Source: Duganella sp. 1224
Lineage (GTDB): Bacteria; Pseudomonadota; Gammaproteobacteria; Burkholderiales; Burkholderiaceae_D
DNA: 64,000 nucleotides
Reading direction: 5' to 3'
Assembly (NCBI RefSeq): GCF_013408245.1
Contig: NZ_JACBYS010000002.1
Location: forward strand, 682,001 to 746,000
The position numbers and the translations under genes were made by a program. Numbering within the stretch: position 1 is the stretch's first letter; each line of letters opens with the position of its first letter. Below, piece after piece: positions 1 to 64,000 of the stretch. The notes below the pieces were generated by a model. That model did not search any database. It saw only the letters and a list, made by a program, of their open reading frames with translations, and had not been told where the DNA came from.

Positions 1-396
1 GGTCTGCTCGGTGGCGTGGCGCAGCAGCGCGTCGAGGTCGTTGCCGTAGTAGATGTTGTCGCCGAGGATCAGCGCCGAGGGCGCGTCGCCGACGAAGTCC
101 TTGCCGATGATGAAGGCCTGCGCCAGCCCGTCCGGCGACGGCTGCACCGCGTAGCTGAGGTTGATGCCCCACTGGCTGCCATCACCAAGCAGATCCTTGA
201 AGCGCGGCGTGTCCTGCGGCGTCGAGATCAGCAGGATGTCGGTCATGCCGGCCAGCATCAGCACCGTCAGCGGATGGTAGATCATTGGCTTGTCGTAGAT
301 CGGCAGCAGCTGCTTGGAGACGCTCATCGTCACCGGGTACAGCCGGGTGCCGGAGCCGCCGGCCAGGATGATGCCTTTGCGTTTAGGAGTGCTCAT
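1..396 (-). CDS. rfbA: Glucose-1-phosphate thymidylyltransferase, N-terminal part (cut by window edge)
   Basis: Makes dTDP-glucose from glucose-1-phosphate and dTTP, the first step of dTDP-L-rhamnose synthesis for cell-surface polysaccharide. About 132 N-terminal residues are visible. They include the nucleotide-binding loop GGSGTRLYP followed by [17 protein letters not shown], then GDNIYYG, all typical of RfbA/RmlA. The ATG at 396 overlaps the stop of rfbB by four bases (ATGA), so the two are translationally coupled. The rest of the gene, and probably other rhamnose genes, lie left of the window. Confidence 0.93.
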
Positions 397-1463
397 TGCT
401 GGCCTTCGCGGTTAAAGTAATTGGTTTCCACCCACTTGGCGTAGCTGCCCGACTGCACGTCCTGGACCCAATCCTGGTTGTCCAGATACCACTGCACGGT
501 CTTGGCGATGCCGGTCTGGAAGGTTTCAGCCGGCTTCCAGCCCAGTTCGCGCTCCAGCTTGCGCGCGTCGATGGCGTAGCGGCGATCGTGGCCCGGACGG
601 TCCTTGACGAAGGTAATCTGGTCGCGGTAGCTGCCCTCCGCTTTCGGCTTCAGCTGGTCCAGCATGTCGCACAGCGTGTGGACCACGTCCAGGTTGGCCA
701 TCTCGTTCCAGCCGCCGACGTTGTAGGTCTCGCCCAGCCGGCCCGCGGCCAGCACGCGGCGGATGGCGGCGCAGTGGTCGCTGACGAACAGCCAGTCGCG
801 GATCTGCTGGCCGTCGCCGTAGATCGGCAGCGGCTTGCCGGCCTGGGCGTTGGCGATGATCAGCGGAATCAGCTTTTCCGGGAAGTGGTAAGGGCCGTAG
901 TTGTTGGAGCAGTTGGTGGTCAGCACCGGCAGGCCGTAGGTGTGGAAGTAGGAGCGCACCAGGTGGTCGGACGCGGCCTTGGAGGCCGAGTACGGGCTGT
1001 TCGGCGCGAACGGCGTGGTTTCGCTGAACGGCGCGTCATCCGGGCCCAGCGTGCCGTACACCTCGTCGGTGGACACGTGCAGGAAGCGGAACGCCGCCTT
1101 CTCGTCCTCGGGCAGGCCGGACCAGTAGGCGCGCGCCGCTTCCAGCAGGCTGAAGGTGCCGTTGATGTTGGTGTTGATGAATTCGCCCGGACCGAGGATG
1201 GAGCGGTCGACGTGGCTTTCGGCGGCGAAGTGCACCACCGCGCGCGGCTTGTGCTGCTGGAACAGGGCCAGCACCTGGGCCTGGTCGCAGATGTCGCCGC
1301 GCACGAAGATATGGCGCGCGTCCTGTTTCAGCGACGCCAGGTTGTTCAGATTGCCGGCATAAGTCAGCTTGTCGTAGTTGATGACAGGCTCATCCGACTG
1401 AGCCAGCCAGTCCAGGACGAAATTCGAGCCTATAAAACCAGCACCACCCGTTACAAAAATCAT
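393..1463 (-). CDS. rfbB: dTDP-glucose 4,6-dehydratase
   Basis: Converts dTDP-glucose to dTDP-4-keto-6-deoxyglucose, the second step of dTDP-rhamnose synthesis, in the cytoplasm. The 356-residue protein is a full-length extended SDR enzyme. It has the NAD-binding loop [10 protein letters not shown] (residues 6-15), STDEVYG (131-137) carrying the Asp-Glu pair that acts in dehydration, and the catalytic YSASK (Tyr158, Lys162). It is the first gene of a minus-strand operon with rfbA and lies divergent from apaH across a 107-bp gap that should hold both promoters. Confidence 0.96.
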
Positions 1464-1570
1464 TTAGTATCCCGCAGCAAGCATCAGTTAGTCGTATGCA
1501 TGATTTTATGTGAAGTGCCCCGTGCCGGGGCAAAAATTCAGGGTATTTCAATCCCCAAAGCAACGAACCT

Positions 1571-2437
1571 ATGAGCATCGATATGAAAACCTATGTAATC
1601 GGGGATTTACAGGGCTGCCATGAACAGGCGCTGGCCATCCTCGACCGCATACGCGCCCACGCGGCGGCCGCCGGCGTGGCCGAGCCCGCCATATTGTTCG
1701 CGGGCGACCTGATCAATCGCGGACCGGACTCGCTGGCCACGCTGCGGCTGGTGCGCCAGTTGTCGCTGTCCAGCGGCGGCCTGGTCGACAGCGTGCTGGG
1801 CAACCATGACCTGCATTTGCTGGCGGTGGCCTACGGCATCCGGCCGGAACACAAGTCGGACACGCTGGCCGAGATCCTGCACGCGCCCGATCGTGACGAG
1901 CTGATCGATTGGGTGCGGCGGCGGCCGCTGGCGATCCGCTCCGGCGAGCACATCCTGGTGCATGCGGGCCTGCTGCCGCAGTGGAGCGGCGAACAGGCGA
2001 TGGCGCTGGCCGGCGAGGTGCAGGACATGCTGCGCGGCGACGGCATCGCCGAGTTTCTGGCCGAGATGTACGGCAACGAGCCGGCGCGGTGGTCGGATGA
2101 TCTGCAAGGGGCGGACCGGCTGCGCTGCATCATCAACGCCATGACGCGCCTGCGTTTCTGCACGGCCGATGGGGAGATGGATTTCAAGATGAAGGAAAGC
2201 GGCACGGCCGATCCGTCGACCGGGCTGATGCCGTGGTTTGACGTGCCCGGCCGCCGCAGCGCGCGGCAGACGGTGGTGTTTGGGCACTGGTCGGCGCTGG
2301 GGCTGAAGCTCGAGGCCAACGTGGTGGGACTCGACAGTGGCTGCGTGTGGGGCGGGCAGTTGTCCGCGCTCTGCCTGGAGGATCGCAGCTTGTTGCAAGT
2401 GCAGTGCCCGCAGTTCAAGGCGCCCGGCAAAGCTTGA
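1571..2437 (+). CDS. apaH: Symmetrical bis(5'-nucleosyl)-tetraphosphatase
   Basis: Hydrolyses Ap4A to two ADP and so limits alarmone dinucleotides; it also removes Np4 caps from RNA in enterobacteria. The 288-residue product has the calcineurin-like metallophosphatase signature in order: GDLQGC (near residue 12), GDLINRGPDS (about 45) and GNHDLHLL (about 77), then the late HAG motif. An in-frame ATG at 1583 gives a product starting MKTYVIGD, closer to the usual family start, so the first four codons are uncertain. It is a single-gene unit ending against a REP-like repeat. Confidence 0.94.
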   Translation: MSIDMKTYVIGDLQGCHEQALAILDRIRAHAAAAGVAEPAILFAGDLINRGPDSLATLRLVRQLSLSSGGLVDSVLGNHDLHLLAVAYGIRPEHKSDTLAEILHAPDRDELIDWVRRRPLAIRSGEHILVHAGLLPQWSGEQAMALAGEVQDMLRGDGIAEFLAEMYGNEPARWSDDLQGADRLRCIINAMTRLRFCTADGEMDFKMKESGTADPSTGLMPWFDVPGRRSARQTVVFGHWSALGLKLEANVVGLDSGCVWGGQLSALCLEDRSLLQVQCPQFKAPGKA

Positions 2438-2473
2438 CCCGCACCGCGGCCACCAGGGACTTCATGCCGTCAA

Positions 2474-2567
2474 GTTGGCGCTTGATTCGTCATTCCGGCG
2501 CAGGCCGGAATCCATCCACGGCATGCTAACGTTCTATAGGTTCCGGCCTCCGCCGGAACGACGGTGT
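2474..2567. repeat. REP-like double-hairpin element, copy 1
   Basis: Two hairpins with a CCGGC...GCCGG core: arms at 2492-2511 and 2540-2559, about 28 bp apart. It lies between the convergent genes apaH and plsC. The flanking GCGCTTGAT and the first hairpin are almost identical to the copy at 25.85 kb. Confidence 0.8.
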
Positions 2568-2583
2568 GGGGACGGCGTCCCGG

Positions 2584-3333
2584 TTACGGGGTGGCGGGCT
2601 GCACGCCGAGCGATGCGGCAATGGCCTGGTGCGACGCCTCCGCCAGCTCGCGGCGGTGCGCGCCCTGGGTGTCCAGCGGCGGCAGAATCGCCAGCCGCGC
2701 CTTCACCGGTGGCCCGTTCAGAATCAGCACGATGCTCTCGGCAAAGCTGGTCTCGCCGATAAAATCCACCGACGGATGCGCACCGCCCCCGACATCCTCA
2801 TACATCAGCGCAAACGGCTGCACCGGCACCCGCGCATCGATCGCCGCCTCGAACAGGTTGGCGTGGAACGGCAGCAAATTCCCTTGCGCCGCCGTGGTCC
2901 CCTCCGGGAAAAACGCCACCCGCTCGCCCTTCTCCAGGCTGCTCACCAGCCCCTTGAAAATATGCCGCAGATCACGCCGGTTGCCGCGGGCGATGAACAC
3001 CGTGCCAGCCTTCTCCGCCAGCCATCCCGCCAGCGGCCACGAGCGGATCTCGGCCTTGGCCACGAAGTGGCTCGGGTACAGGCTGTGCACCACAAAAATA
3101 TCCAGCCACGACACGTGGTTGGCCACCACCATGGAACACGGCAGCACCGCCGCGCTGCCCGGCGCCAGCGATACCGTCACATTGCACAGCGCCAGCAGCC
3201 GCGTGGACCAGCGGCGGATATGCGCGTTCCGCTGGTCCCAGCCGATCCACGGAAACACCGTGGCACAGATCGCCATGCCCTTGAACACGTGCAGCAGCAC
3301 CCGCGCCAGGCGGAATATCGTCGACAGTTTCAT
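2584..3333 (-). CDS. plsC: 1-acyl-sn-glycerol-3-phosphate acyltransferase
   Basis: Adds the second acyl chain to lysophosphatidic acid to give phosphatidic acid at the inner membrane. The 249-residue protein has the acyltransferase box I NHVSWLD (NHx4D, about residue 71) and box III FPEGTT (about residue 141), with hydrophobic stretches near the N-terminus. It starts 9 bp after the stop of the dihydroorotase-like gene, so it is probably the last gene of the pyr operon transcript. The neighbourhood does not show which PlsC paralogue this is. Confidence 0.9.
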   Translation of the reverse strand: MKLSTIFRLARVLLHVFKGMAICATVFPWIGWDQRNAHIRRWSTRLLALCNVTVSLAPGSAAVLPCSMVVANHVSWLDIFVVHSLYPSHFVAKAEIRSWPLAGWLAEKAGTVFIARGNRRDLRHIFKGLVSSLEKGERVAFFPEGTTAAQGNLLPFHANLFEAAIDARVPVQPFALMYEDVGGGAHPSVDFIGETSFAESIVLILNGPPVKARLAILPPLDTQGAHRRELAEASHQAIAASLGVQPATP

Positions 3334-3342
3334 GCGGGCAGA

Positions 3343-4644
3343 TCAGCGTTGATAGGCAACGTGGCCGGCCACGATGGTTGTCTGTACCTGGCCCGCCAGG
3401 TTGTAGCCGAGGAACGGCGTGTGCTTGCCCTGGCTGGCCAGCGCCGACGCTTCCACCGTCCAGTGCGCGCCGGCGTCGAACAGCACCACGTCCGCCACCG
3501 CGCCCACCGACAGCGTGCCGGCGTCGATGCCGGCCACGCGCGCCGCTTCCGAGGTGATGCGCGCCAGCGCGCGCGACAGCGGACGCTGCTTGCCGGTGTC
3601 CTGCGTGGCGGCGTAATCGTCGGCCCACTTCAGCGTCAGCGACAGCAGCAGCTCCAGGCCGGTCGCGCCCGGCGAGGCTTCGCCGAACGGCAGCAGCTTC
3701 TCGTCGTCGTCGACCGGCGTGTGGTCCGAGCACAGCGCGTCGATGGTGCCGTCCAGCAGGCCGTGGCGGATGGCGTCGCGGTCGCGCTGGCTGCGGAACG
3801 GCGGCGTGACGCGCGCGTTGGAGTCGAAGAAGCCGATGTCGGCGTCGGTCAGGTGAATGTGGTGGGCGCCGACGTCGCAGGTGACCGGCAGGCCTTCGGC
3901 CTTGGCCTTGCGGATCAAATCCAGGCTGGCGGCGGCCGAGATGCGGCACAGGTGCACGCGCGCGCCGGTGGCGCGCATCAGCTCGAAGATGGTGTGCAGC
4001 GCGATGGTTTCCGACATCACCGGCACGCCGGACAGGCCGAGGCGCGAGGCCAGCGGGCCGGACGCGGCCACGCCGCCGCGGCCGATGTGCGCGTCCTGCG
4101 GACGCAGCCACACGGTGTAGCCGAAGGTCTTGGCGTACTGCATGGCGCGCAGCAGCACGTTGGTGTCCTTGATCGCCTCTTCGGCCTGCGCGAAGCCGAT
4201 GCAGCCCGATTCGGTCAGCTCGGCCATCTCGGTCAGCTGCTCGCCCTTCAGGCCCATGGTCAGCGCGCCCAGCGGGTGCACGTGCGCCTGGTTCAGCTTG
4301 TGCGCGCGGTGCTTCAGCATTTCCACCAGGCCGGGTTCGTCCAGCACCGGATCGGTGTCCGGCGGGCACACCAGCGAGGTGACGCCGCCCTGCACCGCCG
4401 CCTGCATTTCCGATTCCAGCGTGGCCTTGTATTCAAAGCCCGGCTCGCGCAGGCGCGCCGACAGGTCGACGAAGCCGGGCGAGACGATCAGGCCGGTGGC
4501 GTCAATGGTCTGGTCGGCCGTGAAGCCGGCCGGCGCGGCGCCCACCGCCAGCACTTTGCCGTCGGCCAGGTAAAGGTCGTTGATGCCGTCGATGCCGTTG
4601 GCCGGATCGATCAGGTGGCCGTTTTTGATGTGGATGTTCTTCAT
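3343..4644 (-). CDS. pyrX: Dihydroorotase-like, probably non-catalytic ATCase partner (PyrC'/PyrX)
   Basis: The 433-residue protein has the full dihydroorotase fold and length. However, the metal-binding segment that normally reads DxHxHLREPG is [10 protein letters not shown] (residues 60-69), so both histidines are replaced (Ser62, Arg64). The usual SDDG segment is also changed to AQAE. Late motifs such as SDHTP survive. In Pseudomonas a similarly inactive homologue is a structural subunit needed to assemble aspartate carbamoyltransferase into a dodecamer; that role is inferred here. Its ATG overlaps the pyrB stop (ATGA), fitting equimolar production. An active dihydroorotase should lie elsewhere in the genome. 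Confidence 0.88.
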
Positions 4645-5606
4645 GCTTGCGTTCCTGCTACGATACTCATCACCGCCATGCGCACGGCGATACCAAACGT
4701 CACCTGCGGCAGGATCACCGCCTGCGCGCCATCCGCCACGGCGGAATCGATTTCCACGCCGCGGTTCATCGGCCCCGGGTGCATGACGATGGCGTCCGGC
4801 TTGGCCAGCGCCAGGCGCTCCGGCGTCAGGCCGTAGCTCTTGAAGTATTCGCCGGCCGACGGCAGCAGCGCGCCGCTCATGCGCTCGTTCTGCAGGCGCA
4901 GCATGATGATCACGTCGACGTCCTTCAAGCCCTCGTCCATGTTGGTGAAGGTGCGCACGCCCATCTGCTCCAGGCCGCCCGGCAGCAGCGTGTGCGGGCC
5001 GATGGCGCGCACTTCCGGCACGCCCAGCGTGGTCAGCGCGTGGATGTCCGAGCGCGCCACGCGGCTGTGCAGGATGTCGCCGACGATGGCCACGCGCAGG
5101 TTGGTGAAGTCCTGCTTGTAGTGGCGGATGGTGTACATGTCCAGCAGGCCCTGGGTCGGGTGCGCATGGCGACCGTCGCCGGCGTTGACCACGTGCACAT
5201 GGTTCTGCTTCGTCTCCATCAGGTGCTTGGCGATCAGGTAGGGCGCGCCCGACTGCGCGTGGCGCACCACGAACATGTCGGCGTGCATGGCCGCCAGGTT
5301 GTCGATGGTGTCCAGCAGCGATTCGCCCTTGCTGGTGGACGAGGCCTGGATGTTCAGGTTGATGACGTCGGCCGACAGGCGCTTGGCGGCGATCTCGAAC
5401 GTCGTGCGCGTGCGGGTCGAGTTCTCGAAGAACAGGTTGAACACCGATTTGCCGCGCATCAGCGGCACTTTTTTGACGTCGCGGTCGGAGATGCCGACGA
5501 AGGACGAGGCGGTGTCCAAAATGTGATTGAGGATGCTCTTGGGCAGGCCCTCGATCGACAGCAAGTGCTGCAGCTCGCCGTGTTTGTTCAGTTGCGGATT
5601 AAGCAT
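4641..5606 (-). CDS. pyrB: Aspartate carbamoyltransferase catalytic subunit
   Basis: Condenses carbamoyl phosphate with aspartate, the committed step of pyrimidine synthesis. The 321-residue protein carries the carbamoyl-phosphate loop [13 protein letters not shown] (about residues 58-70), HPTQGLLD (about 149-156), and [10 protein letters not shown] near the C-terminus. It has a short N-terminal extension before the conserved domain, as in Pseudomonas-type enzymes that bind a dihydroorotase-like partner. It is flanked by pyrR (4-bp gap) and the partner gene (4-nt overlap). No pyrI regulatory subunit gene is present. Confidence 0.95.
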
Positions 5607-5610
5607 GGTC

Positions 5611-6117
5611 TTACTCGATGGTTAGCGTGAAAGTGTCGTCGTCTGCGCGCTTGAGCACCAGCGCCTGCCCGGCTGGCACGCTCACCTTGGCGGCGACGAA
5701 ATCGGCGGCCACCGGCAGCTGGCGTTCGCCGCGGTCGACCAGCGCCGCCAGCATGATGCGCGCCGGGCGGCCGTAGTCGAACAGCTCGTTGATGGCGGCG
5801 CGCGTGGTGCGGCCGGTGTACAGCACGTCGTCCACCAGCAGGATGTTGGCGGCCGCCACGTCAAAGCCGATATTGGTTGGTTTCACTTCCGCCGGCAGGC
5901 CCTTCTTGGCGTAATCGTCGCGGTAGAAGGACACGTCCAGCACGCCGCAGCGCGCGGACAGGCCGAGGTCGGCGGCCAGGCGCTCGGCGATCCAGGCGCC
6001 GCCGGAGTGGATGCCGACGATGGCGACATCCGGCACGCCGGCCAGGCCGGCTTTCACATCGGCCAGCAGCGTCGCGTACAGCGCCTCGGCGTCGAGTTGG
6101 TGGGGATTCAGGTTCAT
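5611..6117 (-). CDS. pyrR: PyrR-type uracil phosphoribosyltransferase / pyr regulator
   Basis: A 168-residue type I phosphoribosyltransferase with the PRPP-binding motif [17 protein letters not shown] (about residues 90-106). In Gram-positive bacteria PyrR binds pyr mRNA and attenuates transcription, and also makes UMP from uracil. In betaproteobacteria the enzymatic role is more certain than RNA binding, and I see no convincing attenuator in the very short gaps of this operon. The start overlaps the ruvX stop by four bases. Confidence 0.9.
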
Positions 6118-6503
6118 AGGGAGTCGAAGTATTGTTGCAGAATGATGGCGGCGGCGCGGTCATCGATCACTTCGCCGCGCCTGGCGGAGATGACCGCCGA
6201 GGAATAGCGCTCGTCGACCAGCTCCACCGGCAGGTTGAAGCGGCCATTGAGCTGATTGGCAAAACGGCGCGCCCGCGCCGTCATCTCGTGCTCGTTGCCG
6301 TCCGGGTGCATGGGCAGCCCGACGATGAGCCGGGCCGGCTTCCACTCCTCCAGCAGCTTCTGGATGTCGGCGAAGCGGGTGGCGTTGTCTTCCGCCTTGA
6401 TGACCTTGAGCGGCTCGGCCTGGCGCAGCATGGTGTTGCCCATTGCCACGCCGATTCTTTTCACGCCGAAATCAAAAGCAAGCAGGGTGTCGATACCGCT
6501 CAT
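6114..6503 (-). CDS. ruvX: Putative pre-16S rRNA nuclease / Holliday junction resolvase-like YqgF
   Basis: A 129-residue RNase H-fold protein of the YqgF family, linked in E. coli to 5'-end maturation of 16S rRNA. Visible motifs are LAFDFGVKRIGVA (first catalytic Asp, residues 8-20), IVGLPMHPDGNE (about 61-72) and VDERYSSAV (about 97-105). The length is typical. It sits between algH and pyrR, with its start one base away from the algH stop and its own stop overlapping pyrR. This order is common in betaproteobacteria. Confidence 0.92.
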   Translation of the reverse strand: MSGIDTLLAFDFGVKRIGVAMGNTMLRQAEPLKVIKAEDNATRFADIQKLLEEWKPARLIVGLPMHPDGNEHEMTARARRFANQLNGRFNLPVELVDERYSSAVISARRGEVIDDRAAAIILQQYFDSL

Positions 6504-7157
6504 TTACGCGTGGCCCGCCTCGGAGGTCAGCATCAGCGGATCGATGCCCAGCAGGCGCATGGCGGCCGTGTAGCGGTCCTCGATCGGCATGTTGAACAGG
6601 ATTTCCGGATCGGCGCCGACGGTCAGCCAGCCGTTGCGGCCGATTTCCTCTTCCAGCTGGCCCGGGCTCCAGCCCGAATAGCCGATCGACACCAGCATGC
6701 GCGGCGGGCCCTCGCCGGCCGCCACCGCCTCCAGCACGTCGATCGAAGTGGTGAAGGCCACGTCCTTGGTCACCGTCAGCGACGACGAATAGCGGTGGCC
6801 GGGCGTGTGCAGCACGAAGCCGCGGTCGTCCTGCACCGGGCCGCCAAACATGATGGGTTCGTCGTCATGGCCTTCCAGGCCGGCCTCGACCTTGAGGTCG
6901 ATGCGCTCGAACAGCGTGTGCATGGTCATGTCGGTGGGCTTGTTGATGACCACGCCCAGCACGCCGTTCTCATTGTGTTCACACACATACACCACGGTGC
7001 CGCCGAACACCGGATCTTGCATGGACGGCATTGCAATAAGGAAATGATTGGCCAGGTTCAGCGTGCTGGCGGCAGCGCCGACGGGCTCCAGGGGATCGCC
7101 GGCCTCGTGGATCATGCCGGGTACAGGTAGAGTTTTGCCTATTTTGCTCTTCTTCAT
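6504..7157 (-). CDS. algH: UPF0301 / AlgH (YqgE) family protein
   Basis: A 217-residue member of UPF0301. The motifs LIAMPSMQDPVFGGTVVYVC and GVVINKPT near residues 40-72, and FGGPVQDDRGFVLH further on, are diagnostic. The name comes from Pseudomonas, where algH affects alginate and other secreted factors; the molecular function is unknown. It is the first gene of the algH-ruvX-pyrR-pyrB-pyrC'-plsC run. Its 20-30 N-terminal residues before the conserved domain are variable. The 154-bp gap to phr, transcribed away from it, must contain the operon promoter. Confidence 0.92.
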   Translation of the reverse strand: MKKSKIGKTLPVPGMIHEAGDPLEPVGAAASTLNLANHFLIAMPSMQDPVFGGTVVYVCEHNENGVLGVVINKPTDMTMHTLFERIDLKVEAGLEGHDDEPIMFGGPVQDDRGFVLHTPGHRYSSSLTVTKDVAFTTSIDVLEAVAAGEGPPRMLVSIGYSGWSPGQLEEEIGRNGWLTVGADPEILFNMPIEDRYTAAMRLLGIDPLMLTSEAGHA

Positions 7158-7311
7158 ACAAGTTGCTCTCTCTGCTGGGGTGCGTGTTCTTTCTGTGCTG
7201 CTGACAATTACTGTAGTATTCGCGCGGCTAGCAACTCTGTTTACCCCGTAGTTTACACTGAATTACGGGGACGGCCATGATTGCGTCCATCACAAGATTG
7301 ATACAGACCGA

Positions 7312-8745
7312 ATGAAACTGACTTCTTCCCTCGTATGGCTGCGCCGCGATTTGCGGGTTTTTGACCACGTTGCCCTGCACCAGGCGCTGCAGGCCAGCAG
7401 CAAAGTGTATTGCGTTTTTGTCTACGATACGACCATCCTCGACCACCTGCCCCGGCGCGACCGCCGCGTCGACTTCATCCATGCCAGCATCGCCGAGGTG
7501 GCGGCCGAGCTCCAGCAGCTGGGCGGCCACCTGATCGTGCGCCACGGCGACCCGGTCGCGGAAATTCCGGCGCTTGCGGCCGAGCTTGGCGTGCAGGCGG
7601 TGTTCTGCAATCACGATTATGAACCGCAAGCGATGGAACGTGACGCCACGGTGGAGGCGGCGTTGCAAGCGGCCGGCCGCCAGTTCTACAGTTACAAGGA
7701 CCAGGTGATCTTCGAGCGCAGCGAGGTGCTGTCGCAGACCGGCGGCGTGTTCTCGGTGTTCACGCCGTACAAGAATGCCTGGCTGAAAAAGCTGGCGGCC
7801 GATCCGTCGGTGCTGGCGCCGTACAACATCGAACCGCATGCGGCCCGGCTGGCGCCGCCGCCCTCGCCGGCGCCGGCGCTGCCGACCCTGGCCGAGCTGG
7901 GCTTCGAGCCGAGCAACCTGGCCGAGCTGAAGATTCCGACCGGCATGTCCGGCGCGGCCAGGCTGTTTGACGAGTTCCTGACCCGCATCGCCGACTACAA
8001 CGTGGCGCGCGACTTCCCGGCAGTCAAAGGGCCGTCCTACCTGTCGATCCATTTCCGCTTCGGCACGCTGTCGGTGCGCCACCTGGTGCGCACGGTGCTG
8101 GACCTGCAGGAACGCGGCGCCGGCGGCGAAGGCGCGGCGGTATGGCTGTCGGAACTGATCTGGCGCGAGTTTTACGCGATGATCCTGTACCACCATCCGC
8201 ACGTGGTGCACAGCGCCTTCAAGCCGGCCTACGACGCGATTGCATGGGAAACCGGCCCGGAAGCGGACGAACTATTCGCCGCCTGGTGCGAAGGCCGCAC
8301 CGGCTATCCGCTGGTGGACGCCGCCATGCTGCAGCTGAACCAGACCGGCTACATGCACAACCGGCTGCGCATGGTGACGGCGTGCTTCCTGATCAAGGAC
8401 CTGGGCATCGACTGGCGACGTGGCGAAGCCTATTTCGCGCTGCACCTGAACGATTTTGACCTGGCGTCGAATAATGGCGGGTGGCAGTGGGCGTCATCGT
8501 CCGGTTGCGATGCCCAGCCCTACTTCCGCATCTTCAATCCGGTGACGCAGTCGCAGAAGTTCGACGCGCAGGGGAAATTCATCCGCCGCTACCTGCCGCA
8601 GTTGAAGGGCTTGAGCGACAAGGAGATCCACGCGCCGTGGGACGCGCCGCGCATGCTGGCGCCGGACTACTGGCCGCCGGTGGTGATGCACGACGAAGCC
8701 AGGAAAAAAACGCTCGAACGCTACGAAATCGTCAAGAAACCCTGA
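7312..8745 (+). CDS. phr: Class I CPD photolyase (deoxyribodipyrimidine photo-lyase)
   Basis: Uses blue light and reduced FAD to split cyclobutane pyrimidine dimers in DNA. The 477-residue protein has the N-terminal antenna domain start LVWLRRDLRVFDH (residues 8-20) and the FAD-binding C-terminal half: LSIHFRFGTLS (about 240-250), WLSELIWREFY, DAAMLQLNQTGYMHNRLRM, and NNGGWQWASSSGCDA, which holds the flavin-contacting Asn and the Trp used in electron transfer. Length and motifs fit class I enzymes rather than cryptochrome-DASH. It is monocistronic and convergent with chpA. Confidence 0.95.
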   Translation: MKLTSSLVWLRRDLRVFDHVALHQALQASSKVYCVFVYDTTILDHLPRRDRRVDFIHASIAEVAAELQQLGGHLIVRHGDPVAEIPALAAELGVQAVFCNHDYEPQAMERDATVEAALQAAGRQFYSYKDQVIFERSEVLSQTGGVFSVFTPYKNAWLKKLAADPSVLAPYNIEPHAARLAPPPSPAPALPTLAELGFEPSNLAELKIPTGMSGAARLFDEFLTRIADYNVARDFPAVKGPSYLSIHFRFGTLSVRHLVRTVLDLQERGAGGEGAAVWLSELIWREFYAMILYHHPHVVHSAFKPAYDAIAWETGPEADELFAAWCEGRTGYPLVDAAMLQLNQTGYMHNRLRMVTACFLIKDLGIDWRRGEAYFALHLNDFDLASNNGGWQWASSSGCDAQPYFRIFNPVTQSQKFDAQGKFIRRYLPQLKGLSDKEIHAPWDAPRMLAPDYWPPVVMHDEARKKTLERYEIVKKP

Positions 8746-8751
8746 AACGAA

Positions 8752-8764
8752 GGGGTCAGACCCC
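8752..8764. repeat. GGGGTCAGACCCC palindrome
   Basis: Odd-length palindrome 6 bp after the phr stop, in the 59-bp gap between convergent phr and chpA. The same 13-mer occurs at 41300-41312, and its core is at the end of a much longer hairpin at 62.74 kb. Confidence 0.7.
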
Positions 8765-8804
8765 GGCCGCAGCGGTGTGCGGGTTTCCGGGGTGCCGTCC
8801 GCCG

Positions 8805-11800
8805 CTACCGCGCGATCAAGCCGCTGATCGCCTCCAGCAGCACGGCTTCTTGATAGGGTTTGCCGAAATAAGCGTTCACCCCAAGCTCCAGCGCCAGATT
8901 GCGATGCTTGTCCGCGCTGCGCGAAGTGATCATGATGATGGGTATGCCCCTGGTCCGCTCATCCCCGCGCACATTGCGCGTCAGGTCGAAACCATCCATG
9001 CGCGGCATCTCGATATCCACCAGCATCAAATCCGGCGGCGCCTCGCGCAACTGCTCCAGCGCATCCACGCCATCCTTGGCCAGCAGCACCCGATACCCCT
9101 CACGCTCCAGCAGCCGCTGGGTCACGCGCCGCACCGTCAGCGAATCATCCACCACCATGATGGTGCGGCCCGGCGCCGGCTGCGCCGCCGGGCTGTCCGC
9201 GGCCGCCTGCGCATACTGCGGCCGCGACTCCGGATGATGCGCCAGATGCTGCGCCAGCGCCACCGGATTCAATATCAGCACGATATCCCCGGTCCCCAGC
9301 ACCGTCGCGCCGGCGATGCCCACCATGCGCGACAGCTGCGGACCAATATTCTTGATCACCACCTCGCGGTTGCCCAGCACCTCATCCACCTGCAAGGCCA
9401 GGCGCTCATTGCCGTTCTTGAGCATCATCACCGGCGAGGAACGCTGCGCCGGCGGCTGCGCGGGATCGCCCAGCAGCGTGGGCAGGTACTGCATGCCGTT
9501 GTCGCGCGCCTCGGCCAGCGCCGCGTCCTTCATCTGCAGCACCTGCTCGACCAGGATGGCCGGCAGCGCATAGGTCTTGCCGCCGGCGGCCAGCAACACC
9601 ACCTGCGTCACCGCCAGCGTGAGCGGCAGGCGGATGGTGAAGCGCGTGCCCTTGCCCGGCTCGGAGAACAGGTCCACGCGGCCGCCCAGTGCCTGCGCCT
9701 CCGACTGCACCACGTCCATGCCGACGCCGCGTCCCGACAGTTCGGTCAGCGTGTCGGCGGTGGAGAAGCCGGGTTCGAAAATCAGGTCGGCGATCTGCGC
9801 ATCCGAGGCGGCATCTTCCTCGGCCAGCAGGCCGATGGCGATGGCCTTGGCCTTGATGCGCGCCAGATCGAGGCCGCCGCCGTCGTCGCTGAAGGCGATG
9901 ACAATTTCGTTGCCCTCCTGCGCCACCTGCACCAGCAGTTCGCCGGTCTCGTTCTTGCCGGCGGCGGCACGGCCTGCGCGCGATTCCACGCCGTGGGCGA
10001 TGGCGTTGCGCAGCAGGTGTTCAAACGGCGCGGCCATGCGTTCCAGCACGCTGCGGTCCAGTTCCACGCCGCCGCCGCGAATGTCGAGGTTGACGCGCTT
10101 GTCGACGTCCTTGGCGCTCTGGCGGGCGACGCGGAACAGGCGCTCGGAGATGCTGGCGAAGGGCACCATGCGCACGCGCATCAGGTCGCGCTGCAGGTCG
10201 CGTGTCAGGCGGGCTTGTTGCGTCAGGTCGCCGTGGGCGTTGTCGACGCTGCGGGTCAGGCTTTCGTGGAAGCTGGCGACGTCGTTGACGCTTTCGGCCA
10301 TCATGCGCGTGAGTTCCTGCAGGCGCGTGAAGCGGTCGAATTCGAGCGGGTCGAATTCGCGGTCGCTGGAAATGGCCATGCGCGAGGCGATTTGCGATTC
10401 GGCTTGCATTTCGACTTCGCGCAGCTGGCGGCGCAGGCGGGCCAGGTTGTCGGAGAAGTCGGCCAGCGAGGCGCGCAGGGTGTCGACTTCGTTTTCCAGC
10501 CGCGAGCGCGAGATCGAGACTTCGCCGGCCTGGTTGACCAGGCGGTCGAGGATGTCGGCGCGCACGCGGACCAGGGGCGATTTGACGCCGACTTGGGTCT
10601 CGTCCGGCAGCGGCGCGGCTGGCGTGTCGGCGGCGCCGGCCGGCTGTTCGACGGTGCGGTTGGCTGGCGCGTCGTCCGCCAGCTTGGCGACGTTGTCGGC
10701 CAGGCCGGCTTGCAGCGCTTGCGGGTGCTGGAGCTGTTCGAACAGCAGCAGCGCATGGTCGTAGTGGGCCAGCAGTTCGTCGAAGGCTTGCGGCGTGGCG
10801 GAGCCGGCGTGCACCATGTTTTCGATGTGCGTCTCGATGTCGTGGCAGTGCTGGCCGAGGCGCATGGCGCCGGCCATGCGCGCGCTGCCTTTGACGGTGT
10901 GCAGGAGGCGCAGCAGGCTTTGGGCTTGCGCGGTGTCGGCGGGATGGTGCTGCCAGGTGCGCAGCGCCTCGCCCACTTGCGGCAGCAGGTCAGCACCTTC
11001 TTCGAGGAAGACTGGCAGCAAATCGGCGTCCAGGTCGTCGTGGAAGATAGGCGGCGTGGCGGCCAGGATGCCTGGTTCGGCGGGCGGCAGCGCGATGATC
11101 TCCGCGTCAGGCGCGGGCAGCGCCGGCTCTTCGGCGACATCTGGCGCCAGCGTGGGCGCTCGCGCTGGCTCGGCCTCCGGCTCGGGCTCGGGAGGCGCCT
11201 CGGCGGCGGGAGGTGTGGCGTCTGACGCGGGCGGCGGTGGTGGTGGTACTGGCGCCACTGGCTCCGCGATCTTCAGCGGTGGCTCGGCGAAGGCGTCGTC
11301 GAAGGCGGCGTTGAACAGGTCGTCGATGCCGTCGTCGACATGCACCTCCGGTTTCTTTTTCTTCGGCGGCGCAACCGGCGCTTCCGACTCCGGCACGGTG
11401 CCGCTGATGGCGTTGTACGTCTCACGGAACAGCTTATCCAGCGCCGACTCCTGCGGCGCCGGCGGCGTGTTGATGCCGTCCATGGTCTCCGCCACCAGAT
11501 CGTCCAGCCGCGCTTCGATCTCCTTGCTGGCCGCCGGCGGCGTCGCCGCCAACTGCTCGCGCAAGCCTTGCAGCGCGCCGATCAGCTCCGGTTGCGCCGC
11601 CGGCAGCTCGCCCGCCGCAAAACTCTGCAGCATCTGGCGTATCCGCTCCATCGTGAAGTCCAGCAGATCATGCTGTACCTGATCCAGATGCGGCGCCGGC
11701 GGCAGCAGCGTCTCCAGCGTGCCCTCCAGCGCCAGCGCCAACTCGCGCAAGGCCTTGAAGCCGACCGTGCCCGACGTGCCGGCCAACGTGTGCGCCGCCT

Positions 11801-14432
11801 GCAGCGCCTCCGGGCTCACCGGCCGGCGCGGCTCGTGGCGCCACTCGCCAAAGTCCTGCACCAGCTTGCGCACCAGGTCATCCGATTCGTGCAGATAGAT
11901 GTTGTACAGCGGCAGAGGAATCGCCAGGTCGCCAATGTGCTTGACGTTGTCGTCGCGCGGTGCCGGCGGCGGGGTGATGGTCGGGAATTCGATGACATTG
12001 CCATGGCTGACAAGCGGCGGCGTCACCGGCGCGGCGATCTCCGGCTCGTCCGGCGCGCCGATGGGCTCGATGTCCTCCGGCGCTTCGTCAGCGGCCGGCA
12101 GCGCATCGGCGAGCAAAGGCTCGTCGGCGACGGGCGGCGCATCGGCGGCGGGCGGCTCGACAGCCGCCGCCTCTGCAAACGAGGCATCCGCCGACGGCTC
12201 CAGCGCAGCCTCCGCCCCCTGCTGCACGCGCGCGGCGGCGGCGATCAGCGTATCGGCGTTGCGCGCCGAAACGCCCTTGGCCGCCAGCTCCGCCACCCAC
12301 GCCTCCAGTTCGCGTGCCGCCCCGTCCAGCAACTCGTACAGCGCATCGGTGGCCGGACGCTGCTCCGCCAGCCACACATTCATCACCTTTTCGATGGCAT
12401 ACGCCGCATCGGCAAACTGGTTCAGCCCCACCATGCGCCCGCTGCCCTTCAAGGTATGGAAGGACCGCCGCAGCATGGTCAGATGCTCCTCCGTGCGCGG
12501 CCGCGGCAAGGTCTCGCCGACAAACTCCAGCACCTCGCGCGCCTCGGAGATGAAGATCTCCAGCAGCTCCGCCTCCACCGCCGCATCGCTGGCGGCGGGC
12601 ACCGGCGCCTCCGCCGGCATCGCCAGCGGCGCCGGTGCCGGCACCTGTTCATCCAGCACCGGGATCGGCGCCGTCGCCGCCATCTTCTTGAACGGCACCG
12701 AGCGGAAGCTGCCCTGCTCCGTGTCAAACGCAAAGCGCTCGCGCGCGCCAGCCGCGTTCTGCGCCAGCATGTCCACAAAGAAGCCCAACGCGCCGACGTT
12801 CTGCGCGATATCGTCCAGCACCTTCGGCTCGGCCGACGGTTCGGTGTCGCCATGCGCCAGCGCATGCACGACCGACTTCACCTGCAGCACCGCGCGCGTG
12901 GCATCCTCCTGATCCAGCACCGACAACGCCCCCTGCAACTGATGCAGCACCGGCTCCAGCGCCAGCAACGACGGCCGCTTCGACGGATCGGCGTAATACT
13001 CGTCCAGCACCTTCTCCACCTGGCGCAGGCCGGACTTCATCTCGGTCGCCAGCGCCACCACGGTGTCATCCTGCTGCATCTGGTGCGTCAGGCCCTGCTG
13101 CCACTGCGCCGGCTCCGGCGGCGTCTGGCCGGACACCAGCGCCAGCAGACGCGCGCCTATGGTATCGGCATGCGCGGCAAAATCATCCGGCAGATGACGG
13201 ATATGCTGCAAGCCATGTTCGGCGAACAGCAACGCCGTCGCCATTTCCAGCGCCAGCTCCACGCTGCGGCCAGCCGATGCCGCGGTGCGGGCCACCTCCG
13301 CCAGCTGGCGCAACAAGGCGCCCAGCGCCGGCAGGTGAAGTGTTTCGCACTGCGCCGCCACATCGGCCAGCGCGGCCTCGAAGGCATCATCTAGCGCGGG
13401 ATCGATCTCGGCGTCAGCCATACGGTCCCACTGCGCCTTGGCCTGCGCGATGCCGGCCTTGGCGCGCTCCAGCGCCCCGGCGTCGATCTGGCCATAGCGG
13501 CGCGTTTCATAATCCGCCGGCGCCAGGCCGTCCAGCGCATAGGCCGCGCGCAACTGGCGCACCAGCGCCGCCGGCGAGTGCTCCCCAGCGGTGGCGATGA
13601 AGAACAGCGCGTCCCGCAGCATCGTTTCCGGCTGCGCCGCCGTGCCCTGGCTCAGACGGCGGATCTGCAGATTGATCAGGCCAAACAGCTGCTTGACGTA
13701 CAGGTTGGCCGTCAACTGGCCGCCAGCCACCAGCTCCGCGAAGCCCTGCATCGCCAGCCAGAAGGCGCGCGCCTGGCCGTCACGCTGCGCATCGGCCACC
13801 TGCCGGATCGCCTCCAGTAGCGCGGCAGCATGCTCCTGCTGCTGCGCCGGATCGCCGCTCTTCAGATACGGCAGCAGCGCGCGCTCGAAACGCTGGCGGC
13901 AGGCCGCGTAGTCCGGCGCATCGTCGGCATCCCCGGCGCCTTCGGCCAGCGGCAGGCTGACCGGCTGCGACAGATCAGGGAAGAACAGATCGGCCGGATG
14001 GATGCGCTCCACGCCGAGCATCTCCTGCACGGCGCGATAGTAAGGGAACAAGCGGGCTGGCTGCGACGGCGCGCCATCCAGCAGCGCCTCCAGATACTCC
14101 ACCAGCGCCTGGTACAACTGCGCCACCGCCTGCGCGTGGTCGGCGCTGCATTTCAGCGTGCCCGCCTTGAAGCGGTCCAGCGCCGCCTCGGCCACCTCGG
14201 TCACCAGGCTGACGCCGTCCAGATCCACCATCTGCAACGCGCCATGCGCCTGGTGCAGGTGCGACTTGGCGTGCTGCAGCTGCGTGGCCTGATCTTCCGG
14301 CTCCCGGCCGCCCGCTTCAAACAGCGCGGTGCGCGAACGGGCCAGCGACTCGCGGATTTCCACCATTACCCATGACAGCGGGCCGGTGTCCAGTTGCGGT
14401 TGCTGCGAGGTCGAAAGATCAGTGTTGGTCAT
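8805..14432 (-). CDS. chpA: Hybrid chemosensory histidine kinase of the pilus Chp system
   Basis: CheA-like kinase controlling type IV pili, 1875 residues. N-terminal repeats of Hpt type are seen. FHTLKGSGRMVGL (about residue 655) and LHTVKGSARMAGA (about 1175) keep the His-x-x-Lys-Gly pattern; AHTLAGTSG (about 877) lacks the lysine; a weaker one lies near residue 55. A dimerization segment and HATPase domain follow (LLRNAIAHGVE, about 1474; GRGVGMDVV), then a CheW-like domain (about 1610-1720) and a C-terminal receiver (DIEMPRMDG, phosphoacceptor Asp about 1806). It has Ala/Pro-rich linkers (about 1020-1120). It is last in the pilGHIJ-chpA operon. PilL is the alternative name. Confidence 0.94.
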   Translation of the reverse strand: MTNTDLSTSQQPQLDTGPLSWVMVEIRESLARSRTALFEAGGREPEDQATQLQHAKSHLHQAHGALQMVDLDGVSLVTEVAEAALDRFKAGTLKCSADHAQAVAQLYQALVEYLEALLDGAPSQPARLFPYYRAVQEMLGVERIHPADLFFPDLSQPVSLPLAEGAGDADDAPDYAACRQRFERALLPYLKSGDPAQQQEHAAALLEAIRQVADAQRDGQARAFWLAMQGFAELVAGGQLTANLYVKQLFGLINLQIRRLSQGTAAQPETMLRDALFFIATAGEHSPAALVRQLRAAYALDGLAPADYETRRYGQIDAGALERAKAGIAQAKAQWDRMADAEIDPALDDAFEAALADVAAQCETLHLPALGALLRQLAEVARTAASAGRSVELALEMATALLFAEHGLQHIRHLPDDFAAHADTIGARLLALVSGQTPPEPAQWQQGLTHQMQQDDTVVALATEMKSGLRQVEKVLDEYYADPSKRPSLLALEPVLHQLQGALSVLDQEDATRAVLQVKSVVHALAHGDTEPSAEPKVLDDIAQNVGALGFFVDMLAQNAAGARERFAFDTEQGSFRSVPFKKMAATAPIPVLDEQVPAPAPLAMPAEAPVPAASDAAVEAELLEIFISEAREVLEFVGETLPRPRTEEHLTMLRRSFHTLKGSGRMVGLNQFADAAYAIEKVMNVWLAEQRPATDALYELLDGAARELEAWVAELAAKGVSARNADTLIAAAARVQQGAEAALEPSADASFAEAAAVEPPAADAPPVADEPLLADALPAADEAPEDIEPIGAPDEPEIAAPVTPPLVSHGNVIEFPTITPPPAPRDDNVKHIGDLAIPLPLYNIYLHESDDLVRKLVQDFGEWRHEPRRPVSPEALQAAHTLAGTSGTVGFKALRELALALEGTLETLLPPAPHLDQVQHDLLDFTMERIRQMLQSFAAGELPAAQPELIGALQGLREQLAATPPAASKEIEARLDDLVAETMDGINTPPAPQESALDKLFRETYNAISGTVPESEAPVAPPKKKKPEVHVDDGIDDLFNAAFDDAFAEPPLKIAEPVAPVPPPPPPASDATPPAAEAPPEPEPEAEPARAPTLAPDVAEEPALPAPDAEIIALPPAEPGILAATPPIFHDDLDADLLPVFLEEGADLLPQVGEALRTWQHHPADTAQAQSLLRLLHTVKGSARMAGAMRLGQHCHDIETHIENMVHAGSATPQAFDELLAHYDHALLLFEQLQHPQALQAGLADNVAKLADDAPANRTVEQPAGAADTPAAPLPDETQVGVKSPLVRVRADILDRLVNQAGEVSISRSRLENEVDTLRASLADFSDNLARLRRQLREVEMQAESQIASRMAISSDREFDPLEFDRFTRLQELTRMMAESVNDVASFHESLTRSVDNAHGDLTQQARLTRDLQRDLMRVRMVPFASISERLFRVARQSAKDVDKRVNLDIRGGGVELDRSVLERMAAPFEHLLRNAIAHGVESRAGRAAAGKNETGELLVQVAQEGNEIVIAFSDDGGGLDLARIKAKAIAIGLLAEEDAASDAQIADLIFEPGFSTADTLTELSGRGVGMDVVQSEAQALGGRVDLFSEPGKGTRFTIRLPLTLAVTQVVLLAAGGKTYALPAILVEQVLQMKDAALAEARDNGMQYLPTLLGDPAQPPAQRSSPVMMLKNGNERLALQVDEVLGNREVVIKNIGPQLSRMVGIAGATVLGTGDIVLILNPVALAQHLAHHPESRPQYAQAAADSPAAQPAPGRTIMVVDDSLTVRRVTQRLLEREGYRVLLAKDGVDALEQLREAPPDLMLVDIEMPRMDGFDLTRNVRGDERTRGIPIIMITSRSADKHRNLALELGVNAYFGKPYQEAVLLEAISGLIAR

Positions 14433-14446
14433 GCTTGCTCTCAGTC

Positions 14447-16762
14447 TTAAGCGATGCGGAAGCGCGCCACGGAGTTCTTCAGCTCCTGCGCCAGTACCGA
14501 TAACTTGTGAATGGATTGTGCGGTCTGCTGGGTGCCGTCCTGGGTCTGCTCCGTCACCGCCAGAATGTGCTGGATGTTGTGCGCCACGCCGGAGGCCGAC
14601 GTGGCCTGCTGGCCGGTGGCCTGCGAAATGCCGGAGATCAGCTCCGCCAGGCGGTTGGACACCTGCGAAATGTCATGCAGCGCCGCGCCGGCGGCGTCGG
14701 ACAGGCGCGCGCCCTCCACCACGCCCTGCGTGGATTTTTCCATGGCCGCCACGGCGTCGTGGGTATCGGTCTGGATCGCGCGCACCAGCGCGCCGATCTG
14801 CTTGGCCGCTTCGGCCGAGCGTTCGGCCAGCCGCTGCACCTCCTCCGCCACCACCGAGAAGCCGCGCCCCGCCTCGCCGGCCGACGCGGCCTGGATGGCG
14901 GCGTTCAGCGCCAGCACGTTGGTCTGCTCGGTGATGTCGGAAATCAGCTCGGTGATCTCGCCGATCTCCTGCGACGATTCGCCCAGCCGCTTGATGCGCT
15001 TGGACGTATCCTGAATCTGCTCGCGGATCTCGTGCATGCCCTTGATGGCGTTTTCCACCGCCGTCGACCCCTGGCGCGCCGCCGCCACCGACTGCCGCGC
15101 GACGTCGGCCGACTCGCTGGCGGAACGCGACACGTCGGTGATTTCGTTGGCCATCTTGACCACCGTGGCCGAGGCGTCCTGGATCTCGCGCGACTGCTGC
15201 TGCGACGCCTGCAGCAGGTTGGCCGAGATGCTCTGCGCCTGGGTCGATGCCCGCGTCACCTGCTCGGCGGTCGCCGTCACCCGGCCCACCAGGCCACGCA
15301 GCTCTTCCACCGTGTAGTTGACCGAGTCGGCGATGGCGCCGGTGATGTCCTCGGATACCGTGGCCTGCACCGTCAGGTCGCCATCCGCCACTTCCTGCAG
15401 CTCGTTCATCAGGCGCAGGATGGCCGCCTGATTCTGGTCGTTCATGGCCTTGGCCTCTTCCTCCTTGCGTTGCGACTGCTGGCGCATGGCCTCCGCCTCC
15501 TGGCGGCGGCGCTCGGCGCCGCGTGTGCGGTTGTGCGAATCCATCAGCAGCACGCGGCCGATGGCGGCCGCGCAGATCAGCGTCAGCATGCCGCCGGCCA
15601 CCATCAGCCAGAAGGTCAGGCCCAGCGAGTCCTGGCTTTCGCGGTACACCTGCTGCACCACGCTCAGGCGCTGGCGCAGCGCCTCGTTGTCGTTGAAGAT
15701 CAGCTGTTCGGCGGCGCGCGCGGCGCTGAATTTATCCAGCTTGCCCAGCACCGCCGCCACCAGCTTCTGGTACTCCTCGAAGTCGGTCATCAGGCCGGTG
15801 AACTTGTCGCGCAGGTCCGGCTCGCGCACGGCGGCCAGTCCCAGCGGCGCGCTGCCCTTGAGGAAGCCGTCGATGGTGGTGCGGAACACCGTGGTGTCGC
15901 GCCCCAGCTGGAAGGCGGTTTCCGAACTGATGCCGCCGGCGGTGAGGAATTCGCTGGCGCTGCGGCTCATGCGCTGGGTCAGCATGGTCAGCTTGCCCAG
16001 CGCGGCGATCTCGCGCGCCGAGCCGCCGCGCTGCAGCTTGAGGGCGATGATGTCCTCGGTGCGCACCAGCAGGTCGGGCGACATGTCGTTGAGCTTTTGC
16101 AGCGTCTTGTCCATGCCGCTCAGGTCCGCCTTCAGCATCAGGATGGTGCCGGCGGCGAGGTCGGTGGCGGTCCACTGCTTGCGCGCGGCCGCCACCACCA
16201 CGGCGATGTCGGCCGGCGGATCGCTGATGGTGCGGCCCTGGTATTTGCCGCCGCGCGTCATCAGGTTGATGTCGCGCGTCAGTTCCTGGCGGCTTTCCTC
16301 CAGCTGGCGGAAGCCTTCGGCGCTGCCCTGCACCGCGTTGGGCGCGGCCTTGCCGATGCGCTGCGAGTGCATCAGCGCGTCGCTGGCCACCTGCGTCTGC
16401 GCCGAGCGGTTGGCGTTGTGGATGGTGTTGAGCGCCACGAACACCGCGCTCATGGCCAGGCAGACCGCCAGCGCGGTCGACAGCAGACTGAGTTGGCGCT
16501 GCGCCGGCAGGTGGCCGATCAGCGGCAGCTTGCCGGGGCCGGCGTCCAGCGCCGGCGCGCCAACGCGGCGCCGGCCCAGCGCATCGCGCAGGCGCAGCGG
16601 CGCGTCGCCCTCCTCGGCGCCGGCCTGCGGCGCGGGTGGCGCGGATGGCGCGGGGGTGGCGGCCGTGTGCAGGAACTGCGAGTCGCCGAACGCTGAATTT
16701 GCTGCCGCATCCTGGGCGGCACTCCGGCTGCCGCGCGAGAAAAAGCCCAACTTGAAAGCCAT
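14447..16762 (-). CDS. pilJ: Methyl-accepting chemotaxis protein for type IV pili
   Basis: Inner-membrane chemoreceptor that signals through PilI to ChpA. It has 771 residues: a disordered Ala/Pro-rich cytoplasmic start, a first membrane helix near 91-112, a periplasmic PilJ-type helical sensor region, a second helix near 374-402, a HAMP-like linker and a methyl-accepting signalling domain. The domain's conserved hairpin tip reads [20 protein letters not shown] followed by [20 protein letters not shown] (about 604-651). It lies 14 bp upstream of chpA and 27 bp downstream of pilI. No CheR-type or CheB-type gene is next to it. Confidence 0.94.
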
Positions 16763-16789
16763 ACACCTCTCCGGATTCGTGTTTGCCTG

Positions 16790-17308
16790 CTAGATCAGTC
16801 CTACCTGCGAAAAACGGGGTTCCAGCACCAGCTGCGCCAGGTCGATGCGGGTCCACGGCTGGCCGTCGGCGTCGACGAACTCCAGCGGCGCGTCCTGCCG
16901 CGGCGTCATCTCCGCCAGCTTGCGCAGGCCCAGCACGCGCTCCACCAGCAGCGCGCAGTTGAAGCCCAGCGACGGCGCAAAAGTGATCAGGCGGCGCTCG
17001 GACGGCGCGCTGTCGCCGGCGGCTTGGCCGTGGTAGCGCGCCAGATCGATGACGCCGGTCAGGTGGCCGCGGATATTCACCAGCCCCAGATACCACTCCT
17101 GCGTCAGCGGCACCGGCGTGATGGGCTGCAGCGGCACGATCTCGCTGATCTGCGTCAGGTCCAGCAGGCACAGACGCCCGCCCAGCCGCACGCCCAGTTC
17201 GCGCCCGCCCTCGGCCGCGCCGCTCCTGGCGGCCTGCATGCGCTCCAGCAGCTGCACCTGGTACTGGCGCAGGCGGCTGCGGCGTTCGGTCGGGGCCTGG
17301 CGGTCCAT
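16790..17308 (-). CDS. pilI: CheW-like adaptor protein
   Basis: A 172-residue protein with a single CheW domain that should couple the PilJ receptor to the ChpA kinase. Visible features include LGVRLGGRLCLLDLTQISEI (about residues 43-62), the middle segment VNIRGHLTGVIDLARY (CheW consensus around N-x-R-G) and LVERVLGLRKL. A charged N-terminal helix of about 40 residues precedes the domain. It starts two bases after the pilH stop, consistent with coupled translation in the pil chemosensory operon. Confidence 0.91.
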   Translation of the reverse strand: MDRQAPTERRSRLRQYQVQLLERMQAARSGAAEGGRELGVRLGGRLCLLDLTQISEIVPLQPITPVPLTQEWYLGLVNIRGHLTGVIDLARYHGQAAGDSAPSERRLITFAPSLGFNCALLVERVLGLRKLAEMTPRQDAPLEFVDADGQPWTRIDLAQLVLEPRFSQVGLI

Positions 17309-17310
17309 CG

Positions 17311-17676
17311 TCAGTTGAGCGCCGCGATCTTGGTCAGCAGCTCGGCCGGATCGACCGGCTTGACCAGGTAATCGCGCGCGCCCTGGCGCATGGCCCAGAT
17401 GCGGTCCGTCTCCTGGCTCTTGCTGGAGCAGATAATCACCGGCACATCCTTCAGTTCCGGATCGCGGTTGATCGAGCGCGTGACCTGGAAGCCGTTCGCG
17501 CCCGGCATCACCACGTCCATCAAGATCAGTTCCGGCTTGCTGGACTTGATCTTTTCCAACGCCTCCTCGCCGCTTTCGGCCACGGTGACGGTGTAGCCGT
17601 TCTTCGACAGCAGATCGCTCAGGTAGTAGCGCTCCGTGGGCGAGTCGTCGACGATCAGAATTCTTTGTATGGCCAT
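17311..17676 (-). CDS. pilH: Single-domain response regulator PilH
   Basis: A 121-residue stand-alone CheY-like receiver with Asp10/Asp11 in ILIVDD, phosphoacceptor Asp54 in LILMDVVMPGANGF and Lys in DYLVKPVD. No output domain is attached. In Pseudomonas PilH is one of two CheY-like targets of ChpA and counteracts PilG signalling on pilus retraction. The short spacing to pilG and pilI and the operon order support the name. Confidence 0.93.
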   Translation of the reverse strand: MAIQRILIVDDSPTERYYLSDLLSKNGYTVTVAESGEEALEKIKSSKPELILMDVVMPGANGFQVTRSINRDPELKDVPVIICSSKSQETDRIWAMRQGARDYLVKPVDPAELLTKIAALN

Positions 17677-17695
17677 ATTTCCCCCTGCGGCGTTC

Positions 17696-18091
17696 TTATT
17701 CTGGTGTGGCGACAGCGCCGCCGGTGTGCTCGCGCACCGCCGCCAGCAGGCTGTCCTTGGTAAAAGGTTTGGTCAGGTAGGCCACCGCGCCGACCATGGC
17801 GCCGCGCGCGCGGTCGAACAGGCCGTCCTTGGAGGACAGCATCAGCACCGGCGTGGCGTGGAATTTTGCACTTTTTTTAATCAGCGCGCAGGTCTGGTAG
17901 CCGTCCAGGCGCGGCATCAGGATGTCGCAGAACACCAGCGCCGGGTGGTGGTCGTTGATCTTGGCCAGCGCGTCGAAGCCGTCTTCGGCCAGCACCACCT
18001 GGTAGCCGGCCTGGCTCAGGAAGATCTCGGCGGAGCGACGGATCGTGCTGCTATCGTCGATCACCATGATTTTCAGGGGCGTGGAGGTCAT
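17696..18091 (-). CDS. pilG: Single-domain response regulator PilG
   Basis: A 131-residue CheY-like receiver with the acidic pair in MVIDDSSTIRR, phosphoacceptor Asp56 in LVFCDILMPRLDG, Ser/Thr in MLSSKDG and Lys in YLTKPFT. In Pseudomonas PilG promotes pilus extension and links the Chp system to cAMP signalling. It is the first gene of the pilGHIJ-chpA operon; the promoter should be in the 90 bp between it and the rubredoxin gene, which is on the same strand. Confidence 0.93.
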   Translation of the reverse strand: MTSTPLKIMVIDDSSTIRRSAEIFLSQAGYQVVLAEDGFDALAKINDHHPALVFCDILMPRLDGYQTCALIKKSAKFHATPVLMLSSKDGLFDRARGAMVGAVAYLTKPFTKDSLLAAVREHTGGAVATPE

Positions 18092-18181
18092 AATGGTTCC
18101 GCTAGATGAGACTACACCATAGCATAGGCGCGCCCCTCGCTGGCGCGGCGGTGATGGCGGCGGCGCCCCTGCTGGCCACCG

Positions 18182-18373
18182 TCAGATGGCTACCATCTCG
18201 AAATCGTCCTTGCGGGCGCCGCATTCCGGGCAGCTCCAGTTCATCGGCACGTCGGCCCAGCGGGTGCCGGGGGCGATGCCCTCGTCCGGCAGGCCGGCCG
18301 CCTCGTCGTAGATCCAGCCGCAGATCAGGCACATCCAGGTCTTGAATTCCTGCGTTGTTTCGTTGCTACTCAC
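18182..18373 (-). CDS. Rubredoxin
   Basis: Small cytoplasmic electron carrier with one iron held by four cysteines. The 63-residue product has both knuckles, CLICG (Cys15, Cys18) and CPECG (Cys48, Cys51), with the conserved GIAPGTRWADVP and NWSCP segments between. Translation appears to begin at a GTG (18373) preceded by a purine-rich GAGGGTGG; no ATG is available upstream of the first knuckle. It is upstream of pilG on the same strand and divergent from the thiD-like gene. Confidence 0.93.
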   Translation of the reverse strand: MSSNETTQEFKTWMCLICGWIYDEAAGLPDEGIAPGTRWADVPMNWSCPECGARKDDFEMVAI

Positions 18374-18425
18374 GTTTTGCCACCCTCAAGTAAAATGCTG
18401 AATTAGGTATCTTAATCTACCCGCC

Positions 18426-19289
18426 GTGCAAAACCAAACTTCTCCCCTCATTCTCAGCTTTGGCGCCGCCGACCCGGCCGGCGCCACCGGTGTCCAGGCC
18501 GACCTGGCAGCCTTTTCCGCCCTCTCCTGCACCGGACTGGCGGTGACCACCGCGTTGCTGATCGGCGACAGCGCCCGCGTCGAAGACCTGCAGGACATCG
18601 ACCCGGACTGGGTGGCCGACCAGGCCCGCGTGGTGCTGGAGGACATGACCATGGCCGCCTTCAAGGTCGGCGGCATCACCAACGTTGAACAGGTGGCGGC
18701 GGTGGCCGAGATCCTGTCCGATTATCCCGACGCGCCGCTGATCCTCGACCCCTTCAGCTCGCGCCTGCCGTCGCTGTCCGACGATGACGCCGAGGAGCTG
18801 CTGACCGCGATCCGCCAGCTGCTGGTGCCGCAGGCCACGCTGCTGATGCTGTCGCAGGTGGAGCTGGGCCGGCTGGCCGAAACCTGGCGCGAGCCGGGCG
18901 ACGGCGGCGAGAACGAGGACACGCTGGAATCGGACGTCGAGCACCTGCTGGCCCTGGGCTGCGAGTTCGTGCTGGTGACCGGCACCCCGGCCGGCAGCCC
19001 GCACGGCGAGAACGCCGCGCCCAACACGTTGGCCAACACCCTGTTCGGCGCCGATGGCGTCATCAGCCACGACGCCTGGCAGCACCTGGCCGGGCCGTTC
19101 ATCGGCGCCGGCGGCACGCTGTCGGCGGCGCTGACGGCCTTCATGGCGCGCGGCGCCGACGTGCCGGAAGCGGTGGCGGCGGCGCAGGAGTACACTGTCG
19201 GCGCGCTGGCGCATGCGCAGCGCTACGGCATGGGCAAGTTCGTGCCCAACCGTTTTTTCCATTTACAGTCCGCAGCGGACATGCAGTAG
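18426..19289 (+). CDS. thiD: Hydroxymethylpyrimidine/phosphomethylpyrimidine kinase-like protein
   Basis: A 287-residue ribokinase-fold protein similar to ThiD, which phosphorylates HMP and HMP-P in thiamine synthesis. The N-terminal motif is FGAADPAGATGVQADLAAFS (residues 12-31), and the anion-hole region is GAGGTLSAAL (about 237-246). Typical ThiD reads GTGCTLS there; the usual Cys is Gly, and the middle of the protein is divergent with an acidic insertion (about 160-175). Substrate is therefore less certain. It starts at a GTG, with hemL beginning 17 bp downstream. No TPP riboswitch is evident in the short 52-bp leader. Confidence 0.8.
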   Translation: MQNQTSPLILSFGAADPAGATGVQADLAAFSALSCTGLAVTTALLIGDSARVEDLQDIDPDWVADQARVVLEDMTMAAFKVGGITNVEQVAAVAEILSDYPDAPLILDPFSSRLPSLSDDDAEELLTAIRQLLVPQATLLMLSQVELGRLAETWREPGDGGENEDTLESDVEHLLALGCEFVLVTGTPAGSPHGENAAPNTLANTLFGADGVISHDAWQHLAGPFIGAGGTLSAALTAFMARGADVPEAVAAAQEYTVGALAHAQRYGMGKFVPNRFFHLQSAADMQ

Positions 19290-19306
19290 CCTAGAAAGAT
19301 GCCACT

Positions 19307-20593
19307 ATGACCACGATTTCCAAGAACGACCAGCTGTTCGAACGCGCCCAGAAAACCACTCCCGGCGGCGTCAACTCGCCGGTGCGCGCCTTCCGTTCGG
19401 TGGGCGGCACGCCGCGCTTCATCACCCGCGCCGAGGGCCCGTACTTCTGGGACGCGGACGGCAAGCGCTATATCGACTACATCGGCTCGTGGGGCCCGGC
19501 GATTGTCGGCCACGCGCATCCGCAGGTGGTGAAGGCGGTGCAGGAGGCGGCCGCGCGCGGCCTGTCGTTCGGCGCGCCGACCGAGGGCGAGATCGAGATG
19601 GCCGAGGAAATCGTGCGCCTGGTACCATCGCTGGAGCAGGTGCGGCTGGTGTCGTCCGGCACCGAGGCCACCATGAGCGCGCTGCGCCTGGCGCGCGGCG
19701 CCACCGGCCGCGACAAGATCGTCAAGTTCGAGGGCTGCTACCACGGCCACGCCGACTCGCTGCTGGTGAAGGCGGGCAGCGGCCTGCTCACCTTTGGCAA
19801 TCCGACGTCGGCCGGCGTGCCGGAGGACTTCGTCAAGCACACGCTGGTGCTGGACTATAACAATGTGCAGCAGATCGAGGAGGCGTTCGCCAACTTCGGC
19901 GACGAAATCGCCTGCGTGATCGTCGAGCCGGTGGCCGGCAATATGAACCTGATCAAGGCCACCGAGGCCTTCCTGCAAACGCTGCGCGCGCTGTGCAGCC
20001 AGCATGGCGCGCTGCTGATCTTCGATGAGGTGATGTGCGGCTTCCGCGTGGCGCTGGGCGGCGCGCAGGAGCTGTATGGCATCCAGCCGGACCTGACGGC
20101 GCTGGGCAAGGTAATTGGCGGCGGCCTGCCGGTGGCGGCGTTTGGCGGCAGCACCGAGTTGATGAGCAAGATGTCGCCGGTGGGCGCGGTGTACCAGGCC
20201 GGCACGCTGTCGGGCAATCCGGTGGCGGTGGCGGCGGGCATGACCACGCTCAAGCTGATCCAGCAGCCGGGCTTCTACGACAAATTGAGCGCCACCGCCA
20301 GGCGTCTGGCCGACGGTCTGACGGCGGCCGCCAAGGACGCCGGCATTCCGTTCTGCGCCGACGCGGTGGGCGGCATGTTCGGCCTGTATTTCAGCGAGAC
20401 GCCACCGAACAACTACGCCGAGATGATGGCCGGTAACCGCGAGCGCTTCAACGTCTTCTTCCATCACATGCTGGATGAAGGCGTGTACTTCGCGCCGGCG
20501 GCGTTCGAGGCCGGCTTCGTGTCGGCGCAGCACAGCGACGCGGTGATCGACGACACCATCGCCGCCGCCCGCCGCGTGTTCGCCAAGCTGTAA
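19307..20593 (+). CDS. hemL: Glutamate-1-semialdehyde 2,1-aminomutase
   Basis: PLP enzyme that makes 5-aminolevulinate from glutamate-1-semialdehyde in the C5 haem pathway. The 428-residue protein is full length and shows [12 protein letters not shown] near the start, [16 protein letters not shown] (about 122-137), [10 protein letters not shown] with the PLP-contacting Asp, and the Schiff-base Lys268 in [12 protein letters not shown]. It probably shares a transcript with the thiD-like gene upstream. Confidence 0.96.
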
Positions 20594-20692
20594 TCTGGCT
20601 TTTCCGCGCCTCCCGTCGCCGGCGGGAAGCGCATCCTCCGCGCCTTGCACTAGCTCAAAGGCGCGCTGGCAGCCTCGCCGTAGACTGCCGGA

Positions 20693-21640
20693 ATGCCCTC
20701 CCCCGCCCGTTACGACCTGCCGTGGAAAGCCGCGCTGACGCATGCGTTCAGGGCGTTCATGGACTTTTTCTTTAGCGATCTCTGCAAGGAAATCGACTGG
20801 TCCCGGCGGCCACGCTACCGCGACAAGGAGCTGGCCGGGATCGCGCTGGCCGACGCGCCCAACGTCATGGTGGCGGACAAGCTGGTGGAAGTGGCGCTGC
20901 GCGATGGCCGTGTGCAGTGGGTGCTCATCCACATCGAAGTGCAGGCACAACGCGACAAGACGCTCGCGCGGCGCGTGCTCGATTACAACTACCGCATTTT
21001 TCAGCAATATCAACAGCCGGTTGCCAGCCTGGTGCTGCTGGCGGACGAGGATGCCAACTGGCGGCCGTCCGCCTTCCACAACACACTGCTCGGGACCCAA
21101 ATGGGTATCTCGTTCGCGACGGCCAAGCTGCTGGACTACGCAACACGGAGCGATCTGGAAACCTCGCCCAATCCGTTTGCGCTGGTAACCCTGGCCCATC
21201 TGCGTACACAGCAAGCACGACACGATCCGGATGCGCTGTACGCCGCCAAGTGGCACCTGACCAAGCTACTGTACCAACACCGCTGGAGCAAAGCGCGCAT
21301 AATCACCATGTTCAAAGTAATCAACTGGATGATGGCGCTGCCCGAAGCTCAGCAGGAGCGCTACAGGCAAACCGTTTTCCAACTGAAAAAGGAGAACAAC
21401 ATGACGAATCCGATGAAATGGATCACGCCACTGGAAGAAATGATTCTGGATGAGGGCATGCAAAAGGGGGCCGCGATCATACTGGAACGACAGCTCACGC
21501 GGCGCTTCGGCCCCTTGTCGAAAACCAACCAGCGCAAGCTGGCGAAGGCCAGTGTGGAGCAGTTGACGGCGTGGAGCGATGCCGTGCTGGACGCGGCATC
21601 GCTGAAGCAGGTGTTTGAGACTCAGTCGCCCGCTGACTGA
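20693..21640 (+). CDS. Rpn/YhgA-like nuclease-family protein with DUF4351-type C-terminus
   Basis: A 315-residue protein resembling Rpn (recombination-promoting nuclease/putative transposase) proteins, which carry a PD-(D/E)XK nuclease core. The likely core motif is VLIHIEVQAQRDK (about residues 81-93), with an acidic residue in ELAGIALADAPNVM before it. The C-terminal part, GAAIILERQLTRRFGPLS onward (about 258-310), resembles DUF4351. Such genes are often patchily distributed and multi-copy. Its last 19 bases overlap the 3' end of the ABC ATPase gene on the opposite strand. No inverted repeats or target duplications are visible, so it is not shown to be a mobile element. Confidence 0.75.
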   Translation: MPSPARYDLPWKAALTHAFRAFMDFFFSDLCKEIDWSRRPRYRDKELAGIALADAPNVMVADKLVEVALRDGRVQWVLIHIEVQAQRDKTLARRVLDYNYRIFQQYQQPVASLVLLADEDANWRPSAFHNTLLGTQMGISFATAKLLDYATRSDLETSPNPFALVTLAHLRTQQARHDPDALYAAKWHLTKLLYQHRWSKARIITMFKVINWMMALPEAQQERYRQTVFQLKKENNMTNPMKWITPLEEMILDEGMQKGAAIILERQLTRRFGPLSKTNQRKLAKASVEQLTAWSDAVLDAASLKQVFETQSPAD

Positions 21641-22944
21641 TCCTCTTCCGAACGCTGGATCACGCCGGTGTTGAAGTTGTACTCGAACAGGTCGCCATAG
21701 CGGCCCCACTCGATCGCCACGCGCAGCGCGCGCTCGGCCTCCTCTTCGCTCAGCGTAAAGCGCAGCAGCTTGAGGAACAGGTCCTCCGGCAAATCGCCCG
21801 ACTTGTCCTGCTGCAGCCCGTGGCAGATATAGGCGATCAGCGGCACATGCTCCAGCAGCTGCTTGCCGAACATCTCCTGGCGCTCGGTGTTGTTCGCCTT
21901 CACATAGCGCCCGCCCAGCTCCGTCATCAGAATGTCGCCATTGGTCAGATAGGCGAAGCCCAGCAGGATCAGCGCGTTCAGCACCTCCAGCAGCTCGGCG
22001 TCCGTCAGCTCCGTCTCCTCGGCGATCTTCGGCAAATCAGCGCGGCCGTGGAACGGCTCCTCCGCCAGCAGCTCCAGTATCCCTTCCATGTGCGCGATGC
22101 CCGCCTGCGGCAGCCGATCGCCCAGTTGCAGCTTGACGTCACGCTCGCTGATCAGGCCACTGCCGCTGCCGCGACGGCCGGAGCTGGCCGTCATCAGCTC
22201 ATACACCTTGTCGATCAGATGGCGCACCTCGGCGCTTTCCGCCTTGCGCGGCTGCGGCAGCGAGATCGGCAGCTCGGCGCGCACGCGTCCCGGATCGCTG
22301 GCAAAGATCAGCACCCGGTCGGCCATCATCACCGCTTCCTCGATGTTGTGCGACACCACCAGAATCGCCTTGGTCGGAATCTGGCCGGACTGCCACAACT
22401 CCAGAATCTCCTCGCGCAACCGCTCGCCGGTCAGCACGTCCAGCGCCGAAAACGCCTCGTCCATCAGCAGCACTTCCGGCTCCATCACCAGCGCGCGGGC
22501 GATGCCGACCCGCTGGCGCATGCCGCCCGACAGCTCGCGCGGCAGCGCGCCCTCAAAGCCGGACAGGCCAATCAGGTCGATCACCTTCTCGGCGCGGCGC
22601 GCGCGCTCGTCCGGCGCCATGCCCTGCGCCTCCAGGCCCAGCTCCACATTCTTCTGCACCGTCAGCCACGGGAACAGCGCGAACGACTGGAACACCATGC
22701 GGATGCCACGCGCCGTGCCATACAAGGGCATGCCGCGATACAGCACCTGGCCCTCGTCGGCCTGGATCAGGCCCGCCATGATGCGCAACATGGTCGACTT
22801 GCCCGAGCCGGACTGGCCCAGCAGCGCCACGATCTCGCCTTCGCGCAGCGTAAAGTCCACGCCTTCCAGCACCGAACGCGCGGAGCCATCGGCTGCGCGG
22901 AAGTGTTTGCCGACGGCTTTCAGTTCAACGATAGGAGTGCTCAT
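21622..22944 (-). CDS. NitT/TauT-type ABC transporter ATP-binding protein with C-terminal AAA-associated domain
   Basis: ATPase subunit of an importer of the nitrate/sulfonate/taurine class. Of 440 residues, the first 240 form the ABC domain: Walker A GQSGSGKST (about 43-51), signature LSGGMRQRVGIARAL (about 140) and Walker B VLLMDEAFSALD. The remaining 190 residues form an extra helical domain of the kind called AAA-associated in transporters of this subgroup. It pairs with the fused permease 10 bp upstream. No substrate-binding protein gene is adjacent and the substrate is unknown. Confidence 0.87.
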   Translation of the reverse strand: MSTPIVELKAVGKHFRAADGSARSVLEGVDFTLREGEIVALLGQSGSGKSTMLRIMAGLIQADEGQVLYRGMPLYGTARGIRMVFQSFALFPWLTVQKNVELGLEAQGMAPDERARRAEKVIDLIGLSGFEGALPRELSGGMRQRVGIARALVMEPEVLLMDEAFSALDVLTGERLREEILELWQSGQIPTKAILVVSHNIEEAVMMADRVLIFASDPGRVRAELPISLPQPRKAESAEVRHLIDKVYELMTASSGRRGSGSGLISERDVKLQLGDRLPQAGIAHMEGILELLAEEPFHGRADLPKIAEETELTDAELLEVLNALILLGFAYLTNGDILMTELGGRYVKANNTERQEMFGKQLLEHVPLIAYICHGLQQDKSGDLPEDLFLKLLRFTLSEEEAERALRVAIEWGRYGDLFEYNFNTGVIQRSEEDQSAGD

Positions 22945-22954
22945 GATTCTGTTC

Positions 22955-24685
22955 CTAGAAATGCAGCCGGCTTTCGGCCAGGGTATACAAACGGCGCCAG
23001 ACGAAGTGGTTGAAGCCCATCACGAAAATACACATGATGCCGATGCCCAGCGCGATGCGCGGGAAGTCGCCGGTGGCGGTCATCTCGGCGATGTAGCTGC
23101 CGATGCCGTGCGCCTTCAGCGTGGTCGGTCCCCAGCTCACCAGCTCGGACACGATGGCCGCGTTCCACGAACCGCCGGACGCGGTGATGGCCCCGGTCAC
23201 AAAACTCGGGAAGATGGCCGGCAGCAGGTAGCGGCGCCATTTCAGCCAGCCGGTCAGGCCGAAGTTCTTGGCCGCGTGCCGCAGCTCGGTCGGAATGGTC
23301 GAGGCGCCGGCGATCACGTTAAACAGCAGATACCACTGGGTGCCAAGGATCATCAGCGGCGACAGCCAGATGTCCGGATTCAGGTGATAGCGCACGATGA
23401 TGATCACCGCCACCGGGAACACCAGGTTGGCCGGGAACGCCGCCAGGAACTGCGCCACCGCCTGCGTGCGCGAGGCCCAGCGCGGATTCATGCCGATCCA
23501 GATCCCCACCGGCACCCAGACGATGGCCGCCAGTGCCAGCAGCACCACCACGCGCAGCATGGTGTACACGCCCAGCATCAGCACATGGCCCACCTCGCCC
23601 CAGCCGACTTCGGTGCGGATGAAGTGCACGAGGCTCCACAGCGCGTAGAACACCACGGCGGCGATTACCGCGTCCCACACCCGCTGCGGCACCAGCGACG
23701 GTTTGTCGCGCCGGGCGCGGATCGAGGTGCCGTCGTGCGACAGGCGGAACACGGCGATGGAGCGCGACAGCTGGTGGGCGAACCATTCGACGATCTGCTG
23801 CGTGCGTTCGGTGCGGCGCAGCCAGGTGAGCAGCCACGAAGACTGCGCGGTGTCGCTGCCGGTTTCCTCGAAGCGGAACTTGTCGGCCCACGCCAGCAGC
23901 GGGCGGAAGAACAACTGATCGTACAGCAGCACCGCGATCAGCATGGCGAAGATGGCCCAGCCGATGGCGCCCAGATTACTCTGCTCGATGGCCAGCGCGA
24001 TGTAGGAGCCCATGCCCGGCAGCTTGATGGTCTGGTTGGACACCACGATGGCCTCCGACGCCACCACGAAGAACCAGCCGCCGGACATCGACATCATCAT
24101 GTTCCACAGCAGGCCGGGCATCGCGTACGGCAGCTCCAGGCGCCAGAAGCGCTGCCAGCCCGACAGCTGGAACACCCGCGCCGCCTCGGACAATTCGGCC
24201 GGCACCGAGCGGAAGCCCTGGTAGGCGGAAAACGCCATGTTCCACGCCTGCGAGGTGAAGATGGCGAAAACCGCCGCGCATTCCACGCCCAGCAGGTTGC
24301 CGGGGAAAAGCGCGATGAAAGCCGTCACGGTGATCGACAGGAAGCCCAGGATGGGGATCGACTGCAGGATGTCCAGCAGCGGCACCAGCACTTTTTCGGC
24401 CAGCCGGTACTTGGTGGTCAGCGCGGCGAACACGCAACTGAAGATGACCGAGGCGCCCAGCGCGATGAACATGCGCAGCGTGGTGCGCAGCACGTAGTAC
24501 GGCAGATAGCTCGGGTCGAGCGACATCGGCAAGGTCTGGCCGAGTTCATAGGGGCGCGCCATCTGCTGGCTGCCATAGGCCATCAGCACGAAGATCGCCA
24601 GCACGATGGGCAGCAAGGCCCAGTCCCAGCGGTTACCGCCGGCTTCCACCACCTGGCGGGGGAAAAATTGCCGTTTCTTGTTCAT
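22955..24685 (-). CDS. Duplicated (fused) ABC transporter permease
   Basis: A 576-residue inner-membrane protein with two BPD_transp_1-type halves in one chain. One is about residues 60-270 and the other about 340-570, joined by a hydrophilic linker (about 285-325). Each half contains an EAA-like loop: ELSEAARVFQLSGWQRFWRL in the first, and ELRHAAKNFGLTGWLKWRR in the second. So a single gene provides both transmembrane subunits. It is first in a two-gene operon with the ATPase. The ligand is not predictable from the sequence. Confidence 0.87.
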   Translation of the reverse strand: MNKKRQFFPRQVVEAGGNRWDWALLPIVLAIFVLMAYGSQQMARPYELGQTLPMSLDPSYLPYYVLRTTLRMFIALGASVIFSCVFAALTTKYRLAEKVLVPLLDILQSIPILGFLSITVTAFIALFPGNLLGVECAAVFAIFTSQAWNMAFSAYQGFRSVPAELSEAARVFQLSGWQRFWRLELPYAMPGLLWNMMMSMSGGWFFVVASEAIVVSNQTIKLPGMGSYIALAIEQSNLGAIGWAIFAMLIAVLLYDQLFFRPLLAWADKFRFEETGSDTAQSSWLLTWLRRTERTQQIVEWFAHQLSRSIAVFRLSHDGTSIRARRDKPSLVPQRVWDAVIAAVVFYALWSLVHFIRTEVGWGEVGHVLMLGVYTMLRVVVLLALAAIVWVPVGIWIGMNPRWASRTQAVAQFLAAFPANLVFPVAVIIIVRYHLNPDIWLSPLMILGTQWYLLFNVIAGASTIPTELRHAAKNFGLTGWLKWRRYLLPAIFPSFVTGAITASGGSWNAAIVSELVSWGPTTLKAHGIGSYIAEMTATGDFPRIALGIGIMCIFVMGFNHFVWRRLYTLAESRLHF

Positions 24686-24806
24686 ATTATTACTTTCTCA
24701 GGGCGGCGGGAGGGGCCGCGAGGAGCAAAGGTAGGAGGGAGCGCATTACGCCGCCCGCCATTCTAATAGATTAATCCGGCAACTATATTACGATCTTGAA
24801 AGTATC

Positions 24807-25772
24807 TTACTTCAGCCAGCCCCGGTGGCGGAAGTACAGGAACGGCGCGATGGCGCTGGCCAGCATCAGCACGATGGCGAACGGGTAGCCCAGCTCCCAT
24901 TCCAGCTCCGGCAGCCACTTGAAGTTCATGCCGTAGATGGACGCGATCAGCGTTGGCGGCAGGAAGGCCACGCTGGCCACCGAGAAGATCTTGATGATCT
25001 TGTTCTGGTTGATGTTGATGAAACCGACCGTGGCGTCCATCAGGAAGTTGATCTTGTCGAACAGGAAGGAGGTGTGGCCGTCCAGCGATTCGATGTCGCG
25101 CAGGATCTGGCGCGCCTCCTCGAACTGGTCGGAATTGAGCAAGCGGCCGCGCATCAGGAAGCTGACGGCGCGGCGCGTGTCCATCATGTTGCGGCGGATG
25201 CGGCCGTTCAAGTCTTCCTCGTGGGCGATGGCGTTCAGCGCGGCGGCCGCGTCCTGGTCGGTGAATTCTTTTTGCAGCACGCGGCCGCTGACTTCTTCCA
25301 GCTGCTGGTAGATGCCTTCCAGCGCGTCCGCAGAATATTCGGCGTCGGTGGCGTACAGGTCCAGCAGCACGTCCATGTAGTCGGCGATGGAGCCGGGGCG
25401 CGAACGGGCGCGCATGCGCACCAGGCGGAACACCGGCAGGTCGTCGGTGTGGACCGAGAACAGGATTTTGCGCGCCAGGATGAACGCCACCGTCACGATG
25501 CGCGACGGGCCATCCTCTTCTTCCAGCAGGAAGTCGGTGCGCAGGTGCAGGTCGCCGTTTTCCGCCTCGTAGTAGCGGGCCGAGGCCTCGATGTCCTTGA
25601 CCTCGTCCTCGCCCGGCAGGATCACGCCGTAGATGGTGCGTACCCAGGCGCGCTCCGCATCCGTCGGGTCGGTCAGGTCGACCCAGACCGGCTCGACCTT
25701 TTCCAGGTCTTCGCGACTGTCGATGGGGACCTGGTTGAGCCGGCCATTCTGGAGAACGAAAACATTAATCAT
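24807..25772 (-). CDS. corA: Magnesium/cobalt transporter CorA
   Basis: Pentameric Mg2+ channel of the inner membrane. The 321-residue protein has a large acidic cytoplasmic domain and two C-terminal membrane helices, with the selectivity signature YGMNF between them (about residue 280). The reading frame is open further upstream, but that stretch translates the neighbouring REP-like repeat. The ATG at 25772 (MINVFVLQNG) gives the family length and is preceded by AAAGG, so I place the start there. Confidence 0.94.
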   Translation of the reverse strand: MINVFVLQNGRLNQVPIDSREDLEKVEPVWVDLTDPTDAERAWVRTIYGVILPGEDEVKDIEASARYYEAENGDLHLRTDFLLEEEDGPSRIVTVAFILARKILFSVHTDDLPVFRLVRMRARSRPGSIADYMDVLLDLYATDAEYSADALEGIYQQLEEVSGRVLQKEFTDQDAAAALNAIAHEEDLNGRIRRNMMDTRRAVSFLMRGRLLNSDQFEEARQILRDIESLDGHTSFLFDKINFLMDATVGFININQNKIIKIFSVASVAFLPPTLIASIYGMNFKWLPELEWELGYPFAIVLMLASAIAPFLYFRHRGWLK

Positions 25773-25844
25773 GGATAAACGCGCCTTTGGAAACAGCGCA
25801 AGTGTACCCGCAAAGCCCCTGCTAAGCCAGCCCAGTGCCCAGTT

Positions 25845-25945
25845 AGCGCTTGATCTGTCATTCCGGCGCAAGCCGGAATCCATACACTGCGTGCGTTATT
25901 CATGCCGGCGTTCTATGGGTTCCGGCTTTCGCCGGAACGACGCGC
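25845..25945. repeat. REP-like double-hairpin element, copy 2
   Basis: Hairpins at 25860-25879 (ATTCCGGCGCAAGCCGGAAT) and 25919-25938 (GTTCCGGCTTTCGCCGGAAC), preceded by GCGCTTGAT as in copy 1. Located between mtgA and corA, both on the minus strand. Confidence 0.82.
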
Positions 25946-25966
25946 TGAACTTGACAGCATTGGGAG

Positions 25967-26671
25967 CTATGGCAGGTCGGCGGACCCCATGCGACGCAAG
26001 ATCACCGCCGTGCGGCGCGCCAGGTAGTTGGAGTCGCGGTGCTTGTCGAAATAGCGCGGATTGGGCAGCAGCACCGCCAGCCTGGCCGCCTGCGGCGCGC
26101 TCAGGTTGGCGGCGCTGACGCCGTAGTAGTGGCGCGCGGCCGCCTCGGCGCCAAAGGTGCCGGTGCCGAATTCCACCACGTTCAGGTAGATCTCGAAGAT
26201 GCGCTCCTTGTCCATCAGCGTTTCCAGCATGAAGGTGATGATCAGCTCCTGCCCTTTGCGCACGTAGCTGCGCGAACCGGACAGGAACAGGTTCTTGGCC
26301 AGCTGCTGGGTGATGGTGGAGCCGCCGGACACCACCTTGTGCTTCTTGTTGTTCTTCTCGTAGGCCTTTTGCAGCGCTTCCCAGTCGACACCGTCGTGGT
26401 CGGAGAAGTTGGCGTCCTCGGAGGCGATGATGGCGCGCTTGAGATTGTTCGAGATGCGGTTGTACGGCACCCACTGCTGCTGGATGTTGGCCTTGGGATT
26501 CTTCTCGCGCAAGGCCGCCTGCTGCTCGCGCATGAAGCTGGTCATGCCGGGATTGTGGTCGACCCACCACCAGATCTGCAGGAAGAAGTACAGCTGCACC
26601 GCCAGGAACAGCAGGATCGGGACGATGAAGAGCCACTTCACCCAGCGCCATTGACCGGACGATTTGCTCAT
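25967..26671 (-). CDS. mtgA: Monofunctional biosynthetic peptidoglycan transglycosylase
   Basis: Polymerises lipid II into glycan strands at the outer face of the inner membrane. The 234-residue GT51 protein has an N-terminal membrane anchor (about residues 10-32), the catalytic-region motif [13 protein letters not shown] (about 83-95), and [16 protein letters not shown] followed by RKGQE. The ATG at 26671 overlaps the aroE stop (ATGA) and gives the usual length, so it is preferred over an in-frame start 57 bases further upstream inside aroE. Confidence 0.94.
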
Positions 26672-27486
26672 AGCTGGTCGCGCAGTTGTTTCAATACATC
26701 GGCGGTGGCCGGCTGCACGCCGCGCCACAACTGGAACGCCTCGGCAGCCTGTTCCACCAGCATGCCCAGGCCATCGCGCAACTGCGCGCCATGGCGGGCG
26801 GCGAACTGCAAGAATACCGTGGGGGAAGCACCGTACATCATGTCCAGCGCTAAACAGCCGGGCGCGAAAATCGATGGCGAGACCGGCGGCACTTCCGCGC
26901 TCAGGCTGGCCGCGGTGCCGTTAATGACGATGTCGTACTGGCCGTCGATGTCGGCAAAGCTGCAGGCCGACACCACGCCCTCGCCGCCCAGCGCGGCAAA
27001 CTGTTCGACCAGTTCTTCCGCCTTGGCCACGGTGCGGTTGGCGATCACCAGCCTGGCCGGCCGATGCTCCAGGATCGGCAGCACCACGCCGCGCACGGCG
27101 CCGCCCGCGCCCAGCAGCAGCACGCGCTTGCCGCTGATCGGCACAGCGGCGTTGTTGACGATGTCCGCCACCAGGCCGGCGCCGTCGGTGTTGTCGCCGA
27201 TGATGCCGTCGTCGCTGAACACCAGGGTGTTGACCGCACCGGCCGCGCGCGCGCGGATCGTCAGCGCCTGCGCCAGCCTGGCCGCTTCCAGCTTGAACGG
27301 CACCGTCACGTTGGCGCCCTTGCCGCCCTCGGCGATGAAGGCGCGCACGGCCTCGGCGAAGCCGTCCACTGGCGCCAGGCGGCGTTCGTATTGCATGTCC
27401 TGGCCGGTCTGCGCCGCGTAGGCGGCATGGATTTCCGGTGATTTGCTATGGGCAATCGGGTTGCCAAACACGCAGTAGCGGTCCAT
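26668..27486 (-). CDS. aroE: Shikimate dehydrogenase (NADP+)
   Basis: Reduces 3-dehydroshikimate to shikimate in aromatic amino acid synthesis. The 272-residue protein has [13 protein letters not shown] (residues 8-20, substrate binding), NVTVPFK with the catalytic Lys, DNTDGAGL and the NADP loop [10 protein letters not shown] (about 126-135). Its stop overlaps mtgA, and it starts 4 bp after the TonB-like gene ends. aroQ of the same pathway is at 35.2 kb on the other strand. Confidence 0.95.
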
Positions 27487-27490
27487 GTTG

Positions 27491-28393
27491 TTATCGTCCT
27501 CCGCCGCTCATATCGGCTTGTAATTTGTCTTCGCGGGTGAATTTGAAGGTGGTGATGATGACCCACAAATCATCGCGGTCGCTCGACAGCATGTTCGGCG
27601 GGAATTTGCCGAACGGCGCCGAGCGGCGCACGATGCGCATCGCCGCCTCGTCCAGCGCCGGATTGCCGGAGCTGCGCTCGACCTTGATGCCGCCTTCCTT
27701 TTCATAGATGGTGCCGTCCTGGAACACCGGGATCGACAGCATCAGCTGGCCATACAGCTTGCGCCCGTTCACGTTGGGGAAGTTCAGCGTGCCGATGTCC
27801 TCGATCCGCTTCTGCATGGTTTTGTAGTAGATCGCGTAGCCGGCTTCGCGCGTGCTCGGCGTGATCATGGTTTTCTTGGGCCGCTTGTTCTGGTCCTCGA
27901 TGGTTTCGCTGATTTCCGCCACGCGGCGGGCGATGGCCTTGCTCGATTCGATCAGGTCGGCGCCGGTGGGTGTCGGGTCCGGTTTGGCGTTTTCGGTCAG
28001 CGGCGGCGCGCTCACGGGCGACGGCGAGTGCACTTGCGTCATCAGCTGCTTCTGGCGTTCTTCCAGCTCGGCGATGCGGCGCTTGCTGGCCTTGACGCTG
28101 TCGCCCATTTCGGTCTTGCGCATGTCCGGCATCGGCGACCGGGAGCGGCCCTGGTCGACCGTGCCGCCGCCGTCGAGGTTGGCCTGGGCAACGGCGTCGG
28201 CCTTCAGCGGCGCCTTGTTGTGCTTGGCGTTGACGAGGATCACTTCCAGCCCGGGATCGGCAGCCTGCACCGGCGCTGGCGCCGGGGCCACAAAGCGCAC
28301 CGCCAGCAAGGCGGCATGCGCCACCAGCGAGAAGCCGATGGCAAGGTACAGCAAGCGATTTTCTTTAAAAGACTTCACTCGGGCAGGCTTCAT
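27491..28393 (-). CDS. TonB-family C-terminal domain protein
   Basis: A 300-residue protein with one N-terminal membrane helix (about residues 17-38), a Lys/Ala/Pro-containing periplasmic linker with a coiled-coil-like stretch ([14 protein letters not shown] region, about 165-180), and a C-terminal TonB-like domain (about 195-285) containing [20 protein letters not shown]. It could energise outer-membrane receptors, but no exbB/exbD or receptor gene is nearby, so a variant TonB or a cell-envelope role is equally possible. The start at ATG 28393 precedes the membrane helix directly; a TTG 15 bases upstream is in frame but less likely. Confidence 0.8.
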
Positions 28394-28475
28394 TAGACGT
28401 CGGAACAAGGCGGCGCGCTGGTGTTACCCGCTGATTTTACTCGATTTGCCGGGCCGGTCCGAACGGGCGGGGCTT

Positions 28476-29189
28476 TCATGCAACGGCAGCGTTGCGGCGC
28501 AGGTTGAAGAAGGCGTTGACCGTCAGCCGGCCGCTCTGCACATCGTCGACCAGCAGCTCGGGGTGATGGATGTCGGCGCTGTGCAACACCGTGCCCGGAT
28601 AGAAGATGGCCCGGTTCCACGCCGGCTGCGCCGTGTAGACCTTCTCGAAATAACGGTCGCTGGCCACGGCATAGCCGGGCCCGGCGCCGGTCAGCGCGGT
28701 GAAGGCGTCGCGCTCCATGGCGCGCGCGCGCAGCACCATGTCGGTGAAGGCGGCGTCGGAACAGGTCTGCCGGAAAAAGCCGGTGCCGCCCAGCCGGGTG
28801 TCATGGAACAGGTACAGCACCATGGCGCCGGTGCCTTCCATGCCGGGTCGCGGCACGGTGTCGCGGTGACACACCCGCTGCAGGTTCTGCAGTTGCGGCG
28901 GCTGCAGCGTGGCCAGCGCCAGCCGCGCGGCCAGCATGCTGGTGCGGCGCGCGCCCAGCGGCTTGCGCACATGGGTGACGATGAATTGATCGAAAGCCTG
29001 CGTCAGCGCCGGCGGCAGGTTCAGCTCCGGACCGGGGAAATAATTATGGTCGGCGTCGGAAAAGTCCGCGCGCGATTGCCTGGCCAGTTCGACCATCTTG
29101 TGCGGTTCCAGCAGCAAGTCGTCGACGATGACCAGGTGTTCCTTGTCGGGCAGCGGCACGACGCGGATCGTGGGGCGCGGATTGAACAT
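28476..29189 (-). CDS. DUF6445-like putative Fe(II)/2-oxoglutarate oxygenase
   Basis: A 237-residue soluble protein of uncertain function, resembling DUF6445. The arrangement His108-x-Asp110 (in VCHRDTVP), His203 (in GTVLHSADIHHPE) and Arg221 (in SGRLTVNAFFNL) matches the HxD...H...R pattern of Fe(II)/2-oxoglutarate oxygenases. The second half has the beta-rich look of a cupin-like core. It starts immediately after the RNase II stop and is probably co-transcribed. The substrate is unknown; a role with ribosome or RNA is only a guess from the neighbour. Confidence 0.68.
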   Translation of the reverse strand: MFNPRPTIRVVPLPDKEHLVIVDDLLLEPHKMVELARQSRADFSDADHNYFPGPELNLPPALTQAFDQFIVTHVRKPLGARRTSMLAARLALATLQPPQLQNLQRVCHRDTVPRPGMEGTGAMVLYLFHDTRLGGTGFFRQTCSDAAFTDMVLRARAMERDAFTALTGAGPGYAVASDRYFEKVYTAQPAWNRAIFYPGTVLHSADIHHPELLVDDVQSGRLTVNAFFNLRRNAAVA

Positions 29190-31244
29190 TTAGGGCGCTG
29201 GCGTGTCCGCCGCTGGTGCCGCGGTGACCTCGGCGGTGTTTTCCTCGGCGGCGGTCTGGTCCGCCACTTCGGCGTCGCCGGCTGGCGCATCGCCCGCCTC
29301 GTCCACCTCGTCGTCCTCGAAGTCGACGTCGGTGGCGGTGGCGTCGGTCGGGATTTCCAGCAGACGCGCCTCGATAGTCAGGTCCACCTCGTCCCAGCGC
29401 AGGATGTCCAGCTTGACCGCCGCGCCGCGCGCCACCGACGGCATGCCCGGCAGACGGATGATCAGCGGTATATCGGTCAGGCGCAGCACTTCGTCCTTCA
29501 GCACCACCGCCTCCACCTGGCGCGCGTTCTCCTGGCCCAGCCAGCGCAGGCACCAGTAGCGTTCCATATTGGCCTGGTGATCCGCGTATGCGCCATAGGC
29601 CGCGTCAAATTGCGACACGATCGCGAACAGCTCCGCGTCCTTGTGCTTGAAGTGCGCCACCAGCGGCGCCATCACGCCCTTCTCGGCGCAGGCCAGGATC
29701 TGCCACTGGTTGACCAGGTCGGTGTAACGGCGCAGCGGCGAGGTGCTCCACGCGTACTGGTCCACACCCAAGCCCTCGTGCGGCGCGGCGTGCGTCAGCA
29801 TGCGCACCTGCATCTTGGCGTTCCAGCCGCCCACGCCGCGGCCCTGGCTGCGGTAGATGCCGGGCACGCCGCTGTCGTGCATCAGCTTGCCCCAGGTGCT
29901 ATTGGCGAAGATCATCAGCTCGGCGACGATCTTGTCCAACGGCGCGCCGCGCTTGCGGCGGGTGACGGTGACGACATCGTCTTCCACGTAGAAGTTGTAG
30001 TCGACGCGGTTGTTCTGCTCCGGCTTCAGGCCAAAGCCTTCGCGCTTGACCATGCGCGCGGCCTCCAGCACCTGCGCCCATTGCCAGATCAGGCCCAGCG
30101 ATTCCTTGTGCGGATAGTCGCCCGCGCCGCTGGCCAGGGTTTCCTCGTTGACCAGGTCGTCCAGGTCGTTGTGGCGCAGGTTGTTGGCGATGGGCACCAT
30201 CTCGGCGCGCGTTTCGGTGGCCAGCACCGACCAGTCGGCCGGATTCAGCGTGGCGTACAGCGACAGCGCCGGGCAGGTCTTGCCCTCGGCCAGCGTGAAG
30301 GCGTCGACGATGCTGTCCGGCAGCATGGTGATCTTATCGCCCGGCATGTAGACGGTGGACATGCGGCCGCGCGCGATCTTGTCGACCGCGTCGTCCGGCT
30401 TGATGCCCAGGCCTGGCGCGGCGATGTGGATGCCGATCCTGACGTTGCCGTCGGCCAGCCTGGTGACCGAGAAGGCATCGTCGATCTCGGTGGTGGTGAC
30501 GTCGTCGATCGAGAACGCCTGGACGTCGGCCACCGGCAGGTTGGCCGGCGCGGCCGGCACCGGCACGTCCGGGAAGCCGGCGCCCTTGGGGAAGTTCTCG
30601 AACAGGAACTTGGCCATGTGCAGCGCCTTGGCCGACTGCACGCCGCCCACCGCCAGCATCAGCCGCTGCGGATTGGTGTGCAGTTCCGCGCAGGCCGCGT
30701 CCAGCGCCTTGTATTCGATCGAGTTCTTGTCCGGCTTGAACAGCAGTTGCAGCACGATGTTCTGCATCGATTCCGGCAGCTTGTTGGCCTTCAGTTCTTC
30801 CACGTAGGCGGCTTGTACCAGCGCCTGCTGTTTCTTCTTCTCGATGCCGGCCAGCGCGGCGCGCAGCGATTGCTCGGGCGCGGCCTTGTAGCGGCCGCGG
30901 CCCTTTTTATAGAAGTAGATCGGCGACGAATGCAGGCTCAGGATCAGGCCGGCCGCTTCGGCCGGCTGCGGCGCGTGGCCGAAGTATTCGGCGCCCAGCT
31001 CGGCAAAACCGAACTCTTCCTCGCCGGCGACTTCCCACAGGAATTCCAGGTCGACGTCGGCAGCGATGGCCTTGGCCTGCTCCATCAGGTCGGCCGGAGA
31101 CGGCTTCTCGAACTGCAGCAGCACGTCCTTGGCCTTGACCTTGGTGCGCTTGCCGCTGGCCATCTCGACTTGATAGGCCTCGCCGGCCTGGGTCATCACG
31201 CTGCCGACTTTGAAATCGCCGGATTCTTCAAAAAATACATTCAT
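29190..31244 (-). CDS. rnb: RNase II-family 3'-5' exoribonuclease
   Basis: Degrades single-stranded RNA from the 3' end. The 684-residue protein has a central RNB domain with TTEIDDAFSVTRL (about residues 252-264, Mg-binding acidic residues), AAPGLGIKPDDAVDKIARGR, and the later RSQGRGVGGWNAKMQVRM region. The C-terminal S1-like part is followed by a highly acidic Ala/Glu tail of about 35 residues. The N-terminal cold-shock domains are less obvious than in RNase R, so it is closer to RNase II. It overlaps ubiC by four bases. Confidence 0.88.
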   Translation of the reverse strand: MNVFFEESGDFKVGSVMTQAGEAYQVEMASGKRTKVKAKDVLLQFEKPSPADLMEQAKAIAADVDLEFLWEVAGEEEFGFAELGAEYFGHAPQPAEAAGLILSLHSSPIYFYKKGRGRYKAAPEQSLRAALAGIEKKKQQALVQAAYVEELKANKLPESMQNIVLQLLFKPDKNSIEYKALDAACAELHTNPQRLMLAVGGVQSAKALHMAKFLFENFPKGAGFPDVPVPAAPANLPVADVQAFSIDDVTTTEIDDAFSVTRLADGNVRIGIHIAAPGLGIKPDDAVDKIARGRMSTVYMPGDKITMLPDSIVDAFTLAEGKTCPALSLYATLNPADWSVLATETRAEMVPIANNLRHNDLDDLVNEETLASGAGDYPHKESLGLIWQWAQVLEAARMVKREGFGLKPEQNNRVDYNFYVEDDVVTVTRRKRGAPLDKIVAELMIFANSTWGKLMHDSGVPGIYRSQGRGVGGWNAKMQVRMLTHAAPHEGLGVDQYAWSTSPLRRYTDLVNQWQILACAEKGVMAPLVAHFKHKDAELFAIVSQFDAAYGAYADHQANMERYWCLRWLGQENARQVEAVVLKDEVLRLTDIPLIIRLPGMPSVARGAAVKLDILRWDEVDLTIEARLLEIPTDATATDVDFEDDEVDEAGDAPAGDAEVADQTAAEENTAEVTAAPAADTPAP

Positions 31245-31843
31245 CGTTTATTGTCGTTCGTTTTAATCAGTTCCAGCACAGTCGGCAGGAATACTTCCGT
31301 TACCAGCAGCGTACCTTGGCGGCGCTGATACAGGCAGCGCCGTGCATATAATATGTGGTCCGGTGGCACCACCGCGCCATTGACGGCCAGTGCCGCCCGC
31401 GCGCGCCGCGCCAAAGGATGCCCTTCTCGCAATCTTGCAAATTCCAACACACCGCGCCGCACCAGCGGATCGCCGAACAGCGTGGTGCCCAGCGAGCGTT
31501 CGCCCAGCGTGCTGAACAGCGGCCAGTCGCTGGCGTTGGCCGACATCGGCACCACCGTGTGGCCGAACACCGCAGGCGTATTATCACATCTCAGCAGCAC
31601 TTCCCTTTCCCACACGCGGCCGCGATGATGCATGCCGATCACGCCGGCCTCGTCGCTGAGGCAGATCGCGCTGCGCTGATGCAGGCACTGTACGCGGAAA
31701 TTGTGACTGTGTGCTTTCAGGCGCGCGGTCAGCGAGCCGCCCTCGGTCAGCCACGGCACGTAGGCCGGCGGCGCGTTCAGGGCCAGCACGTGCGGCTGCC
31801 ACTGCGCCTGCCGCAGCGAGGCGCTTCTCGGCGGCGCGCTCAA
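31241..31843 (-). CDS. ubiC: Chorismate lyase
   Basis: Releases 4-hydroxybenzoate and pyruvate from chorismate, the first committed step of ubiquinone synthesis. The 200-residue protein shows WLTEGGSLTARL (about residues 30-41), REVLLRCDNTPAVFGHTVVP (about 79-98), the product-binding LGTTLFGDP segment, and ARRCLYQRRQGTLLVTEVFLP near the end. The apparent start is a TTG at 31843 that overlaps the yqiA stop (TTGA), with a weak GAGG upstream; no ATG gives a complete N-terminal domain. Confidence 0.9.
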   Translation of the reverse strand: MSAPPRSASLRQAQWQPHVLALNAPPAYVPWLTEGGSLTARLKAHSHNFRVQCLHQRSAICLSDEAGVIGMHHRGRVWEREVLLRCDNTPAVFGHTVVPMSANASDWPLFSTLGERSLGTTLFGDPLVRRGVLEFARLREGHPLARRARAALAVNGAVVPPDHILYARRCLYQRRQGTLLVTEVFLPTVLELIKTNDNKR

Positions 31844-32418
31844 GAGCGGGCCTCGATGCCGCAGAAGGCCAGTACCTGGTCCACATAACGCGGAAACTCG
31901 GAAATCGCGTGGTCGCTGCCGTCGATCACATGCTGGCGCGCGCCCTGGTAGTGGGCCAGCATGTCGCGGTAGTCCAGCACCTCGTCGCCGGTGGCGGCGA
32001 TCAGGAAATAGCGTTCCGGCCTGGTGATCTGCGGCACCGCCAGCGCGCGCAGCTCGGCGATGTATGCGCGCTTGAATTCAAACGGCTCGTCGGAGTGGTA
32101 TTGGGTGCTGACGCCGACGTGCTGGTCCAGGTCCAGTTGCGGCACTACGGCCGGATTCAGCAGCACGGCGCGGCAGCCGATGCGCTCGGCCAGCCAGGTG
32201 GCATAGTAGCCGCCCAGCGACGAGCCGATGATGCTCAGCTCGCCGGCAGGCACGTCCTTGACGGCCGCCTCGGCCAGTTCCATCGCCAGCCGGGGCGAGG
32301 CTGGCAGCTGCGGCGACAGCAGTTGATCGGCCAGCCCCAGCGCCGCCATGCGCTCGCCGACCACGCGCGCCTTCATCGACTTGGGCGAGGAGCGGAAGCC
32401 GTGCAGATACAGGATCAT
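31840..32418 (-). CDS. yqiA: YqiA-type alpha/beta-hydrolase esterase
   Basis: A small cytoplasmic esterase of 192 residues. LYLHGFRSSPKSMKA (residues 3-17) is the oxyanion region, SIIGSSLGGYYATWLAE holds the Ser nucleophile (GxSxGG), and GSDHAISEF provides the catalytic His. The real start is ATG 32418, which overlaps the mpl stop (ATGA); the frame is open further upstream only as a shadow of mpl. Natural substrate unknown. Confidence 0.9.
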   Translation of the reverse strand: MILYLHGFRSSPKSMKARVVGERMAALGLADQLLSPQLPASPRLAMELAEAAVKDVPAGELSIIGSSLGGYYATWLAERIGCRAVLLNPAVVPQLDLDQHVGVSTQYHSDEPFEFKRAYIAELRALAVPQITRPERYFLIAATGDEVLDYRDMLAHYQGARQHVIDGSDHAISEFPRYVDQVLAFCGIEARS

Positions 32419-33782
32419 GGCGCCAGCGCTTTCAGGATTTTGTCGTGCACGCCGCCGAAGCCGCCGTTGCTCATCACAATAATCTGGTCGCCCGGTTGCG
32501 CGGCCCTGGCCACGGCGGCCACCAGCGCGTTCAGGTCTTCGTAGGCACTGGCGGTGGCGCCGAGCGGCGACAACGCCTGGCCCAGGTTCCAGCCCAGCGC
32601 CTGCTCGCTGCCGAAGCCGAACACCAGGTCGGCGTCGCCCAGGCTGCCCGGCAGCGCGTCTTTCATCGTGCCCAGCTTCATGGTGTTGGAGCGCGGCTCC
32701 AGCACCGCCAGGATGCGCGTGTCCTGGCCAATTTTCTGGCGCAGGCCGCCGACGGTGGTGGCGATGGCGGTCGGATGGTGGGCGAAGTCGTCGTAGACGG
32801 TGATGTTGTTGACCACGCCGCGCACTTCCATGCGGCGCTTGACGTTCTCGAAGGTGGCCAGCGATTTGGCGGCCTGCGCGATCGGCACGCCGACGTGGCG
32901 GGCGGCGGCGATGGCGGCCAGCGCGTTGGCCCGGTTGTGCTTGCCGGTGAGCGACCACGCGACGCGACCCTGCACTTCGCCCTTGAAAATGACGTCGAAC
33001 GTGCCGTCATCGTATTCGTTCAGCGCCCAATCCGTGCCTTCGCTACGGCCGAAGCTTTCCTTCTCGCTCCAGCAGCCGCGCTGGAGCACGCGTTGCAGCG
33101 CTTCCTCGTCGCCGTTGTAGATGACGCGGCCGATGCCCGGCACGGTGCGCACCAGGTGGTGGAACTGGGTTTCGATCGCGTGCAGATCGGGGAAGATGTC
33201 GGCGTGATCGTATTCCAGGTTGTTCAGGATCGCGGTCTTGGCGTGGTAGTGCACGAACTTGCTGCGCTTGTCGAAGAAGGCGGTGTCGTATTCGTCCGCC
33301 TCGATGACGAAGAAGATCGAATCCTTGTCGCCCTGCAGGCGGGCCGAGACGCCGAAGTTCTTCGGCACGCCGCCGACCAGGAAGCCGGGCGCGTAGCCGG
33401 CGTCTTCCAGGATCCAGGTCAGCATGGCGGTGGTGGTGGTCTTGCCGTGCGTGCCGGCCACGGCCAGCACCCATTTGTCTCTTAATATATGGTCGCCGAT
33501 CCACTGCGGGCCGGACACGTACGGCAGGCCGCGGTTCATGATTTCCTCGATCAGCGGATTGCCGCGCGTGACCACGTTGCCGATCACGTACAGGTCCGGG
33601 TTCAGCGCGATCTGTTCCGGGCCGTAGCCGGTGATCAGTTCGATGCCCTGCGCTTCCAGCTGCGTGCTCATCGGGGGATAGACGTTGGCGTCGCAACCGG
33701 TGACGCGGTGGCCCGCTTCTTTCGCCAGAACCGCCAGGCCGCCCATGAAGGTGCCGCAAATACCGAGGATGTGAATGTGCAT
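32415..33782 (-). CDS. mpl: UDP-N-acetylmuramate:L-alanyl-gamma-D-glutamyl-meso-diaminopimelate ligase
   Basis: Murein-recycling ligase that attaches recovered tripeptide to UDP-MurNAc. The 455-residue protein has the Mur-ligase N-terminal loop HILGICGTFMGGLA (residues 3-16), the ATP loop GTHGKTTTTAMLTW (about 110-123), and the C-terminal DDFAHHPTAI motif (about 344). The ATG at 33782 (MHIHILGICG) is the correct start; an in-frame codon 42 bases upstream lies next to a REP-like hairpin. It heads the mpl-yqiA-ubiC-rnb run. ampD of the same recycling pathway is at 52 kb. Confidence 0.95.
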   Translation of the reverse strand: MHIHILGICGTFMGGLAVLAKEAGHRVTGCDANVYPPMSTQLEAQGIELITGYGPEQIALNPDLYVIGNVVTRGNPLIEEIMNRGLPYVSGPQWIGDHILRDKWVLAVAGTHGKTTTTAMLTWILEDAGYAPGFLVGGVPKNFGVSARLQGDKDSIFFVIEADEYDTAFFDKRSKFVHYHAKTAILNNLEYDHADIFPDLHAIETQFHHLVRTVPGIGRVIYNGDEEALQRVLQRGCWSEKESFGRSEGTDWALNEYDDGTFDVIFKGEVQGRVAWSLTGKHNRANALAAIAAARHVGVPIAQAAKSLATFENVKRRMEVRGVVNNITVYDDFAHHPTAIATTVGGLRQKIGQDTRILAVLEPRSNTMKLGTMKDALPGSLGDADLVFGFGSEQALGWNLGQALSPLGATASAYEDLNALVAAVARAAQPGDQIIVMSNGGFGGVHDKILKALAP

Positions 33783-33810
33783 AGTAAGTAAGACGACGTG
33801 TGAATCTCCG

Positions 33811-33836
33811 TCGCTCCGGCGCAAGCCGGAATGACG
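33811..33836. repeat. REP-like element, single hairpin copy
   Basis: One hairpin only, with arms CTCCGGC and GCCGGAA (33814-33831), followed by the usual ATGACGCG end. It sits in the divergent gap between mpl and the next plus-strand gene. Confidence 0.65.
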
Positions 33837-33903
33837 CGCTAACTGAAGACGCGATTTTACCTGAGCCGACGCGCTTTTCCCGGTTCAGAGTATTATCTCG
33901 TCC

Positions 33904-34530
33904 ATGACTGCCAATGTGAACGAAGAACTCCAGCTCCTGCGTGCCGAAATCGCGGCGGCCGCCGCTCGTCTCATCGCGCAGGACGGCGCCGACTACAACA
34001 CGGCCAAGCGCAAGGCCGCGCGGCAGATCCTGGGCGACACCCAGCCGCCGCTGAACCTGCTGCCGGACAATGCGCAGATCGAGGCCGAAGTCCGCATCTA
34101 CCAGCAGCTGTTCCACGCCGACACCCAGCCGGCCCGGCTGTTCCGGCTGCGCACGCTGGCGGTGGACATCATGGAAGGCCTGGAAAAGTTCCAGCCCTAC
34201 CTGACCGGCGCCGTCCTGAACGGCACCGCCGGCCCGCACGACGACATCCATCTGCAGCTGTTCGCCGACAGCGCCAAGGAAGTGGAAATCTTCCTGCTGA
34301 ACCGGAATGTACAAATCGACATCTCCGAAACGCCGCACTTCAAAGGGCCGCGCTACGGCATGGTCGAAACCGTCAGCTTCATGTGGCACAAGGAAGGCGT
34401 GCACGCCGCCCTGTATGAACTGGACGATCTGCGCGGCGCCGTCAAGAACAAGGACGGCAAGCTGGCCCGCGCCGACCTCGCGGCCGTGCGCGCCCTATTA
34501 GTTAACAGTACCCACCCACCTACACCATGA
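33904..34530 (+). CDS. Conserved protein of unknown function, nucleotidyltransferase-like segment
   Basis: A 208-residue soluble protein I cannot assign to a named family. The N-terminal half is helical and charged. The middle segment reads GAVLNGTAGPHDDIHLQLF followed by EVEIFLLNRNV (about residues 102-140), which looks like a nucleotidyltransferase core (G-S/T...D-x-D). Here the acidic residues are DD with His after Ile (DDIHL rather than DxD), so catalysis is doubtful. A late FMWHKEGVHAALYE follows. Its stop overlaps the start of the TlpA-like gene (ATGA), implying coupling. It may work with the envelope thioredoxin, but no direct evidence supports that. Confidence 0.6.
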   Translation: MTANVNEELQLLRAEIAAAAARLIAQDGADYNTAKRKAARQILGDTQPPLNLLPDNAQIEAEVRIYQQLFHADTQPARLFRLRTLAVDIMEGLEKFQPYLTGAVLNGTAGPHDDIHLQLFADSAKEVEIFLLNRNVQIDISETPHFKGPRYGMVETVSFMWHKEGVHAALYELDDLRGAVKNKDGKLARADLAAVRALLVNSTHPPTP

Positions 34531-35069
34531 GCAAAAAAAATCTGCCCGCCTATATTGCCGTCGCCGTGCTATTCGCCGCCGCCGGCGCCTACCTCGGCAT
34601 GCATAAAGAAGCAGCGCCGCTGACCGCCACCGCGCCGGCCGGCGTCACCGCCCCGGTTGCCGCCCTGTATCAGCAGACGCTGCCGGACGCCAAGGGCGTC
34701 GCCACGCCGCTGGCCCAGTACAAGGGCAAGGCCATGCTGGTCAATTTCTGGGCGCCGTGGTGCGGTCCGTGCGTGCAGGAGATGCCGGAGCTGTCCGCGC
34801 TGGCCGCCGGAGAAGAAGGCAAGAAGCTGCAAGTTATTGGCATCGGTATCGATTCGCCATCCAATATCGCGGAATTTAGCGACAAATATAAGATTACCTA
34901 CCCGGTGCTGGTGGCCGGCATGAGCGGCACCGAGCTGTCGCGCCAGTTTGGCAACAGCGGCGGCGGCCTGCCTTACACGGTGCTGATCGGCGCCGACGGC
35001 CAGGTCAAGAAGACTTACCTGGGCAAATTGAAATTTGACGAGCTGCGCAAAGATTTGGCAACTCTATAA
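34527..35069 (+). CDS. TlpA/ResA-like membrane-anchored thioredoxin
   Basis: Periplasmic thiol-disulfide oxidoreductase. The 180-residue protein has an N-terminal anchor (about residues 6-25), then a thioredoxin fold with LVNFWAPWCGPCVQEMPEL (Cys79, Cys82) and a cis-Pro region GGLPYTVLIGADG (about 150-162). Proteins of this type keep cytochrome c or other exported cysteines reduced. The start overlaps the preceding gene by four bases. Confidence 0.9.
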   Translation: MSKKNLPAYIAVAVLFAAAGAYLGMHKEAAPLTATAPAGVTAPVAALYQQTLPDAKGVATPLAQYKGKAMLVNFWAPWCGPCVQEMPELSALAAGEEGKKLQVIGIGIDSPSNIAEFSDKYKITYPVLVAGMSGTELSRQFGNSGGGLPYTVLIGADGQVKKTYLGKLKFDELRKDLATL

Positions 35070-35153
35070 GTAGTTTCACAGGTTTTTTTCTCTTGCCAAA
35101 TGTCCGCAGTTGGCGTCAAAATGCGGATCTTTCGCGGAGAAGGCTCACGAATC

Positions 35154-35591
35154 ATGGCAAAAAACCTCCTACTGCTCAACGGCCCCAACCTGAATTTGCT
35201 GGGGACGCGCGAGCCCGAGGTCTACGGCGCTAGCACCCTGGCCGACATCGAACACGCCGCCCAGGTCCAGGCCCAGGCGGCGGGTGCGAGCTTGTCTTGC
35301 TTCCAGAGCAACCACGAAGGCGCATTGATCGACCGCATCCATGCCGCCAAAACGGAAGGCGTGGACGCCATTGTCATCAATCCGGGCGGCCTGACCCACA
35401 CCAGCGTGGCCTTGCGCGACGCCCTGGCGGGGGTGGCCATCCCGTTTGTGGAAGTGCATATTTCGAATATTTACCAGCGCGAGTCGTTTCGCCACCACTC
35501 GTTTCTGAGCGCGATCGCATTGGGAACGATCTGCGGACTGGGTATCGAAGGATATCGGTTTGCCATCGACTTCGTTCTTAAAAAGCGATAA
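35154..35591 (+). CDS. aroQ: Type II 3-dehydroquinate dehydratase
   Basis: Third step of the shikimate pathway. The 145-residue product has [20 protein letters not shown] near the start (Arg and Tyr of the active site), [14 protein letters not shown] (about 48-61), [17 protein letters not shown], and [18 protein letters not shown]. The ATG at 35154 is chosen because it is followed at once by the conserved strand; the frame is open for 54 more bases upstream but that extension is unlike the family. It is followed by accB, as in many proteobacteria. Confidence 0.94.
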
Positions 35592-35679
35592 CCTACGCGA
35601 TCTGCGCGCAATTTAGCGCGGCAACGTCCACAAGACGGCGCCGCTCACTCACATTAAAAGACATTCCTCTGGGGGTTAC

Positions 35680-36147
35680 ATGGATCTACGCAAGCTGAAG
35701 ACCTTGATTGATTTGGTCGCAGAATCGGACATCGCCGAACTCGAAGTGACCGAAGGCGAAAGCAAAGTTCGCATCGTCAAATCGTCGGCCCTGCCGCAAA
35801 ATCAGATGGTCATGATGCAGCCGCAAGCCATCCCGCAATACACCGCGCCGGCCGCCGCCCCCGTGGCCGCGCCCGCCGCCGCCCCAGCCCCAGCGGCCGC
35901 CGCCGAGCCAACCGGCCACATCGTGAAGTCGCCGATGGTCGGCACCTTCTACCGCTCGTCCGCGCCAGGCGCCGCGGCGTTTGTTGAAGTCGGCCAGTCG
36001 GTCAAGGAAGGCGACACCCTGTGCATCATCGAGGCGATGAAGCTGCTGAACGAAATCGATGCCGACAAGACCGGCACCATCACCCAGATCCTGGTCGAGA
36101 ACGGCCAGCCGGTCGAGTTCGGCCAACCGCTGTTTGTGATCGGCTAA
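35680..36147 (+). CDS. accB: Biotin carboxyl carrier protein of acetyl-CoA carboxylase
   Basis: Carries biotin between the carboxylase and transferase of acetyl-CoA carboxylase, the first step of fatty acid synthesis. The 155-residue protein has an N-terminal domain, an Ala/Pro linker (about residues 55-77) and the biotinyl domain with EAMKLLNEI (Lys121 is biotinylated). It lies 106 bp upstream of accC, and the two should be co-transcribed. Confidence 0.96.
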
Positions 36148-36253
36148 GACAGGCCAGCGCCCGCCCCTTCCGGCGTCGGGCGCGCCTGCCTGGTCCGCAA
36201 TCCCTCCTCACCTGACGCAGCCAATCGGCGCTCACAGACATAGCGAACCTATC

Positions 36254-37633
<1,380 letters not shown>

Positions 37634-37635
37634 AC

Positions 37636-38568
37636 ATGAGCTGGACTGAAATCGTCATTGAAATCGCGCGCGACCACGCCGAGGCCCTCTCCGAGGCGCT
37701 GATGGACGTGGGCGCCCTGTCGGTTTCCGTGGAAGACGCGGACGAAGGCACCGACGCGGAAAAACCGCTGTTCGGCGAGCCGGGCATGGAACCGGCCGAG
37801 GCGGCCTGGGACCACAGCCGCGTGGTCGCGCTGACCGACGAAGATGACGACCAGGCCGTGATCGTCGCGGCCGCGGCCGGCCAGATCGGTCTGACCACCC
37901 TGCCCAAGTTCACCACCCGCAAGGTGGAGGAGCAGGACTGGGTGCGCCTGACCCAGTCGCAGTTCGCGCCGATTCACATCGGCAAGAACATCTGGGTGGT
38001 GCCGTCGTGGCACGAGGCGCCGAATCCGGACGCGCTGATCCTGGAACTGGACCCCGGCCTGGCCTTCGGCACCGGCAGCCACCCGACTACCCGGCTGTGC
38101 ATGGAATGGCTGGAAGCCCATCCGGCGCCCGGCAAGACCGTGCTCGACTACGGCTGCGGTTCCGGCATCCTGGCCATGGTGGCCAAGAAGACCGGCGCCG
38201 GCGAAGTGGTGGGCGTGGACATCGATCCGCAGGCGATCGAGTCGGCGGCCGACAATGCCAGCCGCAACAACTGCGCGATCGACTACTTCCTGCCGGATAA
38301 CTTCGCCGAGTCGAAGCATGCGGCGCAGCGTTTCGATATCGTGGTCGCCAACATCCTGTCCAGCCCGCTGAAGCTGATGGCGCCGATGCTGTCCGGCCGC
38401 GTGGCCGAGGGCGGCTCGCTGATCCTGTCGGGCGTGCTGGCGCGCCAGGCCGAGGAAGTGGCGGCGGCGTACGCGCCGTTCATCAAGCTGGGCGTGTGGG
38501 CCGAGCAGGACGGCTGGGTGGCGCTGCATGGCCGCCTGGGCAGCGACACCGTTCCAGCCGCGCGTTAA
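37636..38568 (+). CDS. prmA: Ribosomal protein L11 methyltransferase
   Basis: SAM-dependent methylation of lysines and the N-terminus of ribosomal protein L11. The 310-residue protein starts [20 protein letters not shown], typical of PrmA. It has [20 protein letters not shown] (about 139-158), the SAM motif [12 protein letters not shown] (about 170-181) and VANILSSPL (motif IV, about 237-245). It is tightly spaced with accC upstream and with the DUF3426 gene 9 bp downstream. Confidence 0.96.
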
Positions 38569-38577
38569 TCCGCATAC

Positions 38578-40314
38578 ATGGCGCTCGCCACTAAATGCCC
38601 CCACTGCAACACGGTATTTCGGGTCGCGCATGACCAGCTGAAATTACGTGGGGGCATAGTGCGCTGTGGCTCCTGCAATGAAGTCTTCGACGGCAACGCG
38701 GCGCTGCTTGAGCCGCCGCCGCCGCTCCCTGTTTCGTCCCTTCCGCCAGCCGTGTCCTTCGACCAGAAAATGGCCGCGCTCGACACCCGCGCCGCCGCAG
38801 TGCTGGCCGTGGAGGACGCCGAACCGGCGCTCGCGTTCGACGCGCTGGCGCACGACGACGCCGACATCGCGCCGCCGCCCGCCGCCACGGAGCCCTACTC
38901 CGCCGCCGAATTGCCGATCGCGCCGGCCGCGCCAGCTGCTGCTGAATTGCCGATCGCGCCTGGCGCGCCAGCCGCCGCTGAGCCGCCGCTCCCCGCCGAG
39001 CCGGAGCCGGCCGCGCCCGCCGACACCGACGCCGCGCCTCCGGCTGAACCCATCGCCATCGCCCTCGCCGATGACGTCCCGGCCGAGCCGGCCGACGACA
39101 GCCCCGCCGTCGCGCCAGCCCCGTTCCCGCTGCCCGCCGCGCCGGCCACGCTGCCGGCCGACCACGACGCGCTGTTCGACCTCGATCTCGACATGGAATC
39201 CGAGCCGGACCTGGAAGCCAGCATCGATCCCGAACTGGCGCCCCAACCGGTGCCGGACGACGTCATCAGCGTCGACACGCTGAGCGACGAAGAACTGGAA
39301 GCCGCGCTGGAAGCCGAACTCGCCGTCATGGAACAATCCCTCGGCGACATCCAGCACGACGACAACGGCCAGCCGATCTCCGCCGACTACGACCACCTGC
39401 CAGGCGGCCGCCGCGAACCCACCTGGGATGAACCGCCACTGGACGAACTGCAGGCCGGCGCCGGTCCCGGCGTCAGCGCCGCTGTCGCCGCTGCGGCAGA
39501 CGCCGTCTTCGCCGCCGAAACCGAAGCCACCACGCCAGCGGCCGCCATCCACAGCATCGACGACGACCTGGCCAGCTTCAGCGCCGCCGACGACGACGCG
39601 CCACCCGTATCCGCCGCGCCGCCCGCCGCCACCCGCTCCGTCCGCGACGACGAACTGGACGAAGTCGACGAAGAAGCCCTGGTCCAGCTATCCAGCGCCG
39701 GCATGTCGCAAGCGCAAAGCGCCAGCGCCCACGCCTACCTGCGCGCCAGCAGCGCCGAGGAATCGCCGGCCCACGAAGACCACGCCGAACCGGAAGAACC
39801 CGGCTTCGTCAAACGCGACCGCCAGCGCCAGAAGTACGGCAAGGCCGCCACCATCGCCATGGGCCTCGGCTCGGTGCTGCTGGTGGCCGCCCTGTTCGGC
39901 CAGGCCATCACCACCTTCCGCAACACGCTGGCCGCCGCCATGCCGCCGCTGAAACCGGCGCTGAGCGCCGCCTGCAACGCGCTCGGCTGCAAGATCGAAC
40001 TGCCGACCCAAATCGACGACCTCACCATCGAACAGGGCGAACTGCAAACGCTGAGCGACACCGCGTTCTCCTTCACCACGCTGCTGCGCAACCAGAGCAA
40101 AACCGCGCAAGCCTGGCCGTCGATCGAACTGACGCTGGACGACGCCAACGACAAACGCATCCTGCGCCGCGTGTTCACGCCGCGCGACTACCTGGGCGCC
40201 GACGTCGCGCAGGACAAGGGATTTGCCCCGCACACCGAACAAGCCGTTAAACTCTACTTTGAACTGCACGATCTGAAAGCATCCGGCTATCACATCGCCG
40301 TCTTCTATCCATAA
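38578..40314 (+). CDS. Zinc-ribbon and DUF3426 membrane protein
   Basis: A 578-residue protein of unknown function found next to prmA in many betaproteobacteria. Residues 1-37 hold an MJ0042-type zinc ribbon (CPHC at about 7-10, CGSC at about 31-34). A very long Ala/Pro/Glu/Asp-rich disordered region follows (about 45-415), then one membrane helix (about 424-446) and a C-terminal DUF3426 domain with Cys residues in ACNALGCKIELP. The topology implies a cytoplasmic zinc ribbon and a periplasmic C-terminus. The disordered region is repetitive and strongly acidic, and its length probably varies between strains. Confidence 0.85.
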   Translation: MALATKCPHCNTVFRVAHDQLKLRGGIVRCGSCNEVFDGNAALLEPPPPLPVSSLPPAVSFDQKMAALDTRAAAVLAVEDAEPALAFDALAHDDADIAPPPAATEPYSAAELPIAPAAPAAAELPIAPGAPAAAEPPLPAEPEPAAPADTDAAPPAEPIAIALADDVPAEPADDSPAVAPAPFPLPAAPATLPADHDALFDLDLDMESEPDLEASIDPELAPQPVPDDVISVDTLSDEELEAALEAELAVMEQSLGDIQHDDNGQPISADYDHLPGGRREPTWDEPPLDELQAGAGPGVSAAVAAAADAVFAAETEATTPAAAIHSIDDDLASFSAADDDAPPVSAAPPAATRSVRDDELDEVDEEALVQLSSAGMSQAQSASAHAYLRASSAEESPAHEDHAEPEEPGFVKRDRQRQKYGKAATIAMGLGSVLLVAALFGQAITTFRNTLAAAMPPLKPALSAACNALGCKIELPTQIDDLTIEQGELQTLSDTAFSFTTLLRNQSKTAQAWPSIELTLDDANDKRILRRVFTPRDYLGADVAQDKGFAPHTEQAVKLYFELHDLKASGYHIAVFYP

Positions 40315-40323
40315 AGACCTATC

Positions 40324-41262
40324 ATGACCCAGACCTCCCTGATTTGCGGCTCGATCGCCATCGACACCATCCTCAGCTTCCCCAACCGCTTCGACAGCAT
40401 CCTGCTGCCGGACCAGCTGCACAAGGTGAACGTGTCCTTCCTGGCGCCGACCATGCGCACCGAATTCGGCGGCTGCGCGCCCAACATCGCCTACAACCTG
40501 AAGATGCTGGGCGGCGAGCCACGCATCGTTGGCGTCATGGGCCAGGACAACGCCGCCTACATGGCGCGCTTCCAGAAGCTGGGCCTCGCCACCGACAACA
40601 TCCTGATCAAGCACGACGCCTACAACGCCCAGTGCTTCGTCACCGCCGACCAGGACAACAACCAGATCAACGCCTTCCATCCGGGCGCCATGTCGTACGC
40701 GCATGAGAACGAGATCGCCAAGGCCGGTCCGGCGCGCCTCGCCATCATCTCGCCGGACGGCCACCTGGGCATGAAGAAGCACGCCGCCGACCTGGCCGAC
40801 CTGCAGATCCCGTTCATCTTCGACCCGGGCCAGCAGCTGCCGATGTTCAATGGCGAAGAGCTGATTGAGTTCATCGACAAAGCCACCTACGTCACCACCA
40901 ACGATTACGAGATCGAACTGCTGATCGAGCGCACCGGCCTGGCGCTGGACGACATCGCCGGCCGCGTGGAGGCGCTGATCGTCACCCGCGGCGAGCAGGG
41001 TTCGGAGATTTACACCAAGGGCCAGCGCATCGACATCCCGGCGGTGCCGGTGGCCGAAGCGCTGGACCCGACCGGCTGCGGCGACGCCTACCGCGCCGGT
41101 CTGCTGTTCGGCATCACCCAGGGCTGGAGCTGGGAGACCACCGGCCGCCTGGCCAGCCTGCTGGGCGCGATCAAGATCGCCCACCGCGGCGCGCAGAACC
41201 ACAGCTTCACGCCGGCAGACATCGCCGACCAGTTTGAAGCCGCCTTCGGCTACCGCTTCTAA
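40324..41262 (+). CDS. PfkB-family carbohydrate/nucleoside kinase
   Basis: A 312-residue ribokinase-fold enzyme. It has the N-terminal TEFGGCAPNIAYNL (about residues 39-52), NNQINAFHPGAM (about 116-127), VTTNDYEIEL, and the catalytic DPTGCGDAYRAGLLFG (about 246-261, Asp base and anion hole). The sequence resembles proteins annotated as adenosine kinase in this group, but substrate cannot be fixed from sequence alone. It is the last gene of the accB-to-pfkB plus-strand run and ends at a repeat and a strong terminator. Confidence 0.86.
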   Translation: MTQTSLICGSIAIDTILSFPNRFDSILLPDQLHKVNVSFLAPTMRTEFGGCAPNIAYNLKMLGGEPRIVGVMGQDNAAYMARFQKLGLATDNILIKHDAYNAQCFVTADQDNNQINAFHPGAMSYAHENEIAKAGPARLAIISPDGHLGMKKHAADLADLQIPFIFDPGQQLPMFNGEELIEFIDKATYVTTNDYEIELLIERTGLALDDIAGRVEALIVTRGEQGSEIYTKGQRIDIPAVPVAEALDPTGCGDAYRAGLLFGITQGWSWETTGRLASLLGAIKIAHRGAQNHSFTPADIADQFEAAFGYRF

Positions 41263-41282
41263 CCCGCACGGCGGCCGGTTTT

Positions 41283-41312
41283 GGGGTCTGACCCCGTCCG
41301 GGGTCAGACCCC
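41283..41312. repeat. Paired GGGGTC palindromes forming an inverted repeat
   Basis: GGGGTCTGACCCC (41283-41295) and its reverse complement GGGGTCAGACCCC (41300-41312), separated by GTCC. Each half is itself nearly palindromic. Lies between convergent pfkB and yggT. Confidence 0.8.
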
Positions 41313-41325
41313 GCCGTACCGGGGT

Positions 41326-41356
41326 AAAAAAAAGCAGGCCACCGGCCTGCTTTTTT
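41326..41356. terminator. Bidirectional intrinsic terminator
   Basis: Perfect 8-bp stem AGCAGGCC / GGCCTGCT with a 3-nt loop, an A-tract (41326-41333) on one side and a T-tract (to 41356) on the other. It can end transcripts of pfkB (plus) and yggT (minus). Confidence 0.9.
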
Positions 41357-41382
41357 GCTTTTGACGTTGGGGTGAAGAGGCC

Positions 41383-41916
41383 TCAACGCCCCGCAAACGC
41401 CACCCCCAACAACAGCTGCGCAATCTGCAGCAGAATGATCGCCACCAGCAGCGACAGATCCAGATTCCCGACCAGCGGCACCACCCGGCGGATCGGCCGC
41501 AGCAGCGGCTCGTTCAGCGCGCGCACGAACGGCGCCAGCGGGGCATGCGGATTGACCCAGCTGAAGATCGCCTCGATCACCAGCAACGCCATGAAGCCAT
41601 AAATAATCCACTCCAGGAAGCGCTGCACGGACGCCAGCAGCACCACCGGCGCCGGCCAGCCGACCAGGAACATCACCGAGGTCGCCGCCAGCACGATCAG
41701 GAAGGCGCCAATCAGGCTGGCCCAGTCATAGCCGCCCACGCCCGGCACGATGCGGCGCAGCGGCCGCACCAGCCAGTCCGACAATTGGAAAGTGAACTGC
41801 GCCACCGACGACGGCGGACGCACGCGGATCGCCTGCATCCAGAAACGCAGCAGCAAGGCCCCGCCCAGCAGCACGGCGATGGCGTCGACAATCAACTTGA
41901 GAATACTAATCAGCAC
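41383..41916 (-). CDS. YggT-family integral membrane protein
   Basis: A 177-residue inner-membrane protein with two similar YggT repeats, each with hydrophobic helices and a conserved arginine/proline loop: LSDWLVRPLRRIVPGVGG (about residues 46-63) and ALNEPLLRPIRRVVPLVGN (about 133-151). The function in proteobacteria is not established; homologues affect osmotic tolerance or chloroplast haem assembly. The start is a GTG at 41916 with a strong GGAGGGG at good spacing. Confidence 0.87.
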   Translation of the reverse strand: MLISILKLIVDAIAVLLGGALLLRFWMQAIRVRPPSSVAQFTFQLSDWLVRPLRRIVPGVGGYDWASLIGAFLIVLAATSVMFLVGWPAPVVLLASVQRFLEWIIYGFMALLVIEAIFSWVNPHAPLAPFVRALNEPLLRPIRRVVPLVGNLDLSLLVAIILLQIAQLLLGVAFAGR

Positions 41917-41930
41917 GGAACCCCTCCAAT

Positions 41931-41965
41931 AAAAAAGCCGCTGTGTGATTGTCTCACACAGCGGC
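41931..41965 (-). terminator. Intrinsic terminator of the H1-like gene
   Basis: Perfect 12-bp stem (41937-41948 with 41954-41965, loop of 5), followed on the minus strand by six T. Lies 32 bp after the H1-like stop and upstream of yggT. Confidence 0.88.
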
Positions 41966-41997
41966 CATTTGCCTCAGCAGGCGTCTAAGCGGTCAGC

Positions 41998-42960
41998 TCA
42001 GGATGGGCGCGTGCTGGTTGGGAAAGGCCATGCGGCGGCCGGTGCCAGAACGGTTTTCGCAGCTGGCGCGGCAGCGGCCGGCGCGGCGGCTGGTGCTGGA
42101 GCGGCGGCTGGCTTGGCGGCTTCCTTCTTTGGAGCGGCTTTCTTTGGCGCGGCTTTCTTCACTGCTGGCTTGGCGGCTGGAGCAGCTGCTGCTGGCGTAG
42201 CTGCTGGCGCTGCGGCCGGAGCGGCTGCTGGCTTGGCGGCGGCTTTCTTGGTCGCTGGCTTCTTGGCAGCAGCTGGCTTGGCAGCTGCTTTAACCGGCTT
42301 TTTTGCTGCTGGCTTAGCCGCAACCTTTGCAGCCGGTTTGGCTGCCGCTTTTACTGCTGGTTTTTTGGCAGCGACTTTTTTAGCGGCTGGCTTGGCGGCT
42401 GCTTTCTTGGCAGCTGGCTTGGCGGCGGTGGTTTTAGCAGCGACTTTTTTAGCGGCTGGCTTGGCGGCGGCTTTCTTCGCTGCTGGCTTGGCGGCTACTT
42501 TTTTCGCTGCCGGCTTGGCGGCTGCCTTGGCGACGGTCTTCTTCGCTGCTGGCTTGGCGGCGGCTTTTTTCGCGACTGGTTTAGCGGCGACTTTTTTCGC
42601 TGCTGGCTTGGCTGCTGCCTTGGCGGTGGTTTTCTTCGCTGCTGGTTTAGCGGCGGCTTTCTTCACTGCTGGCTTGGCGGCTGCCTTGGCGACGGTCTTC
42701 TTCGCTGCTGGCTTGGCGGCGGCTTTCTTCACAGCTGGTTTCGCTGCTGGCTTGGCGGCGGCCTTCTTCACTGCCGGCTTGGCTGCTGGTTTGGCGGCAG
42801 CTTTTTTCACTGCTGGCTTGGCCGCAGCTTTGGCGGCTGGCTTGGCGGCGGCTTTGGCGGCAGCTGGCTTTTTAGCTGGAGCGGCGGCTTTGGCGGTGGT
42901 GGTTTTCTTTGCTGGTGCGGCAGCTTTCTTAGCTGCTGGTTTCTTAGCGGCGGTAGCCAT
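41998..42960 (-). CDS. Lysine/alanine-rich H1-like nucleoid protein (AlgP-like)
   Basis: A 320-residue, extremely basic protein made almost wholly of degenerate repeats of the type KKAAAKPA or KKVAAKPA. It resembles the C-terminal tail of eukaryotic histone H1 and bacterial AlgP/BpH1-type proteins that bind DNA. No globular domain is present. The last 20 residues leave the repeat and end AAAWPFPTSTRPS, which looks like a conserved terminal tag. The ATG at 42960 follows GAAGGAGAA at ideal spacing, so the open frame further upstream is not used. The DNA repeat makes it prone to length change by recombination. It has its own terminator. Confidence 0.88.
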   Translation of the reverse strand: MATAAKKPAAKKAAAPAKKTTTAKAAAPAKKPAAAKAAAKPAAKAAAKPAVKKAAAKPAAKPAVKKAAAKPAAKPAVKKAAAKPAAKKTVAKAAAKPAVKKAAAKPAAKKTTAKAAAKPAAKKVAAKPVAKKAAAKPAAKKTVAKAAAKPAAKKVAAKPAAKKAAAKPAAKKVAAKTTAAKPAAKKAAAKPAAKKVAAKKPAVKAAAKPAAKVAAKPAAKKPVKAAAKPAAAKKPATKKAAAKPAAAPAAAPAATPAAAAPAAKPAVKKAAPKKAAPKKEAAKPAAAPAPAAAPAAAAPAAKTVLAPAAAWPFPTSTRPS

Positions 42961-43267
42961 GTTTAGTTCTCCTTCATCGGGGATGGGAAAAATTCGTTTA
43001 CAAGATTTAAACCCGTCCAACCCGGGATTGGGCCAGGCGAATTATTCATCGGCACAAACCAAACGCGGTTTGCGCTAATGAATTCGGCACTAGCTGAACT
43101 GCTGCATCTCCTCACAAGTGCAGCGCTTCAGCCATCGATCCACCCGCTGCCCATAGCTGGAACAGCGTGCGGATACAAATCTTGTGGCGACGCTTTGCGG
43201 CGGTCCGGGCGTGTGCTCAGCTCCTGGATCCTGCGTCGCTGCCGCGTCGCGCGTTTCGTTTTCAAAC

Positions 43268-43305
43268 AAAAAACCGCCCGGCCTGAACTCGATCAGGCAA
43301 GACGG
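43268..43305 (-). terminator. Terminator-like hairpin on the minus strand inside the non-coding interval
   Basis: On the minus strand, arms CCGTCTTGCCT and AGGCCGGGCGG (43295-43305 and 43274-43284) pair with one mismatch and two G-T pairs around a 10-nt loop, followed by six T (43273-43268). It could end a short RNA or attenuate the H1-like leader. Confidence 0.5.
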
Positions 43306-43755
43306 CTGATTAAAAACGACGACGTGGTCTTGTGCATATGTGTGTGAATCTGTATCCCGTATCTCGGTCTTCACTACGTGGTGTGCGCTTCGTATTTTTC
43401 AACGCACTTTAAAACACGTATTTTCAAGTTCGTAAAGTACACGAAAACCTTGTCGGTGCGCAACCAGCACGAGAGATATTCGCGCGCTTTTTTTTCGACT
43501 TACGCTCGCCAGCTCACATACCCATGCCGCTACGCGTCGTCGTTTGCGTCGCCGCGCAGGCGTCACGCGCGCTCAATCGGGTTCGGGAAGTGCCGCGCGC
43601 ATCGCGCCGGAACAATCGCACTTCAAAGTAAGCCTTATTCCGCCTGGGTTTCTTTGATGTCGCCGGTTTTGGCTGGTCCATCGCGTCACCCGCTTCCGAA
43701 TCCGAGAGCGCTTGCGCATCGCTTGCGCGCCACCACCACTCGCTGTTTTTAATTC
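43268..43755 (-). ncRNA. Candidate non-coding RNA or attenuated leader
   Basis: Inferred transcript of about 490 nt from the sigma70-like promoter at 43762-43790 to the terminator-like hairpin at 43268-43305. No open frame with a credible start lies in it. Only promoter and terminator geometry support it; no known RNA family was recognised. If the hairpin is read through, the same transcript would be an 800-nt leader of the H1-like gene. Confidence 0.25.
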
Positions 43756-43761
43756 GTCGCG

Positions 43762-43790
43762 ATTATGAGACAGAGTAAGGCGAATAGCAA
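43762..43790 (-). promoter_or_regulatory. Sigma70-like promoter on the minus strand
   Basis: Read on the minus strand: TTGCTA, 17-bp spacer, CATAAT (four and five of six consensus bases). It is about 155 bp downstream of marR and points towards the H1-like gene 800 bp away. Confidence 0.45.
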
Positions 43791-43944
43791 GCGGAATACA
43801 GCGGTGCGCCGCACCGCGCCGGCGTTTTAGAGCGCGTGATCGAACGCGCAAACGCGCGAAGGCGACGGTGACAATCGGCGTGAAGGCCTGCGGCGACAGG
43901 CGGCGTTTGAAGCGCGACGATTTTTACGCGGTCTTTACTCGACT

Positions 43945-44415
43945 TTACTCGGCGTCTTCCGACTTACGGCGGACCATCCATTCGTTCATGTCGGAAGCCA
44001 TCCGTTTGAGCAGGCGCGCGAGGTCGCGGCGCTCGGCGTTGGTCCAGTCGGCCATCAACTCGCCGACCAGTTCCTCGCGCATGCGGTCGATGGCGTCGGC
44101 CATCTCGCGGCCGGCCTGCGTCACCTCGGCTTCGCGCACGCGCTTGTCGCGCGTGCCGGGACGGCGCACCACCAGTCCCAGTTCGTCGAGGCGGGCAACC
44201 TGGCGGCTGACGGTGGTGTAGTCGCGCCCCACCACATCGGCCAGCTCCACCACGCCAATCGGACCGCGACGGTCGATGCGCACCAGCAGCGGCAGCAACG
44301 CGCGTTCGAGCGGCATGGCCATCTCGGACATCAGGGCGACGTCCGGCTCGGGACGGCTCATGAAGCCGATGATGTCGAGCAGCGCGTCATGCATTTCGCG
44401 GATATCTTTATTCAT
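43945..44415 (-). CDS. MarR-family transcriptional regulator
   Basis: A 156-residue winged-helix regulator. IGVVELADVVGRDYTTVSRQVARLDELG (as two parts, about residues 52-79) is the helix-turn-helix, followed by the wing segment VVRRPGTRDKRVREAEVT with the conserved Asp-x-Arg. MarR proteins are dimers that usually repress and are released by phenolic or oxidised ligands. It is divergent from an FAD monooxygenase across 81 bp with two matching palindromes. One of them touches the marR start codon, so autorepression and control of the monooxygenase are both likely. Confidence 0.9.
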   Translation of the reverse strand: MNKDIREMHDALLDIIGFMSRPEPDVALMSEMAMPLERALLPLLVRIDRRGPIGVVELADVVGRDYTTVSRQVARLDELGLVVRRPGTRDKRVREAEVTQAGREMADAIDRMREELVGELMADWTNAERRDLARLLKRMASDMNEWMVRRKSEDAE

Positions 44416-44433
44416 ATGTGCATTATACACATA
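44415..44433. promoter_or_regulatory. Operator 1 (probable MarR site)
   Basis: Palindrome TATGTG-N7-CACATA (spacer CATTATA) that begins at the marR start codon and ends 4 bp before the -35 box of the divergent promoter. Confidence 0.75.
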
Positions 44434-44437
44434 GTTA

Positions 44438-44466
44438 TTGACACGATTTTCAGGCCGGAATAATAT
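44438..44466 (+). promoter_or_regulatory. Near-consensus sigma70 promoter of the FAD monooxygenase
   Basis: TTGACA (44438-44443), 17-bp spacer, TAATAT (44461-44466). The -10 box overlaps operator 2, and operator 1 lies just upstream of the -35 box. Confidence 0.8.
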
Positions 44467-44483
44467 GTGCAAAATACACATAT
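44463..44483. promoter_or_regulatory. Operator 2 (probable MarR site)
   Basis: ATATGTG-N7-CACATAT (spacer CAAAATA), same half-sites and spacing as operator 1, centres 49 bp apart. It overlaps the -10 box and the expected transcription start, a position for repression. Confidence 0.78.
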
Positions 44484-44496
44484 CTAGGAAAGTCCC

Positions 44497-45972
44497 ATGG
44501 ATACTGACATTCTGATTTGCGGCGCCGGCGCCGCCGGGCTGACACTGGCGGTCGACCTCGCGCGCCGCCACATCCCCTTCGTGCTGATCGACCAGGCGGC
44601 GACGCCGTTCGCCGGTTCGCGCGGCAAAGGCATCCAGCCACGCACGCTGGAAATCTTCGAGGCGCTGGACGTGGCCGACCGCATGATCGCCGCCGGTGGG
44701 CGCTATCCGGCCCAGCGCCACTACGCCGCCGATGGCGGCTACCGCGACGAGGCGACCGTGGCCGCCACTGCCGCCACGCCCACCGAGCCCTATGGCGAAC
44801 CGCTGATGCTGCCCCAGCATCTGACCGAAAGCATGCTGCGCACGCGACTGGCGGAGCTGGGCCATGTGCCACGCTATGGCCACACACTGAGCGGCTTTGA
44901 GCAGGATGATGGCGGCGTCACCGCGCGCGTGACCACCGCCGACGGCGAGGTCGACGTGCGCGCGCGCTACCTGGTCGGCGCCGACGGCGGCCGCAGCTTC
45001 GTGCGCAAGGCGCTGGACATCGGCTTCCCCGGCGAGTCGCTGAACGCGCGCGCGGTGGTGGCCGACCTGGCGCTCACTGGTCTCACGCGCGAGGTGTGGC
45101 ACCGCTGGGGAAGCGGCGCGAAGCAGATCAGCCTCTGTCCTTTGCAGGGCACGGACCTGTTCCAATTGCAGATGCCGGTGCCGCTCAACGGACAGGTGGA
45201 CCTGTCGGACGCCGGCCTGGCCGCCGTCATCGCCGAGCGTAGCGGCCGCACAGACATCGTGGTGCAGGCGGTGCACTGGTGCTCCGACTATGCGATGAGC
45301 GCTCGGCTAGCAGACCGCTATCGAGTGGGCCGCGTGTTCATCGCCGGCGACGCGGCGCACGTGCACCCGCCCACCGGCGGCCAGGGTCTGAACACCAGCG
45401 TGCAGGATGCGTGGAATCTCGGATGGAAGCTGGCGGCGGTGCTGCGCGGCGCCGACGACGCGCTGCTCGACACCTATGAAGAAGAGCGCCGCGAGATCGC
45501 CGCCGACATGCTCGGCATGTCCACCCGCCTGCTCGATGCGGCCCGCCAGCGCGGCGACCTGCGGCGCGGCCGCGAACAGCAGCAGCTGGACCTGGGCTAT
45601 CCGGCATCCTCCCTGTCGCTCGACGAACGCGGTGACGATGCGCCACTGCGCGCCGGCTACCGCGCACCGGACGCGCCCTGCGTCGGCGCCGGTGGCCAGG
45701 CGGTGCGCATGTTTTCGCTATTAAGATCAGGCGATTGGATAATGCTGCGCTATGAGCCAGCCACCGCGCCGGTGATCGCGCCGCGCGCTGGCCTGCGCAT
45801 CGTCACCGTGGGCGAGCACGCCGAACTGCGCGACCACCATGGCCACCTGCGCGACGCCTACGGTTTTGCCGCCGGCGACATTGCCCTCGTCCGCCCGGAC
45901 GGCTACCTCGCCGTCCTCACCCACGACGAGCAAAGCCCGGCGCTAACAGCTTGCGTGGAAAAGCTAATATAA
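44497..45972 (+). CDS. FAD-dependent aromatic monooxygenase (PHBH-like fold)
   Basis: A 491-residue class A flavoprotein hydroxylase. It has the dinucleotide loop ILICGAGAAGLTLAVDLARR (residues 5-24), RGKGIQPRTLEIF (about 45-57), the DG motif LVGADGGRSFVRKAL (about 162-176) and the ribityl motif GDAAHVHPPTGGQGLN (about 283-298). The C-terminal thioredoxin-like domain is short. Relatives hydroxylate phenols, resorcinols, antibiotics or polyketides with NAD(P)H; the substrate here is unknown. The MarR regulator and two operators next to it suggest induction by an aromatic compound. AGGAAAG before the ATG is the ribosome-binding site. Confidence 0.88.
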   Translation: MDTDILICGAGAAGLTLAVDLARRHIPFVLIDQAATPFAGSRGKGIQPRTLEIFEALDVADRMIAAGGRYPAQRHYAADGGYRDEATVAATAATPTEPYGEPLMLPQHLTESMLRTRLAELGHVPRYGHTLSGFEQDDGGVTARVTTADGEVDVRARYLVGADGGRSFVRKALDIGFPGESLNARAVVADLALTGLTREVWHRWGSGAKQISLCPLQGTDLFQLQMPVPLNGQVDLSDAGLAAVIAERSGRTDIVVQAVHWCSDYAMSARLADRYRVGRVFIAGDAAHVHPPTGGQGLNTSVQDAWNLGWKLAAVLRGADDALLDTYEEERREIAADMLGMSTRLLDAARQRGDLRRGREQQQLDLGYPASSLSLDERGDDAPLRAGYRAPDAPCVGAGGQAVRMFSLLRSGDWIMLRYEPATAPVIAPRAGLRIVTVGEHAELRDHHGHLRDAYGFAAGDIALVRPDGYLAVLTHDEQSPALTACVEKLI

Positions 45973-46009
45973 TTGCTTTTAACTTTGTTTTTTGATTTTA
46001 AAAGGCAAT

Positions 46010-46321
46010 ATGTTTGACTTTACACTATCGACATCACAGGAAATCTGCGCCGAGCTGGGGCGGAGATTGCGGGCGCGGCGGCTGATGCAGGAGTGGTCGC
46101 AGATGGAGTTGGCGCAGCGCGCGGGATTGTCGGTGGGCACGATCAAGAATATGGAGGGCAAGGGGCAGGCGTCGCTGGAGTCGTTCGTGCAGGTGGTCGC
46201 GGCGCTCGGGTTGGCGGATGATCTGGGTGAGCTGTTCCGCATCCGCATGGTGTCCATCGCCGCCATGGAGCAGGCGGAGAAGGCCAACCGTCAGCGCGCC
46301 CCGCGCCGCTCGGCCACATGA
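46010..46321 (+). CDS. hipB: HipB-like antitoxin / XRE-family regulator
   Basis: A 103-residue Cro/C1-type helix-turn-helix protein: ELGRRLRARRLMQEWSQMEL then AQRAGLSVGTIKNMEGKGQAS (about residues 13-53), with a C-terminal tail rich in Arg/Ala. HipB antitoxins bind DNA and the HipA kinase, repressing the operon. The ATG at 46010 is preceded by AAAAGG, and a TTG 18 bases upstream is less likely. Its stop overlaps the hipA start (ATGA). A perfect TATAAT lies at 45968-45973 over the monooxygenase stop, but no good -35 box is seen. Confidence 0.87.
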   Translation: MFDFTLSTSQEICAELGRRLRARRLMQEWSQMELAQRAGLSVGTIKNMEGKGQASLESFVQVVAALGLADDLGELFRIRMVSIAAMEQAEKANRQRAPRRSAT

Positions 46322-47568
46322 AACTGCTGTCGGTCATGTACAACGGCTGGGGCGAGCATTGGCCGCTCGGCACGCTGGCCGACAATGGTCACGATATCCT
46401 GTTCGAGTACTCGCCCGAGGCGCTGCGGCGCGGGATCGAGCTGTCGCCGCGTCATCTGCCGCTGCGGGTGATCGCCTTCGGCGGCGCACCGCGCCACCAG
46501 CATGGTCTGCCAGGGCTGATCGCCGACTCGCTGCCGGATGGCTGGGGACAGCTGCTGATGGACCGGCTGCGCGGCCAGGCCAGCGTCTCGCCGCTCGACC
46601 GGCTGGCATTCATCGGCGAGCATGGCATGGGCGCGCTGAGCTACTGGCCCGCCTCCGCCCGCGAGCCGGAGCCGGCGCGGGTCGCCTCGCCGGCGTGGCT
46701 TGCAGAGCTGGCCAACGCCGCCCAGGACGTCGGCCGGGGCGAAGCCAGTCCGCTCCTCGGCCAACTGGCCCTGCTCGGCGCGGCGCCGCATGGCACGCGT
46801 CCCAAGCTGCTGCTATCCCTGCCGGACCAGGCCGACGCCCACGGCCAGAGCCACGACCATGGCGGCGCCGAGGCGGATGCCCATGCCGGCAGCGCCGCGC
46901 CCTGGCTCATCAAATTTGCCGGCCACGGCCAGCACAAGGAAGTCTGCGCCATCGAATACGTCTACGCCGAGCTGGCCCGCGCCTGCGGGCTGGAGGTGCC
47001 GGATACCCGCTACTTTGACCTCGACCGCAACCAGGCCGCCTTCGCCAGCCGCCGCTTCGACCGCGAGGACGGCCAGCGCGTGCCGGTGCAGACGCTGGCC
47101 AGCCTGCTGCACGCCAATTTCCGCCTGCCGTCGGTCGACTACGGCACCTTCCTGCGCGCCACCCGCCTGCTGACCCGCGACCAGCGCCAGGTCGAGGCGG
47201 CATTTCAGCGCTGCGTCTTCAACGTCCTGTTTAATCACCGGGGCGACCACGCCCGCAGCATCGCCTACCGCATGAACCGCAAGGGCGACTGGCAACTGGC
47301 GCCCTGCCACGGCCTGGAATTCAGCCACGGCCCGCTGGGCCAGCACCAGATGCCGGTGATGGGCGCATGCGCGGCGCCGGCGCGGGCCGACCTGCTGCGG
47401 CTGGCCGCCGACACCGCCGTGCCGGAGCGCCGCGCGCGCGACCTCATCGCCGCCACGCTCGCCCAGGCCGGACTGTTTGCCCGGCTGGCCCGCGACGCGC
47501 CGATCCGCGCCGGCACAGTCAAAACCATCGCCCAGGCCATCGCCGCCAACCGCGACCGCCTGAAATGA
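46318..47568 (+). CDS. hipA: HipA-like kinase with degenerate catalytic motifs
   Basis: A 416-residue HipA-family protein, normally a Ser/Thr kinase that arrests translation by phosphorylating GltX. The N-terminal subdomain, the nucleotide-loop region GTRPKLLLSL (about 159-168) and the ATP lysine in PWLIKF (Lys199) are recognisable. The catalytic loop is NHRGDHARS (306-314), where relatives usually read NRDDHxRN, and the metal site AYDL is CHGL (330-333, Gly332 for Asp). Asp310 remains, but both metal ligands (Asn, Asp) are lost. A His/Asp/Ala-rich insertion lies at 171-193. It is probably an inactive or altered kinase; the frame is intact with no stop or shift. Confidence 0.85.
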   Translation: MKLLSVMYNGWGEHWPLGTLADNGHDILFEYSPEALRRGIELSPRHLPLRVIAFGGAPRHQHGLPGLIADSLPDGWGQLLMDRLRGQASVSPLDRLAFIGEHGMGALSYWPASAREPEPARVASPAWLAELANAAQDVGRGEASPLLGQLALLGAAPHGTRPKLLLSLPDQADAHGQSHDHGGAEADAHAGSAAPWLIKFAGHGQHKEVCAIEYVYAELARACGLEVPDTRYFDLDRNQAAFASRRFDREDGQRVPVQTLASLLHANFRLPSVDYGTFLRATRLLTRDQRQVEAAFQRCVFNVLFNHRGDHARSIAYRMNRKGDWQLAPCHGLEFSHGPLGQHQMPVMGACAAPARADLLRLAADTAVPERRARDLIAATLAQAGLFARLARDAPIRAGTVKTIAQAIAANRDRLK

Positions 47569-47569
47569 C

Positions 47570-47593
47570 AAAAGCCCCGCAAGCGGGGCTTTT
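47570..47593. terminator. Bidirectional intrinsic terminator
   Basis: Stem AAAAGCCCCGC / GCGGGGCTTTT with a 2-base gap, directly after the hipA stop and 20 bp from the nrdB stop on the other strand. It can serve both convergent genes. Confidence 0.88.
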
Positions 47594-47613
47594 GAACTCG
47601 GGGCGACCGGGCA

Positions 47614-48723
47614 TTAATCCCAGTTCAGCGCGCCGCCGGTCTGGTATTCGATGACGCGGGTCTCGAAGAAGTTGCGCTCTTTCTTCAGGTCGATCATCTC
47701 GCTCATCCATGGGAAAGGATTTTCTTCCTGGTCGAACAGCGCCTCCAGGCCAATCTGGGTGGCACGGCGGTTGGCGATGAAGCGCAGGTAGCCCTTGAAC
47801 ATGGTGGCGTTCAGGCCCAGCACGCCGCGCGGCATGGTGTCTTCAGCGTAGGCGTACTCCAGTTCCACCGCTTTCAGGAACAGCTGCTTGATCTCTTCCT
47901 TGAAGGCCGGGGTCCACAGCAGCGGATTTTCCATCTTGATGGTGTTGATCAGGTCGATGCCGAAGTTGCAGTGCATCGATTCGTCGCGCAGGATGTACTG
48001 GTACTGCTCGGCGGCGCCCATCATCTTGTTCTGGCGGCCCAGCGCCAGGATCTGGGTGAAGCCGACGTAGAAGAACAGGCCTTCCATCAGGCAGGCGAAC
48101 ACGATCAGCGATTTCAGCAGTTTCTGGTCCTGCTCGACGGTGCCGGTGGTGAAGGCCGGGTCGGTCAGCGTGTTGATGAACGGAATCAGGAACTCGTCCT
48201 TGTCACGGATCGACTTAATCTCGTTGTAGGCGTTGAAGATTTCCTGCTCGTCCAGGCCCAGCGACTCGACGATGTACTGGTAGGCGTGGGTGTGGATCGC
48301 CTCTTCGAAGGCCTGGCGCAGCAGGTACTGGCGGCACTCCGGCGCGGTGATGTGGCGGTAGGTGCCCAGCACGATGTTGTTGGCGGCCAGCGAGTCGGCG
48401 GTGACGAAGAAGCCGAGGTTGCGCTTGACCAGGCGGCGCTCGTCCTCGGTCAGGCCGTTCGGGTTCTTCCACAGCTCGATGTCGCGCTGCATGTTGACTT
48501 CCTGCGGCATCCAGTGGTTGGCGCAGCCGGCCAGGTATTTGTCCCAGGCCCATTTGTACTTGAACGGCACCAGCTGGTTGACGTCGGTTTTGCCGTTGAT
48601 GATGCGCTTGTCGTCGGCGTTAACGCGCAGCGCGACCTGCTCGGCCGTGCCTTCGCTTTCCAGCGCGGCTTGGTTGATTTGCGGGGCCGCTGGCGCGGCG
48701 TCTTCGTCCCAGGACAACGACAT
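47614..48723 (-). CDS. nrdB: Ribonucleotide reductase class Ia, beta subunit
   Basis: Holds the diiron-tyrosyl radical cofactor for dNTP synthesis. The 369-residue protein shows [13 protein letters not shown] (about residues 138-150, iron ligands Glu and His) and [13 protein letters not shown] (about 251-263, further ligands). Its C-terminus, ending GGALNWD, is the peptide that docks on NrdA. It starts after AGAGGAA and lies downstream of nrdA with a REP-like repeat in the 126-bp gap. Confidence 0.95.
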
Positions 48724-48766
48724 GATGAGTTCCTCTTAAATTCTAGCTATATATATTAGTACCGCT

Positions 48767-48833
48767 GTCGCCCCGGCGAAAGCCGGGACCCATGCATACT
48801 CAGCATGGATTCCGGCGTGCGCCGGAATGACGG
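48767..48833. repeat. REP-like double-hairpin element, copy in the nrdA-nrdB gap
   Basis: Hairpins CCCGGCGAAAGCCGGG (48772-48787) and ATTCCGGCGTGCGCCGGAAT (48809-48828), with a third small inverted repeat CCATGC/GCATGG between them (48790-48808). Confidence 0.82.
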
Positions 48834-48849
48834 TGGCGGTGACGGTGGC

Positions 48850-51771
48850 TTATTGGCAGGCTTCGCATTCCTCGAAACCGTCGTCGCCCGGACGCAGGTA
48901 GCAGGCGGCGCCCTCTTCCACGGCCGGCGCCGAGGCCACCGGGGCTGGCGCCGCCGGCGCGGCGTTGGCCGCTGCCAGGCCGCCGTCCACCGGCACCGCG
49001 TTCAGCGCGCCGGTCTTGGTGGTCGACTTCTCCATGTGGGTGGCGGCGATGGTGCGCAGGTAGTAGGTGGTCTTCAGACCGCGCAGCCAGGCCAGCTTGT
49101 AGGTCTCGTCCAGCTTCTTGCCGGAAGCACCAGCCATGTAGATGTTCAGCGACTGCGCCTGGTCGATCCACTTCTGGCGACGCGAGGCGGCTTCCACCAG
49201 CCAGCTTGGCGATACTTCAAACGCGGTGGCGTAGATGTCGCGCAGGTCTTGCGGAATGCGGTCGATCTTGGCCAGCGAGCCGTCGAAGTACTTCAGGTCG
49301 GCGATCATCACCTCGTCCCACAGGTCGCGCGCCTTCAGGTCGCGCACCAGGTAGGCATTGATCTCGGTGAACTCGCCCGACAGGTTGGACTTCACGTACA
49401 GGTTCTGGAAGGTCGGTTCGATGCACGCCGACACGCCGATGATGTTCGAAATGGTCGCGGTCGGCGCGATCGCCACGCAGTTCGAGTTACGCATGCCGAA
49501 CTTGGCGATGCGCTCGCGCACCGGGGTCCAGTCCATGGCCGACGACAGGTCCTGCTCCAGGTAGCCGCCGCGCTCTTCGGCCAGCAGCTTGATCGAGTCC
49601 TGCGGCAGGATGCCGCGGTCCCACAGCGACCCCTTGTACGAGGCGTAGTGGCCACGTTCCTCCGCCAGTTCGGTCGAAGCCAGGTAGGCGTAGTAGCACA
49701 CCGCTTCCATCGAGGTGTCGGCGAACTGCACCGATTCCATCGACGAGAACGGCACGCGCATCATGTGCAGGCAGTCCTGGAAGCCCATCACGCCCAGGCC
49801 GACCGGACGGTGGCGCATGTTGGCGTTGCGGGCCTTGTCGACCGCGTAGTAGTTGATGTCGATCACGTTGTCCAGCATGCGCATCGCGGTGCGGATGGTT
49901 TTCTGCAGCTTGACGTGGTCCAGCTTGCCCTCTTTCATGTGGGCCGGCAGGTTGACCGAGCCCAGGTTGCAGACGGCGATTTCGTCCGGGCCGGTGTTCA
50001 GCGTGATCTCGGTGCACAGGTTGGAGCTGTGGACCATGCCCACGTGCTGCTGCGGCGAACGGATGTTGCACGGATCCTTGAAGGTGATCCATGGGTGGCC
50101 GGTTTCAAACAGCATCGACAGCATCTTGCGCCACAGGTCCAGCGCCTGGATTTTCTTGAACACGCGGATCTCGCCGGCGGCGGCCTTGGCTTCGTAGCCC
50201 AGGTAGGCTTGCTCGAAGGCCTTGCCGACCAGGTCGTGCAGGTCCGGGGTGTCGGATGGCGAGAACAGCGTCCACTCGCCTTTTTCCATCACGCGCTTCA
50301 TGAACAGGTCTGGAATCCAGTTGGCGGTGTTCATGTCGTGGGTGCGGCGGCGGTCGTCGCCGGTGTTCTTGCGCAGGTCGAGGAATTCCTCGATGTCCAT
50401 GTGCCAGGTTTCCAGGTAGGCGCACACCGCGCCCTTGCGCTTGCCGCCCTGGTTGACCGCCACGGCGGTGTCGTTGACCACTTTCAGGAACGGCACCACG
50501 CCTTGCGATTTGCCGTTGGTGCCCTTGATGTGGGCGCCCAGTGCGCGCACCGGGGTCCAGTCGTTGCCCAGGCCGCCGGCGAACTTGGCCAGCAGCGCGT
50601 TTTCCTTGATGGCGTCGTAGATGCCTTCCAGGTCGTCCGACACGGTGGTCAGGTAGCACGACGACAGCTGCGAGCGCAGCGTGCCCGAGTTGAACAGGGT
50701 CGGCGTCGACGACATGAAGTCGAAGGTCGACAGCAGGTTGTAGAACTCGATGGCGCGCGCTTCGCGGTCGGTTTCGTTCAGGGCCAGGCCCATGGCGACA
50801 CGCATGTAGAAGGCCTGCGGCATTTCGATGCGGACATCGCGCACGTGCAGGAAGTAGCGGTCGTACAGGGTCTGCAGGCCGATGTAGCCGAACTGCAGGT
50901 CGCGGTCGGCGACGAGGGCCTTGGCCAGGCGGGCCAGGTCGAATTCGCCCAGCTTGGTGTCCAGCAGCTCGGCGGCGATGCCCTTGGCGATGTACTGCGG
51001 GAAATAGGTCACGTATTCGGCAGCGGCGGCGGCTTGCGCCACTTCCTTGCCGAACACTTCCTTGCGGATGGTGTGCAGCAGGATGCGGGCGGTCACCTGC
51101 GAGTAGGCCGGATCCTTTTCCATCAGCGCGCGGGCAGCCAGGATGGCGGACTTGTGCAGCTCTTCGACCGGCACGCCGTCGTACAGGTTTTTCAGGGTTT
51201 CAGCGACGATGGCGTCGGCGTCCACGTGTTTTTCCAGGCCGATGCAGGCGGCGCCGATCAGGCTGGTCACGCGCGACAGTTCCAGCGGCTTGCGCTCGCC
51301 GTTTTCCAGCACGCTGATTTGCGGGGCGTTGACAGCGGCGGCGCCGGCGGCTTCCTTGGCGGCGCGGCGCTCTTCCATGTGCTTGGCGCGGTACAGCACG
51401 TAGGCGCGGGCAACGTCATGTTCGCCCGAGCGCATCAGCGCCAGTTCCACCTGGTCCTGCACGTCTTCGATATGGAAGGTGCCGCCGGATGGCTGGCGGC
51501 GCACCAAGGCGGCCACCACGCCATTGGTCAGCTCTTCCACCAGTTCGCGGATACGGGCCGATGCGGCGCCCTGGCCGCCGTTGACGGCCAGGAAGGCCTT
51601 GGTCATGGCAACTGCAATTTTCGACGGTTCAAACGCGACGACCGCGCCGTTACGGCGGATGATGCGGTAGTCACCAAGCGCGCTGGCAGCCACGGCTGGC
51701 GTGCTGGCGGTGCTCGCAGCGGCTGCTGGTACCAGCGCTGGATTGATGGTGATGTCTTGAGTAGATTGCAT
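48850..51771 (-). CDS. nrdA: Ribonucleotide reductase class Ia, alpha subunit
   Basis: Catalytic and allosteric subunit reducing NDPs to dNDPs. The 973-residue protein has an Ala-rich start, an N-terminal ATP-cone (about residues 35-130), and the catalytic barrel with NTANWIPDLFMKRV (about 478-491) and SSNLCTEITLNTG (about 578-590, active-site Cys). The C-terminal tail FEECEACQ carries the redox pair that exchanges with thioredoxin. It is longer than E. coli NrdA (761) because of terminal extensions, as in other betaproteobacteria. It leads the nrdA-nrdB operon with NrdR-type boxes upstream. Confidence 0.95.
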   Translation of the reverse strand: MQSTQDITINPALVPAAAASTASTPAVAASALGDYRIIRRNGAVVAFEPSKIAVAMTKAFLAVNGGQGAASARIRELVEELTNGVVAALVRRQPSGGTFHIEDVQDQVELALMRSGEHDVARAYVLYRAKHMEERRAAKEAAGAAAVNAPQISVLENGERKPLELSRVTSLIGAACIGLEKHVDADAIVAETLKNLYDGVPVEELHKSAILAARALMEKDPAYSQVTARILLHTIRKEVFGKEVAQAAAAAEYVTYFPQYIAKGIAAELLDTKLGEFDLARLAKALVADRDLQFGYIGLQTLYDRYFLHVRDVRIEMPQAFYMRVAMGLALNETDREARAIEFYNLLSTFDFMSSTPTLFNSGTLRSQLSSCYLTTVSDDLEGIYDAIKENALLAKFAGGLGNDWTPVRALGAHIKGTNGKSQGVVPFLKVVNDTAVAVNQGGKRKGAVCAYLETWHMDIEEFLDLRKNTGDDRRRTHDMNTANWIPDLFMKRVMEKGEWTLFSPSDTPDLHDLVGKAFEQAYLGYEAKAAAGEIRVFKKIQALDLWRKMLSMLFETGHPWITFKDPCNIRSPQQHVGMVHSSNLCTEITLNTGPDEIAVCNLGSVNLPAHMKEGKLDHVKLQKTIRTAMRMLDNVIDINYYAVDKARNANMRHRPVGLGVMGFQDCLHMMRVPFSSMESVQFADTSMEAVCYYAYLASTELAEERGHYASYKGSLWDRGILPQDSIKLLAEERGGYLEQDLSSAMDWTPVRERIAKFGMRNSNCVAIAPTATISNIIGVSACIEPTFQNLYVKSNLSGEFTEINAYLVRDLKARDLWDEVMIADLKYFDGSLAKIDRIPQDLRDIYATAFEVSPSWLVEAASRRQKWIDQAQSLNIYMAGASGKKLDETYKLAWLRGLKTTYYLRTIAATHMEKSTTKTGALNAVPVDGGLAAANAAPAAPAPVASAPAVEEGAACYLRPGDDGFEECEACQ

Positions 51772-51845
51772 TTAAGCTCCCCGGTTACAACGTGCAGTCA
51801 TTGCTGCGCCGCGTATATGTTTGTTAAGAATTAGTGTCAGTGCAA

Positions 51846-51861
51846 CCACTATATCTAGTGT
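51846..51861. promoter_or_regulatory. NrdR box 1
   Basis: CCACTATATCTAGTGT matches 14 of 16 positions of the NrdR consensus (acaCwAtATaTwGtgt as I recall it). It lies 75 bp upstream of the nrdA start. Confidence 0.72.
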
Positions 51862-51876
51862 CAGGCCTAACCCGAT

Positions 51877-51892
51877 CCACTGATTGTAGTAG
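51877..51892. promoter_or_regulatory. NrdR box 2 (degenerate)
   Basis: CCACTGATTGTAGTAG matches 9 of 16 positions only, but is exactly 31 bp from box 1, the three-turn spacing usual for NrdR pairs. A half-site TTAGTGT at 51831-51837 scores about as well at a non-standard spacing. Confidence 0.4.
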
Positions 51893-51941
51893 CCGCTCCC
51901 TACCCGTGCAAGGGGAAATTTTGTCGTTTACGGCAATTTTT

Positions 51942-52555
51942 CTATTGACTTTGCGGAACGCCTTTTACCACGCGCAATCCTGCGATAGCGGCCACTAACG
52001 CGGGCTCATCCGATGCCTTTTTATTCAGCAGCTTCCGGAAAAAATCCCAGTCGAAACACGGCCCGGGATCGGTTTTCCGGCCCGGCGCGATGTGTTGGTG
52101 ACCTTGCACATCCGTCAACGGATAGTGCCCGAGGAGCGCGACGGCGAGGTCGGCCAGCGCCGCGTATTGCGCCACCTCGAACGGCACGAAATCGCTGCCT
52201 TCCAGCTCGACGCCGATTGAAAAGTCGTTGCATTTTTCCCGTCCCTGGAAGCAGGAACGGCCGGCGTGCCAGGCGCGCTCGTTGGCGGAAACATACTGGA
52301 TCACGCGGCCATCGCGGCGGATGAAAAAGTGGCTGGAGACCTTCAATCCGCGCAGGTCGGCGAACGAGGGGTCAGCATTATAGTCGATCCGGCCGGTGAA
52401 CAGGTCGGACACATGCGGGCCGCCAAACCAGCCCAGTGGCAGGGAGATGTTGTGCACCACCAGCAGCGTGACGTCGGCCGGCAGCGGGCCGGGGCGGGCG
52501 TCGTAGTGGGGCGTGTCGTAGCGCGTGGCCTGTGGCAGCCAGCCGTCGAAGCGGC

Positions 52556-52559
<4 letters not shown>
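51942..52559 (-). CDS. ampD: 1,6-anhydro-N-acetylmuramyl-L-alanine amidase
   Basis: Cytoplasmic zinc amidase of murein recycling that indirectly controls ampC-type beta-lactamase induction. The 205-residue protein has LLVVHNISLPLGWFGG (zinc His36), IGVELEGSDFVPF (about 116-128) and QHIAPGRKTDPGPCFDWDFF (about 154-173), typical of AmpD. It starts at a GTG (52559) overlapping the pilR stop (GTGA); the open frame further upstream is a shadow of pilR. mpl of the same pathway is at 32.4 kb. Confidence 0.93.
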
Positions 52560-53976
<1,417 letters not shown>

Positions 53977-53977
<1 letters not shown>

Positions 53978-55662
53978 CAGACAGTCTTTCCTTGCTGGGC
54001 AAAGGTGATTACAAAGCGCCCGCTCAACAACGGGCTGCCATCGGCACCGGCCTGGTTATCGAAACGATATTCATAGTCCAGCCGCGCCTCGTTATTCAAG
54101 CACAATTCCCGCGCCAGATACAGCCCCAGCCCGGTTCCCTTGCTGGAGGTGGTGTAAAACGGCTCGAACAGGTGGGCGCGCACCTCCGGCGAAATGCCGG
54201 GACCGTCGTCCTGCACGTGCAGCTCCAGCCGCCGCGCCTGGTCGCGCACCACGTTCAGGCGGATCGAGTCCGGCCCGCCGCTGGCGTAGCGCACCGCGTT
54301 GTTGAGCAGGTTGAGCACCACCTCGCGCAGGTGCAGCGCGTCGAAGCGCACCAGCGTGTCCGGCGCCGCCGTCAGGCCGAGGATGTCCGGCGCCAGGCCG
54401 TGCGTCTCGATGAATTCGGCGCGCAGCTCGGCCAGGAAGCCGTCCAGCGCCAGCGGCTCGCTGTGCGGCTGCACCTTGCGCGACAGTTGCAGGATGTCCT
54501 CGACCATGCGGTTGACGCGCGCCACGTTGTCGCCGACGATCTTCAGCAGCCGCTGCTGCACCGGGTCGTTCAAGTCCTCGCCCAGCAGCGCGGTGGCGTG
54601 GCCGATGGCCGACAGCGGATTGCGCACCTCGTGGGCGATGCTGGCGGTCAGCCGTCCCATCGACGCCAGCTTCAGCTGCTGCGCCTGGTTTTCGATGCCG
54701 GTCACGTCCTGCAGGAAGATCACGCTGCGCTCGGCGCCCAGGCCGTGCGTGTCAGCGGCGGCGAAGCGCACCTTGAGGTGCGCGGCCAGGTCGCGGCGCG
54801 CGCTCCAGGCGGCGGTCAGCCCCTCCAGCGCGGCGTCGTTGAAAGGCTTGATGGTGACGAAGGCGGTGGAGCGGGCGGCGTCGGCGCGCCAGTCCTCGTA
54901 CGCCTGCGTCAGCGGCGACAGCGAGGCGGCGGCCGATAGCCGGAACTTCAGCTCCGGCCCCACCAGTCCCAGCATCTGCTGCGCGGCCGGATTGCCGGCA
55001 AACACCTGCCCGTCGGCGTCGACCACCAGGATGCCGTCGCCGATATTGGCCATCACCAGCCGGTTGACCGCCTGCTGCACATTGATCTCGACGCCGCGCC
55101 GGCTGGCCAGCTCCTCCTGCCCGATCAGCTTGGCCGCCATGCGGTTGATCACCAGCACCGCCGACAAGAACGCCGCGCCGTACAGGCCGGACTGCATGAC
55201 GTCGCGGTCGCTATCGGTGAGGAAGATTTGCCAGGTGCTGTCGCCCAGCAGGAACAGCGTCACCAGCGAGGCGCTGAACAGCGCAATCACCAGCGGCGCC
55301 AGGATGGCCAGCCCGGCCAGCGGGAACAGGTACAGGATCGCCAGCCCGCTGCGCATGCCGCCGCCGGCCAGGTACAGCACCGAGATGATGGCCAGGTCGC
55401 AGGCGATCTGCGACAGCAGCTGCAGCGCGAAGCGGCGCCGCACGTACACCGCCGACAGCGCGAAGCCGATCGACAGCGCCAGGTACACCAGGCAGATCTG
55501 CAGGTAGAAATACTGCCCGGCCACATGCAGGCCGCGGCTGTCGAAGCTCAGGTAGACCAGCAGCACCAGCGCGATCACCACGCGGGTGGCGTTGAGCGTC
55601 TGCAGCGACCGCCAGAAAGTGGCGCGCGATTCGGCCGTCAGGGCTGGCAGGCGCGCGAACAT
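53977..55662 (-). CDS. pilS: Membrane sensor histidine kinase of the pilin system
   Basis: Partner kinase of PilR. It has 561 residues: about six membrane helices in the first 190 residues, a PAS domain (about 205-320; GDGILVVDADGQVFAGNPAA), a HisKA domain with ASIAHEVRNPLSAIGHA (about 337-353, phosphorylated His) and an HATPase domain with LLNNAVRYA, VQDDGPGI and KGTGLGLYLAREL. In Pseudomonas PilS senses pilin in the membrane. It lies upstream of pilR with a one-base overlap. Confidence 0.93.
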
Positions 55663-55677
55663 GACGCGCGGTCGGCG

Positions 55678-55971
55678 TTACGCGGACGGCAGTGCGGCGT
55701 GCGCCGCGCTGCAATAGTCACGGCCGTTGGCCTGCACCGTCTCGGAGGCGGGATAGAACACGCCGCAGTGGGCGCATTGCAGCATCACTTCGGCGTCATT
55801 GGCCGCCTGGGTGGCGGCGCGTGCCTTGTAGCCTGGCGCCGGCGTCGGCGCCGGCGGCTGCTGCGACTGGCGGAACTGCTGCTGGTGCCGCTTCTGCGCC
55901 TCGCGGATCTTGGAACGGATCGCGAAAATCACCAGGAAAACCAGCGCCAGCCAGAAAATGATACGGCTCAT
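55678..55971 (-). CDS. PP0621-family small membrane protein with zinc-finger-like cysteines
   Basis: A 97-residue protein with an N-terminal membrane helix (about residues 3-19), a charged and Gln/Pro-rich linker, and a C-terminal CAHCG...YCSAAH arrangement that could bind zinc. It resembles the PP0621 family of unknown function found near pilS. The ATG at 55971 overlaps the ypjD stop (ATGA); a TTG six bases upstream is in frame. Confidence 0.75.
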   Translation of the reverse strand: MSRIIFWLALVFLVIFAIRSKIREAQKRHQQQFRQSQQPPAPTPAPGYKARAATQAANDAEVMLQCAHCGVFYPASETVQANGRDYCSAAHAALPSA

Positions 55972-56771
55972 GCCCAACCCTTATGCAAAACCACTTCAAA
56001 CACAAAACGGCTGCCGACATAGGCCAGCAGCAGCGTCGCAAAGCCGGCCAGCGTGAAGCTCAACGCGGTCTTGCCGCGCCAGCCACGGAAGCGGCGGCCG
56101 GCCAGCAGCGCGGCAAACAGCACCCACGACAGCAGCGTGAACACCGACTTGTGATCCCACTTCAGCGCCTGGCCGAACAGCTGCTCCGAGAACACGATGC
56201 CCGACAACACGGTCAGGCTCAGCAGGCTGAAGCCGAAGCCTATCATGCGGAACAGCAGCTTTTCCATGGTCAGCAGCGCCGGCAGCTGGTCCAGCGCGCC
56301 GGACAGGAAGGATTTCTTGTCGCTGCGCGCGTGCAGGCGCGACTCCTGCAGCGCCATCAGCACGGCGTGGAAGGCGGCAATGGTCAGCGTGCTGTAAGCC
56401 ATGGTGGCGATGGCGATGTGCCAGCCGAACAGCGGCGACTTGCCCTCCAGCGGCACCAGGTTGCCGGGGAAAACCACCTGCAGCGCGGCCGACACGGCGG
56501 CGAACGGCATCACCAGGCGGCGCAGGCCGTCCAGGCTGAAGTTGCGGTTTTCCACCCAGTAGGCGGCCACCGACACCCACAAGGCCGACGACAGCATGGC
56601 GGCAAAGCCAAAGCGCAGTTCGCCGCCGCCGGCGATGTCCGACCACAGGCCCACGCCATGCAGCAGCCAGGCCAGCACGGTGATGGCGGAAATCAGGCCG
56701 CCACGGCGCGATGGCAGCGCGGCGCACAGGATGTACAGCGCGATGGCTGCGATAAAGGAATAGGTCTGCAT
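55968..56771 (-). CDS. CcsA/HemX-like inner-membrane protein (YpjD)
   Basis: A 267-residue protein with about eight membrane helices and the CcsA-family layout. GWHIAIATMAYSTLTIAAFH (about 119-138) and WDHKSVFTLLSWVLFAALL (about 211-229) contain the histidines typical of cytochrome c assembly/HemX proteins. In many proteobacteria a ypjD homologue lies next to and divergent from ffh; here about 4 kb of other genes separate them. The precise function is not established. Confidence 0.84.
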   Translation of the reverse strand: MQTYSFIAAIALYILCAALPSRRGGLISAITVLAWLLHGVGLWSDIAGGGELRFGFAAMLSSALWVSVAAYWVENRNFSLDGLRRLVMPFAAVSAALQVVFPGNLVPLEGKSPLFGWHIAIATMAYSTLTIAAFHAVLMALQESRLHARSDKKSFLSGALDQLPALLTMEKLLFRMIGFGFSLLSLTVLSGIVFSEQLFGQALKWDHKSVFTLLSWVLFAALLAGRRFRGWRGKTALSFTLAGFATLLLAYVGSRFVFEVVLHKGWA

Positions 56772-56792
56772 CCCCGCAGTTTACACCATCGC

Positions 56793-57584
56793 TCAGTCGA
56801 CGGCTGCCATGCGCAACTCATCGTGATGGTGACGTTGCTGTTCTTCCATCACCAGCTGGCCCAGTTCGCGCTTGAGCGCGTTGAACTCGGCGGCGGCCGG
56901 GTCGCGCAGGCGCGGCAGCTCCACCAGCAGGTCGCGCTTGACGGTGCCGGGGCGGTAGGTCATGACCACGATGCGGTCGGCCAGGTAGATCGCCTCCTCG
57001 ATCGAATGGGTGACGAACAGGATGGTCTTTTTCAGCTCGGCCCAGATGCGCAGCAGCTCGTCCTGCAGATTGCGGCGCGTCAGCGCGTCCAGCGCGCCGA
57101 ACGGCTCGTCCATCAGCATGATCGGCGAATCCAGCGCCAGCACGCGGGCGATGGCCACCCGCTGGCGCATGCCGCCGGACAGGTCCTTCGGGTAGCGGTT
57201 GCGGAAATCCTGCAGCGACAGCATGGCCAGCAGCTGGTCCACCGTGGCCTGGATCTGCGCCTTGGGCTGGCCCTTGATCTGCAGGCCGAAGGCGATGTTG
57301 TCGGCCACCGTCATCCACGGGAACAGCGCGTATTCCTGGAACACCATGCCGCGCTCGGGGCCGGGCGCGGTCACCAGCTTGCCGTCGGCGGTGATGCTGC
57401 CGGACGACGGCGGCGCGAAGCCGGCCACCGCGTTGAGCAGCGTCGACTTGCCGCAGCCGGACGGCCCCAGCAGGCAGACGAACTGGCCCTGCGGGATTTC
57501 CAGGTTGATGTCCTTGAGCGCCACCACCGCGCGTTCGGCGGTCTGGAACACCTTGTTGACTTGCGAGACTAATATATGCGACAT
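56793..57584 (-). CDS. NitT/TauT-type ABC transporter ATP-binding protein
   Basis: A 263-residue ATPase subunit: Walker A LLGPSGCGKSTLL (about residues 37-49), signature LSGGMRQRVAIARVL (about 140-154), Walker B IMLMDEPFGALDAL and the switch His in FVTHS. It is last in a binding protein-permease-ATPase operon and starts at ATG 57584, overlapping the permease stop by one base (TGATG). It is closest in type to sulfonate/taurine/nitrate importers; the substrate is unproven. Confidence 0.9.
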   Translation of the reverse strand: MSHILVSQVNKVFQTAERAVVALKDINLEIPQGQFVCLLGPSGCGKSTLLNAVAGFAPPSSGSITADGKLVTAPGPERGMVFQEYALFPWMTVADNIAFGLQIKGQPKAQIQATVDQLLAMLSLQDFRNRYPKDLSGGMRQRVAIARVLALDSPIMLMDEPFGALDALTRRNLQDELLRIWAELKKTILFVTHSIEEAIYLADRIVVMTYRPGTVKRDLLVELPRLRDPAAAEFNALKRELGQLVMEEQQRHHHDELRMAAVD

Positions 57585-58414
57585 CAATTCTCCAGTCCGC
57601 GGTGCCAGCGCAGCAAGTGGTTATTCAGCTTGTTCATGCCGACGTCGATGGCCAGGCCGATCAGGCCGATGGTGATCATGCCGGCGATGATCTTGTCCGA
57701 CCAGAAGTACTCGCGCGCCTCCAGGATGCGGAAGCCAAGCCCGTTGTTGACCGCCACCATCTCGGCCACGATCACCACGATGAAGGCGGTACCGATGCCG
57801 ATGCGCACGCCGGACAGGATGTAGGGCACCGCCGCCGGCAAAATCACGCGGGTAAACAGGGTGAAGCCGGAGGCGCCGAGGTTGCGCGCGGCACGGAGAT
57901 AAATGCCGTCCACCTGGCGCACGCCGGCGATGGTGTTCATCAGCACCGGGAAGAAGGCGCCCAGCGCGATCAGGAACACCGCCGGCGGATTGCCCAGCCC
58001 GAACCACAGCATCGACAGCGGAATGTAGGCGATCGGCGGTATCGGCCGCACCATCTGCACCAGCACGTTGAACCAGTCATAGACGCGGTGGCTCATGCCC
58101 ATGGCCAGGCCGAGCGGCAGCGCCAGCCCGCCGCCGATCAGGAAGCCGACCACCACCCGGTACAAGCTGCTCAGCGAATCGGTGATCAGCTCGCCGGAGA
58201 AGGCCCAGTGCAGCCAGCCGCCGGCGGCCGGATCATAGGGCTGCAGCGGCAGCAGGTAGGCGATCCACTTCTCCGCCACCGCCAGCGGCGACGGCAGCAC
58301 CTGCGGATTGACCCAGCCCATGCTCGCCACCGTCTGCCACAGCGCCACCACCACGGCCGGCAACACCAGGCCGACGCCGACCTGCCGCCACGACGCGGAC
58401 GAAGCGGCTGCCAT
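57584..58414 (-). CDS. NitT/TauT-type ABC transporter permease
   Basis: A 276-residue inner-membrane permease with about six helices and the EAA loop YLRAARNLGASGFTLFTRV (about residues 172-190), typical of SsuC/TauC proteins. It is translated from an ATG that overlaps the stop of the binding-protein gene by one base (TAATG). It should form a homodimer served by the downstream ATPase. Confidence 0.9.
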   Translation of the reverse strand: MAAASSASWRQVGVGLVLPAVVVALWQTVASMGWVNPQVLPSPLAVAEKWIAYLLPLQPYDPAAGGWLHWAFSGELITDSLSSLYRVVVGFLIGGGLALPLGLAMGMSHRVYDWFNVLVQMVRPIPPIAYIPLSMLWFGLGNPPAVFLIALGAFFPVLMNTIAGVRQVDGIYLRAARNLGASGFTLFTRVILPAAVPYILSGVRIGIGTAFIVVIVAEMVAVNNGLGFRILEAREYFWSDKIIAGMITIGLIGLAIDVGMNKLNNHLLRWHRGLEN

Positions 58415-59382
58415 TACTTGACGCCCAGCGACTTCTTGGCCGCGTCCAGCAGGTCGGTCTTGACCCAGTCCTTCGCCACCGGCGGCTTGCTCATGCGGCC
58501 GACGCCGGTCTTGACCATGACGTCGGTGGTGGTCTGGATGTGCTCGGGCGTGATGTCGTAGCTGTACGGCGAATTGCCGATGGCGTCGTCGAAATCATCC
58601 TTGGTGATCTGGCCCTTGAACACCACCTCGCGCACATACTTCTCGGCGATGGCCTTGTTGTCGATGAAGGTCTTGGTGGCCTGCACGAAGCAGCTCATGA
58701 ACTTCTCGGCCAGCGGGCGCTTCTCCTTGTAGAACTTCTCGGTCATCACCATGGTGCGCACCGGCTCGCCGATCGGCGTGTCGTACGGCTTCAGGATCTC
58801 GCTGCCGAAGCCCTTGTTGACCGCCTGCGACGACTGCGGCTCGGACTGCATCATGGCATCGATCTGCTTGCCCAGCAGCGCCTGATTGAGGTCGGCGTAG
58901 GCCAGGAACACCAGCTGCACGTCCTTGCCCGGCTGGTCGGAGAAGCTCAGGCCGTTCTGCTGCAGCTCGGCCAGCAGCAGCACCTCCTGGATGCCGCCGC
59001 GCGTGACGCCGACCTTCTTGCCCTTGAGTTCCTTGACGCCTTTCAGCTTCAGGTCGGCGCGCCCGACCAGCATGGCGCCGCCCTTGGCGAAGCCGGCCAC
59101 CACATAAATCGGCGCCCCGCCGGCGCGGCCGGAGATGGCCGCCTCGGACGCGGTGGTGCCGACATCAAGCTCACCGGCGATAATCGCCTGCATCACGTCC
59201 AGCCCCTTGGCGAACACCCGCTCCTCGACTTTGATGCCGCACTTGGGCGCGATTTCCTTGATATACGAGACGGCGCCGTAGTGGGCGAATTTCAGGTTGC
59301 CCAGCCGCACCACTTCCTGCGCCTGGGCGGTGCCGCACAGCGCCAGGGCGGTCAACGTGACGCCGATCGCTTTCAATTTCAT
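58414..59382 (-). CDS. ABC transporter periplasmic substrate-binding protein (NMT1/SsuA-like)
   Basis: A 322-residue exported protein with a clear signal peptide (cleavage expected after AQA at about residue 22) and an SsuA/NMT1-like fold: GELDVGTTASEAAISGRAG (about 70-88) and LKGKKVGVTRGG. The ATG at 59382 follows GGGAG; the frame is open upstream, but that part is not signal-like. It is first in the operon. The ligand cannot be read from the sequence; sulfonates, pyrimidine precursors and nitrate are all possible. Confidence 0.88.
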   Translation of the reverse strand: MKLKAIGVTLTALALCGTAQAQEVVRLGNLKFAHYGAVSYIKEIAPKCGIKVEERVFAKGLDVMQAIIAGELDVGTTASEAAISGRAGGAPIYVVAGFAKGGAMLVGRADLKLKGVKELKGKKVGVTRGGIQEVLLLAELQQNGLSFSDQPGKDVQLVFLAYADLNQALLGKQIDAMMQSEPQSSQAVNKGFGSEILKPYDTPIGEPVRTMVMTEKFYKEKRPLAEKFMSCFVQATKTFIDNKAIAEKYVREVVFKGQITKDDFDDAIGNSPYSYDITPEHIQTTTDVMVKTGVGRMSKPPVAKDWVKTDLLDAAKKSLGVK

Positions 59383-59541
59383 GCCTGTCTCCCGAGAGTT
59401 TTTCTTGCGGAAATGATACCAAGCCCAGCAGCATATCTGTAAAAAATGTAACTTGTGATGATTATCACCTTTGAACGCCGCCACTGGGCTTACGATGGCT
59501 TGCGAAATCGCAAACATATTTCTTTTTACAACGGAGGCAGC

Positions 59542-60762
59542 ATGCCCACATCCCCCCGCCACGCGTTATCCACCCTTCCAGCCGTATTGCTGCTGACCGC
59601 CTTGTCCGCCTGTGGCGGCGGTGGCGGCAGCAGCGGCACGGTTACCCCGCCGCCGGTCACGGAAACGCTGGCATTGAGCGCGCCGGTGTTCAAGACCATC
59701 GGCGGCAAAAACATCACGCTGGGCGCCGGCACCGCCACCGGCAGCGCCGCCACCTGGACCCTGGCCAGCGGCAGCGTCGGCAGCCTGTCGGCCAGCAGCG
59801 GCGCCAACCTCTTTTATCAGCCGCCTGCCAGCGTCAGCGCCATCTCGACGGCCACGGTGACCGCCGCCATCGGCAGCTTGAGCAAGTCGGCCACGCTGTA
59901 TGTGTATCCGGATCCCGGCACGCCCGCGCTGAGCCTGATCGCGGGCGCCGACGATCTGCAGTCGGGGCCGGTCGATGGCCAGGGGGCCAGCGCCCGCTTC
60001 CAGAATCCGCGTCTGATGGGCGCCGCCCCGGACGGCAGCATTTATGTGGCGGACTTCAATCCGCAAGGCAGCTTGACCGAGGACCGCTTCGCGCTGCGCA
60101 AGATCAGCGCGGCTGGCGTGGTCAGCACACTGGCCACCAATGTCGACCTGAACCCGAACTACTACAACGACGTGGTGCGTATCGGCGTCGACCGCGCCGG
60201 CACCGTGTACCTGGCGGAAAACGGCCGCACGTCGCTGGGCAACAACAATCCTTCCGGCGGGGCGATTTACAAGCTGGGGACGGACGGCAAGCCGGCGCTG
60301 TTTGCCGGCGAACTGTCGCACAATGCCGCCGCCAACGAAACCTTCCAGCAGGACGGCACCGGCAGCGGCGCCAAGTTCTACGCGCCCGATATCGTCGGCT
60401 TCGATGCCGACAACAATCTGTATATCAAGGACAGCCCGCGCAACGTGGCCTTGACGCGCCCCTACCGCAAGGTGACGCCGGCCGGCGTGGTGACCACCAT
60501 CGACGCGCTGCCGGCCGGCGTGGGGGCGGCCGACGACGGCAACAGCGACGCCTACAGCGCCGACCTCAACGCCAATGTGATTTACCGCACCCCGGCCGGC
60601 GGCGTCAAGACGGTGGTGGCCGGCGTCGCAGGGCAGCCAGGCGACCAGCTGGGCGCCCTGCCGGGCCTGCTGAGGGCACCCAATGCCCTGATCCAGCTGG
60701 GACCGTACAGTTACGCCTTCAGTTCGGGCACGCGGGTACTTAAGCTGGTGACGCCGCGCTGA
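59542..60762 (+). CDS. NHL-repeat lipoprotein
   Basis: A 406-residue exported protein of unknown function. The signal peptide ends at a lipobox LSAC (Cys24), followed by a Gly/Ser stretch, an Ig-like or cadherin-like region (about 40-130), and a beta-propeller of NHL type. The clearest repeat runs VDGQGASARFQNPRLMGAAP then DGSIYVADF (about 153-181), with GVVSTLA and GVVTTIDALP units later. ATG 59542 with GGAGG just upstream is the start. It is divergent from the ABC importer and followed by ffh 40 bp downstream. Confidence 0.78.
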   Translation: MPTSPRHALSTLPAVLLLTALSACGGGGGSSGTVTPPPVTETLALSAPVFKTIGGKNITLGAGTATGSAATWTLASGSVGSLSASSGANLFYQPPASVSAISTATVTAAIGSLSKSATLYVYPDPGTPALSLIAGADDLQSGPVDGQGASARFQNPRLMGAAPDGSIYVADFNPQGSLTEDRFALRKISAAGVVSTLATNVDLNPNYYNDVVRIGVDRAGTVYLAENGRTSLGNNNPSGGAIYKLGTDGKPALFAGELSHNAAANETFQQDGTGSGAKFYAPDIVGFDADNNLYIKDSPRNVALTRPYRKVTPAGVVTTIDALPAGVGAADDGNSDAYSADLNANVIYRTPAGGVKTVVAGVAGQPGDQLGALPGLLRAPNALIQLGPYSYAFSSGTRVLKLVTPR

Positions 60763-60802
60763 TGCGGTAAAATGGCGGCCAATCTTCAACTCCGCCATCA
60801 CC

Positions 60803-62170
60803 ATGCTAGATAATCTGACTCAACGCCTCGCCAAGGTCGTCAAGACCATGCGCGGCGAGGCCCGCCTAACCGAAGCCAACACCGCCGAGATGCTGCGCGA
60901 AGTGCGCATGGCGCTGCTGGAGGCCGACGTCGCCCTGCCGGCCGTGCGCGAATTCATCGCCCGCGTCAAAGAAAAAGCCCTGGGCGAGGAAGTGATTTCC
61001 TCGCTGTCGCCGGGCCAGGCGCTGGTGGGCGTGGTGCAGCGCGAGCTGGCTGCCATCATGGGCGCCGACCTCGGGCCGGAAGCGGCCCAGTTGAGCTTTG
61101 CCCAGCAGCCGCCCGCCATCATCCTGATGGCCGGCCTGCAGGGTGTGGGTAAAACCACCACCGTCGGCAAGCTGGCCAAGTACCTCAAGGAGGAAAAGAA
61201 AAAGAAGGTGCTGACCGTGTCGGCCGACGTCTACCGTCCGGCCGCGATCGCCCAGCTGCAGTCGGTGACCGCGCAGGTCGGCGCCGACTTCTTCCCGTCC
61301 ACCGCGCAGGACAAGCCGGTCGACATCGCCTTGAACGCGCTGGACTGGGCCAGGAAGCACTACCACGACGTGCTGATCATCGACACCGCCGGCCGTCTCG
61401 GCATCGACGAGGAAATGATGAAGGAGATCGCCGCCGTGCACGGCGCGGTCAAGCCGGTGGAAACGCTGTTCGTGGTGGACGCCATGCTGGGCCAGGACGC
61501 CATCAACACCGCCAAGGCCTTCAACGACGCGCTGCCGCTGACCGGCATCGTGCTGACCAAGCTCGATGGCGACTCGCGCGGCGGCGCGGCGCTGTCGGTG
61601 CGCCACATCACCGGCAAGCCGATCAAGTTCGCCGGCGTGTCGGAAAAGCTGGACGGCCTGGAAGCGTTCGACCCGACCCGCATGGCCAACCGCGTGCTGG
61701 GCATGGGCGACATCCTGGCGCTGGTGGAGGAAGCGCGCAAGGGCGTCGACGCCAAGGCCGCCGCCGACCTGGCCAACAAGGTCAAGTCGGGTGGCAAATT
61801 TGACATGAACGACTTCAAGGCGCAGCTGGGCCAGATGAAGAAGATGGGCGGCATGGCCAGTCTGGTCGACAAGCTGCCGGCGCAGTTCCAGCAGGCGGCC
61901 GGCAACGCCAACATGGACCAGGCCGACAAGCAGGTGCGGCGCATGGTCGGCATCATCGACGCCATGACCCCGGCCGAACGGGCCAAGCCGGAGTTGATCA
62001 AGGCCACCCGCAAGCGCCGCATCGCCGCCGGCGCCGGCGTCCAGGTGCAGGAAGTCAACCGCATGCTGAACCAGTTCGAGCAGATGCAAACGATGATGAA
62101 AAAGCTGTCCGGCGGCGGCATGATGAAGATGATGCGCGCCATGAAGGGCATGATGCCGGGCCTGCGCTAA
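60803..62170 (+). CDS. ffh: Signal recognition particle protein (GTPase)
   Basis: Protein part of the SRP that targets inner-membrane proteins co-translationally. The 455-residue protein has the N domain, the G domain with GLQGVGKTTTVGKLAKYL (about 111-128), DTAGRLGIDEEM (G3, about 194) and TKLDGDSRGGAALS (about 252-265), and a methionine-rich M domain ending in a GGGMMKMMRAMKGMMPG cluster. All motifs are intact. It is a single-gene unit followed by a hairpin. Confidence 0.97.
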   Translation: MLDNLTQRLAKVVKTMRGEARLTEANTAEMLREVRMALLEADVALPAVREFIARVKEKALGEEVISSLSPGQALVGVVQRELAAIMGADLGPEAAQLSFAQQPPAIILMAGLQGVGKTTTVGKLAKYLKEEKKKKVLTVSADVYRPAAIAQLQSVTAQVGADFFPSTAQDKPVDIALNALDWARKHYHDVLIIDTAGRLGIDEEMMKEIAAVHGAVKPVETLFVVDAMLGQDAINTAKAFNDALPLTGIVLTKLDGDSRGGAALSVRHITGKPIKFAGVSEKLDGLEAFDPTRMANRVLGMGDILALVEEARKGVDAKAAADLANKVKSGGKFDMNDFKAQLGQMKKMGGMASLVDKLPAQFQQAAGNANMDQADKQVRRMVGIIDAMTPAERAKPELIKATRKRRIAAGAGVQVQEVNRMLNQFEQMQTMMKKLSGGGMMKMMRAMKGMMPGLR

Positions 62171-62203
62171 GCGGCGCGGCGCGCTGTCGAAAGCGGCCTC
62201 GCT

Positions 62204-62237
62204 CACGTAAACCGGGGTTTTGCCCCTTGTTTACGTG
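62204..62237. terminator. Imperfect hairpin after ffh
   Basis: CACGTAAAC...GTTTACGTG outer arms (9 bp) and GGGG/CCCC inner arms around TTTTG, 34 bp after the ffh stop. No long T-tract follows, so it may be a weak terminator or an mRNA 3'-end stabiliser. Confidence 0.45.
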
Positions 62238-62350
62238 GTGTTTCCGGGAAAAAACGCGAAAAACACTTGCGCACCGGTTAAATCCCCACCAATATTAGCC
62301 GGTGCGATCAATTGCGCAATTTTCTATGTGTTCGTTAAGGAGGCTCGAAT

Positions 62351-62725
62351 ATGGCAACAGCCAAAAAAACCCCAGCAGCACCAGCAAAGAAACCCGCGGC
62401 GAAACCAGCCGCGAAGAAAGCAGCAGCACCGGTAAAAGCCGCCGCGAAACCAGCCGCCAAAAAGCCGGCCGCGCGCAAGCCTAACGCCGCCTTCATGAAA
62501 GAACTGACCCCATCGGCCTCGCTGGCCGCCGTGGTGGGCGCCGCCCCGCTGCCACGCACCGAAGTCACCAAAAAGGTGTGGGATTACATCAAAAAGCACG
62601 ATCTGCAAGACGCCGCCAACCGCCGCAACATCAACGCCGACGACAAACTGAAAGCCGTATTCGGCGGCAAAGCCCAGGTTTCCATGTTCGAAATGACCAA
62701 GCTCATTTCCGACCACCTGAAATAA
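62351..62725 (+). CDS. SWIB/MDM2-domain protein with H1-like N-terminal tail
   Basis: A 124-residue protein. Residues 1-48 are an Ala/Lys/Pro-rich basic tail like the H1-like protein at 42.0-43.0 kb (both start MATA-KK-A). Residues 49-124 form a SWIB domain: LPRTEVTKKVWDYIKKHDLQ, INADDKLKAVFGG and MFEMTKLISDHLK. SWIB domains are known from eukaryotic chromatin remodelling and from Chlamydia, where one is fused to topoisomerase I; the bacterial role is unknown, but the tail implies DNA binding. A strong AAGGAGG precedes the ATG. It is monocistronic. Confidence 0.88.
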   Translation: MATAKKTPAAPAKKPAAKPAAKKAAAPVKAAAKPAAKKPAARKPNAAFMKELTPSASLAAVVGAAPLPRTEVTKKVWDYIKKHDLQDAANRRNINADDKLKAVFGGKAQVSMFEMTKLISDHLK

Positions 62726-62735
62726 TCTGCACACA

Positions 62736-62815
62736 AAAACCGGGGTCAGTGCCGACATTCGGACATTGGGTCGCTCGCGATCCAATGTCCGAATGTCGGC
62801 ACTGACCCCGGTTTT
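62736..62815. repeat. Perfect 34-bp inverted repeat with 12-nt loop
   Basis: Arms 62736-62769 and 62782-62815 are exact reverse complements. The outer ends are AAAACCGGGGTCAG/CTGACCCCGGTTTT. It fills the gap between convergent SWIB and lytic transglycosylase genes and ends in a T-tract, so it can also act as a terminator. Confidence 0.88.
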
Positions 62816-62817
62816 TT

Positions 62818-63504
62818 TTATTTCCAGTTATTCCACGCGGCCAGCACCGCGTTCGGGTAGTCCGGCTTGCCGCGGCTGCCGTTGTAGCGGCCCAGCGCCA
62901 GGTACAGATTGCCGGCCTCCATGTCCAGGTACATGCGCAGGATCGAGCAGCCGTAGCGCAGATTGGTCTGCATGTCGAATAAGGCGCGGCGGTTGCGGTC
63001 GCCGATGATGTTGGTCCAGAACGGCATCACCTGCATGTAGCCGCGCGCGCCGACGATCGACACCGCGTACTTGCGGTAGGCCGATTCCACCTGGATCAGC
63101 CCCAGCACCATGCCCGGATCGAGGCCGGCGCGGCGCGCCTCGTACCACACGGTGGCGAGGAATTCGTTGCGGGTCTGGTCATCCGGCAGCTTGCGCTTCA
63201 GCCGGTAGGACATGGTCTCCAGCCAGTTGCGGTAGCGCGCGGCGTCGGACGGGTTGCGGAAGGTGGGCGTGGGCGGCGTGGCGTCCTTGATGGCGTTGGA
63301 CAGCGCCAGCCGCACCGAGTCGGCCAGCGCCTCTTCCTTCTGGTTGCCGGCCAGCGCCAGCGGCGCGCAGCCTGCCAGCACCAGCGCCAGCAACCACCGT
63401 CGCCCCGGCGCACGCCGGGCGCTGCGCCGCCGCGCGCCATGCTGAGCGTCCCGCCCGGCGCAGCATGGATCCCGGCTTGCGCCGGGATGACGCGCGCCGT
63501 CCAT
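62818..63504 (-). CDS. Lytic transglycosylase (SLT family), possible lipoprotein
   Basis: Cleaves murein glycan between MurNAc and GlcNAc. The mature domain (about residues 85-228) has FLATVWYEARRAGLDPGMVL, LIQVESAYRKYAVS (catalytic Glu), GARGYMQVMPFW and LALGRYNGSRGKPDYP, all typical of SLT. The ATG at 63504 overlaps the proS stop (TGATG), but the first 35 codons lie in a REP-like repeat (translation RHPGASRDPCC...). A hydrophobic stretch with lipobox LAGC (about 45-48) comes only after it. The true start may be a TTG inside, just before the signal-like segment. Confidence 0.8.
   Translation of the reverse strand: MDGARHPGASRDPCCAGRDAQHGARRRSARRAPGRRWLLALVLAGCAPLALAGNQKEEALADSVRLALSNAIKDATPPTPTFRNPSDAARYRNWLETMSYRLKRKLPDDQTRNEFLATVWYEARRAGLDPGMVLGLIQVESAYRKYAVSIVGARGYMQVMPFWTNIIGDRNRRALFDMQTNLRYGCSILRMYLDMEAGNLYLALGRYNGSRGKPDYPNAVLAAWNNWK
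63399..63492. repeat. REP-like double-hairpin element, copy overlapping the transglycosylase start
   Basis: Hairpins CCCGGCGCACGCCGGG (63404-63419) and ATCCCGGCTTGCGCCGGGAT (63469-63488) with GCCATGCTG...CAGCATGG between them. It lies in the 5' end of the transglycosylase reading frame. Confidence 0.78.
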
Positions 63505-64000
63505 CACTGCGCCATTTTGCCTTTGATAAAGGCCAGCGCCTCGGCCACCGGCACGGCGGTCGCTTCGGTGTCGCGGCGGCCCTGGTATTCCAGGTTGCCT
63601 TCCTTCAGGCCGCGGTCGCCGATCACCACGCGGTGCGGCACGCCGATCAGCTCCCAGTCGGCAAACATCTGGCCCGGACGCAGGCCGCGGTCGTCGATGA
63701 TGACGTCGATGCCCGCCGCCACCGCCTCGGCGTACAGCTGCTCGGCCGCCTGCTTGACCGCCTCGCTGCGGTCCATGCCCATCGGGCACAGCACCAGCTC
63801 GAACGGCGCCAGCGCGGCTGGCCAGATGATGCCCTTGTCGTCGAAGTTCTGCTCGATGGCGGCGCCCAGGATGCGCGTCACGCCGATGCCGTAGCAGCCC
63901 ATCTGCAGCGGCGCCGGCTTGCCGTTTTCATCCAGGAAGGTGGCTTTCATGGCTTCCGAGTAGGCCGTGCCCAGCTGGAACACGTGGCCCACCTCGATGC
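63504..64000 (-). CDS. proS: Prolyl-tRNA synthetase, C-terminal part (cut by window edge)
   Basis: The last about 165 residues of a bacterial-type Pro[15 protein letters not shown] (end of the catalytic core) and [17 protein letters not shown] (motif 3) are followed by the anticodon-binding domain with [20 protein letters not shown] and the ending KGKMAQ. The N-terminal part, with motifs 1 and 2 and the editing insertion, is right of the window. It is followed immediately by the lytic transglycosylase frame. Confidence 0.95.

Follow-up and report, generated by a model that had tools for sequence, protein, structure and literature searches.

A predicted HipA pseudokinase retained beside nrdB in two Duganella species

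The nrdB-linked hipBA locus

The window, that is, the whole stretch of 64,000 nucleotides of Duganella sp. 1224 that was analysed, carries a hipBA gene pair placed between an FAD-dependent aromatic monooxygenase gene and a convergent nrdB, with nrdA beyond nrdB. Among persistence kinases HipA is the founding member, and the purpose of chromosomal toxin-antitoxin modules is still debated. The genes and the features within them that are discussed below are as follows.

44497..45972, plus strand: FAD-dependent aromatic monooxygenase gene, immediately 5' of hipB
45973..46009, plus strand: gap of 37 bp from the monooxygenase stop to the hipB start, where the palindrome of the orthologues is missing
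46010..46321, plus strand: hipB, an HTH protein of 103 aa, overlapping hipA by ATGA
46318..47568, plus strand: hipA-like gene of a predicted pseudokinase (416 aa open reading frame, Pfam domains, AlphaFold2 model)
46780..46785, plus strand: P-loop codons 155-156, Gly-Ser changed to Ala-Ala, the Ser being the position of the autophosphorylated S150 of E. coli
46831..46893, plus strand: His/Asp-rich loop, residues 172-192, of low model confidence, preceding the ATP-lysine strand
47236..47259, plus strand: catalytic loop, residues 307-314, H-R-G-D-H-A-R-S, with D309G at 47242-47244 and N314S at 47257-47259
47308..47313, plus strand: metal-binding loop, residues 331-332, Tyr-Asp changed to His-Gly (from alignment and codons)
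47614..48723, minus strand: nrdB, the syntenic anchor downstream of hipBA, convergent with hipA

The start of hipB has been set from homologues at the ATG at 46010, the listed open reading frame beginning at a TTG at 45992. hipB thus adjoins hipA upstream, encodes an HTH protein and overlaps its partner by ATGA, which is the HipBA gene order. A first-pass annotation, made from the letters alone, had held that the frame, the overlap with hipB and the ATP lysine are all kept, and this is borne out by the uninterrupted 416 aa frame, the ATGA and the presence of K199. Between the convergent hipA and nrdB a G+C-rich inverted repeat followed by T residues can be made out by eye at 47570-47593, with no call from the terminator scanner.

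Membership of the window protein in the HipA family is supported by matches to HipA_C (PF07804; 1.7e-30, 106.7 bits against a cut-off of 30.5) and Couple_hipA (PF13657; 1.6e-15, 57.9 bits against a cut-off of 22.5). An NCBIfam search returned no family for the protein and none of the PADLOC models matches it; a single weak HTH model of PADLOC matches HipB. The AlphaFold2 model was built from nine sequences and has a pTM of 0.76 and a mean pLDDT of 71, with low confidence at residues 43-73, 112-119, 153-159, 172-192 and 265-270. Over its whole length it aligns to E. coli HipA 3dnv_A (Z 29.0, rmsd 3.9, 364 residues), and the best-matching chains are E. coli HipA. Searched alone against the PDB by phmmer the window protein gives no match, and an alignment profile is needed for the pairing with E. 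coli HipA. The His/Asp-rich loop at 172-192 is longer than in the orthologues and could bind metal or be merely disordered.

Catalytic centre and the distribution of its losses

In the window HipA the catalytic loop has the sequence NHRGDHARS and the metal-binding loop the sequence APCHGLEF. In a profile alignment to the solved E. coli structure 3tpd, window positions 309, 314 and 332 pair with D309, N314 and D332, the identical residue numbering of the two proteins being a coincidence. The catalytic Asp309 is replaced by Gly, the Mg-site Asn314 by Ser, the Mg-site Asp332 by Gly and Tyr331 by His, and the P-loop carries G155A together with S156A, the latter at the position that corresponds to E. 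coli S150. The nearest motif-intact orthologues, five loci of the same genus at the same nrdB-linked place (L003-L007; HipA 62-65% and HipB 74-79% identical to those of the window), keep GGSPHGSRPK, [NS]RDDHA[RK]N and CYD[LI], where the window has GAAPHGTRPK, HRGDHARS and CHGL. The loop sequences HRGDHARS and CHGL reported in the first-pass annotation are thus confirmed by alignment to E. coli HipA and to the orthologues, and its statement that the codons GGC, AGC, CAC and GGC each lie one transition from the expected ones is true with respect to the C-ending forms of the motif-intact orthologues (GAC, AAC/AAT, TAC/TAT and GAC in these five). As a general account of the motif changes, transitions suffice for the four named codons only: N307H is AAC to CAC, a transversion, and G155A and S156A had gone unmentioned.

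The nearest named relative is Duganella guangzhouensis, whose orthologue L035 (= L002, G001 C3) encodes a HipA 79% identical to that of the window. D309G, D332G, N307H, G155A and S156A are common to both proteins, and among the motif changes only N314S and Y331H are private to the window, D. guangzhouensis keeping N314 and Y331. Most of the loss is accordingly not specific to the window but common to the two species. Sequencing error was considered and rejected as very unlikely: D309G, D332G and S156A recur in another species, whose assembly is independent. A wrong register, with the second Asp as the catalytic one, was likewise rejected, both by the profile alignment to E. coli HipA and by the invariance of D310 in motif-intact members.

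Outside this pair the catalytic residues are uniformly present. D/N/D occupies the catalytic positions in 51 of 53 aligned HipAs, and those of the window and D. guangzhouensis alone depart from it, so that within this set the departure described in the first-pass annotation is confined to one sister pair. No further HipA with the losses was found in a family-level sample, where D/N/D is present in 90 of 90 loci among the matches listed from 294 genomes searched (30 loci plus 60 chosen down the high-scoring part; 91 rows, L088 appearing twice), nor in a genus sample drawn from a list of 74 genomes, where it is present in 89 of 89 loci (29 new plus 60; 90 rows, one of them the N-terminal L205 piece, which lacks the catalytic columns). 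A number of full-length copies on the genus list, and the majority of its short fragments, fall outside the sample, several of them being in the main aligned set. The two samples, neither of them exhaustive, comprise 179 loci, of which 7 are shared, giving 172 distinct loci by a 300-base core match, and 221 distinct non-window loci when the main aligned set is added. A single-protein scan of the genome contigs with the window HipA found D. guangzhouensis only. The window genome has one PF07804 match at E <= 0.001 and hence no second HipA, and the D. guangzhouensis genome (G001) has five, the substituted copy included. The possibility that the window HipA serves as an inhibitor of a second resident HipA was rejected, as the genome has no other PF07804 match at that threshold.

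The substitutions are not spread evenly over the protein. Of the 92 columns conserved to 93% or more among 31 outgroup HipAs of the subfamily, seven are altered in both substituted proteins, and all but one of these seven fall in the P-loop, the catalytic loop or the metal loop (6 of 18 motif columns against 1 of 74 others, Fisher p 1.6e-4; p 5.5e-4 with the threshold at 90% or more; 2 of 14 against 0 of 39, p 0.066, when only fully invariant columns are counted). Column 313, which is among the six, has Arg in the motif-intact L003 and L009 too. Each protein singly departs at two more conserved columns, and 81 of the 92 are kept in both. With six of the seven joint differences in motif loops, the loss is concentrated on phosphotransfer.

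These residues differ in what they say about activity. Passages of PMC3376134, citing earlier work, report that S150A, D309Q and D332Q each abolish growth arrest by E. coli HipA, and four kinase motifs are described as conserved in the HipA families treated in the relevant part of PMC8262856. The P-loop Ser at the S150 position is present in 29 of the 31 outgroup HipAs. Two loci with intact catalytic motifs, L042 and L046, lack it (GGVPHG and GAAPHG, respectively), so that the phospho-switch is not universal in the subfamily. Since Ser to Ala in the Legionella relative HipT leaves toxicity, according to a passage of PMC10653801, and some Hip kinases have no serine at the P-loop position, according to one of PMC8262856, S156A alone is no proof of inactivity. 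Loss of the Asp base together with both metal ligands is the stronger evidence, and on the basis of these residues the window HipA is very probably catalytically dead.

Ancestry, selection and the upstream region

The order FAD monooxygenase ... hipBA-nrdB-nrdA is common to the window species and D. guangzhouensis, and their HipBs are 96% identical. The two copies are sisters in the hipA, hipB and nrdB trees (support 1.00, 0.996 and 0.87), a claim limited to this pair since the hipB tree puts L003 elsewhere, and this sister grouping implies that the losses most simply occurred once, before the species split. Horizontal replacement was rejected, the three trees agreeing on the sister pair and the locus being syntenic. 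A survey of the genus genomes with a hipA match at E <= 1e-30 placed hipBA or its remains beside nrdB in 9 of 74 genomes: the five motif-intact loci, the two full-length loci with the losses and two deletion remnants. One remnant, L012 (G027), matches hipA residues 69-357 and hipB residues 52-100 only, and the other, L015 (G030), keeps hipB but of hipA just the final 157 or so residues. A further damaged copy of the subfamily, L014 (G007, C2:127443-128480), lacks approximately residues 236-301 in one open frame.

Constraint on the two substituted copies was estimated by codon branch models on seven orthologues, run with our own codon likelihood code. For hipA, omega is 0.102 in the background and 0.315 on the stem of the pair, and the tips of the window and D. 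guangzhouensis have 0.129 and 0.083, respectively. Tests against an omega of 1 are significant on the window tip (2dlnL 22.9, p 1.7e-6), on the D. guangzhouensis tip (p 3.8e-9) and, weakly, on the stem (p 0.033), and the stem differs from the remaining branches (p 9e-4). The dN/dS estimate that had been suggested as a check on the window gene therefore shows purifying selection. In residues 141-416 the stem omega is 0.55, not different from 1, and that of the tips 0.109; in residues 1-140 the values are 0.25 and 0.10. No such stem effect is seen in hipB (p 0.59) or nrdB (p 0.38). Across 16 simulations the estimator returned values near the truth (stem 0.17-0.41 for a true 0.3 and 0.05-0.13 for a true 0.1; tips 0.81-1.16 for a true 1). 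Since hipB is a small gene its rates are loose, with an omega of 0.035 in the clade of the pair against 0.12 in the background and omega = 1 on the sister tip rejected only at p 0.047. By the pairwise NG86 method hipA has a dN/dS of 0.114/0.461, or ~0.25, and the neighbouring monooxygenase gene a similar 0.128/0.483. The picture is of relaxed or altered constraint during the loss of catalysis, followed by renewed constraint on the dead HipA. That this HipA is retained by selection, in a state seen in only two species, is well supported.

The region upstream of hipB in the window differs from that of most of the orthologues. Six other nrdB-linked loci have a full-length hipBA, and an imperfect 26-bp palindrome precedes hipB in five of these (L035 and L004-L007), L003 being the exception. 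The remnant L015 has it as well. The palindrome begins 53 bp 5' of the hipB start and has 8 to 11 of 13 pairs matching, the best being that of L004, TTAAGGAGTAAGATCTTAATCATTAA, and its position and symmetry make it a putative HipB operator. In six of the nine genomes searched (G001, G014, G021, G052, G004 and G030) it occurs once, at hipB, and it is absent from G000, G044 and G027. It is missing upstream of the window hipB, and the 6.1-Mb window genome has no site for it at <=3 mismatches. Nor does the window contain a match to the spaced dyad TTAAG-N9-CTTAA, and scanning of 45850-47660 for sigma-70 promoters and for terminators gave no call. The window stretch upstream of hipB aligns to the others no better than shuffles do (10 to 90% score as high); ungapped, it shares 34 of 60 bases with L035, which itself shares 27 to 37 with the others. 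Because the putative operator is absent, classical autoregulation appears unlikely in the window genome, and another operator might be present in the window. However, L003 has intact kinase motifs and yet also lacks the palindrome, so that its absence is no proof of lost regulation and is not tied to the loss of the kinase. The first-pass proposals of a possible pseudokinase in an intact hipBA operon and of retained DNA-binding regulation with HipB thus stand in part: the pair is frame-intact and activity is predicted to be lost, but with the palindrome gone both the integrity of the operon and the retention of such regulation are doubtful.

In L035 about 1 kb with a divergent YhcG/DUF1016 nuclease gene lies between the monooxygenase gene and hipB. 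This PDDEXK nuclease gene (L035 4525-5550), which matches the PADLOC models PDC-S02, is also found upstream of hipB in L003, at 78% identity, and L015 has a relative of it on the other side, downstream of the hipA remnant; none is present at the locus in L004-L007 or in the window. On the simplest reading the region would have been lost in the window lineage, and hipBA of the window may be co-transcribed with the monooxygenase gene.

Interpretation and comparison with known systems

We consider it likely, with a probability of roughly 0.65, that the window HipA is a retained pseudokinase, likely acting as a non-enzymatic structural or regulatory partner of HipB. In the ancestor of the window species and D. 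guangzhouensis a chromosomal nrdB-linked hipBA would have lost catalysis, both Asp changing to Gly, and with it the phosphoserine position of the P-loop, Ser changing to Ala; both species have kept the fold, the ATP lysine and the 81 strongly conserved columns, and in both the gene has since been under purifying selection. Such a HipA would fold, bind HipB and act without kinase toxicity, perhaps by stabilising HipB or by altering the DNA binding of the HipA-HipB complex. Partnership with HipB is the simplest role to propose, given the strong conservation of HipB and the preserved fold of HipA. In the window species hipBA is directly behind the monooxygenase gene, without nuclease gene and palindrome, and its expression may follow that of the monooxygenase. 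The fuller version, in which a domesticated natural HipA pseudokinase has had its phosphotransfer centre and phospho-switch selectively dismantled, is conserved as a HipB partner and has been rewired to the monooxygenase gene in one species, seems a little better than an even bet; it would leave a nominal "toxin-antitoxin" pair whose function is solely regulatory or structural.

The alternative that deserves most attention, although an unlikely one, is a dead toxin gene in slow decay, in which catalysis went by drift, the apparent conservation reflects too little time or a cost of misfolding, and the window copy is the more advanced. The stem omega of residues 141-416, compatible with 1, would suit this, as would the private N314S and Y331H, the absent palindrome and the deletion remnants L012 and L015 at the same nrdB-linked place in two other species; decay of chromosomal toxin-antitoxin modules and the rise of inactive toxin mutants by drift are also described in part of PMC7167474. 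Yet both tips are constrained over a dS of ~0.44-0.48, with neutrality rejected for each, neither copy has a frameshift or stop, and the decay in the two remnant species took the form of deletion. A retained pseudokinase therefore appears the most likely reading over a decaying toxin. A different target of selection is proposed by anti-addiction, in which HipB is the selected partner, neutralising active HipA toxins that arrive on mobile elements, with the disarmed HipA either tolerated or serving to stabilise HipB. The lower tip omega of HipB than of HipA (0.019 against 0.106) and its higher identity between the species (96% against 79%) agree with this, and passages of PMC7167474 treat loss of function in chromosomal toxins and the competition of chromosomal with plasmid modules. 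It is nevertheless improbable, since the purifying selection on HipA, in residues 141-416 as elsewhere, is left unaccounted for, and the window genome, with no second PF07804 match at E <= 0.001, offers its HipB no resident HipA target.

That the window HipA is still an enzyme, with Asp310 or another acidic residue as base, or with ATP used for other chemistry without the usual metal residues, is very unlikely. Atypical kinase-fold enzymes exist, and K199 and D310-H311 are retained. But the window protein retains neither the general base nor either of the metal ligands, and its D310 is not newly acquired: all members of a 24-sequence alignment have it, the motif-intact ones included, and in the profile alignment it pairs with Gly310 of E. 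coli. Moreover, either D309Q or D332Q alone abolishes E. coli HipA function, as given in a passage of PMC3376134.

No natural HipA pseudokinase was found among the papers listed on inactive toxin-antitoxin toxins, HipA mutants, phylogeny, corepression and anti-addiction, a weak negative given thin coverage of subscription papers. The conversion of kinase to pseudokinase is familiar in eukaryotes, and the retained pseudokinase proposed here, if true, would be a bacterial case of it. A kinase-dead HipA kept by selection would separate HipB binding and the architecture of the DNA complex from toxicity, and the dead pair and the motif-intact orthologues at the same locus would constitute a natural separation-of-function pair.

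The window pair shares with the type II HipBA modules of E. coli and Shewanella the hipB-hipA order and overlap, the two-domain HipA (Couple_hipA plus HipA_C) with its whole-length fold, and the HTH HipB. Unlike these modules, it lacks the catalytic Asp, the Mg Asn and the Mg Asp, has Ala for the P-loop Ser and has no recognisable upstream operator. The laboratory kinase-dead forms of HipA, D309Q and S150A (PDB 3tpt and 3tpb), are both among the top fold matches of the window protein, which is substituted at the same positions; in contrast to these engineered single changes, several natural losses occur together in the window HipA and are kept across two species. The decaying chromosomal module ccdO157, as known from part of PMC7167474 and from general background, resembles the window pair in that the toxin is inactivated and the module stays on the chromosome, but differs from it in that the predicted inactive toxin of the window is under purifying selection.
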